Shown here: positions 1-44,179 of the stretch, piece by piece | Position numbering within the stretch: the first letter of the stretch is position 1 | Layout: each line of letters begins with the position of its first letter | Assembly: GCF_003226535.1 (NCBI RefSeq) | Contig: NZ_QKOB01000016.1 | Location: forward strand, 1 to 44,179 | DNA from: Meiothermus sp. Pnk-1 | GTDB lineage: Bacteria; Deinococcota; Deinococci; Deinococcales; Thermaceae | Reading direction: 5' to 3' | Length of the DNA: 44,179 bases | Program-made: the position numbers and the translations under genes | The notes under the pieces: generated by a model | What the model was told of the DNA's origin: nothing | Seen by the model: only the letters and a program-made list of their open reading frames with translations | Database searches by the model: none

Positions 1-331
1 GCTCGGCGATGACCCTGAAGGTGGCGGGGTCGATGACATAGAGCCGGTTGGTCTTGCCGTCGGGCACATACACCCGTTCGGGAAATCCCTTCACCGCAGG
101 CGAGAGCCTCCCCGCCCGGGTGAAGGCATAGACATCCTTGGGGTCATAGGGTGGCATCCCCGGGAGGCCCACCTTTAGCTCGAGGCCTGCGGTCGTGGGG
201 GGTGGGCTCGAGGCCCCCTGGGCCGCTGGGCTAACCGCCGGCGAACCAGAGGCGGCAGCGGCGGAGTAGGAGTTCTTACAGCCCCCTACAAATAAAATCA
301 CTCCAAATAATAGGAGGGTGGCACGCAGCAC
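1..331 (-). CDS. Lipoprotein, beta-propeller-like (3' end outside window)
   Basis: The gene starts at a GTG on the minus strand at 331 and runs off the left edge. An in-frame TAG lies three codons upstream of this GTG, so translation cannot start further out. The N-terminus is a lipoprotein signal (MLRATLLLFGVILFVGGC) with the lipidated Cys about residue 18, followed by an Ala/Ser/Pro-rich linker. The visible mature part contains VYVPDGKTNRLYVIDPATF, which resembles a YVTN/NHL-type beta-propeller blade. A secreted, membrane-anchored propeller protein is inferred; the specific function is unknown. It lies downstream of phnE on the same strand, with 47 nt between them. Confidence 0.6.
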   Translation of the reverse strand, partial: MLRATLLLFGVILFVGGCKNSYSAAAASGSPAVSPAAQGASSPPPTTAGLELKVGLPGMPPYDPKDVYAFTRAGRLSPAVKGFPERVYVPDGKTNRLYVIDPATFRVIAE

Positions 332-378
332 ATGGCGATTCTAACTAAACGTAGATGATTCCAGAATGAAGCGGCTGC

Positions 379-2010
379 CTAGACCAACCGGCTGCGCAGC
401 CAGCTCGAGGCAAAGTCGATGAGGTTGACCACGATCACGATGGCGATCACCCCGATGATCATCTGGTCGTAGTGGCCCGCGTCCATAGCCCCCTTGATGA
501 AGTAGCCGATCCCCCCTGCCCCCACCAGCCCCAACACCACCGAGACCCGGAAGTTGATCTCGAAGCGGTAGAGGGTGTAGGAGACGAACAGCGGTAGCAC
601 CTGGGGCAAGATCGCCCAGCGCAGCACGTTGACCCCCGCGGCCCCGGTGGACTCGAGCGCCTCGATGGGTCCTTTGTCTACGTTTTCGATGGCCTCCGAG
701 TAGAGCTTGCCTAAATCCGCTATGGAGTGAATGGCCATCGCCAACACTCCGGCAAAAGGCCCCAACCCCACCGCGGCCACGAAGACCAGGGCCAAGATGA
801 GGGTATCCACCCCGCGATCTACGTTGTAGAAAGCGCGCATAAAAGCGAACATCCCGCGCATAAAAGCGCTCCCTTGGGTGAGGTTACGGGCCGCTAGAAA
901 GCTCGAGGGAACCGCGAATATTGCCGCCAAGAAGGTCCCGACCAAGGCAATCTCGACGGTCAGGGCCATTTCCGAAAGCACGCTTTGCAGGGGGAAGATG
1001 TTGGCGTCGGGGTTGGCCAGGTTGGGCGGCCAGGCTTTGTGGAAGAATCCCACCAGGAAGGGCCAGCCCTTGACCAGCTTCTGCAACTGGAACTCGGTGG
1101 CTTCAAAGGCCGGGAGCAAAATCGAAACCACCCCGGCGAAAATCATCCCAGAACGCAGGTCGCCCGCTTCCTGCAGGTTGGGGTGGCGCAGCCCCACCAG
1201 GCCCGCCCCCAACATCAGCCCCGCCAGCACGAAGAGGGCCAGCGCCCCGTACTGGGTACGGGCCGGTTGCAGCAAGCGATACCCGGCCTCGCTGGCCTCT
1301 TGGGGGATGCTTCCCTTGAGGTCCGCGAGCGAGGTGATGGGCTCGAGGGTGGGCTGGCCGATCTCCTTGAGGATGGCGTTCTTCTGGGGGATCGCGGCGT
1401 TGTAGTCCTCCACCAGCTTGCGCTCGGTCTCGGAAGGGGTGGGCACAAGGAGTTTATAGTAGCCCGTCATACGGGGCAAGTAGGTATGCCCACCCCCGCT
1501 CGAGTTCAACCACCAAAAAGCCAGCCCCCCCAACAACACCGCCCCTCCATAGATAAGCAGGCGAAGCCGAAGGTGGTTTTGGCCCAGCAAAGCCAGGATC
1601 AGGGTCAAGGCCAGCGCGCTCAAGCCTTCCATCAGCCCGTTGAGCGGAACCAGCCGAACCAGCTGGGCCGGTTGGGAATACCAGGCTAGGCCCACCAAGG
1701 CGCTGCCCCCACCCCCGATGATTCCACCCCAGGCCGCCCAGCCGCCGCCCCGCAGGGCCAAATAGAGGGCGGCGACGATCAGCAACGGGATCAAGAGCAA
1801 AAGGGGGAAGGTCGGCGCCAACGCGAGCAGGGTGGGATCCACGGTCTCGCGGCTCAGGAAACCCGAGGAGCGGCTGAAGGGGAAAGCCACGAAAGCCACC
1901 AGAATCCCCAACGCCCCGCCAATCACCAAGCGGCGCATCGAGCCCTTGGCTACCCCCGAGAGCGCCGCCAGCCCCACACCGATAAGGAGATAAAACAGGA
2001 TGGTCGTCAT
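379..2010 (-). CDS. phnE: Phosphonate/phosphite ABC transporter permease, PhnE family
   Basis: This is the membrane permease of a phosphonate, phosphite or phosphate-ester importer and the last gene of phnD-phnC-phnE. The ATG at 2010 is chosen because GAGGT precedes it by about 7 nt; an in-frame ATG 33 nt upstream lacks one. The C-terminal ~200 residues form the BPD_transp_1 domain, with an EAA-type loop around ALESTGAAGVNVLRWAILPQ that contacts the ATPase. The N-terminal ~330 residues are extra: five to six hydrophobic segments, a polar loop with a TYLPRMTGYYKLL segment, and another helix. At 543 aa the protein is about twice the length of E. coli PhnE. I see no second EAA loop in the N-terminal half, so it is not a simple fused pair of permeases. 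Confidence 0.85.
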   Translation of the reverse strand: MTTILFYLLIGVGLAALSGVAKGSMRRLVIGGALGILVAFVAFPFSRSSGFLSRETVDPTLLALAPTFPLLLLIPLLIVAALYLALRGGGWAAWGGIIGGGGSALVGLAWYSQPAQLVRLVPLNGLMEGLSALALTLILALLGQNHLRLRLLIYGGAVLLGGLAFWWLNSSGGGHTYLPRMTGYYKLLVPTPSETERKLVEDYNAAIPQKNAILKEIGQPTLEPITSLADLKGSIPQEASEAGYRLLQPARTQYGALALFVLAGLMLGAGLVGLRHPNLQEAGDLRSGMIFAGVVSILLPAFEATEFQLQKLVKGWPFLVGFFHKAWPPNLANPDANIFPLQSVLSEMALTVEIALVGTFLAAIFAVPSSFLAARNLTQGSAFMRGMFAFMRAFYNVDRGVDTLILALVFVAAVGLGPFAGVLAMAIHSIADLGKLYSEAIENVDKGPIEALESTGAAGVNVLRWAILPQVLPLFVSYTLYRFEINFRVSVVLGLVGAGGIGYFIKGAMDAGHYDQMIIGVIAIVIVVNLIDFASSWLRSRLV

Positions 2011-2109
2011 ACCGTGACCTCGAGGAACGGGCAGGGTTCGCAAGCTCTCGTCATACGTCGTACGCGATCCGTGCCCCGTGAAAGCTTAGACGTATGACCA
2101 AGCGCGGCC

Positions 2110-2868
2110 TCACGCCAGCATCTCCTTCCGCTCATAGATCCCGTCCACCAACTCCTCGGTAAGCTCCTGCGGGGCGCCGTCGAAGACCAACCGCCCACGC
2201 CGGAAGGCGATGATGCGGCGGGCGTATTGGCGGGCCAGCTCGAGGGTGTGGATGTTGATCACCACCGTCACCCCATCGGTAGCGTTGAAATGCCGCAGGG
2301 TGCGCATCACCTCCTCGGAGAGCACCGGGTCGAGGTTGGCGGCGGGCTCGTCAGCCAGGATCAGGGTAGGCTCTTGGGCCATGGCCCGGGCGATGGCCAC
2401 CCGCTGCTGCTGCCCGCCCGAGAGCGAGTCCACCCGCGCGGTTTCCTTGGCGCTCAAATCTACCCGGGCGATCTGCTGGCGGGCGATTTCGTAGTCGCGA
2501 TCAGAATACAGGCCCAGCAAGCCCCGCCAGGTCGGGAGGTAGCCGAGCCGTCCGTGCAACACGTTGTCCAGCACCGACAGCCGGGTGACCAGATTGAACT
2601 GCTGGAAGATGAACCCCACCGTGCGGCGATACTTTTGCAGCTCACGCTTGGGGAGCTTGGTAATGTCCGTACCGTCCACCACCACTTGGCCCTGACTGGG
2701 GATCAAAAGGCCGTTGAGGGTGCGCAAGAAGGTGCTCTTCCCCGCGCCCGAACGCCCGATGATCGCCACGAAATCTCCCTTGGGGATGGAGAGGCTCACG
2801 TCCACAAGAGCCTGAAAGGGGCCCCGCGCGGTGTGAAAGGTCTGCGAGACGTTCTTGACCTCGATCAT
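2110..2868 (-). CDS. phnC: Phosphonate ABC transporter ATP-binding protein PhnC
   Basis: Cytoplasmic ATPase that powers the PhnE permease. Visible motifs are Walker A GRSGAGKST (residues 38-46), the Q-loop region FIFQQFN, signature LSGGQQQRVA, Walker B LILADEP and the switch histidine in INIHTLELA. Length (252 aa) and the N-terminal MIEVKNVSQTF are typical of PhnC. It follows phnD after a 168-nt gap holding a strong hairpin and a dispersed repeat, and precedes phnE after a 99-nt gap. The ribosome binding site is weak. Substrate specificity (phosphonate, phosphite, phosphate ester) cannot be read from the ATPase; no C-P lyase or phosphonatase gene lies in the window. Confidence 0.93.
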   Translation of the reverse strand: MIEVKNVSQTFHTARGPFQALVDVSLSIPKGDFVAIIGRSGAGKSTFLRTLNGLLIPSQGQVVVDGTDITKLPKRELQKYRRTVGFIFQQFNLVTRLSVLDNVLHGRLGYLPTWRGLLGLYSDRDYEIARQQIARVDLSAKETARVDSLSGGQQQRVAIARAMAQEPTLILADEPAANLDPVLSEEVMRTLRHFNATDGVTVVINIHTLELARQYARRIIAFRRGRLVFDGAPQELTEELVDGIYERKEMLA

Positions 2869-2921
2869 AGGAAACCTGATCGCTCATAGCCTATACCCAG
2901 ACCTGATCGGTCTGGTAAGGG

Positions 2922-2970
2922 GCATTGTGCGGCTGCATGCCTTGTGTTGTACGTCATACGCTAAACGCGG
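2922..2970. repeat. Dispersed intergenic repeat, short form (copy 1)
   Basis: This stretch begins GCATTGTGCGG and ends CGTCATACGCTAAACGCGG. The same two blocks, with a shorter middle, recur at 10992-11027. The second block belongs to the heptamer-based family seen at 4756, 5026, 6894 and 9046. It lies between phnD and phnC. Confidence 0.7.
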
Positions 2971-2992
2971 TGAGACAGGCCCAAGGAAGTTA

Positions 2993-3013
2993 GCCCCTGG
3001 GTGGCCCAGGGGC
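2993..3013 (-). promoter_or_regulatory. Intercistronic hairpin between phnD and phnC
   Basis: A perfect 9-bp inverted repeat, GCCCCTGGG / CCCAGGGGC with a 3-nt loop, begins 24 nt after the phnD stop codon. In the minus-strand transcript it is followed by TAACTTCC, which is not a true T-tract. It is more likely a 3'-end stabiliser or partial attenuator that keeps the binding protein mRNA in excess over phnC-phnE than a full terminator (inference). Confidence 0.6.
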
Positions 3014-3036
3014 GTTTCGTCTCCATCGGCAACTTT

Positions 3037-3906
3037 TTACTGACCGGCCACCTTGCGGGCCTCCCGCACTACGTCGTAGTCGGAGTCCTTGGCGGGGATC
3101 ATGTAGTCGATGCGGTAGAGGTCCATGAGCAGCTTGCTGTTGGGAGTTTTGATGCGCTGGATGGCGGCAGCGATGCCCCGGGCCAGGTTAGGGTATTTGG
3201 CCAGGAATTGCTTGGAGACGCTGAAGGTATCGCCGGGGATGGGCTTGGAGTAGAAGATAGCGGTGAGCTGGGCGGCCTCTTCGGGCTTCAAAAACTGAGT
3301 CCAGGCCCCCGACTTGTTCTTGTCGTCGTTGGCAAAGGTGGCCGCGGCATCTACCGACTTGTTGAGCACGGCCAGCACCGCCGAGTCGTGTTTGCCGGCA
3401 AAGACCTGCTTGGAGAAGAGCTTGTCGGGATCCAACCCCGCGGCGATCAGGGCAGCGCGGGGGAAGACGTACCCGGCGGCGGAGTTCTTATCCACCCAGG
3501 CGATGGTCTTGCCCTCGAGCTGGCGCACGTTTTTGATGCCGGAATCCTTGCGTACAACGATGGCCGACCAGTAGTAAGGGCCGTTGCCCCGCACGCTCTT
3601 CAGCAGCACCTCAGCACCCACATCTTGGTGGGCGATCACATAGCCGTCGGGGGGGAAGAAGGCGAAGTCCAGGTTGCCGCCGCGCATGGCCTCGATCAGG
3701 CCACGGTACTCGGTGGGAATGAAGATCTCGACCTCGACCGTGCCCTTGAACTCTTTCTCGATGTAGTCGGCGATAGCTTGAGCCGCTGGGCGAAGCTGGT
3801 CGGAGTTCTGGGTGGGGTTGAAGCCGATGCGCACCTTGACCGGGGTCTGGGCGAACGCGAGCGAAAGGCCAAGCGCCGCCAACAACAGCAACAGGTATCG
3901 TTTCAT
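3037..3906 (-). CDS. phnD: Phosphonate/phosphite ABC transporter substrate-binding protein PhnD
   Basis: Periplasmic binding protein that captures the phosphorus compound for PhnCE. Residues 1-19 are a signal peptide (MKRYLLLLLAALGLSLAFA, cleavage before QTPVKV). The mature protein has the PhnD family opening VRIGFNPTQNSDQLRPAAQA, an internal FAFFPPDGYVIAHQ segment and the SAAGYVFPRAAL segment typical of the PhnD/PtxB clade. Length is 289 aa. It is first in the operon. On the minus strand a TAGACT -10 box (3917-3922) lies 10 nt before the ATG, suggesting a very short or absent leader. No Pho box was identified with confidence. Confidence 0.9.
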   Translation of the reverse strand: MKRYLLLLLAALGLSLAFAQTPVKVRIGFNPTQNSDQLRPAAQAIADYIEKEFKGTVEVEIFIPTEYRGLIEAMRGGNLDFAFFPPDGYVIAHQDVGAEVLLKSVRGNGPYYWSAIVVRKDSGIKNVRQLEGKTIAWVDKNSAAGYVFPRAALIAAGLDPDKLFSKQVFAGKHDSAVLAVLNKSVDAAATFANDDKNKSGAWTQFLKPEEAAQLTAIFYSKPIPGDTFSVSKQFLAKYPNLARGIAAAIQRIKTPNSKLLMDLYRIDYMIPAKDSDYDVVREARKVAGQ

Positions 3907-3916
3907 ACCGCAGGCT

Positions 3917-3922
3917 AGTCTA
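3917..3922 (-). promoter_or_regulatory. Putative -10 box of the phnDCE operon
   Basis: TAGACT on the minus strand lies 10 nt upstream of the phnD ATG. A TTGCGT hexamer lies 15 bp further upstream, which is short for a -35 spacing. The call rests on the -10 box and the pattern shared with other genes here. Confidence 0.4.
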
Positions 3923-4035
3923 CCCTAGGCCGCGGCAACGCAACAGGGGGTGCTGAGAGCGCATTTACATAAACGAGTTCAGAGGCCCCTTATCCGAACG
4001 GTTTTCTCTCAGCCTTTTCATCCCCTGCAGGGCGT

Positions 4036-4041
4036 TATAGT
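4036..4041 (+). promoter_or_regulatory. Putative leaderless -10 box of the HAD gene
   Basis: TATAGT ends 9 nt before the ATG at 4051 and no Shine-Dalgarno sequence lies between. This fits transcription starting at or within a few bases of the start codon. Confidence 0.5.
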
Positions 4042-4050
4042 TGACCCAAC

Positions 4051-4707
4051 ATGCGCGCCCTGATCTTCGACCTCGACGGCACCATCTTTGACAGCGAGAC
4101 GGCCATCTTCCGCGCGTGGCAGAGGGTCTACGCCGAGCAGGGGGCCGCGCTCGCCCTCGAGACCTGGTTACCCCTCCTCGGCACCAACGAGGTCAGGTTC
4201 GACCCGCTGGCCCACATCGAGGACCTGGTGGGTCACCCGATCGACCGCGGCGCGGTGCTCGAGCGGGCCCGGACCCTCGAGCGCGAGTACGTGGAGGCCA
4301 CCGATGTGCTACCCGGGGTGCGCGAGTGGATCGCCCAGGCCCAGGCCGCCGGGCTCGGGCTGGCCGTGGCGAGCAGTTCGGGGCGGAGCTGGGTCGAGGG
4401 CCACCTGCGGCGGCTGGGGCTGCGGGAGTTTTTCTCGGTGCTGCGCACCCGCGACGACGTGGAGCGCACCAAGCCCGACCCCGCCCTCTTCCTGCGGGCC
4501 GCTGAGGGCTTGGGGGTGGAGCCCGCCGAAGCTCTGGTGATCGAGGACTCGCTCAACGGCATCAGGGCCGCCAAGGCCGCGGGGATGCGGGTGGTGGCGG
4601 TTCCCAACCCCCTGACCCGGTACTCCGACCTCTCCGGGGCCGATCTGGTGATCCCCAGCCTGGCCGAGGTGCCGCTAAACGCCCTGCTCGAGCGGCTCGA
4701 GTCCTGA
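4051..4707 (+). CDS. HAD-superfamily hydrolase, subfamily IA (beta-phosphoglucomutase-like)
   Basis: Cytoplasmic phosphatase or phosphomutase of the haloacid dehalogenase superfamily. Motif I is FDLDGT (nucleophile D7, acid/base D9). The helical cap follows (about residues 15-85). Motif II is VASSSGR (about residue 108), motif III lies in KPDPALFL, and motif IV is VIEDSLNGIRAA. Motif order and the C1-type cap place it with beta-phosphoglucomutase, phosphoglycolate phosphatase and sugar-phosphate phosphatases; the substrate cannot be decided. It is a single gene with its own promoter, divergent from phnD, and ends before a long repeat region. Confidence 0.85.
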   Translation: MRALIFDLDGTIFDSETAIFRAWQRVYAEQGAALALETWLPLLGTNEVRFDPLAHIEDLVGHPIDRGAVLERARTLEREYVEATDVLPGVREWIAQAQAAGLGLAVASSSGRSWVEGHLRRLGLREFFSVLRTRDDVERTKPDPALFLRAAEGLGVEPAEALVIEDSLNGIRAAKAAGMRVVAVPNPLTRYSDLSGADLVIPSLAEVPLNALLERLES

Positions 4708-4739
4708 GCCGGCCCTTGGCGAAGTGGTCTGGTAGCTTG

Positions 4740-5159
4740 ATCTATGCGGACTCAGACGTCCTACGTCGTACGTCACACGTCATACAAAGGGGATCGGTCC
4801 CCCGGGTGTACGGCGGTACGCCGTCCCGAAGGGAATCTACCTCCAGGTGTACGGGCGTAGCCCGTCCCGAGACGCCACCCCACGGCTTACGCCGAAACAA
4901 GCGTCTCACTCCGCTCGGCGAAAGAAGCGTCACCCCACGGCTTGCGCCGAAACAAGCGTCTCGCTTCGCTCGGCGAAAGAAGCGTCTCCTTCGCCGCCGG
5001 TAGGCGGGGTAGGGGATCGTCCCCTGCGTGTAGCGTAAGACGTACGGCGTACGACGTACGACGTAAGTAGCGTTTAGCGTATAGCGTACGACGTATGACC
5101 TAAGTCACGTCTTGCGTTTTGCGTATTGCGTACGACGTACGACGTAGGACGTACGCGCA
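4740..5159. repeat. Composite intergenic repeat (heptamers, palindromes, 55-bp tandem unit)
   Basis: The 476-nt gap between the HAD gene and tsaC/sua5 is almost entirely repeat. In order: four exact heptamers of form ACGTCNN (4756-4783); GGGGATCGGTCCCC; two modules of the GTGTACGGGCGTAGCCCGTC type (from 4806 and 4847) separated by GGGAATCTACC; a 55-bp unit present twice in tandem (from about 4876 and 4931, sharing CACGGCTT.CGCCGAAACAAG); CCGCCGGTAGGCGGGGTA; GGGGATCGTCCCC (5012-5024); and a run of about 18 degenerate heptamers such as GCGTTTA, GCGTATA and CGACGTA (5026-5156). Short reading frames inside are low-complexity products of the repeat and are not called. A shorter inverted copy lies at 6890-7080. 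Confidence 0.85.
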
Positions 5160-5183
5160 GTGAACCTTGCCCGCGCAGCGACG

Positions 5184-6140
5184 CTAATCTTTAACCGCCG
5201 CCCGGCGCAACCGGTCCATGATGGCCCGCCCCAAACCTTCTTCGGGAACCGGTTCGGCGTAGATGGCGGGCAGGCCCAGCCGGTCGAGCTGGTGCAGGGC
5301 CTCAAAGAGATGCGCGGCGGCCTCCCGGAGATCCCCGGTGGGAGAGAGCACCTTGACTACCTTGAACCCCTTGGGTACGTCCCGGAAAGCCAGATACCCA
5401 GACTGCCGGCGGAGTTCCCTGGGCACCTCGTCAGGTTGGGCAATCTGGATAGGGGTGCGCGGGGCGTAGTGCTGCGGGAGCTGGCCGGGAACCAGGGGCC
5501 TGGCGCTCTCCCCTATCCGGAGTTCTACCCGCCCCAGAATAGGCTCGAGTTCCTCTAGGGAGATCGCCCCGTGACGCAGCACCACCGGCTTTTCGGCCAA
5601 TAGCAAAATGGTAGACTCCACCCCGTAGAGGGTCGGCCCCCCGTCCAGGATCAGGTCCACCGCCTCCCCCAGCATCCGCTCGACATGCTCGGCCCGGGTC
5701 GGGCTCAGGTAGCCAAAGGGGTTAGCGCTCGGCGCGGCGATGGGCAGGCCGGCCCGGCGGATCAGCTCGAGCGCCACCGGGTGGGCGGGCATCCGCACCG
5801 CCACGGTGGGCAGCCCCGAGGTGACGATCCCCGGTAGGGCCTCGGCTTTGGGCAGCACCAGGGTGAGCGGCCCCGGCCAGAACTTCTCCATCAGGGGCTC
5901 AGCCTGGGTCGGCACCTCTCGCGCCACCCGCAGGAGCATCTCCCGGTCCGCCACGTGAACGATCAGGGGATCAAAGCTGGGCCGCCGCTTGACCTCGAAG
6001 ATGCGGGCCGCAGCAGAGGCATCCAGGGCACTTGCCCCAAGCCCGTAGACGGTCTCGGTAGGGAAGGCTACCAGCCCCCCCTCCCGGATGACCCGCGCGG
6101 CCTGCTCGATCTCTCTTGGCGTAGCCGGCACTACGGCCAT
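5184..6140 (-). CDS. Threonylcarbamoyl-AMP synthase (TsaC/Sua5, long form)
   Basis: Makes L-threonylcarbamoyladenylate from Thr, bicarbonate and ATP, the first step of the t6A37 tRNA modification. The N-terminal ~200 residues are the YrdC domain, with GGLVAFPTETVYGLGA, the KRRPSFDPLIVHV substrate loop and PIAAPSANPFGYLSPT. The C-terminal ~100 residues are the Sua5 domain, after the RHGAIS linker and LPQHYAPRTP. At 318 aa it is the long Sua5 form rather than short TsaC. The ATG at 6140 is chosen over the in-frame ATG at 6173 because a CATAAT -10 box lies 9 nt upstream of it and between the two ATGs. The 3' end abuts the repeat at 4740-5159. Confidence 0.9.
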   Translation of the reverse strand: MAVVPATPREIEQAARVIREGGLVAFPTETVYGLGASALDASAAARIFEVKRRPSFDPLIVHVADREMLLRVAREVPTQAEPLMEKFWPGPLTLVLPKAEALPGIVTSGLPTVAVRMPAHPVALELIRRAGLPIAAPSANPFGYLSPTRAEHVERMLGEAVDLILDGGPTLYGVESTILLLAEKPVVLRHGAISLEELEPILGRVELRIGESARPLVPGQLPQHYAPRTPIQIAQPDEVPRELRRQSGYLAFRDVPKGFKVVKVLSPTGDLREAAAHLFEALHQLDRLGLPAIYAEPVPEEGLGRAIMDRLRRAAVKD

Positions 6141-6144
6141 AGCT

Positions 6145-6375
6145 CCCCGATTATGCCAGATGGTCATGGGCAAATGCCCCTGCCGAAACCCGGTTCGGTC
6201 ACCGCCCAGTTGGCCTCGGCCCGGCCCTCGCCTCCGCTTGGAATCGGCAGCAGAGACTTGCTTGCCAAGCGCTGCCGGTGGCCGTTCATCGCCTCATCCC
6301 TCGCCCGCCCCGCCGTGCGGGCGCTATGGTAGTCAAGAAAGATCATCCGTTGCACAACCCCCCGATTATGCCAGA
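6145..6375. repeat. 16-bp direct repeat flanking 199 bp between tsaC/sua5 and the GNAT gene
   Basis: CCCCGATTATGCCAGA occurs at 6145-6160 and again at 6360-6375 in the same orientation. On the minus strand the first copy holds the CATAAT -10 box of the Sua5 gene. The 199 bp between contain no gene I recognise. The arrangement could come from an insertion with target duplication or from a local duplication of the promoter. Confidence 0.6.
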
Positions 6376-6384
6376 ATTTAGAGC

Positions 6385-7029
6385 ATGTGGACCATTAGCC
6401 GCCTGGGGGCCGAGGAGGCCCGCGCCGTCCTCCCCGAGCTGGCCGAAGTGTTGCGAGACTGCGTGGACGGCGGGGCCTCGGTGAGCTTCCTGCCCCCGCT
6501 CGCCTGGGCGGAAGCCTGGCGGTTCTGGGAGCGGATGCTCTCCGGTCTGGCCGAGGGCCAGCGCATCCTGCTCACCGCCCAGCAGGGCGGGCAGGTGGTG
6601 GGAACGGTGATGCTCGAGCTCTCCTCTGCCCCCAACAGCCTGCACCGGGCTGAGGTGCAAAAGCTTCTCGTCCACCGCAAAGCCCGCCGCCAGGGAATCG
6701 CCGAAGCCCTGATGCGCGCGGTCGAAAAAGCCGCCCTCGAAGCCGGGCGTACCCTGCTGTACCTCGACACCTGTAAGGGGTGCGCCGCCGAGACCCTTTA
6801 CCGCAAACTCGGTTGGGTGGAGGTGGGCATCATCCCCCGGTTTGCCAAGCAGCCCCGCGGTTTCTGTGACACGGTGATCTTTTACAAACACCCTACGTCG
6901 TACGTAATACGCAAAACGCCAGACGCTAAACGCGAAAAAAACGCTAAACGCGGGGGACGATCCCCTACCCCGTCTACCGGCGGCGAAGGAAGCGTCTCGG
7001 GACGGGCGATGCCCGTACACCCGGGGTAG
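6385..7029 (+). CDS. GNAT-family N-acetyltransferase with repeat-encoded C-terminal tail
   Basis: Transfers an acetyl group from acetyl-CoA to an amine; the substrate is unknown. The acetyl-CoA loop is VHRKARRQGIAEALM (Q/R-x-x-G-x-A type), preceded by the strand VVGTVMLELS and followed by YLDTCKGCAAETLYRKLGW and PRGFCDTVIFYK, the usual GNAT end near residue 170. The frame does not stop there. It continues for about 45 codons through heptamer repeat and palindrome sequence (from 6894), giving a tail rich in Arg, Lys, Ser, Pro and Gly (SYVIRKTPDAKREKNAKRGG and onward). The domain call is secure. The tail is probably non-native sequence captured when the repeat replaced the original stop codon. 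Confidence 0.82.
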   Translation: MWTISRLGAEEARAVLPELAEVLRDCVDGGASVSFLPPLAWAEAWRFWERMLSGLAEGQRILLTAQQGGQVVGTVMLELSSAPNSLHRAEVQKLLVHRKARRQGIAEALMRAVEKAALEAGRTLLYLDTCKGCAAETLYRKLGWVEVGIIPRFAKQPRGFCDTVIFYKHPTSYVIRKTPDAKREKNAKRGGRSPTPSTGGEGSVSGRAMPVHPG

Positions 7030-7080
7030 ATTCCCTGTCGGGACGGGCTACGCCCGTACACCCGAGGGACGATCCCCTTC
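6890..7080. repeat. Composite intergenic repeat, inverted copy
   Basis: Read on the minus strand, this region follows the same module order as 4788-5030: GGGGATCGTCCC, GTGTACGGGCGTAGCCCGTC, GGGAATCTACC, a second GTGTACGGGC module, GAGACGCTTCCTTCGCCGCC, GTAGACGGGGTA, GGGGATCGTCCCC, then heptamers. It lacks the 55-bp tandem unit. The heptamer part on the plus strand (6894-6935) is six consecutive in-phase units such as TACGTAA, TACGCAA and AACGCGA, followed after a 4-nt slip by two more. It overlaps the 3' end of the GNAT reading frame and ends 11 nt before the typA stop codon. Confidence 0.85.
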
Positions 7081-7090
7081 GTACGACGTC

Positions 7091-8875
7091 TTAGGCCATT
7101 TCCGCCCGCTTGCGCTGGCTGGGGTCGAGCACCCGCTTGCGCAGGCGCAGGCTCTTGGGGGTGACCTCGAGCAGCTCGTCGGGGGCCAAGAACTCCAGGG
7201 CCTCCTCGAGCGTGAACTTGCGGGGCGGGATCAGGCGGATGTTCTCGTCGGAGCCGGCGGCGCGGATGTTGGTGAGCTTCTTGTTGAGGCAGACGTTGAC
7301 GTTGAGGTCGTTATCGCGGGAGTTCTCGCCCACGATCATGCCCACGTAGACCTCGGTACCGGGGTCGATGAAGAAGCGGATGCGCTCCTGTAGGCGGTGG
7401 AGGCTGTAGGCGAAGGCCACGCCCGCCTCCATGGCCACCGCGCTACCGGTGGTGCGGGTCTCGAGCGTGCCCACGTGTGGCCCATAGCCGTGGAAGGTGT
7501 GGCTCATCACGCCCTCGCCCGCCGTGAGCGTTAGGAAGAGGGTGCGGAAACCAAAAAGCGCCCGGGCCGGGAGGATGAAATCCGCGCGGACCCGCCCCTC
7601 GCCCTGATCCATGTGGACCATCTGGGCCTTGCGGGTACCCAGGGCCTCCATCACAGGGCCAAACTTGGCCTCGGGCACGTCCACCACCAGGTACTCGTAG
7701 GGCTCGTGCACCTGGCCCTCCACTTCCTTCAGCAGCACGCTGGGCTGGCCCACGCTGAACTCGAAGCCCTCGCGGCGCATAGTCTCGAGGAGCACCGCGA
7801 GGTGTAGCTCGCCGCGCCCATGCAGCTCGAAGGTATCGGGGGTGACCTCGATGACCCGCAGCGCCACGTTGGTCTCGAGCTCCTTCAAGAGCCGCTCGCG
7901 GATCTGGCGGCTGGTGACGAACTTACCCTCTCTGCCTGCGAAGGGTGAGGTGTTGGGGGTGAGGGTGAGGCTCACGGTGGGCTCGTCCACCGCCAGGCGA
8001 GGCAGGGCCTCGGGGGCTTCCTTGGCGGCGAGGGTGTCGCCGATCTCCACCCCCTCCATCCCGGCGATGGCCACGATGTCGCCAGGGGTGACTTCCTCGA
8101 CCTCCAGGCGCTCGAGCCCCTGGTGGGTGAAGGCCGCCACCACCTTGACGTCACGGCTCTCGTGCTCGCCCACGACGGTGATGACCTGGCCCTTGCGCAC
8201 GGTGCCGCGGTGCACCTTGCCGATGGCAATTTTGCCCAGAAAGCTGGAGTGGTCGAGGTTGGCCACGCGAAGCTGGAAGGGGCCCTCCTCGACGCGGGGG
8301 GCGGGGATGTGGCTGAGGATGACCTGGAAGAGCTCCTCGAGGTTGTCCTTGCGCTCGTTCAGCCAGGCCGCCCCCTCGCGCCCGATGGCGTAGAGGTAAG
8401 GGAAGTCGAGCTGCTCCTCGGAGGCGCCCAGCTCGGCCATGAGGTCGAAGGTTTCGTTCAGGACCTCGTCGGGGCGGGCGTCACGCTTGTCCACCTTGTT
8501 GACGACCACGATGGGCTTGAGCCCCGCCTCGAGGGCCTTCTTGAGCACGAAGCGGGTCTGGGGCATGGGACCCTCGGCAGCATCGACCAGCAACAGCACC
8601 CCGTCCACCATGGAGAGCGCCCGCTCGACCTCACCGCCGAAGTCGGCGTGGCCGGGGGTATCGACGATGTTGATCTTGACGTCGTTCCACACGACGGCGG
8701 TGTTCTTGGCCAAAATGGTGATGCCCCGCTCGCGCTCGAGGTCGTTCGAATCCATGATGCGCTCGCCTTCCGCGTCGTGGCGGGAGAGGGCTTTGGCCTG
8801 CTTGAGCATGGCATCGACGAGCGTGGTCTTGCCGTGGTCCACGTGCGCGATGATCGCGATGTTTCTGAGTTCCAT
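7091..8875 (-). CDS. typA: Ribosome-associated GTPase TypA/BipA
   Basis: Translational GTPase of the EF-G/LepA group that binds the 70S ribosome and helps growth under stress and 50S assembly. G1 is AHVDHGKTT (residues 9-17), switch I ERERGITILAKNT, G3 DTPGHADF, G4 NKVDKRDA. The C-terminal TypA-specific region has YEYLVVDVPEAKFGPVMEAL, GFRTLFLTLTAGEG and the RKRVLDPSQRKR tail. With the ATG at 8875 the protein is 594 aa, normal for the family, and AAGAGG precedes it. An in-frame ATG at 8941 would add 22 atypical residues. TACACT directly before 8941 probably serves as the -10 box, giving a leader of about 60 nt. Confidence 0.95.
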   Translation of the reverse strand: MELRNIAIIAHVDHGKTTLVDAMLKQAKALSRHDAEGERIMDSNDLERERGITILAKNTAVVWNDVKINIVDTPGHADFGGEVERALSMVDGVLLLVDAAEGPMPQTRFVLKKALEAGLKPIVVVNKVDKRDARPDEVLNETFDLMAELGASEEQLDFPYLYAIGREGAAWLNERKDNLEELFQVILSHIPAPRVEEGPFQLRVANLDHSSFLGKIAIGKVHRGTVRKGQVITVVGEHESRDVKVVAAFTHQGLERLEVEEVTPGDIVAIAGMEGVEIGDTLAAKEAPEALPRLAVDEPTVSLTLTPNTSPFAGREGKFVTSRQIRERLLKELETNVALRVIEVTPDTFELHGRGELHLAVLLETMRREGFEFSVGQPSVLLKEVEGQVHEPYEYLVVDVPEAKFGPVMEALGTRKAQMVHMDQGEGRVRADFILPARALFGFRTLFLTLTAGEGVMSHTFHGYGPHVGTLETRTTGSAVAMEAGVAFAYSLHRLQERIRFFIDPGTEVYVGMIVGENSRDNDLNVNVCLNKKLTNIRAAGSDENIRLIPPRKFTLEEALEFLAPDELLEVTPKSLRLRKRVLDPSQRKRAEMA

Positions 8876-9045
8876 ACCGTCCTCTTGAGGGATTGGGTTG
8901 CCTCTCCCCGGCTCGAGGAACGGCAACAGCACAACCTTCATAGTGTACTTGCCGCGAAGGGGTTTGTATAGGGCAGGAAGCTATAGGGAGAAAGGGCGAG
9001 CACGGGGGCTCGCCCCTACACCCGGCAATCGATCAGACGTACCCC

Positions 9046-9097
9046 AGCGTTTGGCGTTTGGCGTTTAGCGTTTGGCGTATCACGTACGACGTACGAC
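9046..9097. repeat. Heptamer tandem array upstream of the Uma2 gene
   Basis: Seven consecutive in-phase 7-nt units run AGCGTTT, GGCGTTT, GGCGTTT, AGCGTTT, GGCGTAT, CACGTAC, GACGTAC. The consensus is roughly RRCGTWN. Just upstream (about 8996-9022) is a GGGCGAGC / GCTCGCCC inverted repeat. Confidence 0.8.
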
Positions 9098-9121
9098 TCA
9101 CGGCACCCGGCAGGAGCGCAC

Positions 9122-9127
9122 TATAAT
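9122..9127 (+). promoter_or_regulatory. -10 box of the Uma2 gene
   Basis: A consensus TATAAT ends 10 nt before the ATG at 9138 with no Shine-Dalgarno sequence between, implying a leader of a few nucleotides or none. Confidence 0.55.
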
Positions 9128-9137
9128 CACACTGACC

Positions 9138-9716
9138 ATGCCCGCAAGCGCCCCTCGTCCCGCCCGGCTGAGTAAGGAGGAGTGGCTCGAGCTGGAGAAG
9201 CAGACTGGCCTGCGCTACGAGTACCTCGACGGCTTCGTGTACGCGATGGCCGGAGAAAGCCGCACCCACAACAACATCGTCGTGAACATTACCCTCGCGC
9301 TGGCCCAGAAAGCCAGGGCCAAGGGCTGTCAGTTCCAGGTCGAAAACATGAGGACCTGGGTCAGGGCGCTCAACCGCTACTACTACCCCGACGTGGTGAT
9401 CAGTTGCGGCAGCGAAGCCCACGAAAGTGAGCTCCACGAGCCCTGCTTCATCGTGGAAGTGCTGTCGGAGACCACCGCCGACAAAGACCGGAGGGAGAAG
9501 CTCGAGGCCTACTTCAAGATCCCCACCCTCAAGACCTACGTGCTGGTCTCGCAGGAGGAGAAGCGGGTGGAGGTCTACCAGCGCACCCGCTGGAACCTGG
9601 TGTGGAGCGAGTTGATCAACGACGGCGAGCTCGAGGTCGCTTGTTTGGGGGAACCCCTCAACCTCGAGCAGATCTACGCCGGAACCCCCGTCCCAGAAGT
9701 GCCCGAAGAAGCCTAA
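9138..9716 (+). CDS. Uma2-family (DUF820) restriction-endonuclease-fold protein
   Basis: Member of the Uma2 family, abundant in cyanobacteria and Thermales, with a PD-(D/E)XK nuclease fold; the biological role is not established. Motifs: TGLRYEYLDGFVYAM near the N-terminus, the PD of YYYPDVVI (about residue 77), the E-x-L-S core CFIVEVLSETT, then DRREKLEAYFKIPTLKTYVLV and the EKRVEVYQR strand. Length is 192 aa. The ATG at 9138 is chosen over an in-frame ATG at 9072 because the upstream codons lie in heptamer repeat and the promoter falls between the two. It is monocistronic, 40 nt before purA, which has its own -10 box. Confidence 0.82.
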   Translation: MPASAPRPARLSKEEWLELEKQTGLRYEYLDGFVYAMAGESRTHNNIVVNITLALAQKARAKGCQFQVENMRTWVRALNRYYYPDVVISCGSEAHESELHEPCFIVEVLSETTADKDRREKLEAYFKIPTLKTYVLVSQEEKRVEVYQRTRWNLVWSELINDGELEVACLGEPLNLEQIYAGTPVPEVPEEA

Positions 9717-9742
9717 GCACCCACGCTCAGGAGCGAATGACT

Positions 9743-9748
9743 TACACT
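9743..9748 (+). promoter_or_regulatory. Putative leaderless -10 box of purA
   Basis: TACACT ends 8 nt before the purA ATG. No Shine-Dalgarno sequence is present in the gap. Confidence 0.45.
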
Positions 9749-9756
9749 AGGCCCGT

Positions 9757-10959
9757 ATGCCAGGGATCGCGATCATTGGAGCCCAATGGGGGGACGAGGG
9801 CAAAGGCAAGGTCACCGATGCCCTCGCGGAGGACGCCGACTTCGTGGTGCGCTACCAGGGGGGGGCCAACGCAGGCCACACCGTGGTAGCCCAAGGCCAG
9901 ACCTTTAAGCTGAACCTGCTGCCCACCGGGGTCATTCATCCGCAGGCCACCAACGTCCTGGGGGACGGAATGGTGATCGACGCCTTTCGCTTCGCCGAAG
10001 AGCTGGCCGATATTCGCGCCAAGGGCCTCGAGCCCAAAATCCTAGTCTCCGACAAGGCCCACCTGGTGCTGCCCCACCATAAAGCGGTGGAAAGCCGCAA
10101 CAACTTCGTGGGCACCACCAAGCGCGGCATCGGCCCGGCCTACTCGGATCGGGCCCGGCGGGTGGGCATACGGGTTGGGGATCTGCTAAGCGATGCGGTG
10201 CTGGCCGAGCGGGTCGAGACCCTGCTTGCCGAGAAGCCCAACTCGACCAGGGAAGCGGGCTGGGACACCCGTGAAAAGGCCCTGGCCGACCTCCACCGAA
10301 TGCGCGATATCCTGGCGCCTTTCATCGCAGATACCGGGCACCTGCTCCGCGAAGCCATCAAGCAGGGCAAGAAAGTGCTCTTCGAGGGAGCCCAAGCTAC
10401 CCTGCTCGACCTCAACTACGGGGATTATCCCTACGTGACCAGCTCCCATCCCACCGTGGGCGGGATCTTGGTGGGGGCCGGGGTCAACCACAAGGCCATC
10501 AACAAGGTCTACGGGGTGGCCAAGGCCTACGCCACCCGCGTGGGTAACGGCCCCTTCCCCACCGAGCTTCCCGAAGCCGAGGCAGAATTTTTGCGGCAGA
10601 AGGGGGGCGAGTTCGGGGTGACCACCGGTCGCCCCCGGCGTACCGGCTGGCTGGACCTGGTGCTCCTCAAGTACGCCTGTGAAGTGAACGGCTTTGACGG
10701 GCTGGTGTTGACCAAGCTCGACATCCTCTCGGGTTTCCCTAAAATCAAAGTAGGGATCGAGCACCGCCCCGATGGCACAGTGGGTTATGAAGAGCTCGAG
10801 GGCTGGGGCGAACTGGCCGGGATCCAAAGCCGCGAGGCCCTGCCGAAGAGCGTGCTGCGGCTGATCGAGCTGATCGAGGAATATACCCAGACCCCGGTGG
10901 TGATGTTCTCTACCAGCCCACGCCGCGAGGACACTTTCGGCGCGGTGAGCTGGGTCTGA
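9757..10959 (+). CDS. purA: Adenylosuccinate synthetase
   Basis: Condenses IMP and aspartate using GTP, the first committed step of AMP synthesis, in the cytoplasm. The N-terminal GTP site is GDEGKGK (residues 12-18, catalytic D13), followed by YQGGANAGHTVV with its catalytic His. Further signatures are GTTKRGIGPAYSDRARR, FEGAQATLLDLNYGDYPYVTSS and GVTTGRPRRTGWLDLV. At 400 aa it is shorter than E. coli PurA (432), which I take to be usual for Deinococcus-Thermus. It ends with SWV. It is followed by a short-form dispersed repeat and a strong terminator. Confidence 0.96.
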   Translation: MPGIAIIGAQWGDEGKGKVTDALAEDADFVVRYQGGANAGHTVVAQGQTFKLNLLPTGVIHPQATNVLGDGMVIDAFRFAEELADIRAKGLEPKILVSDKAHLVLPHHKAVESRNNFVGTTKRGIGPAYSDRARRVGIRVGDLLSDAVLAERVETLLAEKPNSTREAGWDTREKALADLHRMRDILAPFIADTGHLLREAIKQGKKVLFEGAQATLLDLNYGDYPYVTSSHPTVGGILVGAGVNHKAINKVYGVAKAYATRVGNGPFPTELPEAEAEFLRQKGGEFGVTTGRPRRTGWLDLVLLKYACEVNGFDGLVLTKLDILSGFPKIKVGIEHRPDGTVGYEELEGWGELAGIQSREALPKSVLRLIELIEEYTQTPVVMFSTSPRREDTFGAVSWV

Positions 10960-10991
10960 CATCCTTTCTAGTGCTCTGGCTAGTTGATTAA

Positions 10992-11027
10992 GCATTGTGC
11001 GGTTGTGACGTCGTACGCAAAACGCGG
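10992..11027. repeat. Dispersed intergenic repeat, short form (copy 2)
   Basis: It begins GCATTGTGCGG and ends CGTCGTACGCAAAACGCGG, matching 2922-2970 apart from a shorter middle. It lies between the purA stop codon and its terminator. Confidence 0.7.
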
Positions 11028-11058
11028 CGGATCGCCTTCTCCTAGTGCAAAAACGACA

Positions 11059-11085
11059 ACCGGAGCCTGGGTGACTCCGGTTTTT
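11059..11085 (+). terminator. Rho-independent terminator after purA
   Basis: A 7-bp stem ACCGGAG / CTCCGGT with a 9-nt loop is followed by a run of T. It lies immediately left of the tRNA-Trp 3' fragment. Its flanks (AAAACGAC before, CGTCCTGG after) resemble those of the terminator at the other end of the integrated element. Confidence 0.8.
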
Positions 11086-11087
11086 CT

Positions 11088-11142
11088 CGTCCTGGACTGG
11101 CGGGCCGTGAAGGATTCGAACCTCCGACACCTCGTTTTGGAG
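11088..11142. repeat. attL: 55-bp direct repeat containing the 3' part of tRNA-Trp
   Basis: This 55-bp stretch is identical to 18728-18782. It contains the encoded CCA, the acceptor 3' strand, the T arm and the anticodon arm up to the anticodon of tRNA-Trp on the minus strand, and then diverges. The tRNA 5' half is missing, so this copy is not a functional gene. It marks the left end of the integrated element. Confidence 0.88.
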
Positions 11143-11165
11143 GAGGCTACCTGCTCTCCGGCAGC

Positions 11166-11271
11166 TTACGGCTACCTACGGATATGCCCTTGCTTATCGG
11201 CAAAACGGCGAGTGTGTTTACGGCTACTTTCGGCTGTTTTCGGAGCCATAAACCGTAGATAAACCGTAAAC
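11166..11271. promoter_or_regulatory. Putative integrase arm-type sites, left end
   Basis: TTACGGCTAC occurs as a direct repeat at 11166-11175 and 11218-11227. CCATAAACCGTAGAT with a second AACCGTAAA lies at 11246-11271. The latter block is repeated next to the integrase stop codon at 18666-18692. Paired short repeats inside both ends of an element are typical of tyrosine-integrase arm sites. Confidence 0.55.
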
Positions 11272-11317
11272 TTCCAGGGCCGTTTTTTGCGATAAGAGCC
11301 CCCTTTGTGAGGGGTGA

Positions 11318-11323
11318 TAGAAT
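11318..11323 (+). promoter_or_regulatory. Possible -10 box for the leftmost element gene
   Basis: TAGAAT lies in the 266-nt gene-free stretch between attL and the first gene of the element. No convincing -35 box is seen. Confidence 0.3.
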
Positions 11324-11408
11324 AAGCAAAATCCCCCTGGCCGAAACCAGGAGGAGCCTTCGTGGGGCTCACTCATTCTACACCGGCCACGGGGAGGGAG
11401 GGCAACCC

Positions 11409-12155
11409 GTGGCCGATACCTTCACAAACCACCAAGAGCACGCGCAGGCTTGGCGCAGGTGGCACGCCTGGCGGTATGTCCTGCGCGCCGTGAACGACCT
11501 AGCGCCGGAAGTGCTGAAAGACCTCGCCGGGCTGTTGCCCACCTACCAGGGCGCCACCCGGTATCGAGACGACCCGGGCATCTACTTGAGTGATTGGGAG
11601 GGGCTGTGTGAGAGCCAGGCTGTGCTGGCCTACGCCAGGCTCGAGGACTTACCCCCTGGGCGGTGGAGGGACGGGCTGAAAGCGCTGGACGAGCTACAGC
11701 ACGCTTTGGTGCGCTGGGCCACCGGATGGAACCTGAACCACCCCCGGGTGCTGGACTGGGCGCTGCAACACCTGGACATGTGGGCGAGGATGCCGGAGCA
11801 CACCGGCAAGCCGATACCGCTGTACTGGGGGCCGGTTGTGGTTGTGCCCCCAACACCGCGCTTTACCACGCCGGAGTTTGCCTTACCTATCCACGGTGGA
11901 GAGAAAACCGGCGACTGGCGCACCGTGGAGGCCCGCCTGCGTGAGGCGGTCGAGGCGTGGCTAGGCGAGTACAGGGCGCTGTGGCACGCCTGGGCGCTGC
12001 CGAACCAGGAGCTCCAAAAACACGCCAGATGGTGGGTGCTGCGCGTGGTCAAGGGCCTCTCGTATACCACAATCGCTGACCAGGGCGAGGAGCCCCTGAC
12101 CGATGACGCGGTACGGAAAGCGGTAGAACGCCTGAGCCGGGAGCTCAGCAAGTAA
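11409..12155 (+). CDS. Element protein of unknown function (248 aa)
   Basis: First gene of the integrated element. The GTG at 11409 is preferred because GGGAGGGAGGG lies just upstream; the frame is open further back, without a better start. I do not recognise the family. The protein is Trp-rich in the N-terminal half (AWRRWHAWRYVLRAVNDL) and acidic/basic mixed. The last ~55 residues (QELQKHARWWVLRVVKGL, then a loop and DDAVRKAVERLSREL) could form a small helix-turn-helix, suggesting DNA binding at low confidence. It is followed by its own strong terminator, so it forms a separate transcription unit from the replication operon. Confidence 0.6.
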   Translation: MADTFTNHQEHAQAWRRWHAWRYVLRAVNDLAPEVLKDLAGLLPTYQGATRYRDDPGIYLSDWEGLCESQAVLAYARLEDLPPGRWRDGLKALDELQHALVRWATGWNLNHPRVLDWALQHLDMWARMPEHTGKPIPLYWGPVVVVPPTPRFTTPEFALPIHGGEKTGDWRTVEARLREAVEAWLGEYRALWHAWALPNQELQKHARWWVLRVVKGLSYTTIADQGEEPLTDDAVRKAVERLSRELSK

Positions 12156-12156
12156 A

Positions 12157-12194
12157 GCGGACACGGGGTTGAACTTTCCGTGTCCGCGCTTTTT
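12157..12194 (+). terminator. Rho-independent terminator after the first element gene
   Basis: A perfect 10-bp stem GCGGACACGG / CCGTGTCCGC is followed by GCTTTTT, two nucleotides after the stop codon. Confidence 0.85.
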
Positions 12195-12207
12195 CGGCTT
12201 GGGTGCC

Positions 12208-12224
12208 CCATGCTCAAAGCATGG
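12208..12224. promoter_or_regulatory. Palindrome across the start of the excisionase-like gene
   Basis: A perfect inverted repeat, CCATGCT / AGCATGG with a 3-nt centre, covers the ATG at 12221. CATGCT (12209-12214) also stands 6 nt before the ATG, where leaderless genes in this window have their -10 box. It may be an autoregulatory operator or a start-masking hairpin. Confidence 0.45.
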
Positions 12225-12427
12225 AAAAGAAACCGCTATACACGGTTGAACAGGTGCGGCGATTGGTGGGTATAGACGTGCTAGGCCGGGACGTGGCCTA
12301 TAAACTCGCGCGCACACACGGTTTTCGGTTGGGCAAGCGCTGGGTGCTGCCCGCCCGCGTGGTGGAAGCGCTGATGGATGGGCGCTTGCCGGAAGAGGAA
12401 GACCCCGCCGGTCAGGGCGGGGCTTGA
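12221..12427 (+). CDS. Small winged-helix DNA-binding protein, excisionase/AlpA-like
   Basis: A 68-aa protein with the layout of the excisionase-type MerR-like winged helix: YTVEQVRRLVGIDVLGRDVAYKL (helix-turn-helix), then GFRLGKRWVLPARVVEALMDG (wing and second helix). The acidic tail reads EEEDPA. In an element with a tyrosine integrase it is a good candidate for the recombination directionality factor or an AlpA-type activator (inference). The ATG at 12221 is preferred over an in-frame GTG at 12203. It lies directly after a terminator, so it probably opens the replication operon; the next gene overlaps or starts within 15 nt of its stop. Confidence 0.65.
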   Translation: MEKKPLYTVEQVRRLVGIDVLGRDVAYKLARTHGFRLGKRWVLPARVVEALMDGRLPEEEDPAGQGGA

Positions 12428-12441
12428 GAAAGGGGTGCGCT

Positions 12442-12900
12442 GTGGTCCCTGAACGCATTCTACACGATAGGCTAGCCTTTCTCGCCTACTTTCCGGCAGA
12501 ACAGCGCTCCACAGGCGCAAACCTGCTGCTCGAGGCGGTGCGCGCCGGGTGCTCCGAGCCTCACCAGGTTGTGGGGTTTGCCCTCGAGCGGGCCAACCGG
12601 CGCCATTGGAGCGAGGCCGCCCACACGCTGCGGCTGCTGGCCGAGCTCGACCCCGAGGCCCTGCTGGCCGGTGCGCGCTGGGCATTGTGGTGGGAAGCGC
12701 TGCCCTGGGCTGAGCGGCAACGGCTCAAAGCCGAGCGCGCAACCGAGGCCCTCGAGCGCCACATGCAGGAGTTGCCGCCGACCGAAAAACAACTGGCCTA
12801 CCTGCACCGGCTGGGGCACCGTGGCCCGGTGCCAATCAGCCGGCTCGAGGCAAGCCGCCTGATTGACGCGCTACTCAAGGGGGTAAACCGTGCGTCCTGA
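12442..12900 (+). CDS. Element protein of unknown function with C-terminal TEKQ motif
   Basis: A 152-aa protein starting at the GTG at 12442, preceded by AAAGGGG; an in-frame TTG at 12424 is a weaker alternative. The N-terminal two thirds are predicted helical and charged (PEALLAGARWALWWEAL). The C-terminus, PTEKQLAYLHRLG followed by EASRLIDALL, is a motif I have seen in many phage and plasmid replication-associated proteins; its function is not known to me. It overlaps the primase-helicase start by 11 nt, so the two are probably translationally coupled and may work together in replication. Confidence 0.6.
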   Translation: MVPERILHDRLAFLAYFPAEQRSTGANLLLEAVRAGCSEPHQVVGFALERANRRHWSEAAHTLRLLAELDPEALLAGARWALWWEALPWAERQRLKAERATEALERHMQELPPTEKQLAYLHRLGHRGPVPISRLEASRLIDALLKGVNRAS

Positions 12901-15900
12901 GCGCATCCCCTCGAGCTTGCGCGCCCTCGAGCGCTGGACACTGTGGCGCTACGAGGAGCGCGACGGCAGGAAAACCAAGGTTCCCTACCGGCCTGACGGC
13001 ACGCTGGCCAAGTCCAACGACCCGGCCACGTGGTGCTCGCTCGATGACGCCTTGAAGGCCCTCAAGACCGGGCGTTTTGCCGGGTTGGGGTTTGTGCTGG
13101 GGGACGGTATCACCGGAATCGACCTCGATTGGAAGGAATATCCCGGTGAGGGTGTCCCGACCGAAGCCCGGACCATCGTGGACCGGCTCGACTCTTACGT
13201 GGAGTGGTCACCCTCCGGCAAGGGCTGCCACATCCTGTTGCACGGCAAGCTGCCCGAAGGGTGCCGCAACCGCAAGCAGCTGGCCCCCGGCGTGGAGCTG
13301 GAGGTGTACGACCGTGGCCGGTTCTTTACCTTCACCGGCCATCGGTGGGAAGGGTACCCCGACGATCTCCAGGAGTGCCAGACCGAGCTAGAGGCTTTGC
13401 TAGCCGACCTGGAGCTGTTGGTGTCCACAGCACTGGCACCAGCTCCAGCACCGGCACCCCACCCTGTGGCGCTGGACGACAAGGCCCTGTTAGAAAAGGC
13501 GTTCGCCGCCAAAAACGGGGCCGACGTACGCCGTTTGTGGGAGGGGGATACCAGCGGCTACCGCTCGCAGTCCGAGGCCGATTTGGCCCTCGCGGGCCAC
13601 CTGATGTTCTGGTGCGGCAACGACACCGCCCGGGCTGACCGGCTGTTTCGGCAGTCAAAGTTGTACCGGCCCAAGTGGGACGAAAAACACCACGCTGACG
13701 GGCGAACCTACGGGCAGGCCACCCTCGAGAAGGCCCGCTCAAGTAGTCCCTACAACCCACAGCACCCACACGTGGCCGGTGCTGGCCCCCGTACCCCGCT
13801 CGATGAGCGCACGGGAGGCGGGCAGGTGCTGGGGGAGCCGCGCTACAAGGTGGAGCACGGGCAGATTCTGGCGGCCAAAGTGGAGGGCCGAGGCGAGGCC
13901 CAGGCCGTGACCTACTACCCGTTGAGCAACTTCGCCGCCGCGATTCGCCGGGAGGTGGTGGCTACCGACGGGCTCGAGAGCGAGGTGCTGTTCGAGCTCG
14001 AGGGCTACACCGCCACAGGTCGCGCCCTGCCTGTGGCCCAGGTGCGGGCCGCTGAGTTTGCATCCATGAACTGGGTAACCAAGCACTGGGGCTCAGAGGC
14101 CGTGGTGCAACCCGGGCAGGGGGCCAAAGACCACCTGCGCGCCGCGATTCAGTATTTGTCGCTCGGGCTGACCACCCGCGCTACGGTGCATAAACACCTG
14201 GGGTGGGCCAAGGTGGGCGGCCACCACGTGTACCTGCACGCTGGGGGGGGCATCGGACCTGACGGTGCGGTGCCCGGGCTCGAGGTGGACCCAGGCCGTG
14301 CGCTGAGCGGCTTTATCCTGCCCGAGCCCCCCACCGGCGAGGCCGAGCGGGAGGCCATCCTTCAACTGTGGGAGCTCCGGCACCTGGCCCCTGCGCGGGT
14401 GACGGTGCCCCTTATCCTCTATAGTCTGGCCGCACCGCTGGGCCACACCCCCTTCTCGCTCTACTTGAGCGGGCCAACCGGTGCCCGAAAAACCAGCCTG
14501 GCCCTGGTGCTCCAAAGCCTGTGGGGGGGGCACGACGCGCCGCCCACCGGCTGGGAGGCCACCGCCAACGCCCTCGAGGGGAGCGCCTTCACCGCCAAGG
14601 ACAGCTTGCTGTTGATAGACGACTACGCCCCCCAAAACGCCGAGGGCAGGCAAAAAGAGCTCCAGGCCAAGGCCGCCCGGTTGCTGCGCAACCAGGGCAA
14701 CGGGGTTGGGCGGCTACGTATGCGGGCTGACGGCAGTCTGGCCCCCGACAAGCCCCCGCGCGGCAGTCTGCTTATCACCGGCGAGGACCTACCCCCCGGC
14801 CACAGTGTGAGAGCACGGTGCCTGTTTCTCGAGCTCGAGCGGGGAGACGTAGACCTCGAGCGGCTGTCTCGCGCCCAGGCCCTGGCCCGTGACGGGGTGT
14901 ACGCCCAGGCCCTGGGCGCATGGGTGCGGTACCTGGCCCGGGCCCTCGAGGACCACCAGGCCCGGCTCACCCGGCGTGTGGCCGAGCTTCGCCCGCGCTG
15001 GAGCGCCGAGCATGGCCGTACCACTGACGCCCTGGCCCGGCTACACGCCACCTGGGAGACTTACCGCGTCTATGCCGCCACGGTGGGGGTGGAGCTCCAG
15101 GCCCTCGAGGCCGGGGTGCTGGAAGCGCTGGAGCAGGTGCGCACCGCCCAGGCTCAGCACCACAAGGACGCCGACCCCGCCGAGCGGTTTGGCGCGCTGC
15201 TGTTCGCCGCCCTGCGCATGGGCCGCGCTCACCTGGTGCCCACAGATTGGCGAGCCGGGCAATCCGTAGAGGATTACCTGACCCACCCCGCAAGCTGGGG
15301 TTGGCAGTACCACGAACCCACCAGCAGCAGCGACTTTGCCGCCGGGGTGTGGCGGCCACAAGGCCCGGCCATCGGCTGGATACCCAGTGACCCCGAGACC
15401 CACGGTATCTACCTCGACCCCAAAGCCGCCTACGCCGTGCTCGCCCGGCTGGCCGGGGAGACCGGCGAACCCCTGCCCACCGAGCGCACCCTGTGGAAGC
15501 GGCTGGGCGAGGCCGGGGCTATCCGCACACAGGCTGACGGGGAGTCTGTCCGGTATCAGGCCCGGGTGAGGATAGGCGGGGAACTCCACCGGGTTGTGCA
15601 TGTCCTAGGGCCTTATATCGGGAAAACCGGGAACACCGGGAACAACACGACAAACACCGTCCAGGACGACACAAAACCTGTTCCCGGTTTTTCATCTGTT
15701 CCCGGTAGCGACCGGGAACAAAACCCCGACCCCGACACGCCGCCTGTGGTGTTCCCGGAAGCGACCGGGAACAACCCAGAAACCGGGAACAGCCTAAACT
15801 CTGTCCAGGACGACAAAAACTCGCCTGTTCCCGGTGTTCCCGGTTTTGCGGATAGGAGACCCCTAGGGTTCGCGCAACCCCCCGAGGATGAGGACGGTGA

Positions 15901-15922
15901 GTGGGAGGTGGTGGAGCTATGA
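12890..15922 (+). CDS. Primase-polymerase / SF3-like helicase fusion, element replicase
   Basis: Large replication protein (1010 aa) starting at a GTG with AAGGGGG upstream. Residues ~1-165 resemble the primase-polymerase domain of NrS-1-type mobile-element proteins (GLGFVLGDGITGIDLDWKE with the acidic metal residues, then SPSGKGCHILLHGKLP). Residues ~200-285 resemble the helix-bundle domain that follows it (YRSQSEADLALAGHLMFWCG to KWDEKHHADGRTYGQATL). Residues ~480-670 form a DUF927/D5-like ATPase: Walker A SGPTGARKTS from residue 527, Walker B LLLIDDYAP (D577, D578), and a sensor-like GSLLITGEDLP. The last ~110 residues are a disordered linker of TGN and VPG repeats encoded by the 10-bp motif array, with a short acidic end. 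Inferred role: origin-specific priming and unwinding for the excised element. Confidence 0.82.
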   Translation: MRPERIPSSLRALERWTLWRYEERDGRKTKVPYRPDGTLAKSNDPATWCSLDDALKALKTGRFAGLGFVLGDGITGIDLDWKEYPGEGVPTEARTIVDRLDSYVEWSPSGKGCHILLHGKLPEGCRNRKQLAPGVELEVYDRGRFFTFTGHRWEGYPDDLQECQTELEALLADLELLVSTALAPAPAPAPHPVALDDKALLEKAFAAKNGADVRRLWEGDTSGYRSQSEADLALAGHLMFWCGNDTARADRLFRQSKLYRPKWDEKHHADGRTYGQATLEKARSSSPYNPQHPHVAGAGPRTPLDERTGGGQVLGEPRYKVEHGQILAAKVEGRGEAQAVTYYPLSNFAAAIRREVVATDGLESEVLFELEGYTATGRALPVAQVRAAEFASMNWVTKHWGSEAVVQPGQGAKDHLRAAIQYLSLGLTTRATVHKHLGWAKVGGHHVYLHAGGGIGPDGAVPGLEVDPGRALSGFILPEPPTGEAEREAILQLWELRHLAPARVTVPLILYSLAAPLGHTPFSLYLSGPTGARKTSLALVLQSLWGGHDAPPTGWEATANALEGSAFTAKDSLLLIDDYAPQNAEGRQKELQAKAARLLRNQGNGVGRLRMRADGSLAPDKPPRGSLLITGEDLPPGHSVRARCLFLELERGDVDLERLSRAQALARDGVYAQALGAWVRYLARALEDHQARLTRRVAELRPRWSAEHGRTTDALARLHATWETYRVYAATVGVELQALEAGVLEALEQVRTAQAQHHKDADPAERFGALLFAALRMGRAHLVPTDWRAGQSVEDYLTHPASWGWQYHEPTSSSDFAAGVWRPQGPAIGWIPSDPETHGIYLDPKAAYAVLARLAGETGEPLPTERTLWKRLGEAGAIRTQADGESVRYQARVRIGGELHRVVHVLGPYIGKTGNTGNNTTNTVQDDTKPVPGFSSVPGSDREQNPDPDTPPVVFPEATGNNPETGNSLNSVQDDKNSPVPGVPGFADRRPLGFAQPPEDEDGEWEVVEL
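15626..15844. repeat. Ten-copy inverted iteron array inside the replicase gene
   Basis: ACCGGGAACA occurs at 15626, 15635, 15711, 15764 and 15782. Its complement TGTTCCCGGT occurs at 15679, 15697, 15750 (last base differs), 15826 and 15835. The outer pairs are overlapping tandem dimers in opposite orientation. GTCCAGGACGAC occurs at 15659 and 15803 on either side of the core. Inner copies at 15697/15711 form a perfect inverted repeat with a 4-nt gap, and 15750/15764 a near-perfect one. The arrangement is close to mirror-symmetric and looks like an initiator-binding array (putative origin) or a strong single-strand folding site. Confidence 0.8.
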
Positions 15923-16233
15923 ACCCCTGGGCCATCCTCACCGCCCAGGTGCCCCAACTGGTGGCCCGGCTCGAGGCCCACCCCCACCCCCTACTCACCG
16001 TGGAGGTTGACGGCGAGGTGGTGGCCCGGCTGGTGCGTCCAAGCCGGGCTGACCTCGAGGCCCACGCCCGGTGGCCGGGGATGCCCCGGCTCACCGCCGA
16101 GGGGTGGCTGCTCAAGGCGCTGGGCAAACTGGCGCACCGGTGCCCAACCCCACAGGTGAGTGTGGCCTTGTATGCGGGCCGCACCCGGGTTGCGCTGGTG
16201 CAACGCAAGCGGGAGGCGACCTATGCCCGGTAG
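15919..16233 (+). CDS. Small element protein of unknown function (104 aa)
   Basis: The start ATG overlaps the replicase stop codon (ATGA), indicating translational coupling. No recognisable domain. An N-terminal helix (WAILTAQVPQLVARLEAH) is followed by strand-like segments (LLTVEVDGEVVARLVRP and VSVALYAGRTRVALVQRK), so an alpha/beta fold is likely. A basic C-terminus (RKREATYAR) could contact nucleic acid. It sits between the replicase and a nuclease, which suggests an accessory replication or recombination role, but this is only from context. Confidence 0.6.
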   Translation: MNPWAILTAQVPQLVARLEAHPHPLLTVEVDGEVVARLVRPSRADLEAHARWPGMPRLTAEGWLLKALGKLAHRCPTPQVSVALYAGRTRVALVQRKREATYAR

Positions 16234-16528
16234 AGCCCCCAAACGCAAGGGTGACCGCGTGGAGCGCGAGGTGGTCACGCTACTGAAAGCCCACGGCCTC
16301 GAGGCCCGCCGTGTACCACTTTCCGGTGCTGCCCCCGGCTGGAGCGGTGACGTGGTAGTCACGCTGCCCCGGATAGGGACAGCGCGGGTTGAAGTTAAGA
16401 GCCGCAAACACTTCAAGACCCTCGAGGGCTGGCTTGAAGGTAGCGACCTGCTGGTGCTCAAGCCCGACCGCAGGCCGCCCCTGGTGGTGCTGCCCCTGTC
16501 GCGGTTGCTCGAGGTGTTGGATGAGTAA
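16223..16528 (+). CDS. PD-(D/E)XK nuclease, Holliday-junction-resolvase-like
   Basis: A 101-aa protein with the arrangement of small PD-(D/E)XK resolvases: N-terminal basic helix KRKGDRVEREVVTLLKAHG (conserved Glu), then RRVPLSGAAPGWSGDVVV with the metal-binding Asp, and RVEVKSRK giving the E-x-K pair. The C-terminal part (WLEGSDLLVLKPDRRPPLVVLPLSRLL) matches the second half of archaeal Hjc and phage resolvases. It overlaps its upstream neighbour by 11 nt with GGGAGG before the ATG. In the element it probably resolves or trims replication and recombination intermediates. A VRR-NUC-type nuclease is the alternative. Confidence 0.72.
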   Translation: MPGRAPKRKGDRVEREVVTLLKAHGLEARRVPLSGAAPGWSGDVVVTLPRIGTARVEVKSRKHFKTLEGWLEGSDLLVLKPDRRPPLVVLPLSRLLEVLDE

Positions 16529-17192
16529 GTACCCCAAACTCTCAGAGGCCCTGCACCGCTTGCTCGAGGCTGGCCCCTGGACGGGCACACCCCGCGACCT
16601 GTGGAAGGCCCTCGAGGGCTACCGGCAAGAGCCCTGGCCCGCTAACCCGGTAGCCCTGTCCTTGTGGTTGAGGCATCACGCTCACCGGCACGGGCTGGGG
16701 GTGACGCTAGGCCACAATGGAGAACACCGGTTTGTGCGTCTAGCACGTGTGTCTAACGGGTTAGTGCCCAATCCGGTATCGGCGCATAGCGCCGCGTTTC
16801 GCAAGATAGCGCAACAACCCCGCACCGGCGAAGTGGAACATAACGGAACAGAATCACAACCCGTCACCGGGGTTCCGGGACATACCGGGACACCCCCCGA
16901 TTTCTGGAGCTTCACGAGCTGGCCCGAGCTCGAGGCCGCCCTGCCACGAATCCTCGAGGCCCTGGGCCCTCGAGGCCCGTTCACCCTGGCCTTCAAACAG
17001 ATGAGGCCATACGGACCCGGTACCACCAGCACCGGCAACGAGGCCCGGTACCTACCCGCGCTGGTGCGCGACTGGGCTGCCCGGCACCCTGACGCGCTCG
17101 AGATTCGCCTGTGGCCCAGGTACGTGGATATCGTCCGCGAGTGGCCGCTGGACGGTGCTACACCGCTTGTCCCAGACACGACGGGGGGCTAA
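16521..17192 (+). CDS. Element protein with winged-helix-like N-terminus and iteron-like linker
   Basis: A 223-aa protein of no recognised family, overlapping the nuclease gene by 8 nt. Residues ~1-75 (LHRLLEAGPWTGTPRDLWKALEG, then PVALSLWLRHHAHRHGLGV, HRFVRLAR) resemble the small winged-helix modules found at the C-terminal end of primase-helicases of other elements. A linker containing PVTGVPGHTGTPP follows, encoded by a small cluster of GGGACA/GGAACA direct repeats. The C-terminal ~95 residues (WSFTSWPELEAALPRILEAL to VDIVREWPLDG) are unknown. The similarity of its linker to the replicase linker suggests the two proteins act at the same DNA motif (inference). Confidence 0.6.
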   Translation: MSKYPKLSEALHRLLEAGPWTGTPRDLWKALEGYRQEPWPANPVALSLWLRHHAHRHGLGVTLGHNGEHRFVRLARVSNGLVPNPVSAHSAAFRKIAQQPRTGEVEHNGTESQPVTGVPGHTGTPPDFWSFTSWPELEAALPRILEALGPRGPFTLAFKQMRPYGPGTTSTGNEARYLPALVRDWAARHPDALEIRLWPRYVDIVREWPLDGATPLVPDTTGG

Positions 17193-17199
17193 GTGGATA

Positions 17200-17225
17200 T
17201 TTCCCCTAATGCAAATTAGCGGAAA
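17200..17225. promoter_or_regulatory. 26-bp palindromic operator upstream of the RHH-integrase operon
   Basis: TTTCCCCTAAT and ATTAGCGGAAA are inverted around GCAA with a single mismatch. The palindrome lies 8 nt after the upstream stop codon and just upstream of the expected -35 position for the -10 box at 17250, where a repressor or activator would act. Confidence 0.6.
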
Positions 17226-17249
17226 TGTTTTCATTGAGTCCCACAATGC

Positions 17250-17255
17250 TATGAT
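17250..17255 (+). promoter_or_regulatory. Leaderless -10 box of the RHH-integrase operon
   Basis: TATGAT ends 6 nt before the ATG at 17262 with no Shine-Dalgarno sequence. No good -35 hexamer is seen at 17 bp, consistent with activator dependence. Confidence 0.5.
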
Positions 17256-17261
17256 GAATCT

Positions 17262-17501
17262 ATGCCCAACAGAGAACACCATGTGGCTAGGGTACGCCCA
17301 TCCAAAGAGCGCCGCCTGGCCGCGCTGGGGCTCGAGCCCTTAGCCCCTAACGAGGTCAGCGCTCGAGTCAGAATGCGGCTGGACAGGGAGGTGGCCGCCC
17401 TGCTCGAGGGGCTAACCCCCGCTCAACGCGGTGAGGTGCTGGTGGCCGGACTCAAGGTGCTGGGATTTTTGCGGGAGGCCGGAGATGGCGAGGCGGGGTA
17501 A
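17262..17501 (+). CDS. Small putative ribbon-helix-helix regulator of the element
   Basis: A 79-aa protein. The core SARVRMRLDREVAALLEGL followed by AQRGEVLVAGLKVLGFL has the strand-helix-helix pattern of CopG/MetJ-type DNA-binding proteins. The basic N-terminus (RVRPSKERRLAALG) is unusual for the fold and may be a second DNA contact. It overlaps the integrase start by 17 nt, so both are made from one transcript. The 26-bp palindrome 36 bp upstream is its most likely target. A repressor that controls integrase, or an integrase accessory factor, is inferred; the fold assignment is tentative. Confidence 0.55.
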   Translation: MPNREHHVARVRPSKERRLAALGLEPLAPNEVSARVRMRLDREVAALLEGLTPAQRGEVLVAGLKVLGFLREAGDGEAG

Positions 17502-18663
17502 AGGTGGCGGGACGACCTACTACCACAAGGGCTCGAGGCGCTGGTGCGCTGAACTGAACCTGGGCTTTGACGCCCAGGGCAAGCCGCTACGGGTGCGGGC
17601 CTACCACAAGACCCGCCGGGAGGCCGAGGCGTGGCTGGCCGAACAGGCCGCCCTATACCACAAGGGGCTGCTGGCCGACCCCAGCAAGCTCACCCTGAGG
17701 GAGTGGGCGGAAAGGTGGCTCGAGCGCAAGGCCAAGGAGGTGCGCCCACGCACCGCCGAGCTGTACCGGCTCGAGCTGTCCTACGCCCTGCCCTCGCTCA
17801 AAGACCCCGAGGCCCGCGACCCGTTAGGCGCGAAGCCCCTGCAAGACGTGAAGCCCGCCCACCTCCGCGCGGTGCTGGACGGGCTCATGGAGCGTTACAG
17901 CCTGCGCACCGTGAAGATGGTGCGGCAGAAGCTCCACACCCTCTTTGAGGAAGCGCTGCACCTCGAGCTTATCTACAGAAGCCCCGTCGCGCCGGTGCGG
18001 ATCAAGGCCCCCAGGGGACAGGCCAAGCCCAAGGCCGGTAGAGCCCTCGAGCCCCACGAGCTGAGCGCCCTGCTCGCCGCCCTCGACCAGCACCAAGACC
18101 CCCGCACCGCGCTAGCCCTGCGGTTGATGCTGGCCTGTGGCTTGCGCCGGGGTGAGGCGCTGGGGCTGCAATGGGCTGACCTCGACCTCGAGGCCGGGAC
18201 GCTCACCGTGCGCCGGGCCTGGACGGAGAACGGCAACCACAGGGGGGTAAGCCTGCCCAAGACCGCCACATCCGAGCGTACCGTGCCTATCCCTCACGCC
18301 ACCCTCGCGCGCCTGAAAGCCTACCGGCTGTGGTACACCGAGCGGCTGGGAGACCCGAGGCCGGATAGCTGGCTTTTTCCCGGCAACGACCCCAGCAAGC
18401 CGCTCAACCCCCACGCGCCCAACTGGGCCTTGAAACGGATCACCGAGCGGCTGGGTATTCCACCGCTTCGAGTCCACGACCTCAGGCACTCCTACGGTAG
18501 CCACATGCTGGCCCAGGGTGCCCCCCTCGAGCTGGTGGCCGAACGCATGGGCCACGCCAACCCCAATATCACCCTGGAAACTTACAGACATTTGCTCGAG
18601 CACGAGCGCCGGGGTTGGGTCCTTGACCCCGAGGATTTGCTGGCCCCTCGAGCCAAGGCTTGA
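17485..18663 (+). CDS. Tyrosine recombinase/integrase of the tRNA-Trp element
   Basis: A 392-aa phage-type integrase that would cut and rejoin attP and the tRNA-Trp attB. The N-terminal arm-binding region (GGTTYYHKGSRRWCAELNLG, residues ~7-55) is AP2-like, followed by a SAM-like core-binding domain (LTLREWAERWLERKAKEV, about residues 70-170). The catalytic domain has R221 (CGLRRGEALGLQW), H331 and R334 (HDLRHSYG), H357 (MGHANPNITLETY) and nucleophile Y367. The ATG at 17485 is chosen because GGGAGG precedes it and the upstream in-frame codons overlap the RHH gene. It ends 3 nt before the right arm sites and 75 nt before the tRNA 3' end. All catalytic residues are intact, so the element may still be mobile. 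Confidence 0.95.
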   Translation: MARRGKGGGTTYYHKGSRRWCAELNLGFDAQGKPLRVRAYHKTRREAEAWLAEQAALYHKGLLADPSKLTLREWAERWLERKAKEVRPRTAELYRLELSYALPSLKDPEARDPLGAKPLQDVKPAHLRAVLDGLMERYSLRTVKMVRQKLHTLFEEALHLELIYRSPVAPVRIKAPRGQAKPKAGRALEPHELSALLAALDQHQDPRTALALRLMLACGLRRGEALGLQWADLDLEAGTLTVRRAWTENGNHRGVSLPKTATSERTVPIPHATLARLKAYRLWYTERLGDPRPDSWLFPGNDPSKPLNPHAPNWALKRITERLGIPPLRVHDLRHSYGSHMLAQGAPLELVAERMGHANPNITLETYRHLLEHERRGWVLDPEDLLAPRAKA

Positions 18664-18665
18664 GC

Positions 18666-18692
18666 CCATAAACCGTAGAATCACCGTAAAAC
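18666..18692. promoter_or_regulatory. Putative integrase arm-type site, right end
   Basis: CCATAAACCGTAGAA followed by TCACCGTAAAAC matches the block at 11246-11271 near the left end. It lies directly after the integrase stop codon. Confidence 0.55.
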
Positions 18693-18698
18693 GACCAG

Positions 18699-18726
18699 CC
18701 CGAGGGCAAGGCACCCTCGGGTTTTT
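18699..18726 (+). terminator. Rho-independent terminator of the integrase operon
   Basis: An 8-bp stem CCCGAGGG / CCCTCGGG with a 7-nt loop is followed by TTTTT. It separates the element operon from the oppositely oriented tRNA-Trp. Confidence 0.88.
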
Positions 18727-18727
18727 G

Positions 18728-18782
18728 CGTCCTGGACTGGCGGGCCGTGAAGGATTCGAACCTCCGACACCTCGTTTTGGAG
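18728..18782. repeat. attR: 55-bp direct repeat within tRNA-Trp
   Basis: Identical to 11088-11142. The element supplies the tRNA 3' part here, restoring an intact tRNA gene; identity ends at the anticodon. Confidence 0.88.
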
Positions 18783-18814
18783 ACGAGTGCTCTACCGGGC
18801 TGAGCTAACGGCCC
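18738..18814 (-). tRNA. tRNA-Trp (anticodon CCA)
   Basis: A 77-nt cloverleaf on the minus strand: acceptor GGGCCGT / ACGGCCC, D arm GCTC / GAGC, anticodon stem CTCGT / ACGAG with loop CTCCAAA (anticodon CCA), T arm GGAGG / CCTTC with TTCGAAT loop, discriminator G and encoded CCA. It is the attachment site of the adjacent element, which overlaps it from the anticodon to the 3' end. It has its own promoter upstream, so it is not disrupted. Confidence 0.97.
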
Positions 18815-18847
18815 TTAGTTTATCCAGCGACACTGCTGGCGCATAGG

Positions 18848-18876
18848 ATTCTAGCATAGCAACTTCTTGGCGGCAA
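18848..18876 (-). promoter_or_regulatory. Promoter of tRNA-Trp
   Basis: On the minus strand TTGCCG (18871-18876), a 17-bp spacer and TAGAAT (18848-18853) form a good sigma-70-type promoter about 30 nt upstream of the tRNA 5' end. The rest of the 209-nt gap up to the MerR gene shows nothing else except the MerR promoter. Confidence 0.7.
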
Positions 18877-18975
18877 CCGAGCCCCGGGCAACCCGGTAAA
18901 TCGCACCACGGTCACGCCCGGCAACTTCATCACACCAATAGTCACCAGCACAGTGCCAATATCACCCCCTAAGGC

Positions 18976-19008
18976 TTGACGTGAAGTTGACTTTACGTGG
19001 CCTAATAG
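18976..19008 (+). promoter_or_regulatory. MerR-type autoregulated promoter
   Basis: TTGACG (18976-18981) and TAATAG (19003-19008) are separated by 21 bp, longer than the normal 17. The spacer is filled by a 20-bp imperfect palindrome starting ACGTGAAGT and ending ACTTTACGT (18979-18998). A stretched spacer holding a palindrome is the hallmark of MerR-controlled promoters. Confidence 0.6.
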
Positions 19009-19023
19009 GGCTCGAGGCACGCC

Positions 19024-19722
19024 ATGGCAGCGGATACGTTTCCTCCACCAAAGTTTTCCAAGGCTAGGTTCGAGTCCATCCTCCGAGAACAAGCCAAAGT
19101 GTTCAGCCAAAACCTAAACTTTAGAAACGCGATGTTGGCCTTGGCGGGTTCCGATGAGAATGCCCAGGCGTTTTTTCAGCTCCCAGGGGTCGGAATTGGA
19201 GCCTTCGCCAAAATGGTTAACCTGCCGGTCTCGACGGTACGCCACTATATTCGGCTGGGCCTGATCGAACCCTGGGAGGTAGAAGGGCGTTACCGCTTCC
19301 AACCTGTGAACGTGCGTCAAGCTCAGACGGTGCGGATGTGGCGTGAGTTGGGAATGAGCCTAGAAGAGATCGTTCGGCGCAAGCAAAAACAGCGTCAAAC
19401 CGATCCCACGCTGATACTCAAAGATTTGATCCAGAAAGTACCTCACGATACGGGGCAGACGGGCGCTTTAGGCATCGCTTTGGTACGACAGGAAGTCAAA
19501 AACCACGAGCTTCACATGCACACCGACATCTGGAGCGGCAATCAGCTGCCTGACCCGAACCCCCAGATCGCCGAGGAAGCGGCTCGCCTCCGCGAGATCA
19601 TGCACGAGTTGCGCGAGGAATACCGAGCCGTGCGGGAGCGTCTCGAGAAGAAAAAACTCGAGATCGAGGAGCGAATCTCCCAGGTGCGGCACATCGAAGA
19701 CGAACTCTATAAGGGGGTTTGA
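19024..19722 (+). CDS. MerR-family transcriptional regulator
   Basis: A 232-aa DNA-binding regulator. About 55 residues precede the MerR helix-turn-helix (FAKMVNLPVSTVRHYIRLGLIEPW, EGRYRFQPVNVRQAQTVRMW, LGMSLEEIVRRKQ). The rest includes a polar middle (HELHMHTDIWSGNQLPDPNP) and a C-terminal coiled coil (about residues 180-230, EEAARLREIMHELREEY, RERLEKKKLEIEERISQV) that would dimerise it. The ligand is unknown; the His-rich middle could bind a metal. It probably regulates itself through the palindromic promoter just upstream and is coupled to the 69-aa gene that follows. Confidence 0.8.
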   Translation: MAADTFPPPKFSKARFESILREQAKVFSQNLNFRNAMLALAGSDENAQAFFQLPGVGIGAFAKMVNLPVSTVRHYIRLGLIEPWEVEGRYRFQPVNVRQAQTVRMWRELGMSLEEIVRRKQKQRQTDPTLILKDLIQKVPHDTGQTGALGIALVRQEVKNHELHMHTDIWSGNQLPDPNPQIAEEAARLREIMHELREEYRAVRERLEKKKLEIEERISQVRHIEDELYKGV

Positions 19723-19724
19723 AG

Positions 19725-19934
19725 GTGAAACCCTGGATTTTATTTGAAGAAGAAGCCGCCCGTAAACTCGAAGCTTACCGGTCTGAAGCGGAAGCGACAC
19801 GTCAGCTCGAGGCCAAATCTTTGCGCCGATGCATCGCCGAGATGCTGGTAGGGCTGGCCTGCCGGGTTGACCCAGGGATCGGCTCCCCACCTAAAGCTAC
19901 TGGGCCAATACCCAGGCCATCTCGAGCAAGCTAG
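19725..19934 (+). CDS. Small unknown protein coupled to the MerR gene
   Basis: A 69-aa frame starts at a GTG 3 nt after the MerR stop codon, with AAGGGGG upstream at good spacing. The first ~45 residues (WILFEEEAARKLEAYRSEAE and onward) are helical and charged; the end is Pro/Gly-rich. It overlaps the 3' end of the convergent pfkA by 38 nt, and the tail is encoded by that overlap. No family is recognised. It is plausible as a partner of the regulator, but a spurious frame cannot be excluded. Confidence 0.45.
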   Translation: MKPWILFEEEAARKLEAYRSEAEATRQLEAKSLRRCIAEMLVGLACRVDPGIGSPPKATGPIPRPSRAS

Positions 19935-20868
19935 CATCCAAAGGCTTCTTGCTCGCCACCACCTCGCCTAAGGGGGTGCTGCTGATCTCTCCTTTGAGCA
20001 AACCCATTAAGATGCCATGCTGTCCCTTCGCCAACCGGGTGACCGCTCCGAAGCCCAGCCGGGTGGCCAACAGCCGGTCGAACGCCCCCGGGATCCCGCC
20101 CCGCTGGACGTGGCCCAGGATGGTACTGCGCAGGTCGAAGCCCAGCCGGGCCTGGTGTTCGCGGAAGTAAGCCATCAGTTCCTCGGCCCCGTAGCGGGCC
20201 CCCTCCGCAACCACCGCGATGGCGTGGGCCTTGCCCCGCTCGTAAGCCCCGCGGAGCCGCGCGGCGACCTCCTCAGGGGGGGTATCCACCTCGGGAACCA
20301 CCACCACCTCGGCCCCCCCGGCGAGCCCCGACATCAGGGCCAGATAACCGCAGTCGCGCCCCATCACCTCCACCAAGAAGGCCCGGCGGTGGCTCGAGGC
20401 TGTAGTTTTCAAGCGGTCAATGGCTTCCAGGGCGATGTTGAGGGCGGTGTCCACCCCGATGGTGATCTCTGATCCGTAGAGGTCGTTGTCGATGGTGGAA
20501 GCCACCCCCACCACCGGGAAGCCCAGCTGCGAGAGGGCGTAAGCCCCGGTTTGGGAGCCGTTCCCACCGATCACCACCAGCGCCTCGATCCCTTTGGCCT
20601 CGAGGTTAGCCAAGGCCACCTTGCGCCCTTCCTCGGTCTTGAATTCCAGGCTGCGGGCGCTGCCTAGCATGGTCCCACCCTGCTGGATGATGCCGCCCAC
20701 GTCGCGGGCCGAGAGCGAGTTCATCTCGCCTGCGATCAAACCGGCGTACCCCTGGCGTACCCCGAAGACTTCCCAGCCCTGATCCAGCCCGCCTCGCACC
20801 ACCGCCCGGATGGCCGCGTTCATGCCGGGGGCATCGCCCCCGCTGGTGAGTACCGCGATGCGTTTCAT
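19897..20868 (-). CDS. pfkA: 6-phosphofructokinase with unusual active-site residues
   Basis: Glycolytic kinase converting fructose 6-phosphate to the 1,6-bisphosphate. TSGGDAPGMNAAIRAV opens the ATP fold. The protein aligns without gaps to E. coli numbering around the active site. There, N103 replaces the Mg-binding Asp (GGNGS instead of GGDGS), G104 is of the ATP-using type, and A123-S124 replace Pro-Gly before T125 and D127 (STIDND). The 6-phosphate site (EVMGRDCGYLAL, GHVQRGG) is intact. Length is 323 aa. The -10 box CATAAT on the minus strand lies 5 nt before the ATG. The fold is secure; the substitutions leave activity, phosphoryl donor or regulation open. Confidence 0.9.
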   Translation of the reverse strand: MKRIAVLTSGGDAPGMNAAIRAVVRGGLDQGWEVFGVRQGYAGLIAGEMNSLSARDVGGIIQQGGTMLGSARSLEFKTEEGRKVALANLEAKGIEALVVIGGNGSQTGAYALSQLGFPVVGVASTIDNDLYGSEITIGVDTALNIALEAIDRLKTTASSHRRAFLVEVMGRDCGYLALMSGLAGGAEVVVVPEVDTPPEEVAARLRGAYERGKAHAIAVVAEGARYGAEELMAYFREHQARLGFDLRSTILGHVQRGGIPGAFDRLLATRLGFGAVTRLAKGQHGILMGLLKGEISSTPLGEVVASKKPLDASLLEMAWVLAQ

Positions 20869-20873
20869 AAGCT

Positions 20874-20879
20874 ATTATG
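20874..20879 (-). promoter_or_regulatory. Leaderless -10 box of pfkA
   Basis: CATAAT on the minus strand ends 5 nt before the pfkA ATG, with no Shine-Dalgarno sequence in between. Confidence 0.5.
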
Positions 20880-20909
20880 CCCTCTTTGGCCAGGGCTCGA
20901 GCCCTGCGT

Positions 20910-21434
20910 TCAGAACCCGCTCATCTCTTCTTGCCGCAGCAGTTGCCATACCCGCTCGCCCCAGGCCCGCACCGCGTCCCAGTCGCGCCAGTCACCCTCG
21001 GGGAAACCCTTCTTGGTCAGCATCAGCCGAATCACCGGGGAGAGCTTGCCCTTGTCCAAGGCCCCGGCGAACAAGCCGATATCTACCGGCTCGACCAGAG
21101 CCCGCACCGGGCGCAGATATCCCAACCCTTCTTGGGCACGCTGGGGGGTGTCGTTGGCCAGGGTCATGGACACCAGGTAGTAAAACACTGGGATCTTTCG
21201 CAACTCCTCCTGGTGGCGCCGCACGAATTCTATGGCCTCGGGCAGCCACATCTCCTCACGCACCGCGCTCCCTAGAATCGCTGCCACATACCGGCCAAGG
21301 TCATCCACGTCCTCCATGCGTTTGACCTCGACCTGAGCTCCCCGACGAGCCATCCCCGCGCCCAGGGCTTCGGCGATCTCCCGGGTGGTGCCGGTGCGGG
21401 TCGCATAGGCGATCAGAATTGGTTTATCGGTCAT
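20910..21434 (-). CDS. Flavodoxin-domain protein (HemG-like)
   Basis: A 174-aa FMN-binding flavodoxin-fold protein. The phosphate loop is YATRTGTTREIAEAL near the N-terminus (usually T-x-T-G-x-T), and the second FMN loop is in AILGSAVREEMWLPEAIEFV. The rest (VFYYLVSMTLANDTPQRAQ, GLFAGALDKGKLSPVIRLML) follows the pattern of flavodoxin-like protoporphyrinogen oxidases and menaquinone-dependent HemG. The ATG at 21434 is chosen over an in-frame ATG 15 nt upstream because GAGGGGG precedes it. It is divergent from the sulfur operon and may supply it with electrons; that link is only from position. Confidence 0.75.
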   Translation of the reverse strand: MTDKPILIAYATRTGTTREIAEALGAGMARRGAQVEVKRMEDVDDLGRYVAAILGSAVREEMWLPEAIEFVRRHQEELRKIPVFYYLVSMTLANDTPQRAQEGLGYLRPVRALVEPVDIGLFAGALDKGKLSPVIRLMLTKKGFPEGDWRDWDAVRAWGERVWQLLRQEEMSGF

Positions 21435-21686
21435 ACCCCACCCCCTCAACCCCTGTGGGTTTTAGGTTAGGGCTAATACTTCCCTACATTGAAGGTGCGT
21501 TTGTCCTACCCCTTGAAGCCTTGGCTTTCTACCCTAGTCCGCGTTCTCGATCACCCCCTATACTCTCCTATTTTTTAGGTCGTCGCCCCGGCTGTTCTCG
21601 AGCCCAACTAGTCTTAGCCCAGGCAATCTAGGACATACGTACCGGGGGTATAGAAGTACAAAAAGGGTAACGAAAGGAGCAAGATC
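21435..21686. other. Divergent intergenic region of the flavodoxin and sulfur operons
   Basis: This 252-nt region holds no gene. Candidate sites are TATACT at 21559 on the plus strand and ATACGTACCGGGGGTAT (about 21635-21651), an ATAC...GTAT inverted repeat around a GC tract that resembles CsoR/CstR operators. A Shine-Dalgarno sequence (AAAGGAG) precedes the DsrE start. No regulator gene of that family lies in the window. Confidence 0.35.
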
Positions 21687-22100
21687 ATGTCCGAAAAACT
21701 GGCAATGATCGTCGAGAGCGGCACTACCGACAAGCTGATGGCAGCCTCCATCCTCACTGCGGGTGCAGCAGCAATGGGCAAGAACGTGACAGTGTTCCTC
21801 ACCTTTGGAGGGCTCATGGCCTTCAAAAAGGGCTACGAGCAGGCTCCGATGGTACTGCCCAACGAGTTCAAGGGCATGGAAGAGATACTTTCCCAAACCA
21901 TGCAGGCCAAGAAAATCCCCCACTGGATGAAAAACTTCCAAGACGCCAAGGAAATCGGTAACGTCCACTTCTACGCCTGTAGCGCGACCATGGACCTGTT
22001 CGACCTCAAGAAAGACGACCTCGAGCCCATCGTCGAAGACGTGGTGGGCGTGGCCTACTTCATGAAGGAAACCGAAGGTGCGCAAACCCTCTTCATCTAG
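21687..22100 (+). CDS. DsrE/DsrF-family sulfur-relay protein
   Basis: A 137-aa cytoplasmic protein of the DsrE-like fold, which passes persulfide sulfur between partners. It starts with the LAMIVESGTTDKLMAASILT strand-helix and has GKNVTVFLTFGGLMAFKKG and a single conserved-looking Cys in VHFYACSATMDLFDL (about residue 98), the position used by DsrE2-type sulfur carriers. It is first in an operon with a TusA-like protein (28-nt gap) and an SQR-like flavoprotein. The trio suggests oxidation of sulfide or handling of reactive sulfur. Confidence 0.8.
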   Translation: MSEKLAMIVESGTTDKLMAASILTAGAAAMGKNVTVFLTFGGLMAFKKGYEQAPMVLPNEFKGMEEILSQTMQAKKIPHWMKNFQDAKEIGNVHFYACSATMDLFDLKKDDLEPIVEDVVGVAYFMKETEGAQTLFI

Positions 22101-22128
22101 TTCGTGAGGAGAAATCCAGGAGGAATCT

Positions 22129-22374
22129 ATGAGTAACCCCGTCCAGATCAGCAAAGAAATCGACGCCCGCGGCAGCTTCTGCCCCGGCCCCTTGATGGAG
22201 CTTATCCGCGCGGTCAAGGCCGCAAATGTAGGTGAGGTGATCGCGGTGCTCTCCGGCGACCCCGGCTCGGTCAAAGACATCCCAGCCTGGGTCACTAAGG
22301 CGGGCCACAAGTTTTTGGGGATGGAAGACGCCGGGGGAGAAGTCAAGCGCTTCATCGTCCGCAAAGCCCGCTAG
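22129..22374 (+). CDS. TusA-family sulfur carrier protein
   Basis: An 81-aa TusA/SirA-like protein. The signature CPGPLMEL carries the persulfide-forming Cys (about residue 18) and is followed by the helix IRAVKAANVGEVIAVLSGDP and a C-terminal beta strand (RFIVRKAR). AGGAGGAAT lies just before the ATG. It would shuttle sulfur between the DsrE-like protein and a donor or acceptor. The Pro-Gly-Pro in the motif is typical of TusA proteins from sulfur-oxidation clusters rather than of tRNA thiolation TusA (CPEP), which supports a dissimilatory role. Confidence 0.85.
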   Translation: MSNPVQISKEIDARGSFCPGPLMELIRAVKAANVGEVIAVLSGDPGSVKDIPAWVTKAGHKFLGMEDAGGEVKRFIVRKAR

Positions 22375-22430
22375 CCTAGGCCAAGTAGGGGTACATCGAC
22401 ACGCACGGGACCGCTGCAAAGAGAGGTAGC

Positions 22431-23570
22431 ATGAAACGAATCTTGGTGTTGGGAGGTGGCACGGGCGGCACGCTCATCGCCAACCTGCTGGCGAAGAAGC
22501 TCAAAAACGAGGCCCAAATCACGCTGGTAAGCGCCTCGAGCCGCCACCTGTACCAACCCGGTTGGCTGTACGTACCCTTCGGCTGGCAAGACCCGCGGGC
22601 CCTCTCTAGGAGCCTCAAGTCACTGCTGAATAAGCGCGTCCAGCTTGAGATCGGCAAGGTGGATCGCCTCGATCTGCCGGCCCAAGCGGTGGTGCTCGAG
22701 GAGGGCAACACCCTGTACTACGACTATCTGGTAGTCGCCACCGGATCGCGGGTAACCCCCGAGGACGTGCCAGGGCTGGCTGAGGGCGCCCACCATTTCT
22801 ACACCGAGGAAGCCGCCTGGAAGCTCCACGCAGTACTGGAAGAGTGGCAGGGGGGCAGGATCGTGGTGGGAGTAGGCGGGCTGCCGCACAAGTGCCCGGT
22901 AGCCCCCCTCGAGTTCACGTTCCTCCTCGACGAGTACCTGACCCGGCGCGGACTGCGCGATAAAACTGAGATCACCTACACCTACCCTATCAACCGCGTT
23001 TTCTCCATCGAGAGCGTGGCTGAAGTTGCCGAGCCGCTACTCAAGGAGCGCGGGGTCAAGATCGAGACCTTCTTCAACCTCGAGTCGGTGGACCCCGAAA
23101 AAAAGCTCGCCATCAGCCTGGAAGGCAGTTCGCTCCCCTACGACTTGCTGGTGATGATCCCACCCCACCGGGGAGCCCAGTTCCTCGAGGGCTCGCCCAT
23201 CGCCGACGCGCAGGGCTGGGTCTATACCGACCGCACCACGCTCCAGGTCAAAGATTACCCTAACATTTACGCCCTAGGTGACACCACCAACCTACCCATC
23301 TCTAAGGCGGGCTCCACTGCCCACTTTGAGGCCCCGGTGATCGCCGAACATATCGCCGCCGAGATCCAAGGGCGGGCCGTTGACCTCCAACACGCCAGCT
23401 ACAACGGCAAGGTGACTTGCTTCCTGGAAACGGGCTACGGTAAGGCCAGCATCCTGGCCTTCGACTACGATCACCCACCCAAGCCGCCCGCGCCGAGTTG
23501 GCTCTATCACTATGAGAAAATGGCCTTCAACAAAGCGTACTGGTACTTGGTGCCAACCGGTGTGATCTGA
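22431..23570 (+). CDS. Sulfide:quinone oxidoreductase-like FAD flavoprotein
   Basis: A 379-aa pyridine nucleotide-disulfide-type oxidoreductase. The FAD site is LVLGGGTGGTLIANLLAKKL at the N-terminus, YLVVATGSRVTPEDVPG follows, and the C-terminal FAD motif is NIYALGDTTNLPISKAGSTA. Two candidate redox cysteines are visible in LPHKCPVAPLEF (about residue 155) and GKVTCFLETGYG (about residue 328), the spacing seen in SQR-like proteins. Like SQR it has a C-terminal amphipathic stretch (SWLYHYEKMAFNKAYWYLV) for membrane contact. It would oxidise sulfide to polysulfide with electrons to quinone; a related persulfide-handling flavoprotein is possible. It is last in the operon and is followed by a strong terminator. 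Confidence 0.8.
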   Translation: MKRILVLGGGTGGTLIANLLAKKLKNEAQITLVSASSRHLYQPGWLYVPFGWQDPRALSRSLKSLLNKRVQLEIGKVDRLDLPAQAVVLEEGNTLYYDYLVVATGSRVTPEDVPGLAEGAHHFYTEEAAWKLHAVLEEWQGGRIVVGVGGLPHKCPVAPLEFTFLLDEYLTRRGLRDKTEITYTYPINRVFSIESVAEVAEPLLKERGVKIETFFNLESVDPEKKLAISLEGSSLPYDLLVMIPPHRGAQFLEGSPIADAQGWVYTDRTTLQVKDYPNIYALGDTTNLPISKAGSTAHFEAPVIAEHIAAEIQGRAVDLQHASYNGKVTCFLETGYGKASILAFDYDHPPKPPAPSWLYHYEKMAFNKAYWYLVPTGVI

Positions 23571-23575
23571 TCGAA

Positions 23576-23611
23576 CCTGCCCCCGAGCGTTGGGCGGGGG
23601 CAGGCCTTATT
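23576..23611 (+). terminator. Rho-independent terminator of the sulfur operon
   Basis: A perfect 10-bp stem CCTGCCCCCG / CGGGGGCAGG with a 9-nt loop is followed by CCTTATT. It begins 5 nt after the SQR stop codon and lies between convergent genes. Confidence 0.8.
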
Positions 23612-23616
23612 ACCGC

Positions 23617-24555
23617 TCAGGCTAAATGCGTTCCCATTTTGACCCCATACCCCCGCGCCCAGTCGGCGGCTCGCATCGGTCGCTTGCCCTCGGGCTGGAC
23701 CTCGAGCAACTCGACGGCGCCCTCACCCGCCGTCACGATGAGCGAATTCGGGGTAACCTCGAGCACGGTTCCCGCCACCCCCGAAGCCCGGCCCTCCCGC
23801 GGCCGCAGGGAAATCGCCTTGACCCGCTTCCCCTCGTGCTCGAACCACGAGCCCGGCCAAGGCTGTACCCCCCGGTGGCGGTCATAGATGGCCCGGGCGG
23901 CCTCTGTCCAGCGCACCCGGCCATCCTCCTTTTTGAGCATCGGGGCATGGGTTCCCTCGAGCGGCTGGGGCTCTGGGGTGAGGTGCTCGAGATCGCGCAA
24001 GGCTTCCAGCAGGAGCTGGATCCCCCGGTCGCGCAGGCGGTTGGCGAGCCGCACCGCGTCTTCATCCGGCTCCACCGTGGTGCGCCAGCGGGCCACTACC
24101 GGGCCGGTGTCCATGCCAGGGTCGGTCTGCACAATGCACACCGCGGTCTCCGGGTCCCCATTGATCAGCGTCCACTGCACCGGAGCCGGGCCGCGGTACT
24201 TGGGCAGGTCAGAGGGGTGCAAGTTAAGGAAGCCATGGCGGGGAAGCTCGAGTAGCTCGGCGGGCAGAATCTTGCCGTAGGCCGCAGTCACCGCCACGTC
24301 CAGGTCTAGGGCCCTTATCTGCTGCGCAAACTCGGCGTTGTTCCGTAGCCTATGGGGCTGCGCGACCGGCAGTCCCAATTGCCGGGCCCGCTGGGCCACG
24401 GGTGGAGGGGTGAGCGAGAGGCCCCGCCCCGCCGGTTTGTCCGGCTGGGCCACGACCAAGACCACCTGGTGGTGGTCGTGTAGGGCCTCCAGCACCGGCA
24501 CCGCCCAAGCCGGGGAACCGAAAAAGGCTAAACGACGGGATGTAGACAAAGACAT
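23617..24555 (-). CDS. fmt: Methionyl-tRNA formyltransferase
   Basis: Formylates initiator Met-tRNA using 10-formyltetrahydrofolate. N-terminal FFGSPAWAVPVLEAL, then PDKPAGRGLSLTPPPVAQ. The catalytic block LNLHPSDLPKYRGPAPVQW carries the Asn-His pair, followed by TDPGMDTGPVV. The C-terminal tRNA-binding domain starts near WPGSWFEHEGKRVKAI. Length is 312 aa. It lies 6 nt downstream of def, and a CATAAT box that includes the def stop codon stands 5 nt before the ATG, so it may also have its own leaderless transcript. Deformylase and formyltransferase form the usual def-fmt pair. Confidence 0.95.
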   Translation of the reverse strand: MSLSTSRRLAFFGSPAWAVPVLEALHDHHQVVLVVAQPDKPAGRGLSLTPPPVAQRARQLGLPVAQPHRLRNNAEFAQQIRALDLDVAVTAAYGKILPAELLELPRHGFLNLHPSDLPKYRGPAPVQWTLINGDPETAVCIVQTDPGMDTGPVVARWRTTVEPDEDAVRLANRLRDRGIQLLLEALRDLEHLTPEPQPLEGTHAPMLKKEDGRVRWTEAARAIYDRHRGVQPWPGSWFEHEGKRVKAISLRPREGRASGVAGTVLEVTPNSLIVTAGEGAVELLEVQPEGKRPMRAADWARGYGVKMGTHLA

Positions 24556-24560
24556 GGTGG

Positions 24561-24566
24561 ATTATG
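24561..24566 (-). promoter_or_regulatory. Possible internal -10 box for fmt
   Basis: CATAAT on the minus strand overlaps the def stop codon and ends 5 nt before the fmt ATG. No Shine-Dalgarno sequence precedes fmt. Confidence 0.35.
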
Positions 24567-25155
24567 CCAGGCGCTCGGCCTTCAGCTCTTTTAGGAACGC
24601 CTTGGCGCGGCGCTGCATCTCGGCCAACTCCTGGCGGTGTTCTTCCAGGAAAGCCGCTTTCAGCGCTTTAGGCAAGCGCTCGAAGAAAAGGGTACCATCG
24701 AGATGGTCGAGTTCGTGCTGGACCACCACCGCCAAATATCCCTCGAACTCCTGGGTTTTCTTCTCGCCCCGCTCGTCTTGGTACTCTACCCGGACCTGCA
24801 GGTCGCGGGGCACCTCTTCGGAGTAGAGGCCGGGGATCGATAGGCAACCCTCGGTGGAGATCTGCTGACCTGCACGGTAAGTGATGACGGGGTTGACCAT
24901 CACCCACTGATTCTTGACCCGGGTCTTGAGGTCGGCTTCTTCGCCTTCTTCCTCGTCTTCGGCATCTACATACTCAGCGAAGACAAACAGGCGCTCCAAG
25001 CGGCCCACCTGGGGAGCCGCCAAACCTACCCCTCTGGCCTCGAACATCGTCTCGAACATGTTTTCGGCCAGCCGGGGAATCTCCGAAAAATCCTTGACCG
25101 AGCTAGCCCGCTTGCGTAGCACCGGGTCGCCGTAGAGTCGGATCGGGTAAATCAT
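24562..25155 (-). CDS. def: Peptide deformylase
   Basis: Metalloenzyme that removes the formyl group from new proteins. Motif 1 is GVGLAAPQVG, motif 2 EGCLSIPG (metal-binding Cys), motif 3 QHELDHLDG (H-E-x-x-H). An acidic insertion (DAEDEEEGEEADLK) lies between motifs 1 and 2; I take it as normal for Thermales enzymes. The ATG at 25155 gives MIYPIRLYGDPVLRK, the normal start, 197 aa; the frame is open 51 nt upstream without a better start. TAGAAT (25163-25168, minus strand) ends 7 nt before the ATG. Confidence 0.95.
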   Translation of the reverse strand: MIYPIRLYGDPVLRKRASSVKDFSEIPRLAENMFETMFEARGVGLAAPQVGRLERLFVFAEYVDAEDEEEGEEADLKTRVKNQWVMVNPVITYRAGQQISTEGCLSIPGLYSEEVPRDLQVRVEYQDERGEKKTQEFEGYLAVVVQHELDHLDGTLFFERLPKALKAAFLEEHRQELAEMQRRAKAFLKELKAERLA

Positions 25156-25162
25156 CGTGAAT

Positions 25163-25168
25163 ATTCTA
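25163..25168 (-). promoter_or_regulatory. Leaderless -10 box of def-fmt
   Basis: TAGAAT on the minus strand stands 7 nt before the def ATG, with no Shine-Dalgarno sequence. Confidence 0.5.
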
Positions 25169-25272
25169 GCCAGGCCCCGGACTGCAAAGGTGGCAGAAAG
25201 CAGCAAGGAGGGGTTGCAGCCCGAGGCGGGCTCGACTTTTCCCCGCCGATCCTGGGCCGCGGGGTGTCGCCC

Positions 25273-26115
25273 TTATCTCGCCGCTACCCGGAAGTTCCCC
25301 TGTACCGGGGCCGTCGCCTGCACCCCCTGGGGAAGTTGCAGTTGCAGGGGCGAGGTATAGCTCCCAGGGCGCCATTCGGGGACAGCGCGCACCTGGGTGA
25401 TGCTCGCGAGCACCGCCACCGGCCCCACCAGGGTCACGCTGCTGGGGACACGGGCCTCGAGCACCCGCAGGCTTGTTGGCGGCTCGGCCAGCACCAGGGG
25501 CACGGCCTTCTGGGCCTGCATGACCTCTCGCTGCACAACCCGTACTTGATCTGGGTTGAGGGCGAGGCTCTCCAAGGGCTCCCCCGTGGCATCTACCGGG
25601 AAAAGCCGCACCTGAGCCCCACCTATGTCTACCCCCACGGCCCGCACCGCCTGGTCCACCAACCCCCGCGGACCGATGGCCTGCACGCTGGCCGGTTCAA
25701 AGTGGAGCCAGTGTCCGGGGCTGTGGACCTCTACCGGGAGGCGCCGGCTCACCACGGCCTCCAGCCTACCTTCCACCCGCCCCGGCTCCACCGCGACCAG
25801 ACGCACCCCCGCCGGCAGGCCAACTTGCACGTTCCGGACAAAGGCCCCCTCGCCCACCCCAGAAAGGTCTACATAGGCATTGACGGTGCTTAGGTTGTTG
25901 CCCTCGATCAGCCGGGCCGGCCCCCGCAGCCGTAGCTCCACCGTCTGGGGCAACCCCGAGACGCTCTGCCCCTGCCGTACCCCCAATACCTGGAGCGGGC
26001 GGGTCAAGGTGCGCTCGGCGATGGGCTCAGAGGCCCGCAGTTGGTACCACACCAGCCCCGCCGCCAGCAAGGCCAGCAGTTTTTCTGGAAGGTGGTCCAA
26101 TAAGCGGCGAATCAT
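25273..26115 (-). CDS. cdaR: YbbR-domain protein, regulator of c-di-AMP synthase (CdaR-like)
   Basis: A 280-aa envelope protein: a cytoplasmic start, one membrane segment (KLLALLAAGLVWYQLRA, about residues 11-28) and three or more YbbR repeats outside (recurring V-x-V-x-G-P patterns such as VSGLPQTVELRLRGPARLI and VTLVGPVAVLASITQVRAV). In Firmicutes CdaR binds CdaA and tunes c-di-AMP production. The ATG overlaps the cdaA stop codon (ATGA), so the pair is co-translated. No glmM gene follows, unlike the classical cdaA-cdaR-glmM cluster. Confidence 0.85.
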   Translation of the reverse strand: MIRRLLDHLPEKLLALLAAGLVWYQLRASEPIAERTLTRPLQVLGVRQGQSVSGLPQTVELRLRGPARLIEGNNLSTVNAYVDLSGVGEGAFVRNVQVGLPAGVRLVAVEPGRVEGRLEAVVSRRLPVEVHSPGHWLHFEPASVQAIGPRGLVDQAVRAVGVDIGGAQVRLFPVDATGEPLESLALNPDQVRVVQREVMQAQKAVPLVLAEPPTSLRVLEARVPSSVTLVGPVAVLASITQVRAVPEWRPGSYTSPLQLQLPQGVQATAPVQGNFRVAAR

Positions 26116-26831
26116 GCCCGAATCTCCTCAAGAATGCGTTCGCGCACATCTCTGGGCTGCAGCGGTGGCGAGAGCTGCCCCCGCTCGGCTACCCGGATCG
26201 TACCCCGCTCCTCGCTCACCACGATCACCAGGGCATCGGTCTGCTCGGAAAGGCCCAGGGCTGCCCGGTGACGGGTTCCGATGTACTTTTCCACCCGGTC
26301 GCTCAAGGGGAAGATGCACCCCGCTGCCACCACCTGATCCCCCCGTACGATCACCCCCCCATCGTGCAGGGGGCTAGTCGGGGCAAAGATGCTCTCCAGA
26401 AAACGAGCCGAGAGCCGGGCGTTGACGATCTCGCCGCTGCTGGCATAATCGCCCAAGGGGGTGCGTCGCTCGAGCGCGATGAGGGCTCCGTGGCGGCGGG
26501 CGCTCATACGCTCGAGGGCCCGCACCAGCTCGCCCAGAGTAGACTCACCCAAGGCCACCCGTTGAAATCGCCCGCGCCCAATACGCTCCAGCGCCCCCCG
26601 CAACTCGGGCTGAAACACTACGATCAACCCGAAGGCCCCTAAGGTGGCGGCATTGCCCAAGATCCACGCCAGGCTGTTCAATCCCAGCTGGCTCGCCGCG
26701 AACCACACCAGCAGATACACCAATACCCCCCGCGCCAGGTTGATCGCCCGGGTTTCAGCGATCAGGCGATAGACGTAATAAAACAAAGTAGCTACCGCCA
26801 AAATATCCAGCAAGTCGCGCCAAGAGAGCAT
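26112..26831 (-). CDS. cdaA: Diadenylate cyclase CdaA (c-di-AMP synthase)
   Basis: Membrane-anchored DisA_N/DAC-domain enzyme that joins two ATP into c-di-AMP, a regulator of potassium and osmotic balance. Three N-terminal membrane segments (to about residue 80) precede the catalytic domain. Catalytic motifs are SPLHDGGVIVRGDQVVAAGC (D-G-G where many enzymes have D-G-A) and the RHR motif in GTRHRAALGLSEQTDALV, with EERGTIRV after it. The ATG at 26831 gives MLSWRDLLDIL, the normal CdaA opening, 239 aa; an upstream in-frame start at 26882 would add 17 atypical residues. A TAACCT box lies 8 nt upstream of the ATG. Confidence 0.92.
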   Translation of the reverse strand: MLSWRDLLDILAVATLFYYVYRLIAETRAINLARGVLVYLLVWFAASQLGLNSLAWILGNAATLGAFGLIVVFQPELRGALERIGRGRFQRVALGESTLGELVRALERMSARRHGALIALERRTPLGDYASSGEIVNARLSARFLESIFAPTSPLHDGGVIVRGDQVVAAGCIFPLSDRVEKYIGTRHRAALGLSEQTDALVIVVSEERGTIRVAERGQLSPPLQPRDVRERILEEIRA

Positions 26832-26926
26832 CCTTCTACAGGTTACAGGGTGAGGCCCGGCAGTTATTAGAGCGGCCCCCAAGTGAGTCTCGGCTCCCGC
26901 GAAACGGGATCTCCAAGGAGCAGCGC

Positions 26927-26932
26927 TATACT
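26927..26932 (+). promoter_or_regulatory. Leaderless -10 box of the MFS gene
   Basis: TATACT ends 6 nt before the ATG at 26939. There is no Shine-Dalgarno sequence in the gap. Confidence 0.55.
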
Positions 26933-26938
26933 CACCTC

Positions 26939-28093
26939 ATGCCGGCGGAGCGCAGCCTTGTTCACTCGCGGATCGCCATCTCGGCCTATTTCGTGCTGCA
27001 CGGATTGGCTACCGGAAGCTGGATCTCACGCATCCCCGCCGAACAGGAGTGCTTGGCCCTGGGCGCAGCAGTGCTGGGGATGGTGCTGCTAGGCAACACC
27101 GCCGGGGCGCTTTTGGCTGGGCTCACCAGCGGAGGTACGGTGAGCCGCTTCGGCAGCCGACACGTCACCCGTTTCGCGGCTATGGGCAGCCTTCTGACCC
27201 TAGCCCTGCTGGGTCTTTCGGGCCACGCCGTCGGCCTGTTTTTAGGGCTGGTGTTGTTCGGTTTGCTCCAAGGTACTCTCAACATCGCCATGAACACCCA
27301 AGCTGCCGCCCTCGAGGCCCGTTACGAACGTCCCATCTTCTCCTCGTTCCACGCCCTGTGGAGCGCCGGGGCCCTGAGCGGTGCCCTCTTGGGGGCAAGC
27401 CTGGCCGGGCTGGGACTTAGCCCTTCGCTGCACTTCGCCCTGGTCGGCGCCTGGGGGATCACGGTGGCTGCCTATGCCGGAAATTACCTGCTGGCGGCTT
27501 CGCTGTCGCGAAGCCGCCGGGCGTTTGTACTGCCCCGCGGAGGCCTGCTGGCCTTGGGCCTGCTGGGCTTTTGCGCAGCCATCAGCGATGGCGCCATCGC
27601 AAGTTGGAGCGGGGTCTACCTGCGCAGCCTGGGGGCACCCGAATCGGTGGCGGCGCTGGGCTTCGCGCTCTACCAGAGCATGATGTTTTTGGGGCGCTTC
27701 AGCGGGGATTACCTGGTAGCCCGCTTCGGCGCGGTGCGCTTGGTGCGCCTGGGGGCCTTGCTGGGCGGGTTCGGGCTGGCCTTCGCGGTGCTCACCCACA
27801 CCGTGTGGGGCATCTTCGTAGGTATCGCCTGTATGGGCTGGGGCATGGCCACGGTCTTTCCCTTGATGTTCGCGGCCTCCGCGCGTACCCCGGGGCTGCC
27901 CCCCGCCCACAGCATGGCCAGCGCCTCCACCATGAGCACCCTGGGCGGGTTGGTGGGGCCGGTGCTCTTGGGTGCGGTAGCCGAGGTGGGCACGGTGCGG
28001 GCCAGTTTCGCGGTGGCGGCCCTGCTGGCTTGGATGGTGAGCTACCTGGCCTTTTCGCTAAGCAGCTACCGGGTGACCCCGGCGCGGTCTTAA
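26939..28093 (+). CDS. Major facilitator superfamily transporter (YbjJ/fucose-permease-like)
   Basis: A 384-aa inner membrane protein with about twelve hydrophobic segments. GSRHVTRFAAMGSLL follows the second to third helix, where MFS proteins carry their loop motif. ALWSAGALSGALLGASLAGLG is typical of helix 5 in the fucose permease/YbjJ branch, and GRFSGDYLVARFGAVRLVRLG is the equivalent loop of the second half. The substrate is unknown: sugars, nucleosides and drugs are all possible. It is divergent from cdaA and tail-to-tail with the LacI regulator gene. The 95-nt gap to that gene holds no recognisable feature beyond short inverted repeats. Confidence 0.82.
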   Translation: MPAERSLVHSRIAISAYFVLHGLATGSWISRIPAEQECLALGAAVLGMVLLGNTAGALLAGLTSGGTVSRFGSRHVTRFAAMGSLLTLALLGLSGHAVGLFLGLVLFGLLQGTLNIAMNTQAAALEARYERPIFSSFHALWSAGALSGALLGASLAGLGLSPSLHFALVGAWGITVAAYAGNYLLAASLSRSRRAFVLPRGGLLALGLLGFCAAISDGAIASWSGVYLRSLGAPESVAALGFALYQSMMFLGRFSGDYLVARFGAVRLVRLGALLGGFGLAFAVLTHTVWGIFVGIACMGWGMATVFPLMFAASARTPGLPPAHSMASASTMSTLGGLVGPVLLGAVAEVGTVRASFAVAALLAWMVSYLAFSLSSYRVTPARS

Positions 28094-28188
28094 CTTGCAA
28101 CGACCCTGCGAGGACGTGGAACGTATAGCGCTCCTCGAGCGTAACCGACGGGCTCTGGCCGGCACGGGATGCTTCGGGGGAAGCCGGC

Positions 28189-29202
28189 TTAGCGGTTGGG
28201 CGGTCCGCAGCTACCCCGGCGGATGAGCTTCCCCGGGAAGCGCCGCCGCACCACCTTGTCCAGGCTGCGACTCTCCACGGCCTCCAAAACGATCTCTACC
28301 GCAGCGCGGCCCATCTCCTCCACCGGCTGCTCGATGACGTCCAGGGGAGGCGTGACCAGGCTGGTCCAGGAGTAGTTGTCGAAGGTGAGCAAGGAGACGT
28401 CCTGAGGGATCGCCAAGCCCAGCTCCCTCAAGGCCCTAAAGGCCCCCGCAGCTTCGCTGCCGGTGAGGGAGAAAAGCGCGGTGGGAGGCTCAGGCAGGCG
28501 CATCAGCTCCAAGGTGAGCTGGTAGGCGGCCTCTTCGCTGCGCTCGATGGTGCGCCGGTAACGAGGGTCGGGGGAAAGTCCCACCGCCTGCATAGCCTCG
28601 GGAAAAACCCGCGAGCGCTCGTCAGGGGTGAGGACCGGGTGATAATCGCCCAGGGCGGCGATCCGCCGATGGCCCAACCCGTAGAGGTAGCGCACCCCTT
28701 CGAACACGCACTGCCGGCCATCCAGCATGACGTAGCTAAAGGGGCTATTGGGATAGAAATGGTCTATCTCCACGATATAGGTACCCCGCTCGTGCATCTG
28801 CTTGAGGTAGTCGAGGTTGGGCGAGCCGAAGGCCGAGCGGATGATCAGGCCGCTTACCCGCTGGCCGCGGAAGAGCTTGAGGTTTTGCAGCTCGAGGCCA
28901 GAGTCGTACTCGCTGTCGGCGATCATCAAAGCGTAGCCCCGCGCCCGTACCGCTCGAGCGATGCTGCGGGTCAGGCTGGCAAAAAAAGGCTCCACGATGT
29001 TGCCCACCATCAACCCGATGGTCTGGGTACGTCCGCGCCGGAGCCCTCCGGCGACCTGATCGGGCTCGTACCCCAACTCCTGGATGGCCTTGCGCACCCG
29101 CTCCAGGGTCTCGGGTTTGAGGAGGTGGGGCTGGTGAATAGCCCGTTTGGCCGTGGTAGGGGCAACCCCCGCCCGTTTGGCGACATCGAGAATATTGGCC
29201 AC
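28189..29202 (-). CDS. LacI-family transcriptional regulator of the polyol/sugar operon
   Basis: A 337-aa repressor. The N-terminal helix-turn-helix ILDVAKRAGVAPTTAKRAIH has Thr-Ala-Lys at the recognition helix where most LacI members have Val-Ser. The hinge region reads DQVAGGLRRGRTQTIGLMVG. The rest is a periplasmic-binding-protein-like sensor domain (GLIIRSAFGSPNLDYLKQ, ALGDYHPVLTPDERSRVF, SLTGSEAAGAFRAL, SLLTFDNYSWTSLVTPPL). The start is a GTG, 6 nt after a TAATAT -10 box, and a CACGTG palindrome covers the start codon, so the gene probably represses itself. It is divergent from the transporter operon, which has two further copies of the palindrome. Confidence 0.9.
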   Translation of the reverse strand: MANILDVAKRAGVAPTTAKRAIHQPHLLKPETLERVRKAIQELGYEPDQVAGGLRRGRTQTIGLMVGNIVEPFFASLTRSIARAVRARGYALMIADSEYDSGLELQNLKLFRGQRVSGLIIRSAFGSPNLDYLKQMHERGTYIVEIDHFYPNSPFSYVMLDGRQCVFEGVRYLYGLGHRRIAALGDYHPVLTPDERSRVFPEAMQAVGLSPDPRYRRTIERSEEAAYQLTLELMRLPEPPTALFSLTGSEAAGAFRALRELGLAIPQDVSLLTFDNYSWTSLVTPPLDVIEQPVEEMGRAAVEIVLEAVESRSLDKVVRRRFPGKLIRRGSCGPPNR

Positions 29203-29209
29203 GTGACCA
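29196..29209. promoter_or_regulatory. LacI-type operator 1, over the regulator start codon
   Basis: TGGCCACGTGACCA, symmetrical about 29202/29203. It overlaps the GTG start of the regulator gene and the expected transcription start downstream of the -10 box at 29209-29214. Confidence 0.7.
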
Positions 29210-29214
29210 TATTA
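29209..29214 (-). promoter_or_regulatory. Leaderless -10 box of the LacI-type regulator gene
   Basis: TAATAT on the minus strand ends 6 nt before the GTG start codon. Confidence 0.5.
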
Positions 29215-29226
29215 ACCGAACAGGGC

Positions 29227-29256
29227 TTGACAACCAAAGGGTGATATGGCTATCCT
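29227..29256 (+). promoter_or_regulatory. Promoter of the polyol/sugar transport operon
   Basis: A consensus TTGACA (29227-29232), an 18-bp spacer and TATCCT (29251-29256) lie about 150 nt upstream of the first gene. The expected start site falls inside operator 2. Confidence 0.65.
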
Positions 29257-29257
29257 T

Positions 29258-29273
29258 ATGGACACGAGACCAT
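29258..29273. promoter_or_regulatory. LacI-type operator 2, over the transport operon start site
   Basis: ATGGACACGAGACCAT, one change from the palindromic core of the other two copies. It directly follows the -10 box, a classic repressor position. Confidence 0.65.
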
Positions 29274-29331
29274 TGAGCAAGTCCTAAGCGCCCTGCGACG
29301 TCGTGCGTGCCCCGCCATTAGCTTTCGGCTA

Positions 29332-29349
29332 AATGGTCACGTGTCCATT
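29332..29349. promoter_or_regulatory. LacI-type operator 3, in the 5' leader
   Basis: AATGGTCACGTGTCCATT, a nearly perfect 18-bp palindrome centred 75 bp downstream of operator 2 and 56 bp before the binding-protein ATG. Confidence 0.7.
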
Positions 29350-29404
29350 GCCTTCTCAACCAAGCTGGTTGGGCAGTGCGGCGTTCCACCCCAGGAGGAA
29401 AGGT

Positions 29405-30712
29405 ATGCGTCTGTGGAAAGCTCTGTTCATCGGCACGGGTTTATCGCTCTCGGCAGCCCTGGCCCAGACCACCATCACCATCGCCACCGTCAACAACCCC
29501 GACATGGTGACGATGCAAAAACTCAGCGGCGAATTTGAAAAGAAATACCCCGACATCAAGCTCAACTGGGTGGTGCTGCCGGAGAACGAGCTGCGCCAGA
29601 AGGTCACCACCGATATCGCTACCAACGCCGGTTCCTACGACGTGCTGACCATCGGCACCTATGAGACGCCGATTTGGGGCAAGAACGGCTGGCTGGTGGA
29701 GCTGAGTGGGTTGCCGGCCTCATATGACTTGGAAGACGTGCTCAAGCCGGTGCGGGCCGGGCTTTCCTATCAGGGTAAGCTCTACGCCCTGCCCTTCTAC
29801 GCCGAAAGCTCGATGCTGTACTACCGTAAAGACCTCTTCGCCGCCAAGAAGCTCACCGTACCGGCCCAACCCACCTGGACCCAGGCCATTAGTTGGGCCA
29901 AGCAACTGCACAACCCCAGCGGCGGCGTTTACGGCATCTGCCTGCGCGGCCTGCCCGGCTGGGGCGAGAACATGGCCTTTATCACCACCTTGGTCAACAC
30001 CTACGGCGGGCGCTGGTTCGACGAGAACTGGAAGCCGCAGATCAACAGCCCAGAGTGGAAGCGGGCCATCGGGCAGTACGTCGAGCTGGTCACCAAGTAT
30101 GGCCCTCCCGGGGTGACCGGCAACGGCTTTACCGAGAACCTGACCCTGATGTCGGAGGGCAAGTGCGCCATGTGGATTGACGCCACCGTAGCGGCGGGCT
30201 ACCTGGCCAACCCCAAGACCTCCAAGGTCGCCGACAAAATCGGTTTCGCCAAGGCCCCGGTAGCCGTCACCCCCAATGGCTCGCACTGGCTGTGGAGCTG
30301 GGCGCTGGCCATCCCCAAGTCCAGCAAGAAGGTGGATGCTGCAAAGACCTTCATCACCTGGGCGACCTCCAAGGAATACATCGAGCTGGTGGGCAACACC
30401 CAAGGCTGGGTCTCCGCACCTCCTGGCACCCGCTACTCCACCTACAACAACCCCAATTACCAAAAGGCAGCTCCCTTCGCCAAAGTAGTGTTGGATTCCA
30501 TCAACACCGCCGACCCCACCAAACCCACCCTCAAGCCGGTGCCCTACACCGGGATACAGTTCGTGGGCATTCCCGAGTTCCAGGCCATCGGTACCCAAGT
30601 GGGGCAGTTCATCGCAGGGATCGTGGCGGGCAAGGCCAGCTTGGATGATGGGCTGAACCAAGCCCAAGCCGCCGTGGAGAAGCTGATGAAGGAAGCGGGT
30701 TACCTCAAATGA
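29405..30712 (+). CDS. Sugar/polyol ABC transporter substrate-binding protein
   Basis: A 435-aa extracellular solute-binding protein family 1 member. The signal peptide is residues 1-20 (MRLWKALFIGTGLSLSAALA), with mature TTITIATVNNPDM. Typical features are FEKKYPDIKLNWVVLPENEL, YDVLTIGTYETPIWGKNGWL, LPFYAESSMLYYRKDLF, SEGKCAMWIDATVAAGYL and HWLWSWALAIPKSSKKVDAA. It looks closest to binding proteins of sorbitol/mannitol (SmoE-type) importers. AGGAGGAAAGGT precedes the ATG at 29405; an in-frame ATG at 29333 overlaps operator 3 and would add 24 residues before the signal, so it is rejected. It is the first gene of the operon and is followed by a 13-bp hairpin. Confidence 0.9.
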   Translation: MRLWKALFIGTGLSLSAALAQTTITIATVNNPDMVTMQKLSGEFEKKYPDIKLNWVVLPENELRQKVTTDIATNAGSYDVLTIGTYETPIWGKNGWLVELSGLPASYDLEDVLKPVRAGLSYQGKLYALPFYAESSMLYYRKDLFAAKKLTVPAQPTWTQAISWAKQLHNPSGGVYGICLRGLPGWGENMAFITTLVNTYGGRWFDENWKPQINSPEWKRAIGQYVELVTKYGPPGVTGNGFTENLTLMSEGKCAMWIDATVAAGYLANPKTSKVADKIGFAKAPVAVTPNGSHWLWSWALAIPKSSKKVDAAKTFITWATSKEYIELVGNTQGWVSAPPGTRYSTYNNPNYQKAAPFAKVVLDSINTADPTKPTLKPVPYTGIQFVGIPEFQAIGTQVGQFIAGIVAGKASLDDGLNQAQAAVEKLMKEAGYLK

Positions 30713-30718
30713 ACTGCC

Positions 30719-30748
30719 GGGCCGGGTGGCCCTCCGGCCACCCGGCCC
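30719..30748 (+). promoter_or_regulatory. Intercistronic hairpin after the binding-protein gene
   Basis: A perfect 13-bp stem, GGGCCGGGTGGCC / GGCCACCCGGCCC with a 4-nt loop, begins 7 nt after the stop codon. No T-tract follows. It should protect the upstream mRNA end and lower permease expression relative to the binding protein (inference). Confidence 0.7.
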
Positions 30749-30762
30749 TCCCAAGCCGCCGT

Positions 30763-31674
30763 ATGACCCGCGCTCTCGCCAAACCGCGATCCAGGCCGAA
30801 CCAGCCCAGTACCCTCTGGCTGCTCGGCCCGGCAATGCTGGTGCTCATCGTCTGGACCCAAATCCCCTTTCTCCTGACGATCTATCACTCTTTTCGCCGT
30901 TTCGACCTCCTCAACCCCGAGCGCCAGGGCTACGTAGGGATTGGGAACTTTGTCTCGCTCCTCACCGACACAATTTTCTGGACCTCGATTGGGAACACCC
31001 TGGTGTTGGTAGGGGCGGTGCTGGTGGTGACGATTGTCCTCGGCCTATTCCTGGCGCTCCTTTTTTATCAGGACTTTCCCGGCAGGGCGCTGGCCCGAAC
31101 CTTGGTCATCTCGCCGTTTTTCGTCATGCCGGTGGTCTCGGCGCTGATCTGGAAAAACATGCTGATGCACCCGGTGTATGGCCTTTTTGCCTGGATCGCC
31201 CAAAGCCTTGGACAAAAGCCGGTGGACTGGCTGGCGACTTACCCCATGCAGTCCATCGTGGCGATGGTCTCGTGGCAGTGGACTCCCTTTGCTTTGCTGC
31301 TGATTCTGACCGGCTTACAATCCCTGTCTAAAGAACAGCTCGAGGCGGCAAAAATGGACGGGGCAAGCCCCTGGCAGGAGTTCCGCTACATCATCGTGCC
31401 GCACTTGGCCCAGACCCTGAGCGTGGTGGTGATGCTCGAGACCATCTTTTTGCTCACCATCTTCGCCGAGATCTACGCCTCGACCTCGGGCGGGCCGGGC
31501 TTGGCCACCACCACCCTGCCCTACCTGATCTACCTCAAAGCCTTTGCCGAGTACCGCATCGGGGTGGCCGCAGCCGGAGCGGTGTTTGCGGTAATTCTGG
31601 CGAACATCGTGGCCGTTTTCGTACTGCGCTTGATCGGGCGCAACCTGCAAACCGCCAAAGGAGGCATGGCGTGA
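30763..31674 (+). CDS. Sugar/polyol ABC transporter permease 1 (MalF-like)
   Basis: A 303-aa inner membrane permease with about six helices. The opening is STLWLLGPAMLVLIVWTQIP, ALARTLVISPFFVMPVVSAL is in the middle, and the EAA loop is LEAAKMDGASPWQEFRYIIV, which docks the ATPase. The ATG at 30763 is preferred. An ATG overlapping the previous stop (30709) is in frame but would translate the hairpin into a Pro/Gly-rich leader unlike the family. Neither start has a good Shine-Dalgarno sequence, so the start remains open. It overlaps permease 2 by 4 nt. Confidence 0.88.
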   Translation: MTRALAKPRSRPNQPSTLWLLGPAMLVLIVWTQIPFLLTIYHSFRRFDLLNPERQGYVGIGNFVSLLTDTIFWTSIGNTLVLVGAVLVVTIVLGLFLALLFYQDFPGRALARTLVISPFFVMPVVSALIWKNMLMHPVYGLFAWIAQSLGQKPVDWLATYPMQSIVAMVSWQWTPFALLLILTGLQSLSKEQLEAAKMDGASPWQEFRYIIVPHLAQTLSVVVMLETIFLLTIFAEIYASTSGGPGLATTTLPYLIYLKAFAEYRIGVAAAGAVFAVILANIVAVFVLRLIGRNLQTAKGGMA

Positions 31675-32492
31675 GCGAGGGCAAGCGCGTCCGCTGGGAA
31701 CTGACCCTGCTGGCTTACCTGGCGGCGGGGGTGATGTTCTTCCCCATCTTCTGGATGTTCCTCACCGGCTTTAAAAGCGAGGGCGACGCCATCGCCATCC
31801 CGCCCAAGCTGCTGTTTACACCTACCCTCGAAAGCATCCGGGAAGCCCTCACCCGCAGCGACTACGCCCGGCACTTCCTCAACTCGATCATCTCGGCGTT
31901 GGGTTCTACGGCTTTGGCCTTGCTGCTGGCGATTCCCGCCGCCTACTCCATGGCGTTTTACCCCACCAAGCGCACCAACGGCACCCTCTTGTGGATGATC
32001 AGCACCAAGATGATGCCCCCGGTGGGGGTGATCATCCCGGTATACCTGATCTTTCGCGACCTGCGGTGGCTGGACAACATCTGGGCCCTGACCCTGATGT
32101 ACGCCGTGATGAACCTGCCGGTGGTGGTCTGGACGCTCTACGCCTACTTCCGCGAAATCCCCCACGAGATCATGGAAGCAGCCCGGGTGGACGGGGCCGG
32201 CACCTCCCAAGAACTCATGCGCGTGCTGCTGCCGGTCTCCGGCCCGGCCGTCGCCTCCGCGGCCCTCTTGAGCATCATCCTGGCCTGGAACGAAGCCTTC
32301 TGGAGCCTGAACCTGACCTCAGCCCAGGCCTCGCCGCTCTCGGTATATGTGGCCTCGTTCAAGACCGCTGAGGGGCTTTTCTGGGCCAAGATGTCGGCGG
32401 CCTCCATGATCGCGATTTTTCCGGTGATGGTCATGGGCTGGCTGGCCCAGCGGCAGCTGGTGCGGGGCCTGACCTTTGGCGCGATCAAGTGA
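31671..32492 (+). CDS. Sugar/polyol ABC transporter permease 2 (MalG-like)
   Basis: A 273-aa permease starting at a GTG that overlaps the stop codon of permease 1 (GTGA), preceded by AAAGGAGG. It has six membrane helices and the EAA loop MEAARVDGAGTSQELMRVLL, with the MMPPVGVIIPVYLIFRDLRW segment typical of MalG-type subunits of polyol importers. No ATPase gene (MalK/MsmK/SmoK-type) is present in the operon or window, so the complex must use a shared ATPase encoded elsewhere. Confidence 0.9.
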   Translation: MSEGKRVRWELTLLAYLAAGVMFFPIFWMFLTGFKSEGDAIAIPPKLLFTPTLESIREALTRSDYARHFLNSIISALGSTALALLLAIPAAYSMAFYPTKRTNGTLLWMISTKMMPPVGVIIPVYLIFRDLRWLDNIWALTLMYAVMNLPVVVWTLYAYFREIPHEIMEAARVDGAGTSQELMRVLLPVSGPAVASAALLSIILAWNEAFWSLNLTSAQASPLSVYVASFKTAEGLFWAKMSAASMIAIFPVMVMGWLAQRQLVRGLTFGAIK

Positions 32493-32510
32493 GGCCACGG
32501 GAGATACACC

Positions 32511-33527
32511 ATGAAAGCAGCAGTGATTACCCGTCCAAGAACGCTCGAGCTTCAAGACCTCCCCCCGCCCAAAGCCGGAGCAGGCCAGGTGCGCATTCGG
32601 GTGGGGGCCACCGGGGTGTGCGGCACCGACCTGCACCTCTTCGATGGACATTTTCACGCCCAACTGCCGCTGGTGCCCGGCCACGAGATCGCCGGGGTGA
32701 TCGACCAGGTGGGGCCAGGGGTGCGCGACCTAGAGGAAGGCCAGTTGGTGGCCCTCGACCCGGTGATCGCCTGCGGCCAGTGCTGGGCCTGCCGCCGCGG
32801 GCAACGCCAGCACTGCCTGCACTTCCAGGCCCTGGGGGTCACGCGGGCCGGGGGTTTTGCCCAGTACGTGGTGGCCCCAGCAGGAAATGCCTATGCGGTG
32901 AAAAACCTCAGCGCTGCCGAGGCTGCCTTTGCCGAGCCCTTGGGCTGTGTGGTCTGGGGCCTCTTGCGGCTGCGTCCCGAGCCGGGCAGCAACGCGCTGG
33001 TGTTCGGGGCTGGGCCGATCGGGCTGCTGTTGATGCAGGCTTTACTGGCCGCGGGAGTGGCCGCGGTGACGGTGGTAGACCCGGTGCCCGAGCGGCTGGC
33101 CCTGGCGAGAAGCTTGGGGGCTTGGCGCACCGTGCAAAGCGGCCCAAAGCTGAGCGAAGAGCTCCGCGATCTGGAACCCCACGGCTTCGACGTGGTGGCG
33201 GAGGCCACCGGAGTGCCCAGCGTGGTGGAGGCCATGCCGCAGTACGCGGCGGTGGGTGGGAAGATCCTGATCTTTGGCGTAGCCCCCGAGGAAGCCACGG
33301 TGCGGATCAGCCCTTATGACCTCTTCCAGCGCGACCTGAGCGTGCTGGGCAGCTTCTCGCTCAACGGCACCGTGCCCCAGGCCCTGGCCTGGCTCGAGAC
33401 AGGCCGCGTGCAAGTCAAGCCCCTCATCAGCCACCAGCTATCCCTCGAACAGCTGGGCCTGGCCCTGGAGTACAAGGAACACCCTGGGATGGAAGGGGCC
33501 CTCAAGGTGCTGATCGTTCCCGAGTAG
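32511..33527 (+). CDS. Zinc-dependent medium-chain dehydrogenase 1 (polyol dehydrogenase-like)
   Basis: A 338-aa MDR-superfamily enzyme. Catalytic zinc: Cys in [10 protein letters not shown] and His-Glu in PGHEIAG. Structural zinc: four Cys in [16 protein letters not shown]. The NAD-binding fold starts at [12 protein letters not shown]. The overall pattern fits sorbitol, threonine or L-iditol dehydrogenases and is NAD-linked (acidic residue in VVDPVPERL). With an importer that resembles polyol systems, oxidation of an imported polyol to a keto-sugar is the best guess. It starts 18 nt after permease 2. Confidence 0.85.
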
Positions 33528-33534
33528 GTGGGAT

Positions 33535-34305
33535 ATGGTACTGGAGCAATTCAGGTTGGATAACCAAGTCGCCGTCGTCACCGGTGGAGCGCGGGGGATT
33601 GGGCTGGCCATCGCCACCGCCTTTGCCGAAGCAGGGGCCACCGTAGTCATCGCCGACCTCGAGGCCGCACAGGGCGAACAGAGCGCCCACGAATTGAGGG
33701 AGCGGGGCCTACGGGCCGAGTTCCGCCCGCTCGACGTCACCCAGTCGGCCCAGGCCGATGCTCTGGCCGGGAGCCTGGTAGAGCAGTACGGCCAGGTAGA
33801 CACCCTGGTCAACAACGCCGGGATCTGCCGCAACACGCCCGCCCTCGAGACCCCCGACGAAGAGTGGCTACGGATTTTCGACGTCAACGTACACGGGGTG
33901 TTCTGGTGCAGCCGGGCCTTTGGACGGGTGATGGTCCGACAGGGGCGGGGCAGCATCATCAACATCGCCTCGATGTCGGGGATCATCGTCAACAAACCCC
34001 AGCCCCAGGCGGCCTATAACGCCTCTAAGGCCGCCGTCGCCCACCTCACCCGCTCGCTGGCGGCGGAGTGGGCCGGCGCCGGGGTGCGGGTGAACGCCAT
34101 CTCCCCTGGCTACATCGGCACCGAGATGACCCGGCGAGGGCTCGAGAACCCCGAGTGGCGCAGCAGCTGGCTCGAGCTCACCCCGCTGGGCCGCCTGGGC
34201 GAGCCCTCCGAGGTAGCCACCTGCGCCCTCTTCTTGGCCTCCCCGGCCAGCAGCTACCTCACCGGCAGCGAGCTGGTGGTAGACGGAGGGTACACGGTCT
34301 GGTAG
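33535..34305 (+). CDS. Short-chain dehydrogenase/reductase, polyol- or sugar-acting
   Basis: A 256-aa classical SDR. Cofactor site TGGARGIG (residues ~16-23), an Asp after the second strand (IADLEAAQ) indicating NAD preference, NNAG, catalytic Ser in INIASMSG, and the YNASK motif with Tyr and Lys. C-terminal [15 protein letters not shown] is typical. Homologues in polyol operons act as mannitol/xylitol/sorbitol or L-xylulose reductases; the substrate is not decidable. It starts 7 nt after dehydrogenase 1 and is tightly co-transcribed. Confidence 0.85.
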
Positions 34306-34329
34306 CGCGCCGAAACTCCAGGAGGAGAC

Positions 34330-35297
34330 ATGCGGGCAGTGATTAGCGAACCCCACCGCATCGCGTGGGCAGAAGCGCCCGAAGCCCGGCCAGAGGCGGG
34401 GGAAGTGCTGCTCGAGCCGCTGGCGGTAGGGGTCTGCGGCTCGGATATTCACGTCTTCGAGGGGCTACACCCCTTCGTGCGTTACCCGGTCTTCCCCGGC
34501 CACGAGGTCGCCGCGCGGGTGGTGGAGCTGGGTCCCGGCGTTGACCCTGCCTGGGCGGGGGCCTTGGTAGCCCTCGAGCCCTCCCTCACCTGCGGGCGCT
34601 GCGAAGCCTGCCGCAGCGGGCACTACAACATCTGCGAGAACCTCCGGGTGATGGGCTTTCAGGCCCCCGGCGCGATGGCCGAGCGCTTCGTGAGCCCCAC
34701 CCAGAACCTGCACCGCCTCCCCGAGAGCTTCGACGCCGAACTCGGGGCGATGATCGAGCCGCTGGCGGTGGCGGTACACGCGGTGGCGCTGACCTCGGTA
34801 CAGGGGAAGAGCGTCGCGGTGCTGGGCGCGGGAACCATTGGCCTCTTGGTAGCCCAAGTGGCCAAGGCCTATGGGGCAGCAAGCGTGGAAATCGTGGACC
34901 CGCTCGAGCCCCGCCGCAGGGTGGCCGAGACCCTGGGGTTGAGCGCCAAGCTCCCCGACACGGCCAAGTACGAGGTGATCTTCGAGTGCGTGGGGAACGA
35001 AAAGGCGCTCGAGGCCGCCATCCAGGGCATCCACAAGGGCGGCAGCATCCTCGTGGTGGGGGTGCATGGCAAGCCCGCTACCATCTCTGCCGGGCTCATC
35101 CAAGACTGGGAGATCCTGCTCAAGGGCAGCCTGATGTACACCTACAAGGACTATCGGGAGGCCATCCGCTTATTCGCCGCGGGCCAGGTGCAGGGGAAGC
35201 CGCTCATCACCCACCGCTTTTCCTTACAGGAGGTAAATGCGGCTTTCAATACCGCCTTGGAGCGAGAAAAAGCGCTCAAGGTGATGCTGGCTCGAGG

Positions 35298-35301
<4 letters not shown>
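34330..35301 (+). CDS. Zinc-dependent medium-chain dehydrogenase 2
   Basis: A 323-aa MDR enzyme and a diverged paralogue of the gene at 32511. Catalytic zinc site [10 protein letters not shown] and FPGHEVAA; structural Cys in [16 protein letters not shown]; Rossmann motif [23 protein letters not shown] precedes the ATG. It resembles sorbitol, L-iditol or galactitol-phosphate dehydrogenases. Two MDR enzymes and one SDR in one operon suggest either two successive oxidations or a range of polyol substrates. Its last codons overlap the convergent deoB by 4 nt. Confidence 0.85.
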
Positions 35302-36443
<1,142 letters not shown>

Positions 36444-36449
36444 GGGTTT

Positions 36450-36455
36450 ATTATC
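36450..36455 (-). promoter_or_regulatory. Leaderless -10 box of deoB
   Basis: GATAAT on the minus strand ends 6 nt before the ATG, with AAACCC between and no Shine-Dalgarno sequence. Confidence 0.55.
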
Positions 36456-36585
36456 CTGCTTTGGTGCGATCTATACCGGGGGTGGATACCGCCGCCAGGA
36501 CCAGGCCGGGCGCTGGCAGCAAGAAGGCAGGGTGGCTGTGGGGAGATCTTCGCTTGGAGCGGCTCGAGGTCCACCGCGGGGCCCT

Positions 36586-37569
36586 TTAACCCACCCCCTC
36601 GGCCAGCAGTTCCGCCAGGCGCGATAAGCAGCGCCCGTACTTCTTGGCGAAGGCCCCGTAGCGGTAGGTCTCGGGAAAGATTCGCTCGAGCCCTACCCCG
36701 GAAGCCCGCAAGCCCACCCCTCGGTCATAGAGCTTGTCCACGAAGTGCACGAAGCGCAGCGCATCGTTCTGGTCGGGGATGGGGGCCAGGCCCTCGAGGT
36801 AGACCACCTCCAGCCCCTCGAACAGGTAACGGTAGCGGATGGGATGAAGGGAGCGCAGGTGGCCCAGCAGGTCCACGAAGGCGTCGTAGGTAGCAGGCCG
36901 GGTCTCTTGCTGGTAGAGCACCCCCAGCTGTTGGCGGTCCAGGGGCGCGGGAGGGCGCGCGGGGTCGCGGTGACGGTAATCTTCGCCGTCCAGGGTCTCT
37001 ACGGCAAAGCGCCGGCTCAGGCTTTGGATTTGGATCTTGAACTGCTCGGCGTTGAAGCGCCCCTGCCCCAAGGCCCCCGGCGGGGTGTTGGAGGTGGTCG
37101 CGACCCGCAACCCTCTCTCCATGCACTGGCCCAAGAGGTGGGTGACCATCTGGGCGTTGCCGGGGTCGTCGAGCTCGAACTCGTCCACAAAGAGGTACTC
37201 GAGCCGAGAGAAGCGCTCCACTGCCCGCGAGAGCCCCATCAGCCCCACCGCGTAGGTGAGTTCCTCGAAGGAGAGGTAACCCTTGGGTTCAGGGGCCTCC
37301 CAAAAAGCCGAGACCAGCAGATGGGTCTTCCCTACCCCGAAGCCCCCGTCCAAGTAGATGCCTGCAGGGTTGGGCCGCTTGCGCTTGAACAATCCCTGGG
37401 GTTTGTCGTGTACCCAGCGGCGTAATCGTTCCTTAACCAGCTCCTGCGAGGGGTAGCGGGGGTCGGGCCGATAGCTTTCAAAGGTCGCGGCGCGGAAGCG
37501 CGGGGGCGGGGAGAACTGCGCCAGCAAGGTGTGCAGGTTGACCTCGGGAGAGCGTTGGCTCAGGCGCAC
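36586..37569 (-). CDS. zapE: AFG1/ZapE-family ATPase
   Basis: A 327-aa AAA-type ATPase. Walker A lies in YLDGGFGVGKTHLL (about residue 75), Walker B is YLFVDEFELDDPG, and the sensor segment is VATTSNTPPGALGQGRF. The family includes ZapE, which destabilises FtsZ rings in E. coli, and mitochondrial Afg1, linked to protein turnover. The start is a GTG, 6 nt after a TAACAT box on the minus strand. It is a single gene; the 142-nt gap to deoB contains only the deoB promoter and nothing else I recognise. Confidence 0.88.
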   Translation of the reverse strand: MRLSQRSPEVNLHTLLAQFSPPPRFRAATFESYRPDPRYPSQELVKERLRRWVHDKPQGLFKRKRPNPAGIYLDGGFGVGKTHLLVSAFWEAPEPKGYLSFEELTYAVGLMGLSRAVERFSRLEYLFVDEFELDDPGNAQMVTHLLGQCMERGLRVATTSNTPPGALGQGRFNAEQFKIQIQSLSRRFAVETLDGEDYRHRDPARPPAPLDRQQLGVLYQQETRPATYDAFVDLLGHLRSLHPIRYRYLFEGLEVVYLEGLAPIPDQNDALRFVHFVDKLYDRGVGLRASGVGLERIFPETYRYGAFAKKYGRCLSRLAELLAEGVG

Positions 37570-37575
37570 CGCTCC

Positions 37576-37581
37576 ATGTTA
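37576..37581 (-). promoter_or_regulatory. Putative leaderless -10 box of zapE
   Basis: TAACAT on the minus strand ends 6 nt before the GTG start. Confidence 0.45.
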
Positions 37582-37661
37582 AACCCTTCGGGGTGTATTG
37601 GGGATTCGCTCCCACCCCTACGCCACCCGTATCCCCTCTGACTGGCGGCCCGTTAGGCTGC

Positions 37662-37667
37662 TACCCT
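37662..37667 (+). promoter_or_regulatory. Putative leaderless -10 box of the thioredoxin-fold gene
   Basis: TACCCT ends 6 nt before the ATG at 37674, with no Shine-Dalgarno sequence in the gap. Confidence 0.45.
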
Positions 37668-37673
37668 GGAACC

Positions 37674-37928
37674 ATGATCCGTGTCTATGGCCTAAGCGGC
37701 TGTGGCCCTTGCGAGGTCGTCAAGCTATTCCTCAAGCAGAAAAACCTGCCTTTCGAGTTCGTGGACGTGCAGGAACACCCCGAGGCCCGGCAAAAAGTCC
37801 TGGAGAGGGTAGGAACCCTTACCGCCGGGGTGGTGCTCGAGGTAAACGGCGAACCCATCGCCCTCACTGGGGTCTCGATCCCCAAGCTGGAAGCGTGGTA
37901 TCAGGAGTACCTGCGCCGATGGCGCTGA
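37674..37928 (+). CDS. Glutaredoxin/thioredoxin-fold protein with CGPC motif
   Basis: An 84-aa redox protein: IRVYGLSGCGPCEVVKLFL places a C-G-P-C active site at residues ~10-13, followed by a glutaredoxin-like FEFVDVQEHPEARQKVLERV and the cis-Pro region replaced by TAGVVLEVNGEPIAL. The size fits NrdH/glutaredoxin-like proteins of thermophiles. The substrate could be disulfides of cytosolic enzymes. It is a separate transcript, divergent from zapE. An in-frame start at 37593 is rejected because the -10 box lies downstream of it. Confidence 0.82.
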   Translation: MIRVYGLSGCGPCEVVKLFLKQKNLPFEFVDVQEHPEARQKVLERVGTLTAGVVLEVNGEPIALTGVSIPKLEAWYQEYLRRWR

Positions 37929-37951
37929 GTCGGCGTGGGGAAGCTTTAGGT

Positions 37952-37957
37952 TAGACT
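37952..37957 (+). promoter_or_regulatory. Leaderless -10 box of the DMT transporter gene
   Basis: TAGACT ends 6 nt before the GTG start at 37964, with no Shine-Dalgarno sequence. Confidence 0.5.
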
Positions 37958-37963
37958 AGCGCA

Positions 37964-38842
37964 GTGCGCGGTCATCTGTGGGGTCTGTTCTACCTAAACC
38001 TGGTCACGATTTTATGGGGCACCACCTTCGTAATCGTCAAGGGCGCGGTAGATGTGCTTAGCCCCAGCCTGATCATCCTGGGAAGGTTCCTGGTGGCGAG
38101 CCTGTGCTTTTTGCCCTTTACTCGCACCCTCCGCGACGACGAGCATAGCCAGAGGGTGCTTTGGCTGGCGGCCTTTGAGCTAGGGTTTTGGCTATGGGCC
38201 GGGTACGCCACCCAGGCCGTGGGGCTCCAGTACACCTCGGCTAGCCGAAGCGCTTTCATCACCGCGCTGAACGTGATCCTGGTGCCGATCATCCTGGGGT
38301 TGTTCGGGCGGCGGATCGGCCTTGCGGTGTGGGTGGCGGCAGTGCTGGCAGTGGCGGGGGTGGGGCTGCTCTCCTACGACGGCTCCCCGCCCAACCTGGG
38401 TGATCTCTGGACGCTAGGCTGCGCTTTCACCTACGCTGCCTACATCATCCGCCTCGAGGGCTATGCCAAACGCCTCCCGGCCCTTGGCCTCACCACCGTC
38501 CAGGTCTATGGCACCGCGCTGTTCGCTCTAGGTTGGGTGCTCGTGGAGCGTCCTCGAGTGGACTGGGGTGACTTTCCCTGGCTGGCCATTTTCTATCTGG
38601 GAGTCTTCGCCACCGCCCTTACCACGCTGCTACAGACTTTGGGGCAGGGCCGGGTCTCGGCGCCGGAGGCCGCGGTCATCTATGTGCTCGAGCCGGTATG
38701 GGCCTCGGTGTTCGCCTTCTTGCTGCTAGGCGAACGCCTGGGGGTGCAAGGCCTGGTGGGGGCCGCCCTGGTGGTCTCGGCCACGCTGATTGATAGCTTG
38801 CAGTATTACTGGCGCTCGAGAACTAGTGCTCGAGGCCGCTGA
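37964..38842 (+). CDS. DMT-superfamily (EamA) transporter
   Basis: A 292-aa inner membrane protein with ten predicted helices in two EamA halves. The first begins LNLVTILWGTTFVIVKGAVD, and the second is around LGDLWTLGCAFTYAAYIIRL. QYTSASRSAFITALNVILVPI and APEAAVIYVLEPVWASVFAF are the family's characteristic helix pairs. Such proteins export metabolites or amino acids; the substrate is unknown. The start is a GTG. The 3' end overlaps the convergent VIT1-like gene by 20 nt. Confidence 0.88.
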   Translation: MRGHLWGLFYLNLVTILWGTTFVIVKGAVDVLSPSLIILGRFLVASLCFLPFTRTLRDDEHSQRVLWLAAFELGFWLWAGYATQAVGLQYTSASRSAFITALNVILVPIILGLFGRRIGLAVWVAAVLAVAGVGLLSYDGSPPNLGDLWTLGCAFTYAAYIIRLEGYAKRLPALGLTTVQVYGTALFALGWVLVERPRVDWGDFPWLAIFYLGVFATALTTLLQTLGQGRVSAPEAAVIYVLEPVWASVFAFLLLGERLGVQGLVGAALVVSATLIDSLQYYWRSRTSARGR

Positions 38843-39530
38843 TCAGTCGGGCCAATCCGTAAGCCGCCCCCGCGGCCAACCCGCCCACGAGTGCGGTCTG
38901 CCAGGCTCCGCGGAAAAGGGAGATCCCGGTGAAGCGAGCCTTCACCGTGCCGAAAATCAAGAGGGCCACCAGCGTTACCACTACACTCCAGACCAGGGCC
39001 GAGGCCAGCGGCAAGCGCAGCGCGTAGGGCAGTAGCGGGATCGCCCCACCGGCCACGTACGAGCCCCCAATGGTCAGGGCGCTGCACAGGGCCCTTCGGG
39101 GGTCGGGTTCTTCCAGCCCCAGCTCCTCTTTCATCATGAAGTCCACCCAGGTCTGAGGCCGGGCGATGACCGCTTGGGTGGCCTGCTCCAGTGGTTCACC
39201 CTCGAGCCCATAACCTCGGAACACCTGGCGCACCTCTTCGGTCTCAGCCTGGGGCAGTTCCTTGACCTCGCGCCACTCGCGCTCGAGTTCGGCCTGGTAG
39301 TGGTCGGCCTCGCTGCGGGCTGCCAGGTAACCACCTAGCCCCATCGCGATCGAGCCCGCCACCACCTCGGCAATCCCCGCGATCAGCACCACGAAGCTCG
39401 AGTCCACCGCTCCCGAGAGCCCCGCGGCCAGGGCAAAGGGTACGGTAAGCCCGTCCGACATCCCGATCACGATGTCCCGCACGGTGTCGGAGCCGGTGAA
39501 GTGTTGTTCGACGTGCACTCTAGAGTACAT
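38823..39530 (-). CDS. VIT1/CCC1-family iron/manganese transporter
   Basis: A 235-aa membrane protein of the CCC1/VIT1 family, which moves Fe2+ or Mn2+ out of the cytosol. The first helix has VRDIVIGMSDGLTVPFALAAG with the metal-binding Asp, the second AGIAEVVAGSIAMGLGGYLA. A cytosolic charged domain (about residues 70-150, HYQAELEREWREVKEL and onward) is the metal-binding region, and three more helices follow. The ATG at 39530 is preceded by GGAGGCGCTT; an in-frame ATG at 39602 lacks one and overlaps the IS end, so it is rejected. Confidence 0.9.
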   Translation of the reverse strand: MYSRVHVEQHFTGSDTVRDIVIGMSDGLTVPFALAAGLSGAVDSSFVVLIAGIAEVVAGSIAMGLGGYLAARSEADHYQAELEREWREVKELPQAETEEVRQVFRGYGLEGEPLEQATQAVIARPQTWVDFMMKEELGLEEPDPRRALCSALTIGGSYVAGGAIPLLPYALRLPLASALVWSVVVTLVALLIFGTVKARFTGISLFRGAWQTALVGGLAAGAAYGLARLISGLEH

Positions 39531-39589
39531 AAGCGCCTCCCTTTTGCAGCATCTCTCCGCCCGGTGACGAAACCAATGCCTTTTGGGGC

Positions 39590-40488
39590 TAGGATAACCC
39601 AAGTTGCTACCTAGACGACTTTTTCTGTGATTAGGCGGATGTTATGTGCCAGAACAAAGGAGAGGAACTTCAGGACAAAACCCTCCTGGGTCACTGCGTG
39701 AATCCGCCGAGGGAAAAGGTTGTTAAGCATGCCTCCCACCGTCTCCACCTCCCGCCGCCCCACGATGGCCAGGTACTGCAACCAGGGCACATACCGCTTG
39801 CTCCACGGCTTACGCCGAAAGGAGCATCTCCGCTTGCGAATGGGCATGACCTCCACCCCCGTGGCCTCCCGTAAAACGTCTTCCCATACGTAGCTCTCGT
39901 AGCCCCGGTCCAGGTAAAGCGGCTTCCCCGCCTCCACCTGGAGAGAGGACAGGTCGTGGAAACTGCCCGGGGTCAAGGCCACCTCGTGGACAAACAGGCC
40001 ATCGTCCACCAGGAGGTGAAGCTTGAAGCCGTGGAAGTAGACCCGTCGGCTGAGCACAAAGCCCCGGTAGACCCGGCCTGGGGTCAGTCTGGACCGAGGC
40101 GCCCGGATGTTCTCACAGGTGGGGATAGGGAAGGTGTCTAGGGCGTAGCCCTGGGCCTGGCGGAGCTCCTTCCAGACCCTGGCCAGGAGAGGCAAGAGGG
40201 CGAGGAGATAGGGGGCCAAGGGGTGGAGCCTCCGAAGAGGAGGCGGGAGAAGAGGTGGAAATCGCGGGCGAAGGCCAGGGCCTCGCTGTGGTTGCCTTTG
40301 AAATGGAGGGCGGCGAGGATGGCCAGGGTGAGGATGACGCTGGAGGGGACTTTGGTCTGGGGGTCGTCCTTGTGGCCCATGAGGGGCAGGAAGTCGTCTA
40401 TAATGCAGAAGGCCGCTATAGTGCTCATGAGCATAGCGGCCATCATTTTTTTCTGAACTGAGGATAGGTGGCAACTTGGGTTAGGATA
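39590..40488. mobile_element. IS982-type insertion sequence with target duplication
   Basis: The element spans 39597-40481 (885 bp). Its 16-bp terminal inverted repeats start ACCCAAGTTGC and differ at one position (CTACCT versus CCACCT). TAGGATA flanks it at 39590-39596 and 40482-40488 as a 7-bp direct repeat, the size expected for this family. It lies between the VIT1-like gene and a 184-nt gap before the next gene. Its transposase gene, on the minus strand, has a single frameshift. Confidence 0.85.
39611..40446 (-). pseudogene. IS982-family transposase, frameshifted
   Basis: The N-terminal part reads IDDFLPLMGHK, SSVILTLAILAALHFKGNH and AFARDFHLFSRLL in one frame, then the sequence continues in the next frame as RRLHPLAPYLLALLPLLARV, DTFPIPTCENIRAPRS, FHGFKLHLLVDDG and PLYLDRGYES to the stop inside the left inverted repeat. 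The switch is near 40225-40245; one missing C in CTCTTCGGAGG would explain it. Together the two parts give about 275 aa, close to normal. A -1 frame shift during translation could join them, so the alternative to a pseudogene is programmed frameshifting, which I consider less likely. Confidence 0.8.
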
Positions 40489-40666
40489 TCCCGCTCGAGG
40501 GGGGAGAACTGCCCGACCCTTTCGGTGCGGCTTGTCGTCATCGTGAGTGGGCCTGTACTCCGCTATCGCTACGCTCAGGAGGACAACGAACTGGTAGCCG
40601 TGCTCGAGCAGCTCCGGGAAACAAAGAAAGGGCCGAAATATCCGGCCCTTTCTATATCGAGCGAAT
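40489..40666. other. Short gap with terminator and no gene
   Basis: Between the IS end and the lipoprotein gene there is no convincing reading frame; the only feature I see is the terminator at 40621-40652. Confidence 0.5.
40621..40652 (-). terminator. Rho-independent terminator of the lipoprotein gene
   Basis: A 10-bp stem GAAAGGGCCG / CGGCCCTTTC with a 7-nt loop; in the minus-strand transcript it is followed by TTTGT. It starts 14 nt after the stop codon. Confidence 0.75.
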
Positions 40667-41656
40667 CTACTCAGCCATCGGCTGACCGTTGAAGGTCACC
40701 TGGAAATCGCCGCAGCCGCTAAAGGCGATCCGCAAGGTGGACTGCTGGCCGGCCGGGTTGGTGTAGGTGTACACCTTCGCGCCCGAGTCGAAGTTGAGGA
40801 TGCGCTCCGGAACCTGGCAGGCTGCGCGGTTCCAGTGCAGGTTGGGGTCGGTGTACCACTGCAAGGTGCGGGAGTTGTTGTCATGGTTCCAGACTGCGCT
40901 CCCTGGGCTGGCCTTGTCCACCACGATGGTCCCCGCCGAGAAAGGCTGGCCGGCATCCAGGGCGGATGGATCGGGGGTGTAGGTCTTGCTGACGTCAAAG
41001 ACCAAGCTGCTGGTAGTGGTGTTGGAGAAGTTTTTCCGTTCGATGGTGTAGGTGTATTTTTTGAGAATCTGGTAGGTGCTGGTCTGGCGGCCCAGGGTGT
41101 AAGTGCCCTCCAGGGTCCGGGTTACCGAGTGGTTGGCGTCGCTGCTCACGCGGGCCTTGAAGCCCTGGAACTCCACGCTGTAGCCGCTCTCCGCCTGGGC
41201 ATCGTTGGTGTCTTTGAGGGTGAGGGAGCCCTCGGTGTCGTAGGTCGCGCCCTGCGGGCCGGTGGCGCTACAGCTGAAGGTGATCGTGGCATTCACCGGC
41301 ACCCCGTCGTCATCGGCGTCGGTCAGGTCGCCATCCTTGCGGATGGTGCAAGCGCCGCTGGCGGCATTCGGGATATAGTGCCCCAAAGCCTTGAGGATCA
41401 GGGTCACCCGGCGGGGCAGGCCCCAGCTTTGGGCGTTGGCTTCCAAGCTATCCACCCCCACGCTTTGCCGGCTAAGGCTGGCGGCGCTGGCATCGCCCAG
41501 CATGGCGCCAGTTAGGCTAAGGTCGCCCAAGGCCGTTTCCGAGAGCGTTTGTGCATCCTGGGAGGTCTCGGGGCGCTCTGCAGTCTGGCTACCGCAGGCG
41601 GCCAGGAGAGCCACCAGCCCAAAGGTGAGGAGCTTTATACGGAGATCGGGGTTCAT
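40667..41656 (-). CDS. Lipoprotein of unknown function
   Basis: A 329-aa secreted lipoprotein: signal peptide (LRIKLLTFGLVALLAAC) with lipobox LLAAC and Cys about residue 20, then a low-complexity Ser/Thr/Ala region. The mature domain is rich in beta strands (YDTEGSLTLKDTND, SVEFQGFKARV, RTLEGTYTLGRQTSTYQILK, YTYTIERKNF), with cysteines in GACTIRKDGD, TFSCSATGPQG, RAACQVPERI and FSGCGDFQV. DGDLTDADDDGVPVN resembles a calcium-binding loop. I do not recognise the family; a beta-sandwich or barrel at the outer membrane is likely. GGAGGTGCAC precedes the ATG at 41656. It is divergent from the two-component system. Confidence 0.72.
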   Translation of the reverse strand: MNPDLRIKLLTFGLVALLAACGSQTAERPETSQDAQTLSETALGDLSLTGAMLGDASAASLSRQSVGVDSLEANAQSWGLPRRVTLILKALGHYIPNAASGACTIRKDGDLTDADDDGVPVNATITFSCSATGPQGATYDTEGSLTLKDTNDAQAESGYSVEFQGFKARVSSDANHSVTRTLEGTYTLGRQTSTYQILKKYTYTIERKNFSNTTTSSLVFDVSKTYTPDPSALDAGQPFSAGTIVVDKASPGSAVWNHDNNSRTLQWYTDPNLHWNRAACQVPERILNFDSGAKVYTYTNPAGQQSTLRIAFSGCGDFQVTFNGQPMAE

Positions 41657-41755
41657 GTGCACCTCCGGGGCCTAGCTTGATGCCGATACCTGAAGGGAAC
41701 GAGTCCCTCATGCTGAACTCATCCTGAAGCTCCCTCGGATAAGCTGGGGGTACGT

Positions 41756-42421
41756 ATGGCTCGAGTGCTTTTGGTGGACGACGACCCGGCGATCCGCGAG
41801 GTACTAGGGGCTTACCTGCGCCAGGAAGGCTACGAGGTGGTAGAGGCCGTAGACGGGCTAGAGGCGCTGGGAAAGATCCCCCAGGCCAACCTGGTGGTGC
41901 TCGACCTGATGCTGCCCCGGCTCTCGGGCTGGGAGCTGGCCCGCGAACTCCGGCGCGACTACCCCGAGCTGCCCGTTTTGATGCTCACCGCCAAAGGCGA
42001 GGAGGAAGAGCGCATCCGAGGGCTCGACTTAGGGGCCGACGACTATGTGGTCAAGCCCTTCAGCCCGCGCGAGGTGGTGGCGCGGGTGCGGGCGTTGCTG
42101 CGGCGCAGCGGGCTGAAGGACGAGTTGGTGTTTGGCGACCTGGTCCTGAGACCCGCCGAGCGCGTAGCCCTGCTGAACGGGGCTCCCCTACCGCTGTCGC
42201 GGCTGGAGTTCGACCTGCTCCTGACCCTGGCCCAGCACCCCGGCCTGGTGTGGAGCCGCGAGCGCCTGTTGGAGCGGGTTTGGGGGAGCGACTTTCCCGG
42301 GGTGGACCGGGTAGTGGATGTGCACATCGCCGGGCTGCGCAAAAAGCTGGGGGAGGACGGCGAAAAGCCCCGCTACATCGAGACCGTGCGCGGGGTGGGC
42401 TACCGCTTCCGGGAGGAATGA
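41756..42421 (+). CDS. OmpR-family response regulator
   Basis: A 221-aa two-component response regulator. The receiver domain (residues 1-~115) has the acidic pair in VDDDPAIREVL, the phosphorylated Asp in NLVVLDLMLPRLSG (about D51), Thr in MLTAKGEEEE and Lys in DYVVKPFSPRE. The C-terminal ~100 residues are the winged-helix DNA-binding domain (SRLEFDLLLTLAQHPGLV, VDVHIAGLRKKLGE, RGVGYRFREE). The stop overlaps the kinase start (ATGA), so the two are co-translated. It is divergent from the lipoprotein gene, a possible target. Confidence 0.93.
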   Translation: MARVLLVDDDPAIREVLGAYLRQEGYEVVEAVDGLEALGKIPQANLVVLDLMLPRLSGWELARELRRDYPELPVLMLTAKGEEEERIRGLDLGADDYVVKPFSPREVVARVRALLRRSGLKDELVFGDLVLRPAERVALLNGAPLPLSRLEFDLLLTLAQHPGLVWSRERLLERVWGSDFPGVDRVVDVHIAGLRKKLGEDGEKPRYIETVRGVGYRFREE

Positions 42422-43506
42422 TGTTCACGCGGCTGTTCCTGACCCACCTGCTGGCGGCCTTGGTGGCGGTGGTGGCGCTGCTGGGCTTCGCCGAGTGGCT
42501 GGCCCCGCGCTTCTACCAAAAGCACATCGAGCAGATGGCGGCGGCCATGGGACCGCAAGGCCCCGACCTGCACGCCGACCTCGAGCGCGGCCTGCGCTCG
42601 ACCCTCACCGCCGCCTGGCTGGCCTCGCTGCCGCTGGCCGGGCTGCTGGCGGCGGGCACGGCCTGGGTGGTCTCGAGGCGGGTCAGCCACAGCGTGCGCC
42701 TACTGGCCCGCGGCAGCCGGGAGATCGCCCAGGGGCATTACCGCAACCGCCTGAAGGTTCAGGGGCATGACGAGCTGGCCTCGCTGGCCCAGGACTTCAA
42801 CCGCATGGCCGAGGCGCTGGAGCGGGTCGAGCAGAGCCGCATCGAGCTCATCGGCTCCGTCGCCCACGAGCTGCGCACGCCCCTGGCCGGTTTGCAGGGC
42901 TATGCCGAAGCCTTGGCCGACGGGGTGCTGCCACCCGAGCAAGCCGCCGACCGCATCCGCCACGAGGTGCGGGCCATGCGCCGCTTGGTCGAGGATTTGT
43001 CGCTGGTCTCGAGGGTCGAAGCCGGCGCGGTAGAGATTCGCCCCCAGGCGCTCGATCCCGCCGAGGCCCTCAGGCAGGCCGCCGAGCGCTTCGCCCTGGC
43101 CTTCCGCGAGCAGGGGGTGGCCCTGGAGCTGGAGCTACCCGCGCAACTGCCCGCCGTCCGAGCCGACCCCGAACGCCTCCAGCAGGTGCTATCCAACCTG
43201 CTCTCCAACGCCCTGCGCCACACCCCGCCCGGCGGGGAGGTGGGGCTGAAGGCCGAGCCAGCGCGGGGCGGGGTGCGCTTCAGCGTGCGCGACACTGGCC
43301 CCGGCATACCCCCCGAGCACCAGGCGCGGGTCTTCGAGCGCTTCTACCGCGTGGACCCGGCCCGCAGCCGCCAGGAGGGCGGGAGCGGGGTGGGCCTGAC
43401 GGTTGCACGGGGCCTGGTCGAGGCCATGGGGGGCAACATGGGCCTCGAGAGCGAGGTCGGGCACGGCAGCACCTTCTGGTTCACGCTGCCGCCAGCCCGG
43501 TCCTGA
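42418..43506 (+). CDS. Sensor histidine kinase, partner of the OmpR regulator
   Basis: A 362-aa membrane kinase with two helices (residues ~4-25 and ~62-84), a short external loop of about 35 residues and a HAMP domain (SRRVSHSVRLLARGSREIAQ). The H-box is GSVAHELRTPLAGLQGYAE (phospho-His about residue 150). The N-box is NLLSNALRHTPPGG, G1 RDTGPGIPPEHQARVFERFY, and G2 GSGVGLTVARGLVEAMGG, all intact. The small sensor loop suggests a signal sensed near the membrane. The start codon is ATG at 42418 or 42421. Confidence 0.93.
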   Translation: MMFTRLFLTHLLAALVAVVALLGFAEWLAPRFYQKHIEQMAAAMGPQGPDLHADLERGLRSTLTAAWLASLPLAGLLAAGTAWVVSRRVSHSVRLLARGSREIAQGHYRNRLKVQGHDELASLAQDFNRMAEALERVEQSRIELIGSVAHELRTPLAGLQGYAEALADGVLPPEQAADRIRHEVRAMRRLVEDLSLVSRVEAGAVEIRPQALDPAEALRQAAERFALAFREQGVALELELPAQLPAVRADPERLQQVLSNLLSNALRHTPPGGEVGLKAEPARGGVRFSVRDTGPGIPPEHQARVFERFYRVDPARSRQEGGSGVGLTVARGLVEAMGGNMGLESEVGHGSTFWFTLPPARS

Positions 43507-43558
43507 GCCCTGTCGCGCTCTTCCTCGCGCTGCGCCTGATCCGGTGGGAAGGGGCGCC

Positions 43559-43990
43559 CTAAAGCGTCATGAAGGGCTCGAGCCGCTCTTTGACGAGGGC
43601 CAGCACCCGGTAGGGCTGGGTCTTGGGGCCGGGCATCCCCGGCGTGCCCGAGGGCATGCCCGGCAGGGCGATCCCGTCGATCCTGGGCCGCTCGCGCAGC
43701 AGCTTCTGGAGGGCGGCCAGCGGAACGTGCCCCTCCACCGTGTAGCCCGCGAGGCGCATGGTGTGGCAGCTCTGGGCCTCGGGCGGGATCCCGTAGCGGC
43801 GCTTGAGGGGGCTGAGGTCGTCCTGCAGCACCACCTTCACCAGGGCGCCCTGTGCCTGGAGGAACTTCACGTACTCCCCGCAACAGCCGCAGGTGGGCGA
43901 CTTGTAGAGGGTGGCCTCGAGGCCCTTCAGGGCACTCCCCTGCTGCGCCAGGGCTCCGCCGGCCAGGCCCAGGGCGAGGCCGCCGAGCAT
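43559..43990 (-). CDS. DUF411 family protein (copper-linked?)
   Basis: A 143-aa DUF411 protein, a family with a metal-binding CxxC and often near copper resistance genes. YKSPTCGCCGEYVKFLQ gives the C-G-C-C motif (about residues 34-37), and QSCHTMRLAGYTVEGHVP is the second conserved block. The only usual start codon is the ATG at 43990, giving a hydrophobic leader (LGGLALGLAGGALA) with no positive charge. The frame continues upstream with RRRALKMLGGLALGLAGG, which resembles a Tat signal but has no ATG, GTG or TTG. The true start is therefore unclear: a rare start codon, a frameshift or local sequence error are possible. Confidence 0.8.
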   Translation of the reverse strand: MLGGLALGLAGGALAQQGSALKGLEATLYKSPTCGCCGEYVKFLQAQGALVKVVLQDDLSPLKRRYGIPPEAQSCHTMRLAGYTVEGHVPLAALQKLLRERPRIDGIALPGMPSGTPGMPGPKTQPYRVLALVKERLEPFMTL

Positions 43991-44040
43991 CTTCAGCGCT
44001 CGTCTTCGGTCGGGTGTGTCCTGAAAATAGGCAAACAGCC

Positions 44041-44046
44041 TAAACT
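44041..44046 (+). promoter_or_regulatory. Leaderless -10 box of the last gene
   Basis: TAAACT ends 6 nt before the ATG at 44053. Confidence 0.45.
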
Positions 44047-44052
44047 GTTGGA

Positions 44053-44179
44053 ATGAGCGAAATACGGGAACGGATGCATCAGTTGGTGGATGAGTACGAG
44101 CGGCTGGGAGAGGGGAAGAATATAGCCGAGCAGGAGTTGCTGGTGATTGAGTTTGGCAAACAGATCCAGCGGCTGATGA
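44053..44179 (+). CDS. Small helical protein of unknown function (3' end outside window)
   Basis: Forty-two codons are visible (MSEIRERMHQLVDEYERLGE, then KNIAEQELLVIEFGKQIQRL). They are predicted almost entirely helical, with no signal or domain I recognise. The start is supported by the -10 box 6 nt upstream. It is divergent from the DUF411 gene. Confidence 0.5.
   Translation, partial: MSEIRERMHQLVDEYERLGEGKNIAEQELLVIEFGKQIQRLM

Follow-up and report, generated by a model that had tools for sequence, protein, structure and literature searches.

ICETh2 of Thermus thermophilus HB27 and its homologues in the Thermales are elements of 7.5-12 kb that occupy a tRNA 3'-end site and are bounded by a 45-50 bp repeat, and four ICETh2-like members from Meiothermus encode primase-DUF927 fusions of 970-1000 aa (PMC7693054). 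ICETh1 and ICETh2 are interdependent; deletion of ppol leaves the excised form of ICETh2 undiminished, and little if any replication follows excision (PMC7693054). SaPI origins lie just 3' of rep, where repeats in opposite orientation load helicases head to head (PMC7581432, PMC6092414, PMC9894130), and Cch2 of SCCmec binds iterons directly 3' of its own gene through its C-terminal domain (PMC7581432). Rep helicases of the SaPI type are described as self-loading, and in the published PICI origins an AT-rich stretch is flanked by two groups of iterons. In lambda, the sites for the initiator lie within the initiator's own coding sequence (gene O).

Here we describe a 7.7-kb element (positions 11088-18782) in the tRNA-Trp gene of the heat-loving bacterium Meiothermus sp. 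Pnk-1 (GCF_003226535.1, contig NZ_QKOB01000016.1); the window is the whole stretch analysed, 44,179 nt of the forward strand. The element is of a kind already known from ICETh2 and its Meiothermus relatives (PMC7693054), sharing with ICETh2 the tRNA 3'-end site, an integrase with an excisionase, and a primase plus helicase. It differs in having an NrS-1-type primase and in residing in tRNA-Trp, whereas ICETh2 uses tRNA-Val and has a separate helicase that is a different protein. With a probability of roughly 0.8, we read the locus as a Thermaceae integrative element that is ICETh2-like, carries a SaPI-type replicon, and excises, replicates and moves with outside help.

Borders, gene content and relatives of the element

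A preliminary description, made from the sequence alone, had placed a compact element between exact 55-bp repeats at tRNA-Trp with an adjoining tyrosine integrase, and this anatomy was borne out by the 55/55 identity of the repeats, by ARAGORN and by PF00589 (Table 1). Identity between the repeats ends at 55 bp with no extension beyond, and each copy comprises the 3' part of the tRNA and a 10-bp stretch of trailer (+ strand: CGTCCTGGAC). As in ICETh2-like elements, the tRNA 3' end is repeated at both borders and the integrase lies on the tRNA side. The integrase of the element is a phage-type tyrosine recombinase. The motif and spacing of the possible arm sites recur at both ends of a related element, L035, whose integrase resembles that of the window at the N-terminus.

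Table 1. Features of the tRNA-Trp element, in window coordinates.
Feature	Position	Strand	Basis or remark
att repeat, tRNA-distal	11088..11142		copy of tRNA-Trp 3' part + trailer; 55/55 identical to 18728-18782
Possible integrase arm sites, left end (CCATAAACCGTAGATAAACCGTAAA, ~11-bp period)	11246..11270	+	direct repeat with 18666-18690
282-aa protein	11307..12155	+	HTH-like segment at the C-terminus, related to L035
Excisionase-like small HTH protein	12221..12427	+	HTH_17 E=0.0039; phrog_66 E=0.023
152-158-aa all-helical protein	12442..12900	+	family in 12 Thermaceae genomes
Primase-helicase, 1010 aa	12890..15922	+	NrS-1-type AEP primase fused to Rep/Cch-type helicase
Candidate replication origin, ten 10-letter ACCGGGAACA iterons	15626..15844		10/10 mirrored, dyad centre 15735
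Iterons, > orientation	15626, 15635, 15711, 15764, 15782		
Iterons, < orientation	15679, 15697, 15750, 15826, 15835		
GTCCAGGAC box, left origin arm	15659..15667		mirrored with 15803-15811
GTCCAGGAC box, right origin arm	15803..15811		mirrored with 15659-15667
104-aa protein	15919..16233	+	common to tRNA-type elements and ICE-type regions
Hjc/RusA-like Holliday-junction resolvase (PDDEXK type)	16223..16528	+	PF01870 1.2e-5; phrog_244 6.8e-13
223-aa protein	16521..17192	+	homologues in three sibling elements, 38-40% identity
79-aa protein	17262..17501	+	precedes int in six elements
Tyrosine integrase	17485..18663	+	392 aa from ATG, 410 aa from upstream GTG; PF00589 1.9e-31
Possible integrase arm sites, right end	18666..18690	+	direct repeat with 11246-11270
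att repeat over intact tRNA	18728..18782		55-bp match to 11088-11142
tRNA-Trp (CCA), intact	18738..18814	-	ARAGORN, sole tRNA-Trp found

An empty site was found in a genome of the same genus (G023), in which purA is followed by ~220 bp and then by an intact tRNA-Trp gene without the element. The same plan is found in nine other elements (7-9 kb), which occupy tRNA genes for Lys, Val, Met, Ala and Leu in Thermaceae; the ten share the small HTH protein, the replicase and the integrase, and all are located at tRNA 3' ends. Empty sites and related elements were what the preliminary description had proposed to look for, and neither of the findings it named as contrary to its reading (the region conserved in all relatives without the 55-bp boundary, or capsid and terminase genes within the boundaries) was made.

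The excisionase-like protein has weak but consistent matches, with related small HTH proteins in the same place in 10/10 elements, and the resolvase-like nuclease proved to be Hjc/RusA-like by profile. The RHH-like label given earlier to the 79-aa protein could not be confirmed, since this protein has no database match. PADLOC and NCBIfam gave nothing useful on the uncharacterised proteins of the element. Five proteins were first called unrecognisable, a label that reflects in part a limit of the databases, since several of the proteins recur in sibling elements. Homologues of the 152-158-aa protein are 62-72% identical; its model (pLDDT 89) found no match in a fold search, and no relative was found in the phages or viral contigs searched. 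Within 11088-18782 no capsid, terminase or transfer genes were recognised, in agreement with the first account of a compact 7.7 kb devoid of structural genes, nor were a relaxase or T4SS genes of its own.

Loss of the ability to excise would make the element an immobile relic, and decay does occur among its relatives: an integrase C-terminal fragment remains at tRNA-Trp in one genome (G038), and the replicase of L035 is frame-broken. In the window, by contrast, the att repeats are identical and no stop or frameshift was seen in the integrase, replicase and nuclease genes, and we regard this explanation as improbable.

A primase-helicase with a candidate origin in its gene

The preliminary description's primase-helicase was confirmed as an NrS-1-type primase and DUF927 helicase fused in one 1010-aa protein, primase and helicase being separate or fused in ICETh2-like elements. 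The primase spans residues ~1-290, the helicase with a C-terminal winged-helix-like domain ~315-905, and a tail of ~100 residues carries the iterons. The primase part is homologous to the NrS-1 phage primase-polymerase and to SaPI5 PriRep1 (6k9a, 4.6e-42; 7ola, 2.8e-25), whereas the Rep/Cch type matches the model better than do the helicase parts of these two. By profile, the helicase matches Cch (5dgk, 3e-5) and a SaPI protein (8tch, 5e-5), and the same structures are the nearest folds to its model (pLDDT 92.7; 8tch, 2e-12, the best; 5dgk, 3e-12); judged by sequence and predicted fold, it is related to SaPIbov1 Rep and SCCmec Cch. SCC elements differ in their Ccr recombinases and other primases, and Cch2 belongs to another helicase family (PMC7581432). 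A Pfam Prim-Pol match at residues 798-870 was rejected as spurious, this stretch being the helicase C-terminal part in the model, and PDB profile matches to choline-binding-type repeats were set aside as low-complexity.

Within its final ~100 codons the helicase gene carries ten iterons, five per strand, so that multiple specific repeats lie in the initiator gene, as in an iteron origin. This iteron count was reached by 0/200 shuffles, and the exact form of the tandem iteron pair occurs once in the genome, at this array. Several of the iterons lie out of frame and bring in codons seldom used elsewhere in the gene (Val as GTT, Gly as GGT); a repetitive peptide was rejected as the explanation, since the copies occupy several frames and both strands and show these unusual codons. 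Each GTCCAGGAC box is mirrored in the opposite arm, and GTCCAGGACGNNAAAA is found genome-wide only in the right-arm box and the two att sites. The GTCCAGGAC box is also present in origin regions of ICEs with a serine recombinase, an argument against its being an integrase site.

Across the dyad, complementarity is 96-100% for the iteron pairs against 27-47% for the spacers, a contrast that suggests sites for a protein and not just a hairpin. An RNA or cruciform structure that regulates downstream genes would fit the strong folding of the array as single-stranded DNA (z -10.7) and its position within a transcribed gene. Nevertheless, spacer pairing is about at chance in most elements while the sites are still mirrored, the cluster lies 3' of the stop codon in several homologues, and the location agrees with known SaPI origins, making such a role highly improbable.

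We conclude that the array looks like a replication origin, and retain it as a candidate. It resembles SaPI and PICI origins in its iterons at the rep 3' end, its opposite-orientation repeats and the order of pri-rep followed by the candidate origin, and differs in lying within coding sequence as an exact ten-site dyad. Both arms are present, as in PICIs, but the dyad is GC-rich (59%) and has no AT-rich centre. Unlike this array, the lambda origin combines direct iterons with an AT-rich region, and its proteins are unrelated. No earlier description of a mirrored in-gene candidate origin was found; no origin is described for ICETh2, and the text does not contain the words 'iteron' or 'repeats' (PMC7693054).

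The array in homologous genes

The array is present in seven more Thermaceae genes, with all sites mirrored in 6/7; in L032, 8/11 sites are mirrored. The iteron letters differ, three different motifs occurring among the Thermaceae arrays, and the geometry is conserved. Homologues from other phyla have similar clusters at the same place; among distant homologues, clusters are weak in L056, L064 and L067, and none was seen in L061 and L066.

L031 and L032 differ in their iterons; their identity is 81-97% as far as residue 874 and falls to 38% over residues 875-906, a contrast that lends indirect support to iteron binding by the C-terminal domain. The window and L035 also differ in their iterons, yet 69% of residues 875-906 are common to both. 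Mean identity over these residues is 0.53 between proteins with the same iteron and 0.47 between those with different ones, and the covariation of iteron and wing is not clean.

On balance we lean towards a wider reading, in which a family of small replicons from several bacterial phyla can place a dyad double-hexamer origin in the 3' coding part of its own Rep/Cch-type helicase gene, the iteron word would track the neighbouring wing of the winged helix, with positions and protein tail kept, and a second box, GTCCAGGACG, would link origin and att.

Proposed life cycle and routes of transfer

We infer the following cycle. The integrase and the small HTH protein would carry out integration and excision at the tRNA-Trp 3' end. 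After excision, the primase-helicase would bind the ten iterons in the 3' end of its own gene through the winged-helix-like domain, and at the mirror-ordered sites a pair of oppositely oriented helicase hexamers would be loaded, opening the DNA. Primers would be made by the fused AEP primase and the remaining synthesis done by the host polymerase, with the Hjc-like nuclease resolving junctions. Since the element has no transfer or packaging genes, exit from the cell would require a helper, which may be either a phage or, together with competence, a resident ICE or DNA-donation system. Of the original proposal of a satellite- or plasmid-like replicating element, tRNA integration, compactness, a role in replication and the lack of structural genes are supported, and replication after excision gains strength from the SaPI-type helicase and the candidate origin; spread with the help of another element may be part of the cycle.

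The helper could be a phage, as for PICI-like satellites, with induction leading to SaPI-like replication and packaging in helper particles. The Rep and origin layout is SaPI-like, size and gene content suit satellites of 7-20 kb, and integrases of Thermus phages are closely related to that of the element (55-56% identity for Riverbug and Lalka). Similarity to phages at the DNA level is nevertheless confined to the integrase, the helicase has a homologue, 29% identical, on one viral contig, and for the 152-158-aa protein no relative was found in phages or viral contigs. No satellite packaging, small terminase, capsid-remodelling or divergent repressor (stl/rpr) genes were recognised in the element, whose called genes are all on the + strand, and we consider a phage satellite unlikely.

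Passage by conjugation or transjugation, with mobilisation by a co-resident ICE, has a somewhat less than even chance in our view. It has a published parallel in the mutual dependence of ICETh1 and ICETh2 (PMC7693054), and an ICE-like region of the same genome (G000:C4) encodes a homologous helicase together with VirB4/TraG-like and T4SS coupling proteins. Against it, no relaxase was recognised among the proteins scanned, the iterons of the ICE are of other types (TCCCAAC/CTCCCTAC), and the ICE recombinase is of the serine type.

Whichever helper serves the proposed ICETh2-like element, elements of this kind, about whose replication there has been doubt, gain a concrete candidate origin, and a single stretch of DNA is apparently constrained as coding sequence and origin at once. 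Proteins of thermophilic bacteria tend toward stability. A fixed geometry with changing letters in thermophiles makes binding, double-hexamer loading and a switch of iteron specificity directly testable.

The tRNA-Trp element and its site

ICETh2 has already been described together with putative relatives from Thermus and from four Meiothermus genomes, the latter four encoding 970-1000 aa primase-DUF927 fusions within ICE-like structures (PMC7693054); the element of the window therefore belongs to the known ICETh2-like kind. Related primases are reported to reside in integrated elements, some of them cryptic, often in tRNA genes (Kazlauskas et al., PMC5862659).

Integration at tRNA-Trp between 55-bp exact direct repeats, as proposed in the preliminary description, was borne out: the two copies are identical with sharp ends, and the right one overlaps an intact tRNA-Trp gene. 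Between them lie nine plausible genes, all on the + strand, encoding in order a 282-aa protein, a small HTH protein, a 152-158 aa helical protein, the 1010-aa primase-helicase, a 104-aa protein, an Hjc/RusA-like nuclease, a 223-aa protein, a 79-aa protein and the integrase. Genes for capsids, terminases or transfer were not recognised in this interval. The empty site that the same description had suggested seeking was found in G023, a genome of the same genus, where the element is missing and an intact tRNA-Trp lies ~220 bp from purA. At this locus (L077), an unrelated inserted stretch of ~1.1 kb separates tRNA-Trp from a MerR-like gene, on the tRNA flank opposite the att site. The integrase fragment in G038 is probably left over from a related element that occupied this site.

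Coordinates of the features discussed
Feature	Locus	Coordinates	Remark
Left repeat	window	11088-11142	55 bp
Right repeat	window	18728-18782	55 bp
1010-aa protein gene	window	12890-15922	+ strand
Decamer array	window	15626-15844	mirrored about 15735
CGTACGAC-like repeat cluster	window	5040-5150	5 copies per 300 bp (k-mer scan); nine CGTACGAC or reverse complements in the whole window
Integrase C-terminal fragment	L079 (G038)	1022-1147	adjoins tRNA-Trp
Replicase frameshift	L035	10280-10400	at a run of C, splitting the gene; real or a sequencing error
Second tRNA-type element of the window's genome	L043 (G000:C1)	8736-15909	at tRNA-Leu
GCACTGAC repeats	L044	8400-8700	up to 9 per 300 bp, within a 222-aa ORF just 3' of the replicase gene

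A family with exchanged primases

Of 111 genomes of the order that were searched, 21 yielded relatives of the 1010-aa protein. In ten elements, including that of the window, a tRNA 3' end is repeated, the tRNA being Trp (window), Lys (L031, L035), Val (L032, L033, L044), Met (L034, L046), Ala (L037) or Leu (L043); all are 7-9 kb long, and every one encodes a small HTH protein along with a replicase and an integrase. The primase part is swapped among family members: the window, L031 and L032 have the NrS-1-type primase, the L033 and L034 replicases another AEP-like N-terminus, L037 a separate gene that by inspection reads like a CHC2/Toprim primase, and L046 a separate primase with a helicase of another sort. 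The N-terminal primase of L043 is 76-77% identical to that of the window, while its helicase half differs; TCCGGAGA repeats lie directly 3' of that half. The GCACTGAC cluster of L044 is possibly an origin in another coding frame.

Matches to the N-terminus of the 1010-aa protein include the NrS-1 primase of solved structure (4.6e-42) as well as the SaPI5 primase-helicase (2.8e-25); those to the helicase profile include SCCmec Cch and a SaPI protein. The predicted model (pLDDT 92.7) has SaPIbov1 Rep (2.0e-12) and Cch (3.0e-12) as its best folds and a winged-helix-like C-terminal end.

A mirrored iteron array within the helicase gene

The candidate origin lies within the final ~100 codons of the helicase gene and comprises ten ACCGGGAACA decamers, five per strand, nine exact and one with one mismatch; all ten, together with two GTCCAGGAC boxes, are mirrored. 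All ten copies of CCGGGAACA in the 44-kb window fall within the array, and the tandem decamer pair has its only exact match in the 3.5-Mb genome there.

The same array is present in seven other Thermaceae genes. The iteron word is ACCGGGAAC, ACCGGTAAC or AGTGGGAAC, and in most siblings the protein tail encoded 3' of the array has an acidic end. Spacing is 9,45,18,13,40,13,18,45,9 in the window, L031, L034 and L035, 9,45,18,12,42,12,18,45,9 in L033 and L036, and slightly shorter in L037; in L032, 8 of 11 sites are mirrored. Complementarity across the dyad is 96-100% for sites and 27-47% for spacers.

Counting 8-mers in the 500 bp 3' of the helicase homology in 30 homologues (200 shuffles each), we found counts reached by none of the shuffles in 25, although these counts are not independent because the sequences are related; the test was weak or negative for L056 (2/200), L067 (3/200), L064 (9/200), and L061 and L066 (195/200 each). 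Roughly mirrored clusters, some of them within the open frame and others 3' of the stop, occur in homologues from metagenome bins assigned to Armatimonadota, Bacillota, Planctomycetota, Methylococcaceae, Thiocapsa and Anaerolineae.

L031 and L032, whose iterons differ, share 97, 81, 86 and 90% identity from one block to the next but only 38% in residues 875-906; L033 and L034 drop similarly, a pattern not seen in other pairs (window and L035, 69%). Mean identity there is 0.53 for the same iteron versus 0.47 for different ones, a small gap; covariation of these residues with the iteron word is suggestive only.

The att box and putative mobilization

The genome has three copies of GTCCAGGACGNNAAAA, one at each att site and one in the candidate origin, and CCA followed by TCCAGGACG has matches in 34 of 50 Thermaceae genomes, mostly at tRNA genes. 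The tRNA-Trp genes of G023 and G037, next to which no element was seen, lack the box, and that of G038, with its integrase remnant, has it. Because versions also occur in origin regions of ICE-type elements using a serine recombinase, the box is not most simply read as an integrase site.

Regions L038-L042 encode a serine recombinase together with a homologous helicase that has its own TCCCAAC/CTCCCTAC-type clusters. One such ICE-like region lies in the window's own genome (G000:C4; L042, L080), where VirB4/TraG-like and T4SS coupling-protein genes follow the serine recombinase and Rep/Cch-type helicase; it is no more than a candidate helper. The only evidence pointing to phages is that Thermus phages Riverbug and Lalka have a related integrase. 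To the demonstrated anatomy, family, helicase relationship and site geometry of the element, analogy with SaPI and SCC modules (PMC7581432, PMC6092414, PMC9894130) adds a putative mechanism in which the helicase would bind the iterons and load there as a double hexamer, and the element would replicate after excision and be transferred by a helper.
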